From the IMG/VR virus record IMGVR_UViG_3300035698_007840, positions 1-21,395 of that record: 21,395 bases of DNA, one strand, 5' to 3'. The notes under the pieces were generated by a model. It saw only the letters and a list, made by a program, of their open reading frames with translations, was not told the origin of the DNA and did not search any database. Shown one piece after another: positions 1 to 21,395 of the stretch (the stretch's first letter is position 1; each line of letters begins with the position of its first letter). This DNA comes from a virus. Position numbers and translations under genes: made by a program.

Positions 1-20
1 AGGTTCGCGCGCGTTTCCCC

Positions 21-108
21 AGAAAAAAATCATGAAAAATATGGCAGAGTGCTGTAAAAATATGGCAGGGGTTTAGAAAAATGCTGGGTGGGTGCAAAAG
101 TTTGGCAG
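21..108. repeat. Phased A-tract / short direct repeats upstream of terminase
   Basis: The 13-nt word AAAAATATGGCAG occurs at 35-47 and 56-68. Degenerate copies follow at 77 (AAAAATGCTGGG) and 96-108 (AAAAGTTTGGCAG). A-tracts therefore start at about 35, 56, 77 and 96, close to 21 nt apart (two helical turns), with another seven-A run at 23-29. Such phasing predicts curved DNA. A 14-codon reading frame (32-76) runs through the first repeats and is probably incidental. The position directly before the terminase genes is where pac or cosB-like sites and TerS-binding repeats often lie; that role is inferred. It could instead be an operator or the tail of an upstream gene. Confidence 0.5.
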
Positions 109-290
109 CGATCGGTGGAGCAGAAAGTGCTTCCCTGGAAGTGCCGGCGCCCGGTTTTCTAAAAAAGTGTTACTGCAGCGGCACCCGGTTTACTTCAGGT
201 AACACCTGCCAAACCTGTGGCGGCCTGGCACGTTTGCCAGCCAGCACAACTGTGCCACCCCAAACCTGGGAGGAAAGGCCCCATGGGTAG
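81..290 (+). CDS. Small zinc-ribbon-like protein upstream of TerS
   Basis: A 69-residue reading frame with a compact Cys cluster at about residues 30-47: C-x-C, then about 13 residues later C-x2-C followed by GG. This has the look of a small zinc ribbon. It may be an accessory nucleic-acid-binding protein; in many HK97-like phages an HNH protein sits at this place, but I see no HNH motif here. The stop codon (288-290) overlaps the well-placed terminase small subunit start (283), which suggests translational coupling and supports the frame being real. The start is uncertain: ATG 81 has AGGGG upstream, but GTG 141 would give a 49-residue protein still containing all four cysteines. Confidence 0.55.
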   Translation: MLGGCKSLAAIGGAESASLEVPAPGFLKKCYCSGTRFTSGNTCQTCGGLARLPASTTVPPQTWEERPHG

Positions 291-666
291 GCATAAAACA
301 CCCAGCAATGTGCTGCGCAGAAAGGGGGCCTTTGCCAAAAACCCGGCCAGGGGCAAGGCGCGCGAGAATGAACCAGAGGTAAAGACCCCACTGGAGCGGC
401 CAATAGGGCGCTTTACCAAATCCCAGAAAGCCTGTTGGGAGCAGATAGCGCGCCAGTGCCCTGATGGTGTGCTAACCAGTGCAGACTCCATACTGGTAGA
501 GATGGCCGCGCGCCTGCTTTCAAAGATGAAAAACAAAGGATTAACGGCTGCAGAGCAGGGCCGGCTGCACAGCATGGTGGGCTCCATGGGTATGACTCCC
601 TCCGGCCGTGCCAGTTTAAACATTGGGGCCGGCGGTGGCGGGGCAGACCCCTATGACGAGTTTTGA
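283..666 (+). CDS. terS: Terminase small subunit (P27-like)
   Basis: 127 residues. The small terminase subunit recognises phage DNA and loads the large subunit during packaging. The N-terminus (MGRHKTPSNVL) and the near C-terminal motif GMTPSGRASL match the layout of P27-type small subunits, in which a basic GRP/K start and a hydrophobic G(L/M)TPSxR motif flank a helical core. ATG 283 is chosen because GGGAGGAAAG lies just upstream at about 269-278; the frame is open further upstream, but that stretch (PAQLCHPKPG) looks non-coding. It overlaps the zinc-ribbon gene by 8 nt and TerL by 14 nt, consistent with coupled translation. Confidence 0.85.
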   Translation: MGRHKTPSNVLRRKGAFAKNPARGKARENEPEVKTPLERPIGRFTKSQKACWEQIARQCPDGVLTSADSILVEMAARLLSKMKNKGLTAAEQGRLHSMVGSMGMTPSGRASLNIGAGGGGADPYDEF

Positions 667-2320
667 TAATGGCTATGTAGAGGGTGTGCTGGCTGGTGAT
701 ATTGTGGCGTGCGCTTTTACTATTGCCGCCTGCCAGCGCCATGATGATGATTTATACAGGTCAGATTTCGTCTTTGTTTTCGACGAAGACAGGGCGCTTC
801 GTGCTATTCGATTTATAGAAACTCTGCCCCATACAAAGGGGCGGTGGGCAGCCAAGAAAGAGCTACTGGTGCTGGAGCCCTGGCAGCGTTTCATTGTTGG
901 CAGTATCTTTGGCTGGGTGCACAGGGATACAGAGCTGCGCCGGTACGCAGAGGTGTACATTGAAGTGGCCCGGAAGAATGGCAAGAGCCTACTACTGGCT
1001 GCCATTGGCGTGCTGATGCTGCTAATAGATGGGGAGTTTGGCGCAGAAGTTTATGCCGGCGCCACAAACAAAGCCCAGGCCATGCAGGTATTTACACCCG
1101 CGCGCCTGATGTGCAAGCGCACCCCGGCCCTGGTGAAAAAATTCAATGTAGAAATAAACGCCAGCAACCTGTATTGCCCAGACGACGATTCCAAATTTGA
1201 GCCTGTAGTAGGAAACCCTGGAGACGGCCCCAGCCCTAGTTGCGCTATTGTTGACGAGTACCACGAACACAAAAGCCCAGACCTGTACGAGACAATGCAA
1301 ACTGGAATGGGAAGCAGAGACCAACCATTGCTGGCCGTGATAACCACGGCCGGAAATGACCAGGCTGGGCCTTGTTATCAGAAGCGCGACGAGGCCACTA
1401 AAATACTGTCCCGCGTATTTCCAGACGATAGTTTTTTCAGCATTATCTTTACCCTGGACAAAGGCGACGACTGGAAAGACCCGGCAGTGTGGCCAAAGGC
1501 CAACCCGAATATAGGCGTATCTGTTAAGCCAGAATATCTGGAGCGACAGGTGCGCAGCGCCATAAGGGCCCCGGAAAAACAGAGCGGCATTAAAACTAAA
1601 AACCTTAATATCTGGACAGGTGCAAAAGAGCAGTGGCTAAACACAGAGGACTGGGACAAGTGCGCACGGCCAGATATGAAGAAAGAAGATTGCAAGGGCT
1701 GGCACTTTGTGGCCGGCCTTGACCTTGCATCCAGTATCGATATTGCCGCGCGTATGGACTTGTTTTCCAAACGACGCGACGACGGCCAGCTGCAGTACCG
1801 CGCATTCTCCAAATTCTATCTGCCAGAGGGGAGGCTGGAGCACCTGCAGAACAGCAAGGTATTTATGGGCTGGGCAGAGCAAGGTTTTATAGAATTGATG
1901 GACGGAGAGGAGGTTAGCTTTGCCGAAGTAGAGCGGCATATTCTGGAGCTGCCAGACCAGCACCCGGTAAATGAAGTAGCATACGACCCGTGGCAGGCCA
2001 CCCAGATGGGGCAGAATCTGCGAGACGAGGGCGTGCTGGCCGTGAAGTTTCCCAACACTGTTGGCAATATGTCGCCAGCAATGAAAGAGCTGGAGGGCGC
2101 CCTGGCCGGTGGCCGGTTTGAACATGACGGCAATCCAGTGCTAAATTGGATGGCCAGCAATGTAACCAACAAGCCAGACAAGAAGCAGAATTACTTTCCT
2201 GATAAATCAGGGAAGCACAACAAAATAGATGGTATTGTGGCCCTACTATTTGCAGTGGGCCGCGCTATGTATCAGGAGGACAGTGGAGACCTGCAGGGGT
2301 TTCTGGATTCTATTAAATGA
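653..2320 (+). CDS. terL: Terminase large subunit, HK97/Terminase_1 type
   Basis: 555 residues from ATG 653. It is the ATPase and nuclease motor that pumps DNA into the procapsid through the portal. The N-terminus (YVEGVLAGDIVAC) is the usual start of this family. Walker A is ARKNGKS at about residues 106-112, Walker B is CAIVDE at about 197-202, and the coupling motif ITTAGN follows at about 230. The RNase H-like nuclease half begins at GLDLASS near residue 355, supplying the first catalytic Asp. An upstream in-frame ATG at 623 is rejected because 653 fits the family start and the short gene overlap. The stop overlaps the portal start at ATGA (2317-2320). Confidence 0.95.
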   Translation: MTSFDNGYVEGVLAGDIVACAFTIAACQRHDDDLYRSDFVFVFDEDRALRAIRFIETLPHTKGRWAAKKELLVLEPWQRFIVGSIFGWVHRDTELRRYAEVYIEVARKNGKSLLLAAIGVLMLLIDGEFGAEVYAGATNKAQAMQVFTPARLMCKRTPALVKKFNVEINASNLYCPDDDSKFEPVVGNPGDGPSPSCAIVDEYHEHKSPDLYETMQTGMGSRDQPLLAVITTAGNDQAGPCYQKRDEATKILSRVFPDDSFFSIIFTLDKGDDWKDPAVWPKANPNIGVSVKPEYLERQVRSAIRAPEKQSGIKTKNLNIWTGAKEQWLNTEDWDKCARPDMKKEDCKGWHFVAGLDLASSIDIAARMDLFSKRRDDGQLQYRAFSKFYLPEGRLEHLQNSKVFMGWAEQGFIELMDGEEVSFAEVERHILELPDQHPVNEVAYDPWQATQMGQNLRDEGVLAVKFPNTVGNMSPAMKELEGALAGGRFEHDGNPVLNWMASNVTNKPDKKQNYFPDKSGKHNKIDGIVALLFAVGRAMYQEDSGDLQGFLDSIK

Positions 2321-3573
2321 AATACTTTAACCCGTTTCTCTCCTGGGGTGGTTTCGGCACCCTGTCAAATCCCGACCAGGGGCCACAGCAACCATCTAAG
2401 CGCACCCTGGGAACAGAGGCCGGGGTAAGCGTTTCAGACGAGCAAGCGCTAAAACTTAGCGCTGTCTGGGCCAGCCTGCAGCTGATTACCTACAGCGTGG
2501 CCGGCCTGCCTCTGCAGGTTTTCCAGGAGACGGCCAGCGGCCGCAAGCCCCTGGAATCACGCCACCCCATTAAAGAGATATTCCACGGCAAGCCAAACCC
2601 CTATATGAAGGCGCGAGACTTTCGTATAGCAATGACCATGCAGAGCGCCCTGTTTAATAACGCCTATGCTGAAAAGCTGTTTTCTGGTGAGCGCGTAGTG
2701 GGCCTAATACCATTACGCCCTGGAAGAATGACCCCGCACCTGGACAATACCGGCACGCTGACATATCACTACAGGGTGAAGGAGGGGGTAAAAATATTCT
2801 CTGCCAATTCAATCATGCACCTAAAAGGCATGGGCACAGACGGCATAGTGGGCGCCGGCCGCGCGGATTATGCGCGGGAGACTTTCGGACTTACCCAGGC
2901 CGCGCACACGTTTGCAGCAAAGCAGTTTGCCAATGGCGGCCGCCCCGGGGGCTACATCACTTACGATAAGTTTCTAAAGCCAGAACAGCGCGAACAGGCC
3001 AAGGCGTTATATGAAGGAATGAGCGAGGGCTCTGTTCAAGCCAACAAACTCTGGGTACTAGAGGGGGGCATGAAGTACGAGGGCCTGGACTTTGCGGCAG
3101 ATCAAATGCAAATGATTTCCACCCGCACCCTGCAGCTGTCAGAAATAGCGCGTTTCTTTGGCGTGCCCGGCGTCATGATCGGTGCCGGCGATAGCAGCAC
3201 CAGCGCCTGGCCGGCCAGCTTTGAGCAGCAAATGCTAAGTTTTCTAACTTTCACTATCCAGTCTTATACAGACGAGTGGGAGGCCGCCATCATCGATAGC
3301 CTGGCAGAGCCTGGCAGTAACATTGGCGTAGACCACGACAACACCCCGCTGGTTAAAATGGACAGCACCAGCCGCGCAAACTACTGGGGCAAGCTGGTAC
3401 AGAACGGCTTGGCCACCAGGAACGAGGCACGCCTGGCCAACAATCTGCCGAAGTCAGAAGACCCCGGCGCCGACCTGTTGACAGTGCAGAGTAATTTAAT
3501 GACTATAGAAGCATTGGAGGGCATCACAGATGCTACACAAACTGGACAACCCGCTGGCACGGTGTCAGCTTAG
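2317..3573 (+). CDS. Portal protein, HK97 family
   Basis: 418 residues, the normal size for an HK97-type portal. The dodecameric portal forms the DNA channel at one capsid vertex and docks terminase and later the connectors. Family features include the early segment ALKLSAVWASLQLI (first helix after a short leader), an ALFNNAYAEK helix, IMHLKGMGTDG in the wing, and EIARFFGVPGVMIG followed by FEQQMLSFLTFTIQ in the stem/crown region. The C-terminus has the usual ATRNEARLANNLP motif. Translation is coupled to TerL by an ATGA overlap and the gene overlaps the protease by 44 nt. Confidence 0.95.
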   Translation: MKYFNPFLSWGGFGTLSNPDQGPQQPSKRTLGTEAGVSVSDEQALKLSAVWASLQLITYSVAGLPLQVFQETASGRKPLESRHPIKEIFHGKPNPYMKARDFRIAMTMQSALFNNAYAEKLFSGERVVGLIPLRPGRMTPHLDNTGTLTYHYRVKEGVKIFSANSIMHLKGMGTDGIVGAGRADYARETFGLTQAAHTFAAKQFANGGRPGGYITYDKFLKPEQREQAKALYEGMSEGSVQANKLWVLEGGMKYEGLDFAADQMQMISTRTLQLSEIARFFGVPGVMIGAGDSSTSAWPASFEQQMLSFLTFTIQSYTDEWEAAIIDSLAEPGSNIGVDHDNTPLVKMDSTSRANYWGKLVQNGLATRNEARLANNLPKSEDPGADLLTVQSNLMTIEALEGITDATQTGQPAGTVSA

Positions 3574-4255
3574 CCTTAAAATGGATGGTGCTGCCACAGC
3601 AGAGCGCGGCACCTTTGAGGGCTACGCCTCAGTATTCGATGGGCTAGACTCCTACGAGGACACCATTCTGCCCGGCGCATTCAAAGAGAGCCTGGCCAGC
3701 GGCAACAAGGTTAAAGGCTTTGTGAACCATGATAGCCGGGACATACCCGTTATAGACTGGGTGCACATGGAGGAGGACGCCACAGGTCTGCGCGTCGTGG
3801 GTAAAATTGATTTCCGTCACCACCTTGGCGAGAGCCTGCACAGCGCCATGGAGCGTGAAGCACTGGACGGCCTTTCTATTGGCTTTGTAATGGGCAAAGA
3901 CGACTATGACTTAAAAGACCCGGAGCAAGAGGACTACCCATGGCTAGAGGGCGGCCGGGACATTAAGAATCTGGAACTACGCGAAATATCCGCTGTGACT
4001 TTCCCGGCTGATAGTGACGCAAGAATATCCGGCGTGAAGCTGGAGCGCGGAGAGCTTCTAACTCTGCGGGAGTTTGAGCAGCACCTACGGGATGTAGGGG
4101 GCTTTTCAAAATCCAGGGCCACTGCTTTTGTATCGGCATTGGCTACTGTGGCCAGGGGGGAGCCCTGCCCAGAGGTAGAGGAGAAACTAACCAGCGGCCT
4201 CCCAGAGGCTACGGAAATGCTCAAGGGCTTGCGCCAGAAACTGGCACGGTTATAG
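3530..4255 (+). CDS. Prohead protease, HK97-type (peptidase S78)
   Basis: 241 residues. It cleaves the capsid delta domain and itself during procapsid maturation. The beta-rich start GTFEGYASVF is the family signature. The likely catalytic His is H67 in FVNHDS, the likely Ser is S116 in LDGLSIGF, and an acidic residue (E152 in LELREIS) sits where the family has its third conserved residue. The C-terminal 60 residues, with a predicted helical LREFEQHLRDVGGFSKS segment, are probably the self-cleaved tail. ATG 3530 has a good GGAGGG (3516-3521) 8 nt upstream; M18 is an alternative start, but it would lose the first beta strand. The gene begins inside the portal gene. Confidence 0.93.
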   Translation: MLHKLDNPLARCQLSLKMDGAATAERGTFEGYASVFDGLDSYEDTILPGAFKESLASGNKVKGFVNHDSRDIPVIDWVHMEEDATGLRVVGKIDFRHHLGESLHSAMEREALDGLSIGFVMGKDDYDLKDPEQEDYPWLEGGRDIKNLELREISAVTFPADSDARISGVKLERGELLTLREFEQHLRDVGGFSKSRATAFVSALATVARGEPCPEVEEKLTSGLPEATEMLKGLRQKLARL

Positions 4256-4296
4256 TAGAGGCCTGAGCACCACAAACATTATTAGGAGTCACTACC

Positions 4297-5520
4297 ATGA
4301 CACCCGAAGAAAAAGCAACAGCGGATAAGCTAGACGCTGTAGTACAGGTACGCGCACTGGAGGCAACAGTGCTGGAGAAGTTCGAGCAGATTTCTGCTAA
4401 CGCCACGCAGCTGCGCGGTGAAATAGAAACTCTGGGCACGACCAATACAGAGACCATGTCCAAGCATGAGAAACTGCTGGAGGACTATAATGGTCTCTAT
4501 GCGCGCCTGAAAGAAGTGGAGCTGCGCGGTGCAATTCAGCCCGGCCATTTGGAATTTGGCGTAAAGGTAGACCTGGGCGCAGACTTCATTGAGTGCGACG
4601 GATTCAAGTCTGTGAAGGAAGGCGGCGCAGTCTCTGGGCGCATGGAAGTCAAAACAGCTATTGTGAACGCGACAGGCCAAGGCCAGCCGCTAGTACCGGC
4701 AGACCGCCTGGCCGGTATCGCTACCACGCCAGACCGCGTTATGCGCTTGATTCAGCTCATAAACGAAACGCCTACCAATTCCAACCTGGTGGAGTTTACG
4801 CGAGAGTCTACCTTTACCAACGCAGCTGCAGGACAGGGCACAGGCTCCAGCCCGGAATCCTTTGAGAATGTAGCCAAGGCAGAATCTGGCATTACGTTTG
4901 CACTGGCCCAGGAGCCTGTTATTACACTGGCGCACTTTGTGCCGGCGTCTAAGCAGGTGCTTGAGGATAGTGCAAGCCTGGCGAGCCATATCAACAGCCG
5001 CCTGATGTACGGCCTGGCACTCAAGAAAGAATCGGAAATGCTGACAGGTACAGGCGGTGGGCACCAGCTCAATGGCTTGTATACCCAGGCAACGGCCTAT
5101 GCTGCTTACAGCTCACCAGAGCCAGCGAACAAGATTGACCGGATCCGCGATGCTGTGCGACAGGCCCAGGTAAGTGAGTACACGCCAGACTTTTTGGTGC
5201 TCAATCCTCTGGATTGGTTTGAGATTGAGATTACCAAGGTCAGCGGTTCAGATAACCGCTATGTGGTAGGCGATCCGCGCAGCCTGTTACCGCCACAGCT
5301 CTGGGGCTTGCCTGTTGTTGTCACCAACAGCATGACAGCCGGCCAGTTTCTGTTGGGCAACTCTATGTCTGCAGAGCTGAAAAACCGTGAGCAGAGTTCT
5401 ATTGAGGTTAGCCGGGAGCACTCGGACAACTTCACCAAGAACATGGTAACTGTGCTGGCAGAGGAGCGCGCGGCGCTAATCTGTTTCCGCACTGAGGCGT
5501 TTATCAAAGGCACCCTGTAA
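4297..5520 (+). CDS. Major capsid protein, HK97 fold with N-terminal delta domain
   Basis: 407 residues. Residues 1 to about 78 are charged and heptad-like, a coiled-coil scaffold (delta) domain expected to be removed by the protease; cleavage probably falls at about residues 100-120, before the TAIVNATGQGQPLVP segment. The remainder has the HK97-fold pattern: a TPDRVMRLIQLI helix, a GSSPES/KAESGITFALAQEPV E-loop region, a long spine helix (LEDSASLASHINSRL) and the C-terminal SREHSDNFTKNMVTVLAEERAALICFR strands. A strong AGGAG (4284-4288) lies 8 nt before ATG 4297, consistent with high expression. A hairpin terminator follows the gene. Confidence 0.95.
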   Translation: MTPEEKATADKLDAVVQVRALEATVLEKFEQISANATQLRGEIETLGTTNTETMSKHEKLLEDYNGLYARLKEVELRGAIQPGHLEFGVKVDLGADFIECDGFKSVKEGGAVSGRMEVKTAIVNATGQGQPLVPADRLAGIATTPDRVMRLIQLINETPTNSNLVEFTRESTFTNAAAGQGTGSSPESFENVAKAESGITFALAQEPVITLAHFVPASKQVLEDSASLASHINSRLMYGLALKKESEMLTGTGGGHQLNGLYTQATAYAAYSSPEPANKIDRIRDAVRQAQVSEYTPDFLVLNPLDWFEIEITKVSGSDNRYVVGDPRSLLPPQLWGLPVVVTNSMTAGQFLLGNSMSAELKNREQSSIEVSREHSDNFTKNMVTVLAEERAALICFRTEAFIKGTL

Positions 5521-5555
5521 CAGGACACCCTGAAACAGTAGCCAAGTAGGAAAAC

Positions 5556-5580
5556 GGAAAGGGGCGCAAGCCCCTTTCTT
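5556..5580 (+). terminator. Hairpin terminator after the capsid gene
   Basis: An 8-bp perfect stem AAAGGGGC / GCCCCTTT (5558-5565 and 5570-5577) closes on a GCAA (GNRA) tetraloop. It extends to 9-10 bp by a G-C and a G-U pair. The downstream tract TTTCTTGTCT is only moderately T-rich, so termination may be partial, allowing capsid to be made in excess of downstream genes. Confidence 0.75.
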
Positions 5581-5606
5581 GTCTAACTAACGGGAGTACG
5601 TTAAAA

Positions 5607-5849
5607 ATGAAACAGCTAATTATTCAACGCCCCACCCTTTGCAATGGCACCTGGTATTACCCGGCGCCCAAAGCGCAAGAAGTAGGGAACGAGGACGCGG
5701 CCACGCTTATAGGCTCTGGCAACGCGAAAGAATTCTGCACTAAGGCGGTGGACAAGACAGAAAAAAAGTCTGTGTCTGCGTCGGGGGCGGCCCCAGCCTC
5801 AGACAAGAAGACGCCCAGAAAGCGGAAGCCTGCCAACAAAAAGGCCTAG
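5607..5849 (+). CDS. Small post-capsid protein with basic tail; zero frame of a candidate -1 frameshift
   Basis: 80 residues with GGGAG about 10 nt before ATG 5607. The first 45 residues (NGTWYYPAPKAQEVGNEDAA, then TLIGSGNAKEF) follow the pattern of small proteins found just after the capsid gene in many siphoviruses: an xNGxxYxxGxxxEVxxxDAxxLIxxGxA core (DUF7210-like by pattern) followed by a Ser/Ala linker and a Lys/Arg-rich tail. Function is unknown; a head-associated role is plausible from position. The codons GAA AAA AAG at residues 52-54 contain an A AAA AAG slippery heptamer in the correct phase. The last 82 nt of the gene are also open in the -1 frame and encode conserved residues of the next protein, so this stretch is probably dual-coding. 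Confidence 0.75.
   Translation: MKQLIIQRPTLCNGTWYYPAPKAQEVGNEDAATLIGSGNAKEFCTKAVDKTEKKSVSASGAAPASDKKTPRKRKPANKKA
5762..5805 (+). promoter_or_regulatory. Candidate programmed -1 ribosomal frameshift signal (A AAA AAG plus hairpin)
   Basis: The heptamer A AAA AAG (5762-5768) is in phase with the 80-residue gene (GAA AAA AAG TCT), the same heptamer and phase as the E. coli dnaX site. Four nucleotides downstream is a foldable element: TGTCTG (5773-5778) pairs with CAGACA (5800-5805), with an inner GGGG (5784-5787) / CCCC (5791-5794) stem on a three-base loop. An alternative inner pairing is also possible. A purine-rich AAGGCGGTGG (5742-5751) upstream could act as a weak Shine-Dalgarno-like stimulator. 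After a -1 shift the next codon is GTC at 5768, which enters the VCVCVGGGPSL reading frame. Confidence 0.75.
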
Positions 5850-6379
5850 TATCGCTGCTGGTTATTAATACCAGCTACCAGATATTGCCAAGCGCTAACT
5901 ACCACTATGCAGCAGACCATAAGTGGTGGAATGTGCACCTGGGCAGGGTACAGGCAGAGCTAGCCGGCGAATCATTCACACAGTACCGCGACGAGGCAGA
6001 GCTGGACTTTGCCACCCGGCGCGGAATTCACCCTGTTCCTGCAGTAAACAATCCCGGCCTGGGGCATGAGCTGCTGCACCTGAACAGTAACAGCGGCGCC
6101 CAGGCTATCAACTTGCTATACCTGATGGGCTACAAGCGCATAATCCTACTGGGCTACGATATGCAGAATACGGGCGGCAAATCACACTGGCACGGAGACC
6201 ACCCGCTACCACTGAGCAATGGGCAATACCACGCCTACCAGTCTAGCTTTAGGCAGCTGTCTGCAGACCTGGAGGCCAGGGGCGTGGACGTTATCAACAG
6301 CAGCCCGGAGACAGGCCTAACGCACTTTAGGCGACTACCATTAGACGAGGCCCTGGCATTGCCCCAGGCTGGACTGTGA
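5768..6379 (+). CDS. DUF115/Maf-like protein, reached by -1 frameshift (257-residue fusion with 5607 gene)
   Basis: The -1 frame is open from 5744 to 6379. It encodes VCVGGGPSL, then NTSYQILPSANYHYAADHKWW, then SGAQAINLLYLMGYKRIILLGYDM and HWHGDHP. These resemble the DUF115 (MptE-like/Maf) fold: a Gly-rich GxGPSL loop, a central N-x-SY strand, a WW motif and a (I/V)xLxGxD(M/L) strand. No ATG, GTG or TTG precedes the GGGPSL motif in this frame. The first usable start, TTG 5885, would delete the Gly-rich loop and first strands. With a slip at 5762-5768 the product would be 54 residues of the post-capsid protein plus 203 residues of this domain. A single-base sequencing error is the main alternative. 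The stop overlaps the next start at GTGA. Maf proteins of this fold are linked to flagellin glycosylation; activity here is inferred only. Confidence 0.75.
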   Translation, partial: VCVCVGGGPSLRQEDAQKAEACQQKGLVSLLVINTSYQILPSANYHYAADHKWWNVHLGRVQAELAGESFTQYRDEAELDFATRRGIHPVPAVNNPGLGHELLHLNSNSGAQAINLLYLMGYKRIILLGYDMQNTGGKSHWHGDHPLPLSNGQYHAYQSSFRQLSADLEARGVDVINSSPETGLTHFRRLPLDEALALPQAGL

Positions 6380-6996
6380 GGGGCGTTATAGTTGGCACGG
6401 GGCCAAGTCTTACAGAGGACGCCTTGGAGCGCCTACGGCGCACACGCCTGCCCCTGTTTGGTTGTAACAACACTTACCAGGTGCTGCCACTAACGGCCCT
6501 GCTGGCGTGCAATCCTGAGTGGTGGGACTATTACCACCCGCGTGATGCACTACTATCAGCCGGCCGCTTTGACAAGTGGAGCTGGGACATTGAAACCTGC
6601 AGGCGTTATAACTTGCGCTATGTGCGCGGGGTTTGGGCTGATTCATTGAGCACCCACCCTGGTGTTATTCACTACGGCCACAGCTCTGGCTACCAGCTTA
6701 TAAACTTAGCTTTTAACAAATATGGCATTACAGAGCTGGTGCTGATAGGTTTCGATTTAAGATACCCGGCCGGCTACGACAGCAGCGCGAAAAAAACAGG
6801 AGGAGCGCGGCACTTTTTTGGCGAGTATCCCAAAGAGCTGGAGCACTGGCCTAGCTGTCCTGGTGGCAATATGCAGGGATTGCTGGACTGCTATAAAACA
6901 ATCGATACAGAGAAGCTGGGTATACGCATAATCAACTGTTCACCCGGCAGCGCGCTGGATTTTTTTGAAACTGGAAAGTTAGAGGAGTGGGTGTAA
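6376..6996 (+). CDS. DUF115/Maf-like protein, paralogue of the preceding gene
   Basis: 206 residues from GTG 6376, overlapping the previous stop at GTGA. The N-terminus VIVGTGPSLTEDAL is the Gly-rich loop of the DUF115/MptE-like fold. It is followed by NNTYQVLPLTALLACNPEWW, then GHSSGYQLINLAFNKYGITE (about 101-120), LVLIGFDLRYP (about 121-131), and HFF and INCSPGSAL near the C-terminus. The motif order matches the frameshifted protein next door one for one, so the pair arose by duplication or paired acquisition. It lacks the HWHGDHP motif of its neighbour; the equivalent position reads RHFFGEYP. The family includes Maf-type flagellin glycosylation factors and 6-hydroxymethylpterin pyrophosphokinases. 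A role in sugar or nucleotide-sugar transfer is suggested by the glycosyltransferase neighbours but not shown. Confidence 0.75.
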   Translation: MRGVIVGTGPSLTEDALERLRRTRLPLFGCNNTYQVLPLTALLACNPEWWDYYHPRDALLSAGRFDKWSWDIETCRRYNLRYVRGVWADSLSTHPGVIHYGHSSGYQLINLAFNKYGITELVLIGFDLRYPAGYDSSAKKTGGARHFFGEYPKELEHWPSCPGGNMQGLLDCYKTIDTEKLGIRIINCSPGSALDFFETGKLEEWV

Positions 6997-7662
6997 ATGA
7001 ACGGGCAAACAATCACCAGGGCCGTGCCATGGTCTGAGCGTATGAAATGGGACTGGCCAGACGACGACGAGAAACTGCTGCAGGTGTTCCACCAGGTGGG
7101 CGACATAGAGGCCATAATGGAATATGTGCCCAAAGACAGGCGCGTGCTTTGTGTGCAGGCCGGCGGCGCCTGTGGCGTTTGGCCGCTGCGCCTTTCAATG
7201 CTTTTTGATTTGGTAATTACTCTGGAGCCAGACCACCAGAATTTTGCAGCCCTTACCCGGAATTTAAAAAGCACAAACAACGTAACTGCAATTTATGGCT
7301 GCCTCGGTATCGATGGCAAAAGCTACGACCTGGCCAGGCACCCCACAGAACAAAGAAACGCGGGGGCTGGTTACGTCGTGGAAGCAACAGAGCCGGGCGG
7401 GGTGTTTGGTTACAGCATAGACAGCCTGGTCTGCGGTCAGTGTGATTTGATACAGCTAGACGTGGAGGGCTCGGAGCTGTTGGCACTGCAGGGCGCTGTG
7501 CAAACTATCGATAAATACAAACCCACCATTGTGCTGGAGCAAAAGGGGCTGCCCCAGTTTGCCGGCATAGACCCGCACCAGGCCACCACCTACCTGCAAA
7601 CAGTGCACCAGTACAGGGTGGCAGATACCGTGCACAGGGATGTAATTATGGTGCCGGCATGA
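6997..7662 (+). CDS. FkbM-family SAM-dependent methyltransferase
   Basis: 221 residues. FkbM-type enzymes O-methylate sugars or small molecules using S-adenosylmethionine. The SAM-binding glycine loop is VQAGGACG at about residues 53-60. An acidic end of strand 2 follows (TLEPD, 75-79), and the family signature CDLIQLDVEGSELLALQGA spans about 149-167. The C-terminal IVLEQKGL strand also fits. The gene starts directly after the preceding stop (TAAATG), with GAGGAG about 11 nt upstream, and ends in an ATGA overlap with the glycosyltransferase gene. In context it probably caps or modifies a glycan made by its neighbours. The substrate is unknown. Confidence 0.88.
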   Translation: MNGQTITRAVPWSERMKWDWPDDDEKLLQVFHQVGDIEAIMEYVPKDRRVLCVQAGGACGVWPLRLSMLFDLVITLEPDHQNFAALTRNLKSTNNVTAIYGCLGIDGKSYDLARHPTEQRNAGAGYVVEATEPGGVFGYSIDSLVCGQCDLIQLDVEGSELLALQGAVQTIDKYKPTIVLEQKGLPQFAGIDPHQATTYLQTVHQYRVADTVHRDVIMVPA

Positions 7663-8327
7663 TTACTGTCTGGTGCGTAAAGACTGGCAACAAGTACAGC
7701 AACGAGCATGTGCACAGGCTAAAAGCGATGGTGGCCGCGCACCTTACCCTGCCCCATGTATTCCGCTGCCTGTCAGACGGCCCGGTGCCTGGTATAGACA
7801 CGCTGGTGCCGGCAGAGACCTGGCCCGGCTGGTGGTCTAAGCTGCTGCTTTTCAAGTACGCCACAGTGGGCCGCCACCTGTACCTGGACCTGGACGTGGT
7901 GGTGGTGGGCTGTCTATCCAGCTGCGTTAGTTATGGAATGCTCACCATGCCGGCAAACTGGGCCCAGTCTGGCCACGGTGGCTGCCAGTCTAGTGTTATG
8001 AGCTGGGCCGGTATGCCGCCATCTATTTGGCGAGACTTCCAGCCAGAGCTGTTGGAGCCCCCGGCGCGCGGTAACTGCGGCGCATACAAAGGACTGTGGG
8101 GAGACCAGGAGTTTATTGGGGAGCGCCTGGGCTATCCGCGCCTGGGTGGGCAGGTTCTGCCCATGGCCGGGGTAGTCTCGTACAAGTACCACTGCAAGGA
8201 GCTGGCAGAGCCCCCGGAGGGTGCCAGCGTGGTATGCTTTCATGGTGAGCCTAAACCAGAGGACGTGGCAGACCAGTGGGTGAAAAATTCGCTATACACG
8301 CCAACCCCGGACAACCCCACCAGGTAG
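7659..8327 (+). CDS. Glycosyltransferase-like protein, GT-A fold with DxD motif
   Basis: 222 residues. The N-terminus (VWCVKTGNKYSNEHVHRL) and the following FRCLSDGP strand match a group of phage and bacterial GT-A-like proteins. A clear DxD metal/nucleotide-sugar motif occurs in YLDLDVVVVG (Asp77 and Asp79). Later motifs, GDQEFIGERL and VVCFHGEPKPEDV, resemble the acidic D-x-x-F and C-terminal H-G segments of GT8-like enzymes. No signal peptide or transmembrane segment is seen, so it should act in the cytoplasm. It is coupled to the methyltransferase gene by ATGA and overlaps the next gene by 52 nt. Donor and acceptor cannot be told from sequence. Confidence 0.75.
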   Translation: MITVWCVKTGNKYSNEHVHRLKAMVAAHLTLPHVFRCLSDGPVPGIDTLVPAETWPGWWSKLLLFKYATVGRHLYLDLDVVVVGCLSSCVSYGMLTMPANWAQSGHGGCQSSVMSWAGMPPSIWRDFQPELLEPPARGNCGAYKGLWGDQEFIGERLGYPRLGGQVLPMAGVVSYKYHCKELAEPPEGASVVCFHGEPKPEDVADQWVKNSLYTPTPDNPTR

Positions 8328-8938
8328 AATTTGCCGGCGCACTGCAGGCAGGTTTCGCAGTGCATGGACAGCCCAGCGAGGTGGATTTAACCGGGGGGCA
8401 GGCAGCAGACGTGCACATAGTGCTGGGCCCCTGGTTTGCTTTCCCGCGCTGGAAGTATGACCCCAGGGTGCTGTACTTAGACCGCTGCTATTTTGGAGAC
8501 CCTGCCGGCGCGGCGTCACTGCACTGGCTGGACAAAGCAGAAAAGAAATACACCTGGAGCACAGACCCAAGGCCAGTGCCGGCAGTGAAGCCCTACCGGC
8601 CCCCCGGCCGTGAGATATACCTGTGCGACTACAGCGACCACCCACCCAGCCGGTTTAAGTATTTCCGACTGCACCCGGCCCGGCAAGTGCCACAGCCAGA
8701 GCTGCTGGAGCACCTGGCCGGATTCTCGAAAGCCTACGGCAAGCGCACCACGGCGCTGGTGGACGCTGCTATAAACGGCCTGGAGGTAGAGAGTGCAGAC
8801 AGAGCCAGCCCGGTGTACCCTATAAGCGCGAACAGAGACGCCTGCAGGATTACATGGCTAAAAGGCTTGGCCTGGCATAATTGGAGCCTGGACGAAATAC
8901 AGAGCGGCAGAGCATGGGAATACTTGAAACAACTGTAA
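8276..8938 (+). CDS. GT-B-like protein of the glycan cassette (putative)
   Basis: 220 residues from GTG 8276, which lies inside the preceding gene. The early KFAIHANPGQPHQVEFAGAL looks like the first strand-helix of a Rossmann-type domain. VHIVLGPWFAF and VLYLDRCYFGD follow. Near the C-terminus KRTTALVDAAINGLEVESA (about 157-175) resembles the GT-B nucleotide-sugar site (xTTALVxAAxxGxxV), followed by SPVYPIS. The end, TWLKGLAWHNWSLDEIQSGRAW, looks like a conserved helix pair. I do not recognise a named family with certainty. Position and overlap make it the last member of the sugar cassette. It could be an inactive or accessory subunit. Confidence 0.6.
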   Translation: MGEKFAIHANPGQPHQVEFAGALQAGFAVHGQPSEVDLTGGQAADVHIVLGPWFAFPRWKYDPRVLYLDRCYFGDPAGAASLHWLDKAEKKYTWSTDPRPVPAVKPYRPPGREIYLCDYSDHPPSRFKYFRLHPARQVPQPELLEHLAGFSKAYGKRTTALVDAAINGLEVESADRASPVYPISANRDACRITWLKGLAWHNWSLDEIQSGRAWEYLKQL

Positions 8939-9486
8939 AGGCTACCGGCCTGGCTGTAACCATAGACGAGGCCCGGCTGCAGTGCCGCCTGGGGGAGGAC
9001 GTGAGCCACGACAAGCTACTAACCCGGCTAATCCGCGCAGCCACTAAAGAGGCTGAAACTTTTATAAACGGCGTGCTGCACCCGCGCACCATGGTGCTTA
9101 CCCTGGACAGTTTCGCCAGTAAAAGGGTAGACCTGCAGGTGTACCCTGTGACCAGTATAACCAGCATTGAATACGACGACGTGGCAGACACAGAGCTAAC
9201 CCTGGCCACCAGCGAGTACTACACGCAAGTGGGCCCCGGCAACATGGAGCCCACGGTGTGCCCGGTCAACACCTGGCCCACCACCTACAACAAGCCCGGA
9301 GCGGTGCGTATAACAATGCTGGCCGGCTACGCTAACCAGGGCGCAATACCAGAGGACGTGCGCCAGGCCATACTGGTACGGGTATACGATTTGTGGGACA
9401 ACCCTGGGAACATTATCACTGGCACAATCAGCGCCACCACTGGTATTTATCCACAGCTGATAGACAGCCACAGGCGCATTAGATAA
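8914..9486 (+). CDS. Head-tail connector, gp6-like adaptor
   Basis: 190 residues from ATG 8914. It should form the adaptor ring under the portal after packaging. The family pattern is VTIDEARLQCRLGEDVSHDKLL followed by ATKEAETFINGVL (helix with E/A-rich face), then a beta region (VYPVTSITSIEYDD), then GAVRITMLAGYANQGAIPEDVRQAI and the closing helix. This is the classic connector protein of HK97/SPP1 gp15 type. The frame is open to TTG 8881, but residues before MGILETT do not fit the family. The start overlaps the sugar cassette by 25 nt, so the cassette is translationally joined to the connector genes. Confidence 0.9.
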   Translation: MGILETTVKATGLAVTIDEARLQCRLGEDVSHDKLLTRLIRAATKEAETFINGVLHPRTMVLTLDSFASKRVDLQVYPVTSITSIEYDDVADTELTLATSEYYTQVGPGNMEPTVCPVNTWPTTYNKPGAVRITMLAGYANQGAIPEDVRQAILVRVYDLWDNPGNIITGTISATTGIYPQLIDSHRRIR

Positions 9487-9797
9487 TGCACAAGAACACC
9501 CAGCTGCTGCTGCAGTCAGCCACCACAGCACCAGACAGCGTGGGGCAGCCAATAGAGGCCTGGGCCACCTACGCCACTGTTATGGGTTCAGTGAGTACCA
9601 AAGCCGGCAGCGCCTACCATGCAGAGGACGGCGAAAAAAATCAGACTGTAGCAGAAGTGTGGATATGGATGCGCGCGGGGGTGGAGTGTAACCATAGGGT
9701 GGTAATGGGCGGCCTCACCTACGAGATAGCAGCCCCACCTATTAACATCAAAATGCAGAACCGGGAGCTGCTGCTAAAGCTGCGGCACGTCGAATGA
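9486..9797 (+). CDS. Head closure / head-tail joining protein
   Basis: 103 residues. The stopper protein sits below the adaptor ring and seals the filled head. The fold is indicated by the sequence TAPDSVGQPIEAWATYATVMGSV, an AEVWIWMRAGVECNHRVVMGGLTYEIA beta-rich middle and a short ELLLKLRHVE end, matching phage head-tail joining (H_T_join-type) proteins of 100-115 residues. The start overlaps the connector stop at TAATG and the stop overlaps the next gene at ATGA. Confidence 0.8.
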   Translation: MHKNTQLLLQSATTAPDSVGQPIEAWATYATVMGSVSTKAGSAYHAEDGEKNQTVAEVWIWMRAGVECNHRVVMGGLTYEIAAPPINIKMQNRELLLKLRHVE

Positions 9798-10360
9798 CAG
9801 GCGAACTAATAAAACTGGAAACAATCCCAGAGAATAAAGAGAGCATAGACACGCTGCGCCGGCTGGGCGCAGAGTTACAGCAGAAAGGCGTGGCCAGTGC
9901 CCTGCGATTTGCGGCCAAGCCACTGGCCCTGGCAATGAAAGCCACGGCCCCGGACGATCAGGAAACACCCGGCACCCGCCTGTCCGAAGCGATCAACGTA
10001 ACCAAAGCCAAGAAAGGCACGCGCGTGCGCACAGGCGCTGGAGACCGATTTGTAGACGTATCTGCAGACGAGCTGGGCCTGGTGGTGGGGCCAAACAAGC
10101 GCGTAAGCGGCGGCCCGGTGGGCTACCTGGCATGGTTTCTGGAGCATGGCACAAAGCCCCACGCGATAAAGCCCCGTGCATCAAAGAAAACATTTAAACT
10201 GCAGATCAATGGCTCAGTAATTAGCGGGGTAGACGGTGTGCAGCACCCAGGGGTTAAGGCCAGGCACTGGATGGGGAACGCTTTCACAGCGGCCTCTGGA
10301 CAAGTAGAATCAGGATTCTATACAGGGCTGCAGAGGTGGATTAAACGCGGTGGATATTAG
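9794..10360 (+). CDS. HK97 gp10-like tail component
   Basis: 188 residues. Family members are minor head-tail joining or tail completion proteins. Residues 19-50 form a helix-rich LRRLGAELQQKGVASALRFAAKPLALAM. They are followed by ATAPDDQETPGTRLSEAINV, the beta strands VGPNKRVSGGPVGYLAWFLEHGTKPH (the HGT motif is typical) and the C-terminal HPGVKARHWMGNAF helix. All are typical of the HK97-gp10 family. The gene lies between the head closure protein and the tail terminator, as expected, with ATGA and GTG overlaps at its ends. Confidence 0.88.
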   Translation: MTGELIKLETIPENKESIDTLRRLGAELQQKGVASALRFAAKPLALAMKATAPDDQETPGTRLSEAINVTKAKKGTRVRTGAGDRFVDVSADELGLVVGPNKRVSGGPVGYLAWFLEHGTKPHAIKPRASKKTFKLQINGSVISGVDGVQHPGVKARHWMGNAFTAASGQVESGFYTGLQRWIKRGGY

Positions 10361-11078
10361 CGCAATAGTGGCCCGGCTTACTGCCGAATGCCCCACGCTG
10401 GCCCAGGTCATAGCCCCCGCCACTGGTGGAACTACTCCGCGATTTGATACGCAGAGCGCGCTGGTAACACTACTGGCCCCGGTGGTGAGCGGCCGCATGT
10501 ATCCCCTGGTTATGCCTGAAAAGGCGACACACCCCAGTATGGTCTATGCCCTGGTGGCCAGTGGTCCTGGGGTTTTCGAGGGCTACCATGTAACCCACAC
10601 AGACCTGTATGTAATTAATCTGCGCGGGGAGGGCTATCTGGATTTGCTGGCCCTGGTTGATAGCATAACCACGGCGCTGGGCGGCGAAAATGTAGAGATA
10701 ACAGACCAGCTGCACGATTACGACCAGGCAGAAAACTTGTACAGAATCCACCTGGAGCTGGAATTTACCACCCTGACAGCAGCCAGCCAGACTTTGCCGG
10801 CGGCGTTTGTCTATCCCCTGTCCAGGTCTGGCCAGCCCAGCACCTACGACAATTACACAAAGCAGTATGTGTCTGCTGATTACTCTATTTTAATCGTGAC
10901 AGATGCCGGCAACGTGCCAGCTCTGCAGGACGAGATACAAGCAGCCCTAGTAGGCTGGCAACAAACTAGCTATTATCATGAAATGGAGTACGGTAATGGA
11001 GCGAGCATAGAGGGTGTGGGCAGCCTGGAAATGTGGCGCGAAGTGTACCGGGACGCTTTCTATATGGAACAAGCATAA
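10350..11078 (+). CDS. Two-domain tail terminator-like protein (DUF3168-like plus gp37-like)
   Basis: 242 residues from GTG 10350, 11 nt inside the previous gene. Residues 1 to about 137 look like a tail terminator of the DUF3168 type: GRMYPLVMPEKATHPSMVYA, then THTDLYVINLRGEGYLDLLALVDSI and a YRIHLELEF strand. Residues 150-242 repeat the theme with a different family pattern, LPAAFVYPLSRSGQ, then YVSADYSILIVTD, LQDEIQAALVGWQ and EMWREVYRDAF, which resembles the gp37-like (DUF1834) family. Tail terminators cap the tube and join it to the head. Single-domain versions are about 120-150 residues, so this is a fusion of two related folds. Confidence 0.7.
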   Translation: MDISAIVARLTAECPTLAQVIAPATGGTTPRFDTQSALVTLLAPVVSGRMYPLVMPEKATHPSMVYALVASGPGVFEGYHVTHTDLYVINLRGEGYLDLLALVDSITTALGGENVEITDQLHDYDQAENLYRIHLELEFTTLTAASQTLPAAFVYPLSRSGQPSTYDNYTKQYVSADYSILIVTDAGNVPALQDEIQAALVGWQQTSYYHEMEYGNGASIEGVGSLEMWREVYRDAFYMEQA

Positions 11079-11099
11079 CCGCTTTAAAGGAGCAAAATT

Positions 11100-12038
11100 A
11101 TGTTTTTCAAAGACAAGAACCTGCTGGCAAAAACAGAAGCATCCTACGGCGTCGATATAACCCCTCTGGGCACTGATGCTGTATTAACCAGCAATCTGAG
11201 CATTACGCCCTACGGTGGCCCCCTTGTCGCCAGGGAGCTGGATAGAAACTATCTGGGCGCCCAGGAAAAGATTAACGTAAATGAACAGGTGCTGCTGACT
11301 TTCGATGTAGAGCTGGCTGGCTCTGGCACTGCTGGCACAGCGCCAGCGTGGGCCGCTTGTTTGCTTGCCTGTGCATGGCAGGAGGCCGACAGCTCGCCAA
11401 CAGGCACCAGCAAGATATACAACCCGCTGAAAGAAGCCATGAGCAGTGCCACGCTGTATTTTTTCAATGATGGCATGAAGCATATTATTACTGGCGCGCG
11501 CGGTAACGTCGTTTTTAATCTGTCCAGGGGTGAAATCCCCAAAATGTCTTATACCATGACAGGTATCTACAACACCCCAACAGCTGCCACCCCTTCAGGC
11601 GTGGACGTGTCGGACTATGTAACGCCTCTGCCAGTCACTAATGTGAACACCCCAACCTACACCATAGATTCCGTAGCAGTACGCGCGGAATCCTTCGTGC
11701 TGGACATGGGCAATAATGTGATTAAGCGCAACATTATCAACAGCGACGAGGTGCGCATAACTAACCGCGACGTGTCGCTAAATACTGTTTTTGAGGCAGA
11801 CACGCCAGCCACTAAAGACTGGTTTACAGATGCAGTGGAAAGCCACAACGGTATAACCAAAGTGGTGGTAAGTTTGATACACGGGACTACCAGCGGAAAT
11901 ATTTTGCAGTTCCTGGTGTCTGGGTATCAAGCCACCAAGCTAGAACCTAGCGGCAGCGACGAGCTAACCATTTTCACCATGGGCGGTAGCTGTATTCCCA
12001 CCGCAGGTAACGACGAGGTAGCTCTGATAGTTTACTAA
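11100..12038 (+). CDS. Major tail tube protein
   Basis: 312 residues. It polymerises into the non-contractile tail tube. The N-terminus LLAKTEASYGVDITPLGTDAVLTSNLSITP is the family start. A GTAPAWAACLLACAW helix and many short beta strands follow (SKIYNPL, ATLYFFNDGMKHIITGARGN, PKMSYTMTGIY). The second half (TPTYTIDSVAVRAESFVLDM onward) resembles a repeat of the first, in line with the enlarged two-domain tube proteins. A strong AAAGGAG (11086-11092) lies 7 nt before ATG 11100, the best ribosome site of the tail region, and a terminator follows. Both fit a highly expressed structural protein. Confidence 0.9.
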   Translation: MFFKDKNLLAKTEASYGVDITPLGTDAVLTSNLSITPYGGPLVARELDRNYLGAQEKINVNEQVLLTFDVELAGSGTAGTAPAWAACLLACAWQEADSSPTGTSKIYNPLKEAMSSATLYFFNDGMKHIITGARGNVVFNLSRGEIPKMSYTMTGIYNTPTAATPSGVDVSDYVTPLPVTNVNTPTYTIDSVAVRAESFVLDMGNNVIKRNIINSDEVRITNRDVSLNTVFEADTPATKDWFTDAVESHNGITKVVVSLIHGTTSGNILQFLVSGYQATKLEPSGSDELTIFTMGGSCIPTAGNDEVALIVY

Positions 12039-12064
12039 TTCGGCTGCCCCTGTAGTCGGATACT

Positions 12065-12110
12065 GGCGCCCCTTTGTCCCGCCCGTGGCGGGGGGTGCCT
12101 TTTACTTTTA
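12065..12110 (+). terminator. Rho-independent-type terminator after the tail tube gene
   Basis: A two-part hairpin. The inner stem CCCGCC (12078-12083) pairs with GGCGGG (12087-12092) around a CGT loop. The outer GGCGCCC (12065-12071) pairs with GGGTGCC (12093-12099), with a bulge on the 5' side. TTTTACTTTTA follows immediately. It probably gives partial termination so that tube protein exceeds the chaperones and tape measure. Confidence 0.82.
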
Positions 12111-12131
12111 CGGGCCTAGGAGTAACGGGCA

Positions 12132-12497
12132 ATGGCTGTATTAAAAGGCATAGCGACAAGAATCACTGTTTTTTGCAAATGCAAAATCAGTCTGGGTATG
12201 GGCAAAACTGAAACACTGCGTTTTCCGGTGGAGTTCAACAAGCTGACAACAGAGCAGGCCCAGGAAAAAATCGATGCAATGAACGACCCAGACCAGCCGG
12301 AGACGACGGCTACCAGTATTCTGCGGGAAGACATACTGAGCTGGAAAGGGTTGCTGGGTGTAGACAAAGAAGAAATAGAATTCGAGGAGGGGCCCCTAAA
12401 CGATATGCTGGATCATATTGAATACACAGCCGGCCTGTTCGATGCCTGGGGGCAAGCCCAGCTGGGCACCCAGATGGCAAAAATAAAAAACTCATAA
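12132..12497 (+). CDS. Tail assembly chaperone, short form (G-like)
   Basis: 121 residues. By analogy with lambda gpG it binds the tape measure and recruits tube subunits during tail assembly. It starts at ATG 12132 with AGGAG (12118-12122) 9 nt upstream. The body is a small acidic alpha/beta protein (FPVEFNKLTTEQAQEKIDAM, then acidic GVDKEEIEFEEGPLNDMLDHIEYTAGLFDAW). The final codons ATA AAA AAC hold a slippery heptamer, after which the ribosome can slip to make the G-GT-type fusion. Position between tail tube and tape measure is diagnostic. Confidence 0.88.
   Translation: MAVLKGIATRITVFCKCKISLGMGKTETLRFPVEFNKLTTEQAQEKIDAMNDPDQPETTATSILREDILSWKGLLGVDKEEIEFEEGPLNDMLDHIEYTAGLFDAWGQAQLGTQMAKIKNS
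12485..12491 (+). promoter_or_regulatory. -1 frameshift slippery site of the tail chaperone pair (A AAA AAC)
   Basis: The heptamer A AAA AAC is in phase with the short chaperone (ATA AAA AAC TCA TAA), two codons before its stop. A -1 slip continues at CTC 12491 into a frame open to 12892. This is the usual arrangement for lambda G/GT-type chaperones. I see no strong downstream hairpin. Confidence 0.88.
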
Positions 12498-12892
12498 CGG
12501 CCGGCTACCATCACGAAAGCTGCAAGAGGGTACAAAGTGATGGTGGCCTGGCCGAAGATAGCGAATACTTAAACCTGCCCCCGGAGGTGCTGGCACGCAT
12601 AAACGGGAGCAGTAAAGAAAACGTGGTGCTGCACCCGGACTGGTTCCCGGCTTTCGAGCTTTACCAGTTTTGTAGCACCCAGTGGCGCAGCACGGAAATG
12701 GGAGGGAAAACGGGGCTGGACTATACGGCCCTGTTCACAGTAGCCAGAGAGTGGCCTGGGGATAGGCCGGCGCTGGACCTGGTGGCAGAGGTGCGCTACC
12801 TGGAGCTGGGGGCCCTGGTGGCCATGGCTGGCAAGACCCCAACAGAGCTGGCAGACATGATGGACGACGAGGACGAGGAGGACGGCGAGTAA
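12491..12892 (+). CDS. Tail assembly chaperone extension (T domain), made by -1 frameshift
   Basis: The -1 frame is open from the slippery site and encodes 133 residues, giving a 253-residue fusion with the short chaperone. The sequence after the slip begins LITAGYHHESCKR and later reads LPPEVLARI, then LHPDWFPAFELYQFCSTQWRSTEMGGKTGLDYTALF and a very acidic end (DDEDEEDGE). There is no credible independent start; the first possible one, GTG 12587, cuts off a third of the conserved-looking region, though CCGGAG precedes it. In lambda the T domain contacts tube subunits while G coats the tape measure. The stop overlaps the tape measure start (TAATG). Confidence 0.85.
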   Translation, partial: LITAGYHHESCKRVQSDGGLAEDSEYLNLPPEVLARINGSSKENVVLHPDWFPAFELYQFCSTQWRSTEMGGKTGLDYTALFTVAREWPGDRPALDLVAEVRYLELGALVAMAGKTPTELADMMDDEDEEDGE

Positions 12893-15800
12893 TGGCACGA
12901 ACATACAAGGCCGGCGTACTCTTAACAGGAGACAGCAAGGGCGCAGTTAAAGCTGTAAACCTGACAGAAAAGCAGCTGGAGAACCTGGACAGCACCACGG
13001 GGCGTGCAGCCAGGAACATTGCCAAATCATCTAAGCAAATGTCTGCAGGCTTTGGCCAGATGGCCAGACGCGCTGTGACGTGGGGCGCGGCCGCTGCAGG
13101 CGCTGGTGTGGCCGTAACGGCCGCCCTGGTAAAAACTGGGCTTAGTTCAGCAGATGCACTGGCCAAGACTGCAGACAAGCTGGGGCTCACTACAGAGGCC
13201 CTGGCGCGCTACCGCTTCGCAGCAGAGCAAACTGGCGTAGCACAGAATGCCGCAGACATAGCGCTGCAGCGATTCACACGACGGCTGGCAGACGCGGCAG
13301 CCGGCAGCGGCCCGGCCGTTTCAGCATTCAAGGCCTTGAACCTGGAGGCCAAAGACCTGATAGAGCTTTCCCCAGATAAGGCCTTTGCTGCAGTGGCAGA
13401 CAAAATGGCACTGGTAGAGAATCAATCCCAGAAAGTAAGCCTGGCCTTTAAGCTATTTGACAGCGAGGGTGTGAACCTGGTTAACACTCTGGCGCTGGGT
13501 AGTGAAGGCCTGGAGGAGCTGGGCCGGCAGGCAGACGTGGCGGGGCTTTCAATCAGCCGCCTGGATGCTGCCAAAGTAGAGGCCGCCAATGATTCCATAA
13601 ACCGTGTGAGCAAACTTGTGCAGGGCTTTGGCACCCAGCTGGCTGTTAAGTTTGCACCAGTGCTGGAGGCAATAGCAGATAGAATATTTGGCATAGGAGT
13701 GGAGGCCGGCGGCACAGCCAAAGCGGCCGGCCAGGCTTTTGACTTCATGGTAAAAGCGGTGGGCGTTTTTGCAGACGGTATACACGGCATAAACATAGCC
13801 TGGTCTGGTATGAAAGTGGTGGTGCTGTCCGTTGCAAGGTTTGTCACTGAACAGATAAACGGTTTGGTGGACGGTGTAATTGGGCTGTGGAACAAACTGC
13901 CCTGGATAGACGATCCCATTAGCACCCTGGGCCCAATGGATAGGGCGCTGGATGCGCTAGAAAAAAGTTTTGAAGAATCCCAGCTGGAAATAGAGAGGCT
14001 GCTGCTCAAACCTTTGCCCAGTGTTGCCATAGCCGATTTTGTAGCAGATGCAGAAAGCAGCTGGGAAGCCGGCGCTATTAATATCGGCGCCAGCAATGAA
14101 GACATACAGGGCGCAGTGCTAACCACTGAGGAAGTAATAAAGTCACTGGCCACCACTACAAAGAAAGAAACAAAAACCATAATGTCTGCCTGGGACAAAG
14201 CCATAACAGGCATGGTGGAGCGTATAGACTCAGCGTTTGCCAGCGCCTGGAAAGGTGCTTTCGAGTCATGGGGCGAATTCAAAGACCAGATGGTAGAGGG
14301 CTTTAAAGAGTTTGCAGCAGAGATTGCGCACCTAAATATCACACGGCCCATTGCAGAGGGTGTGGCTAATTTCTTTGGCCTGGCTACCAGTAACGGTGGT
14401 GGAGGTGGTGGTGGTACAGGTGCCGGTGCCGGCAACTTTGGAATATTGGGCACGGCTTACAGTGGAGTCACTGGAGCCTATGCAGGCTACCAGGCTACTG
14501 GCACCCTGGTCGGTGCGTTTCAGGGATTGAAAACGGGCCTGGGATTTGGTGCTGCTCCAGCAGCTGCGCCCTTAGTGGCCCCCACCACAGAGGCTGGAAT
14601 ACTGGCCCTGGGGCAGGGGCCACTAACCCAGACGGCAGCAGCCGAATATGTGGCCGCACAGAATGCCGCACCAGCGGCCAGTGGCAGTGGATTTTCAGCG
14701 GCCTCTGTAGGGTGGGCGGCGCTCGTTGTGGGAGTGGTTAATACCCTTACTGACTTGAACAGCGGCGCCTATGGCTTTAGCGACGTGCTGACAGGAGAGG
14801 GAGTAACAGACAAGTACGCGGGGGAGTTTGATGAAATTATACCCGGCCTGGGTACGGCCGTGGCAGCAGCTGCAGACAACGCACGCAAGCTGGCAAACCT
14901 AACATCCTTTGGCACGTTTGATAAAATATTTGGTAGCGGTGGCGCTAACAACGCTGCAGCGCGCGGCACGCTGGCGCTGGGTGATGGCGGCCGTTATGTG
15001 GCAGGCGTGGGCAAAAGTTTCGCCAGCAAAAACGTGCGCGGTGTAGAGAGCATTTTTGATGCGCTTGAAAGTTTCAGTAAGATCATTGGCGGCAGCTCTG
15101 CAAAATTCGATGTGTGGCTGGGTAAGGTAGATGGGTTCAGGCTTTTTTCAGAGGACGGAGAAAAGCTAATAGAGACCAAAAACGATAAGGATTTTTTCAA
15201 CGAAGCCATAGACCTGGTGCTGGAGGGTGCCACAAACCTTACTGATGGTCTGCGCGCAGAGCTGCTGGAATTCAACGGCAGCCTAGAGGAAATTTTTGAA
15301 TTCACACTGCTAAAGGTTTATATAAACGACTTAGCCAATGTGGCCGGGGAGACGGTGCCGGCACTCCAGGAAATGATAAACAACTACCAGGGAGCGCTGG
15401 AGGGCCAGCGCGCCTATGCAGAAAGCCTGGTGGCGGTGGCCGCTTTAATCGCGCCGGGGCAAAATCCGGTTACTCTGGCACTGAATGACTTTACAGGCGG
15501 CCTGCCAACAGAGAGCCAGGCTATTAGTACCGCGCTGGATTCTACGCTGTCGTCTCTGGGCATGGCTGTGCAGGGGTTCAATGGCACAGAGCAGGCGGCC
15601 GCTAATTTGGCAGTGGCACTGGCACAAAATAAAGCTGCAGCCTACGAGTACGCCATAGCAATTTCTGCAATTGGTAAAAGCATAGAGGAGCAGGCCCTGG
15701 GACAGGCGCAGTCTATCCGCGATTCTGTTTTAAGTAAGGACGCCCTACGCGCTCAGCAGATAGAGCAGCGCGAAACATTACGCGGGGAGCTGGAAACCAC

Positions 15801-16170
15801 CACAGACGTGAGCACAGCCCAGGACCTGGTGGCCCAGATACTGCAGCTTAACAGGCAGATATTCGACAGCACAGACCTGTCCGAAATGTCAGAAATGGGA
15901 ACAGCCGCGACTGCAGATATGTTTGCCACTATCGCAGAGAAAACGAACGAGACCGCGCAGCGCATTATTACAGCAGATATAGAAGCGCGCAGGGTAGAGC
16001 AGAACGTAACCAACAGCGCTATAGAGGCAATGTTTCAAACGATTGCAGACAAGCAACGCGAAACTGCAGAATATGAAAGAGACACTGCAGAGATATTCCG
16101 CGACGGTATCGCGGCGTTTGTAGCTGCTGGTGGCATTAATACATTGCCTGGCTTGGAGGTGCAGCAGTAA
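12892..16170 (+). CDS. Tape measure protein
   Basis: 1092 residues, the second largest protein here. It sets tail length and is ejected with DNA. The N-terminus has the common tape-measure layout: helical segments rich in Ala/Lys, a hydrophobic stretch AVTWGAAAAGAGVAVTAALV (about 63-82), then ADALAKTADKLGLTTEALARYRFAAEQTGV. A hydrophobic middle helix (GMKVVVLSVARFVTEQINGLV) may be membrane-active during ejection. A run of seven glycines occurs at about residues 502-508, followed by low-complexity Ala/Gly sequence, and the C-terminal 150 residues are Gln/Glu-rich helix. At about 0.15 nm per residue, the usual rule of thumb, the tail would be near 160 nm; this is an estimate only. Confidence 0.93.
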   Translation: MARTYKAGVLLTGDSKGAVKAVNLTEKQLENLDSTTGRAARNIAKSSKQMSAGFGQMARRAVTWGAAAAGAGVAVTAALVKTGLSSADALAKTADKLGLTTEALARYRFAAEQTGVAQNAADIALQRFTRRLADAAAGSGPAVSAFKALNLEAKDLIELSPDKAFAAVADKMALVENQSQKVSLAFKLFDSEGVNLVNTLALGSEGLEELGRQADVAGLSISRLDAAKVEAANDSINRVSKLVQGFGTQLAVKFAPVLEAIADRIFGIGVEAGGTAKAAGQAFDFMVKAVGVFADGIHGINIAWSGMKVVVLSVARFVTEQINGLVDGVIGLWNKLPWIDDPISTLGPMDRALDALEKSFEESQLEIERLLLKPLPSVAIADFVADAESSWEAGAINIGASNEDIQGAVLTTEEVIKSLATTTKKETKTIMSAWDKAITGMVERIDSAFASAWKGAFESWGEFKDQMVEGFKEFAAEIAHLNITRPIAEGVANFFGLATSNGGGGGGGTGAGAGNFGILGTAYSGVTGAYAGYQATGTLVGAFQGLKTGLGFGAAPAAAPLVAPTTEAGILALGQGPLTQTAAAEYVAAQNAAPAASGSGFSAASVGWAALVVGVVNTLTDLNSGAYGFSDVLTGEGVTDKYAGEFDEIIPGLGTAVAAAADNARKLANLTSFGTFDKIFGSGGANNAAARGTLALGDGGRYVAGVGKSFASKNVRGVESIFDALESFSKIIGGSSAKFDVWLGKVDGFRLFSEDGEKLIETKNDKDFFNEAIDLVLEGATNLTDGLRAELLEFNGSLEEIFEFTLLKVYINDLANVAGETVPALQEMINNYQGALEGQRAYAESLVAVAALIAPGQNPVTLALNDFTGGLPTESQAISTALDSTLSSLGMAVQGFNGTEQAAANLAVALAQNKAAAYEYAIAISAIGKSIEEQALGQAQSIRDSVLSKDALRAQQIEQRETLRGELETTTDVSTAQDLVAQILQLNRQIFDSTDLSEMSEMGTAATADMFATIAEKTNETAQRIITADIEARRVEQNVTNSAIEAMFQTIADKQRETAEYERDTAEIFRDGIAAFVAAGGINTLPGLEVQQ

Positions 16171-16511
16171 TGGCCGTGGTAGCTTTTCCAACTGGATACC
16201 CGTTAGAAAGGACTAGCGGTTTTGAGATAGACCCCGGCGTAGAAATGGACGTAATGGATGACAACAGCTGGACGACGCGCGAGGTGTCACCAGACGAGGC
16301 CTACACCATAAACGCGCAATACAAGACGTTAACAGAGCTGGAAAAAGACACGCTGTGGGATTTTATCAAAGACAACAAAAGCAACTACATAACATGGACG
16401 CCAGATAGTACGCTTTATATTGGGCAGTTTGTTGGTAAACCACGGTGGACAATGTCGGGCGGCACATACAATGTGTTTTTTACTTACTACGGTATAGAGT
16501 TCACCCTGTAA
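16170..16511 (+). CDS. Minor tail protein (distal tail, gpM-like position)
   Basis: 113 residues starting at the TAATG junction with the tape measure. The sequence is beta-rich, with VVAFPTGYPLERTSGFEIDPG at the start, a central helix LTELEKDTLWDFIKDNKSN, then YITWTPDSTLYIGQFVGKP and a final strand pair TYNVFFTYYGIEF. Length, location and the aromatic WTPD...Y.GQF segment recall lambda gpM-type tail-tip proteins, which cap the distal end of the tube next to the tape measure. Resemblance is by layout rather than a firm family match. A TAAATG junction couples it to the next gene. Confidence 0.65.
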   Translation: MAVVAFPTGYPLERTSGFEIDPGVEMDVMDDNSWTTREVSPDEAYTINAQYKTLTELEKDTLWDFIKDNKSNYITWTPDSTLYIGQFVGKPRWTMSGGTYNVFFTYYGIEFTL

Positions 16512-17036
16512 ATGCGCGCGCTGTCAGAGACTCAGGCCAGCAATAGCAAGGCGGTACAAACCAAGCCTATTGTACTGGTGCGGCATGAGCACAGCGGCAT
16601 AGAGGAGCTGGCCGGCGCTTCTGGGGGCAGTGTTGTATTTAATGGCGAAACCTACGCCACTGGCCCCAGCGGTGTGAAAGTTTTATCTATCGTAGACAGC
16701 CGGCTGGCCACCCTGTGGCTGTCACCTACTAACGCGCGACTGTCCGAAGTAGTAAACGGAACATGGCGCAATGGTAGCTGCACAATCTATTTAATTCCCG
16801 CGCTGCCTGGAGAGCTTGGCCCCTTTGTATTGGGAGACCAGATACAGCCAATAGAGGGAAAGATTATATCCAGCAAGTACTCCAGCAGTGGCGTGGTGTT
16901 TCAGGTGCAGCACAGCACACTCACTAGCGTATACACCCCGCCAAACAAGTGCGACGAAGTAGCAAACCACATACCGGCCCCTGGCACGGTGCTAACCTGG
17001 GACGGTGAAAAAACAAAACTGGAGCGCAAAAAGTAA
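16512..17036 (+). CDS. Minor tail protein (tail-tip hub component, gpL-like position)
   Basis: 174 residues. Beta-rich sequence with KPIVLVRHEHSGIEELAGAS, then TLWLSPTNARLSEVVNGTWRNGSCTIYLIPALPG and the motif FVLGDQIQPIEGKI. A strand pair SGVVFQVQHSTL follows, and the end is basic (KTKLERKK). It occupies the place of lambda gpL between gpM-like and J-like proteins. Only two cysteines are present and the four-Cys cluster of gpL is not visible, so an iron-sulfur cluster is unlikely. It may form the hub ring above the tip protein. The exact family is not recognised. The stop overlaps the next start (TAATG). Confidence 0.6.
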   Translation: MRALSETQASNSKAVQTKPIVLVRHEHSGIEELAGASGGSVVFNGETYATGPSGVKVLSIVDSRLATLWLSPTNARLSEVVNGTWRNGSCTIYLIPALPGELGPFVLGDQIQPIEGKIISSKYSSSGVVFQVQHSTLTSVYTPPNKCDEVANHIPAPGTVLTWDGEKTKLERKK

Positions 17037-20000
17037 TGGCGCAAGTGAATAAAAGCGCTGACCTACGCGGCAACCTGCCGGCCTCAAAAATAAACGAATT
17101 TGCAGAGGACGGTAAAAGTTTCAACATAGACGCGACGGCGGCAGGCGCGCCGATACCTGTAGTATATGGAACAGTGCCGGTGCCTGGCCTGGTAGCTGCT
17201 TACACAATCACAAACCCAGGCAACCAGCTGCGCATACTGGTTATATGGTGCTATGGAGAGGTTAAAAAAATCACCCCTTTTATAAACGGGGTGCCGGTGC
17301 CGGTTGATGTAGACCACAGAAACTACCGGGGCGTCTCGTACCAGTCTGTAGAGACCTGGCTAAGCAGTGAGATACCGGCCTATGCAGACGATTTAATACT
17401 AACAAAGCCGGCCGGGGATGTAGGTCTGGCCTGCAGTGTTTTTAAGATAGAGCAGAACGAGCTGGCCCAGGGGGGATTTAGTCCTACTGCAATTATTGAG
17501 GGGGCTATCTGTCCCAACCCTACAGCCACCCACGACGGCGACCCTTTCCGAAATGAGACAGGGCACAGTGTACATTTTCAAGAGACCAGCCCAACTGCTG
17601 CGACAGACGACAGCATAAACGCGCACACAGTAACGCTGGTGGGCAGCCCAACAATAGACAGCACAGGCCTGGTGTGTGATGGGGCCACCCAGTACGCCAC
17701 AATACCGAATCACACCAGCCTGATACCGGACACAGACGAGTGGGGCTACGAGTGCAGAGTAAAACCTGTAGACGTTGGCGGTGGTAATCATATTATTTTT
17801 AACATTGGCACCACTGGTGGAGGTGATGCGTGCATAGCCCTGTACCGTAATGCCACTGACCTAAAACTGTCACTATCTAGCAATGGCACCAGCTACGACA
17901 TATTAAACGCGATAACGGTGGAGGCCGGCGCATTCTCTGCAGGGGTGCAGGCAGATATAAAAATAGAGCGATACGGCGGCCGCTATTTAATCTATCTGGA
18001 TGGTGACAGGAAAGACTCGAACAAGAAAACAGACAACTGCTACAGCAGCGGGGCACCCATAGAGATAGGCGCGCGGGGTGGTGACGGTGCTACTTCATGG
18101 CACGGTTCTATTTTATGCAGCCGCCTGGTGAAAGGGTGTAACAGATACAATTTCCTGCACTCGGTCGATAATGCACCCTTTGCAGATTCTGGAACGTACA
18201 CGCCCGGCGCAGAGTTCACAGACAACCCGGCATTGTGCATGGGAGAGCTGGCCACTAATCCATACTATGGCCTAGGCGTGGGAACGGTGGACGGCCTGGA
18301 GGAGGCCATGGACTGGTGCGACGAGCTAATAGACGGCGCTATAACACGCGCGCAAATGTCCCTATACATTGGCACCCCAAAGTTAACTGCTGAATGGCTG
18401 GACTACATTGGCGAGTATGCAGAATGCCTGTGGATGCCAGACGGCACAGATACGGTGGTGCTGGTTCCAGACCAGCCAGCGATTAATGCGCCCAGCGGCC
18501 CGGAGTATGCAAGCAATCCCACGTTTGACCCAGAGACCACGGTAAGCCCGGAGGCAGACGACAGCTGGACGGCCACCAATGGTTTTAGCTGGAATGCAAA
18601 TATAGGTGGTTTCTATATCCATGTGCCGCAATCACCCAACGTACCGGGAGAATTAGCGCAGCAGGTAGTGCCGGACTATGGCCAGCTGCACATAGCCAAA
18701 GCCACTATAGTGGTACTGTCTGGTGGCAGTGCTGATATAACGCTGGACGGCGTTTCCTTGCTAACAATCACGGCTACGGGCACGCACTCGGTGGAGGTGA
18801 CGCCAACAGAATCCAGCCCTAACCCGCAATTAAAACTGGAATACACGGGAGAGGGAAATTGCTGGTGCACAGAGCTTTCACTAAAAAGGAAATACTACGA
18901 GGAAACGCAGTTTATAAAAGACTCCATAGTGGTGGAGGGTATAACCAACGCAGACACGCCAACCCGGTACAATATCCGATACAAAGAGGACAGCACCACC
19001 ACAGCCAACTGGGAGGAAAAGACAGCGCCCTACCAGCTGCCGGGCGTAGAGGCCGGTGATTTGCCCCTGATAGAGACCACAGTAAGCCTGCCGGCAATTT
19101 ACCGGGAGGAGGAGGCCACTAGCAAGGGCCAGACGCGCGCGGCCAAACTTCTAAACAGGGTGAGAGTCAGCTGGGAAACTGTCAGCGGTGGGCTGGCGTA
19201 CCGCAAAGGCGGCGTGGTGCAGCTGATACAACCCAACAGAGCCATAGACCTGGCTGTAAGGCTGATGGGTGTAACAATGGGCAAGGCCGGTAGGTATAAA
19301 GCCCAGGGCCTGGTGTATGCAGACGGCCACTATCCCAACACGCTGCCAGAGGGCACAGGCACAATACCCGTGAACGCGGTCACAATGTTGGCCAGCGGCG
19401 CAGCGGTGCCGGCGGGGTGGAGTGTATACACGGCTGCAGATGGTAAATACATTACAATTTGCGACACGGCGGCCAGCCCAGAGGAGGTGCCAGGAGATAC
19501 CAAAGGCGCGGCCTCTTTCGCTGGCTGGACTGGCACCACAGATGATGGCGGCGAACACTCACCAGAAAACCATACCGGCTTTTTGTATTACCTTACCCAG
19601 CCCCCTACTGGCTTTGAAACAAACTGGCGCGACGAGGCCGCGACAGAGCCGGCACACACGCACACCTACACAACTGGGTCATTTTCTCCAGACCCTTACC
19701 GGCGCGAAAACATCCTGATACAAAAAACCGGGGCAGGCTCCAGCACCATACCCGTGGAGGCCCTGGTGTTCGGTCTCAAAAATCTGAACGTGCCAAACCT
19801 GCAGCGCACAGTGGCCTACCAGAATCGGCTGCTGCAGGCCGCGAGCGCCAGCCAGAATGCAGGCACGGCCAGCGAATTTGTAACCTTTACCAGTGATTCA
19901 ACAGACGACAGTCACGACCACCACAACACCACTGGCACTACAGGCACAGTGAATGCAGATACCACTACCCAGCTAAAAGGGCCACCCCAGACTGCAGGTG

Positions 20001-20443
20001 GAGCGCACACCCACGACTACAACCTGGCATTGCAGCGGAACATAAAACAGTACACTCTCTCACTCTATGCGGGTACTGCAGACTTTACAGTGGTGCCTGG
20101 CGTGATTATGTTTTGGCCAGAGCCCCTGGTGGGCTCACCAGAGCCATTGCCGGCAGAGTGGGTGCAGTGTGATGGGAACAACGCCACGCCAGACCTAAGA
20201 GGCTACAGGATTGTTATAGCGGCCAATGGGGGGGAGGAGTCAGCCAGCGGAGACGATACTGTATCCATATCCGGTGCTGGTGACGAGGTAGGCCACGACC
20301 ACGACGACAGCAACGTAGACGAGGAGAAAGAGAGCCGGACGTTTTACCACAAAAATAAGGTCTATCACAGCCACGTCGTGGGGGAGTCTGGCGCATGGGT
20401 GGCGCCCAGCTTTGCACTACATGCCATTATGTTTATAGGCTAA
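17036..20443 (+). CDS. Tail-tip / receptor-binding protein, J-like, with LamG-like insert and collar modules
   Basis: 1135 residues. Residues 30-150 (GAPIPVVYGTVPVPGLVAAY onward) are a J-like hub domain. Residues about 185-365 form a LamG/concanavalin-like sandwich (GLVCDGATQYATIPNH, EWGYECRVKP, RYLIYLDG) inserted before the J continuation NPALCMGELATNPYYGLGVG (398-417). Residues about 490-618 are a second beta-rich, possibly carbohydrate-binding, insert. J-like sequence resumes at about 625-770 (VSLPAIYREEEATSKGQTRA). The C-terminal third holds collar-like modules (VPAGW at about 791; LPAEWVQCDG then TPDLRGY at about 1038-1057) with His motifs HTHTY, DSHDHH, HTHDY, GHDHDD and HSHVV, which in other tail fibres bind metal ions. 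It should bind the host surface and open the tail. It ends 4 nt into the convergent minus-strand gene. Confidence 0.88.
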   Translation: MAQVNKSADLRGNLPASKINEFAEDGKSFNIDATAAGAPIPVVYGTVPVPGLVAAYTITNPGNQLRILVIWCYGEVKKITPFINGVPVPVDVDHRNYRGVSYQSVETWLSSEIPAYADDLILTKPAGDVGLACSVFKIEQNELAQGGFSPTAIIEGAICPNPTATHDGDPFRNETGHSVHFQETSPTAATDDSINAHTVTLVGSPTIDSTGLVCDGATQYATIPNHTSLIPDTDEWGYECRVKPVDVGGGNHIIFNIGTTGGGDACIALYRNATDLKLSLSSNGTSYDILNAITVEAGAFSAGVQADIKIERYGGRYLIYLDGDRKDSNKKTDNCYSSGAPIEIGARGGDGATSWHGSILCSRLVKGCNRYNFLHSVDNAPFADSGTYTPGAEFTDNPALCMGELATNPYYGLGVGTVDGLEEAMDWCDELIDGAITRAQMSLYIGTPKLTAEWLDYIGEYAECLWMPDGTDTVVLVPDQPAINAPSGPEYASNPTFDPETTVSPEADDSWTATNGFSWNANIGGFYIHVPQSPNVPGELAQQVVPDYGQLHIAKATIVVLSGGSADITLDGVSLLTITATGTHSVEVTPTESSPNPQLKLEYTGEGNCWCTELSLKRKYYEETQFIKDSIVVEGITNADTPTRYNIRYKEDSTTTANWEEKTAPYQLPGVEAGDLPLIETTVSLPAIYREEEATSKGQTRAAKLLNRVRVSWETVSGGLAYRKGGVVQLIQPNRAIDLAVRLMGVTMGKAGRYKAQGLVYADGHYPNTLPEGTGTIPVNAVTMLASGAAVPAGWSVYTAADGKYITICDTAASPEEVPGDTKGAASFAGWTGTTDDGGEHSPENHTGFLYYLTQPPTGFETNWRDEAATEPAHTHTYTTGSFSPDPYRRENILIQKTGAGSSTIPVEALVFGLKNLNVPNLQRTVAYQNRLLQAASASQNAGTASEFVTFTSDSTDDSHDHHNTTGTTGTVNADTTTQLKGPPQTAGGAHTHDYNLALQRNIKQYTLSLYAGTADFTVVPGVIMFWPEPLVGSPEPLPAEWVQCDGNNATPDLRGYRIVIAANGGEESASGDDTVSISGAGDEVGHDHDDSNVDEEKESRTFYHKNKVYHSHVVGESGAWVAPSFALHAIMFIG

Positions 20444-20904
20444 CCCGCCAGCTCCAGTATGTGCTCCACGGTATCCCCTGATAGCTCAAGGGTGGCCCGG
20501 CAGCAGGGACAGTGTATTTTCTTCACGGCGCGCAGCCGGAGCCGTTCCGCTTCTTTATCCATGTCAGCCAGTACAGCCACCGTGGCCTGTGCGACGTAGG
20601 CCAGCATGTGCTCAGTGGCTACCCAGACCGCGCAGCCGTCGCGCTTCATGCCGGCATAGAAAATTAAACCCTTACTGCGCAGCGGCGCAAAGCGTGGGCT
20701 AATGGTTTTATTTGCCGCTTCCCCATAGATGCCCTGCAAATCCTTCTGGGTTAGCCCCTGCAGGCCGGCAGACAGGATGCACTCGTATATGGCCACAGAC
20801 CACCCGGCCGCGTCCACGCGCTCTGCAGCGGCCTTTGCTGTCACCATGTCGTCACGCCTGGCCAGTTCATGGTATGGCGTATGCAACAGCGCTTTATTTA
20901 TCAT
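20440..20904 (-). CDS. Winged-helix protein with C-terminal CxCC motif
   Basis: 154 residues. Residues about 33-97 look like a winged helix-turn-helix: AIYECILSAGLQGLTQKDLQGIYGEAANKTISPRFAPLRSKGLI followed by a wing and VWVATEHM. This pattern occurs in phage DNA-binding proteins and MarR-like regulators. The C-terminus has HCPCCRATLEL, a partial zinc-ribbon knuckle with no clear second pair. It could be a transcription regulator or a DNA-metabolism accessory; I do not recognise a named gene. It overlaps the upstream minus-strand gene by 11 nt (start CAT at 20902-20904). Its end overlaps the converging tail-tip gene by 4 nt with no visible terminator between them. Confidence 0.75.
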   Translation of the reverse strand: MINKALLHTPYHELARRDDMVTAKAAAERVDAAGWSVAIYECILSAGLQGLTQKDLQGIYGEAANKTISPRFAPLRSKGLIFYAGMKRDGCAVWVATEHMLAYVAQATVAVLADMDKEAERLRLRAVKKIHCPCCRATLELSGDTVEHILELAG

Positions 20905-21124
20905 TGTCTGGAGACTCCACCTTTAGCGCTAACACGTCTATGGATACACTCCACTGCAGTACAGCGAGGCCCCCGCAATAGTTCAGCCGTGGCGGCACTG
21001 GTGAATCCGAAGGAAACACGCACTCGCGTACCAGCCGGCCCTGGGCCCTTTCCGGCCTTACATCTACTTCAGAAACCAGGCTTTTGCCACAGTGGGGGCA
21101 GTTCCAGTTAACTAAGTGTTTCAT
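20894..21124 (-). CDS. Small zinc-ribbon protein
   Basis: 76 residues. The N-terminus NWNCPHCGKSL is one knuckle of a zinc ribbon (C-x2-C). Two further cysteines (REC and NYC, about 23 and 38 residues later) might complete a loose site but are not spaced as a classical ribbon. The rest is beta-like (AVLQWSVSIDVLALKVE). Function is unknown. The gene is in an operon: its start overlaps the previous stop at ATGA, and it overlaps the winged-helix gene by 11 nt. A G-rich tract (GGTGGGGGG on the minus strand) lies upstream and may serve as ribosome site. Confidence 0.65.
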   Translation of the reverse strand: MKHLVNWNCPHCGKSLVSEVDVRPERAQGRLVRECVFPSDSPVPPRLNYCGGLAVLQWSVSIDVLALKVESPDNDK

Positions 21125-21333
21125 GCGCAGCCCCCCACCTTTACCACCTGCAGCACCACCCAGGCACCAGCAGCCCCGGAGGTGATGGCTACGCCAGCAT
21201 AAGACCAGGCCAGCGCTTTGGCTTTAGAGCGCGCTGCAGTGCTGGTGTAGTGCCCCGGCAAGGCATGGCGCCTGTCCACCAGGCTTTTAACGTCGTGAAG
21301 GCCTGGTGTTCTGGTGTGTTTTTTAGTTTGCAT
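21121..21333 (-). CDS. Small putative single-pass membrane protein
   Basis: 70 residues. The first 40 are basic and hydrophilic (MQTKKHTRTPGL, AARSKAKALAW), followed by a hydrophobic stretch AGVAITSGAAGAWVVLQVV that could span a membrane, giving an N-in orientation by the positive-inside rule. GGGAGAAAG on the minus strand precedes the start at 21333 at good spacing. It ends in ATGA with the zinc-ribbon gene. No family is recognised; small membrane proteins of this kind can be holin-like, superinfection-exclusion or simply unknown. Confidence 0.5.
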   Translation of the reverse strand: MQTKKHTRTPGLHDVKSLVDRRHALPGHYTSTAARSKAKALAWSYAGVAITSGAAGAWVVLQVVKVGGCA

Positions 21334-21395
21334 GGCTTTCTCCCAGGCCGCGTGCGTGCAGAATTGCTATTAGATTATGCAGCCCCATGTCTGGG
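21323..21395 (-). CDS. Probable C-terminal end of an upstream minus-strand gene (partial)
   Basis: The minus strand is open from the window edge to a TAA at 21323-21325, reading DMGLHNLIAILHARGLGESH and then AN. It overlaps the next start (21333) by 11 nt, the same overlap seen further along this operon. It is most likely the tail of a gene that begins outside the window. If ATG 21388 were its start it would be only a 21-residue peptide. Evidence is limited to the open frame and the overlap. Confidence 0.35.
   Translation of the reverse strand, partial: PDMGLHNLIAILHARGLGESHAN

Follow-up and report, generated by a model that had tools for sequence, protein, structure and literature searches.

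The window, that is, the whole 21,395-nt stretch of viral DNA analysed here, carries a small post-capsid gene that is overlapped in the −1 frame by the coding sequence of an enzyme-like domain, with sugar-related genes downstream. The relevant features, all on the + strand, are as follows.

4297–5520, +: major capsid protein gene (HK97 fold; Pfam Phage_capsid, E 4.8e-43)
5607–5849, +: zero-frame post-capsid gene of 80 codons (80 aa), from the sequence and an AF2 model
5744–5751, +: SD-like GGCGGTGG, candidate stimulator, with GGTGG at 5747–5751
5762–5768, +: slippery heptamer A AAA AAG (X XXY YYZ when read from the ATG at 5607)
5768–5849, +: putative dual-coded stretch, deduced for the window from the frame signatures of 54 D3-type sequences
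5768–6379, +: Maf/GT42/DUF115-like domain in the −1 frame (phrog_4603, E 2.8e-40; AF2 pLDDT 89.5)
5772–5814, +: possible downstream hairpin (−18.4 kcal/mol)
6376–6996, +: second DUF115-like paralogue (phrog_4603, E 1.9e-19)
6997–8938, +: FkbM-type methyltransferase (from 6997), glycosyltransferase (from 7659) and an unassigned ORF (from 8276)

Slip site and its surroundings

Positions 5761–5767 are seven A residues and 5768 is a G. Counted in codons from the ATG at 5607, position 5762 is the third base of a GAA codon and is followed by AAA AAG, which places the heptamer in the slip phase (X_XXY_YYZ) for −1 frameshifting within the overlap of the two frames. Between the TAA at 5741–5743 and the TGA at 6377–6379, the −1 frame is open (5744 onwards), and it reads GGGQDRKKVCVCVGGGPSL ahead of strand b1. 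Before this strand it contains no ATG, GTG or TTG, and likewise no ATT, ATC, ATA or CTG. The predicted fusion of the two frames has 257 aa and a computed mass of 28.3 kDa. An earlier note on this DNA had described the phase of the heptamer, the open −1 frame free of ATG, GTG and TTG before the Gly-rich loop, and a fusion of roughly 28 kDa, and all three are borne out.

For the zero-frame protein, AF2 predicted a folded N-domain (residues 1–43) followed by a disordered, Lys/Arg-rich tail, with a mean pLDDT of 72 that was low in the tail. A scan with the 80-aa protein alone yielded no confirmed relative. In Pfam, the window protein had no match, and its best relative in this respect, the zero-frame protein of locus L128, was DUF7210-like with a score just below the cut-off (E 1.6e-5, 24.8 bits against 27 bits).

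Two elements around the heptamer might stimulate slippage. The GGTGG lies 10–15 nt upstream of it, SD-like sequences are also found in the related loci L136 and L172, and across the homologous loci they occur upstream of 18/42 slip sites versus 149/714 control positions (p 0.0018). For this count and for the count of stop codons below, slip offsets were set by hand as the in-phase motif nearest the domain. The downstream hairpin that the earlier note reported is present, since the best closing hairpin in the window starts 3 nt after the heptamer; it is not special, however, as the segment folds no better than its shuffles (z −0.56). Hairpins after the slip sites of the homologous loci were stronger than those at control positions (p 2e-6). 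Covariation in the downstream stem was weak among homologues, too weak to serve as proof of the stem.

The paralogue starts with a GTG that shares bases with the TGA ending the −1 frame (GTGA, 6376–6379), and the paralogue, the methyltransferase and the glycosyltransferase follow one another at 6376–8938 in overlapping or abutting frames. Translation of these genes may therefore be coupled to frameshifted ribosomes. Elsewhere in the window, an A AAA AAC in slip phase is located at 12485–12491, at the end of the ORF 12132–12497, and the −1 frame there is open to 12892. By its layout, which is the usual one of the tail assembly chaperone frameshift, this is a candidate G/GT signal.

Family and fold of the −1-frame domain

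The AF2 model of the −1-frame domain was compared with solved structures. It matched the Maf glycosyltransferase 5mu5 (Z 15.2), the GT42 sialyltransferases (Cst-II, Z 12.8; Cst-I/Cst-II, Z about 12.7) and MptE 8sd5 (Z 11.1). The domain shares with these proteins the fold and the GxGPSL loop but only about 11–15% identity, and it is glycosyltransferase-like by predicted fold. The Pfam family MptE-like (PF01973, formerly DUF115) gave 18.7 bits against a gathering score of 34.6, and the relation to MptE-like/DUF115 proteins is thus one of modelled fold, not of Pfam membership. A PDB sequence search with the domain profile returned chance hits only; the fold assignment came from the AF2 model. At the level of fold, the DUF115/Maf-like assignment proposed previously holds, and the alignment of the −1-frame residues with the neighbouring paralogue at 6376 was confirmed. 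The first strand of the domain consists of residues 2–5 after the slip, so that a start inside the domain could not keep the fold.

Homologous domains are also found in the morphogenesis regions of other phages, as PmgO of P1 and ORF010 of PAJU2. Unlike the domain in the window, these standalone proteins have their own start codon and need no frameshift.

Homologous loci and alternative readings

Scans of viral contigs revealed many loci with the same layout, a post-capsid gene overlapping the domain in the −1 frame. Clustering at 80% identity gave 92 representatives, 67 overlapping and 25 non-overlapping. Pseudomonas phage PACT201 (L216) was not counted, since its frames over the region seem disrupted, possibly through indel errors in the record.

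An in-phase X_XXY_YYZ heptamer was present in 37/67 overlapping loci, as compared with 7 and 10 loci in the other two phases. When codon order was shuffled 1000 times, 3.9±1.8 loci had an in-phase heptamer, with a maximum of 10. Both phase and site are thus kept beyond chance, which is part of the conservation that the earlier note had suggested looking for. The heptamers include GGGAAAA, AAAAAAG, CCCTTTN and CCCAAAG. In E. coli, the best −1 motifs are C_CC.A_AA.G, G_GG.A_AA.G and A_AA.A_AA.G (PMC4066793), and the choice of motif in the homologues agrees with the efficiency ranking measured there. Within the stretch scanned, 30/67 overlapping loci had no canonical heptamer; many of these keep just a Z_ZZN tetramer, for example C_CCU or U_UUU, which slips less well in E. 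coli, at a like place, and a few have neither. Such loci may use weaker slips. Stop codons in the −1 frame made up 77/1260 codons upstream of the slip versus 0/1776 after it, a zero that is partly due to construction.

Start codons bear on the best-surviving alternative, in which the domain is an independent gene with a non-standard or overlooked start inside the upstream gene. No ATG, GTG or TTG precedes the GPS motif in the −1 frame of 51/67 overlapping loci (some are present in the other 16/67), as against only 3/25 non-overlapping loci. Homologues with an ATG of their own and no slippery site, which would speak against frameshifting, were found almost only where the genes do not overlap, as the frameshift hypothesis predicts. 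With the wider set of ATG, GTG, TTG, CTG, ATT, ATC and ATA, 28/61 loci still have no start anywhere from the upstream stop to strand b1.

Pseudomonas phage D3 allows a closer look. Its post-capsid gene, orf6.5, shares an overlap with the homologous domain, which lies in the −1 frame; C CCA AAG marks the point of the switch. This heptamer, the most efficient motif in E. coli (PMC4066793), is invariant and in phase in 54/54 distinct D3-type sequences (D3 and its close relatives). GenBank annotation favours a separate gene, as it starts the domain within the overlap or beyond it: in D3, orf7 begins at an ATC (locus position 3782), in PMG1 the start is an upstream position within the overlap, and in phPA-G, D14C and Psp6 it is an internal ATG. 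Moreover, a GTG or TTG lies eight codons before the slip in 50/54 D3-type sequences. That codon is CTG in some sequences, however, and 4/54 have no start. Upstream of the heptamer, the third base of the zero frame varies most (42/48 sites variable); downstream, only 12/44 such sites vary (p 3e-9), and the third base of the −1 frame takes over as the most variable. The 24 nt that separate the GTG/TTG/CTG from the heptamer keep to the zero-frame pattern. Since the coding signature switches frame at the heptamer itself, the upstream GTG/TTG was rejected as a start. Internal ATG starts would remove the first strand and the GPSL loop, and an independent gene leaves the heptamer enrichment unexplained. 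We regard this alternative as improbable. In the GenBank records of D3, phPA-G, D14C and Psp6 (loci L002, L003, L134 and L217), the domain is started inside or after the conserved loop, a systematic truncation.

Transcriptional slippage would yield the fused frame on the RNA, and the A7G run could in principle make RNA polymerase slip. It is nevertheless very improbable, because several homologous heptamers (CCCAAAG, CCCTTTN, GGGAAAN) contain no long homopolymer; the conserved phase, too, would be needless for a slipping polymerase. A sequencing error or pseudogene, with the two parts making up a single normal gene in the actual genome, is the least probable reading of all: a seven-A run is error-prone, but a count of six or eight is unlikely when two relatives (L136 and L172) keep A AAA AAG at the identical offset (−21 from the GPS motif), when dozens of loci and finished genomes such as D3 show the −1 layout with other heptamers, and when the zero frame, as the earlier note had observed, goes on sensibly, as a Ser/Ala-rich and Lys/Arg-rich tail conserved in homologues. 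Further copies of A AAA AAG occur at differing offsets in L179, L221, L255 and L264.

Other arrangements of the two parts were also observed. In contig L137, a single ORF of 264 aa directly after the capsid gene joins an N-domain and the enzyme-like domain in frame; the likeness of this N-domain to the family is weak (hhalign P 0.009, probability 4.6%). L184 likewise has a single ORF that is extended at the N-terminus, though it does not follow a capsid gene, and L159 has a coupled GTGA start. In L005, L006, L187, L192, L199 and L212, the −1 frame extends beyond the domain to 477–666 aa, and in the four of these that were scanned (L005, L006, L187 and L199) the continuation matches phrog_6804 or phrog_1962 (glycosyltransferase).

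Frameshifting and its possible role

The best explanation, and very probably the correct one, is a programmed −1 ribosomal frameshift giving a fusion of the N-domain and the Maf/GT42-like domain, as the earlier note had proposed. It is favoured because heptamers are enriched in the correct phase only, because missing starts are specific to the overlapping layout, because the coding frame switches at an invariant heptamer in D3-type phages, and because a natural in-frame fusion exists in one contig. We infer slippage from these comparisons and from the published E. coli motif data (PMC4066793). Most ribosomes on 5607–5849 would finish in frame and produce a protein of 8.6 kDa. The two lysyl-tRNAs at A AAA AAG would now and then shift back by one base, probably with the aid of the upstream SD-like element and downstream structure, and the slipped ribosomes would read the −1 frame to 6379. 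The resulting protein would consist of the small N-domain, a short linker and the Maf/GT42-like domain, with the slip inside the linker, which is predicted to be disordered and leads directly into strand b1 of the enzyme-like fold.

The dnaX gene slips at A AAA AAG with an SD upstream. The heptamer in the window is identical, with the SD-like element about 10 nt upstream, but the dnaX product is shorter, whereas that of the window is longer. In Lactobacillus phage A2, a −1 frameshift extends the major head protein, and gene 10 of T3/T7 is a further case (PMC5009743). The window resembles them in having a candidate head-region translational frameshift whose minority form would gain a C-terminal domain; it differs in that the carrier is a small post-capsid protein instead of the capsid and in the fold of the added domain, which is glycosyltransferase-like, not Ig-like. 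As with Ig-like domains, some relatives (here L137) carry the extension in frame. The tail assembly chaperone frameshift G/GT (Xu, Hendrix and Duda 2004, as cited in PMC8008677) is described there as likewise giving short and fused products by a −1 slip at varied heptamers across very different phages, in other genes and protein families. In the open-access literature searched, no report of a post-capsid/glycosyltransferase-like frameshift pair was found. Extending a head-region protein by a further domain through programmed frameshifting is already known in kind; what would be new here is that the domain is enzyme-like.

Our guess is that the fusion, made in few copies, would bring the glycosyltransferase-like domain to the head or its vicinity. 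The clues are the order of the genes, the sugar-related ones nearby and the PAJU2 homologue, which GenBank labels 'structural protein'. Together with those sugar-related genes, the fusion perhaps modifies a virion protein, which is again a guess. More broadly, and only tentatively, the locus may belong to a widespread recoding module of tailed phages, in which slippage would dose the glycosyltransferase domain of a head-region protein and hence virion modification, with heptamer-less loci relying on weaker single-codon slips (C_CCU, U_UUU).

If the frameshift reading is true, this gene pair would join the recoded ones that very different phages have kept, and it occurs even in the textbook phage D3, whose annotation cut the product short. 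Slippage could be measured on the homologous loci, whose slippery sites would form a natural set of interchangeable variants, and phages would be seen to extend head-region proteins by frameshifting not only with Ig-like but also with enzyme-like domains.
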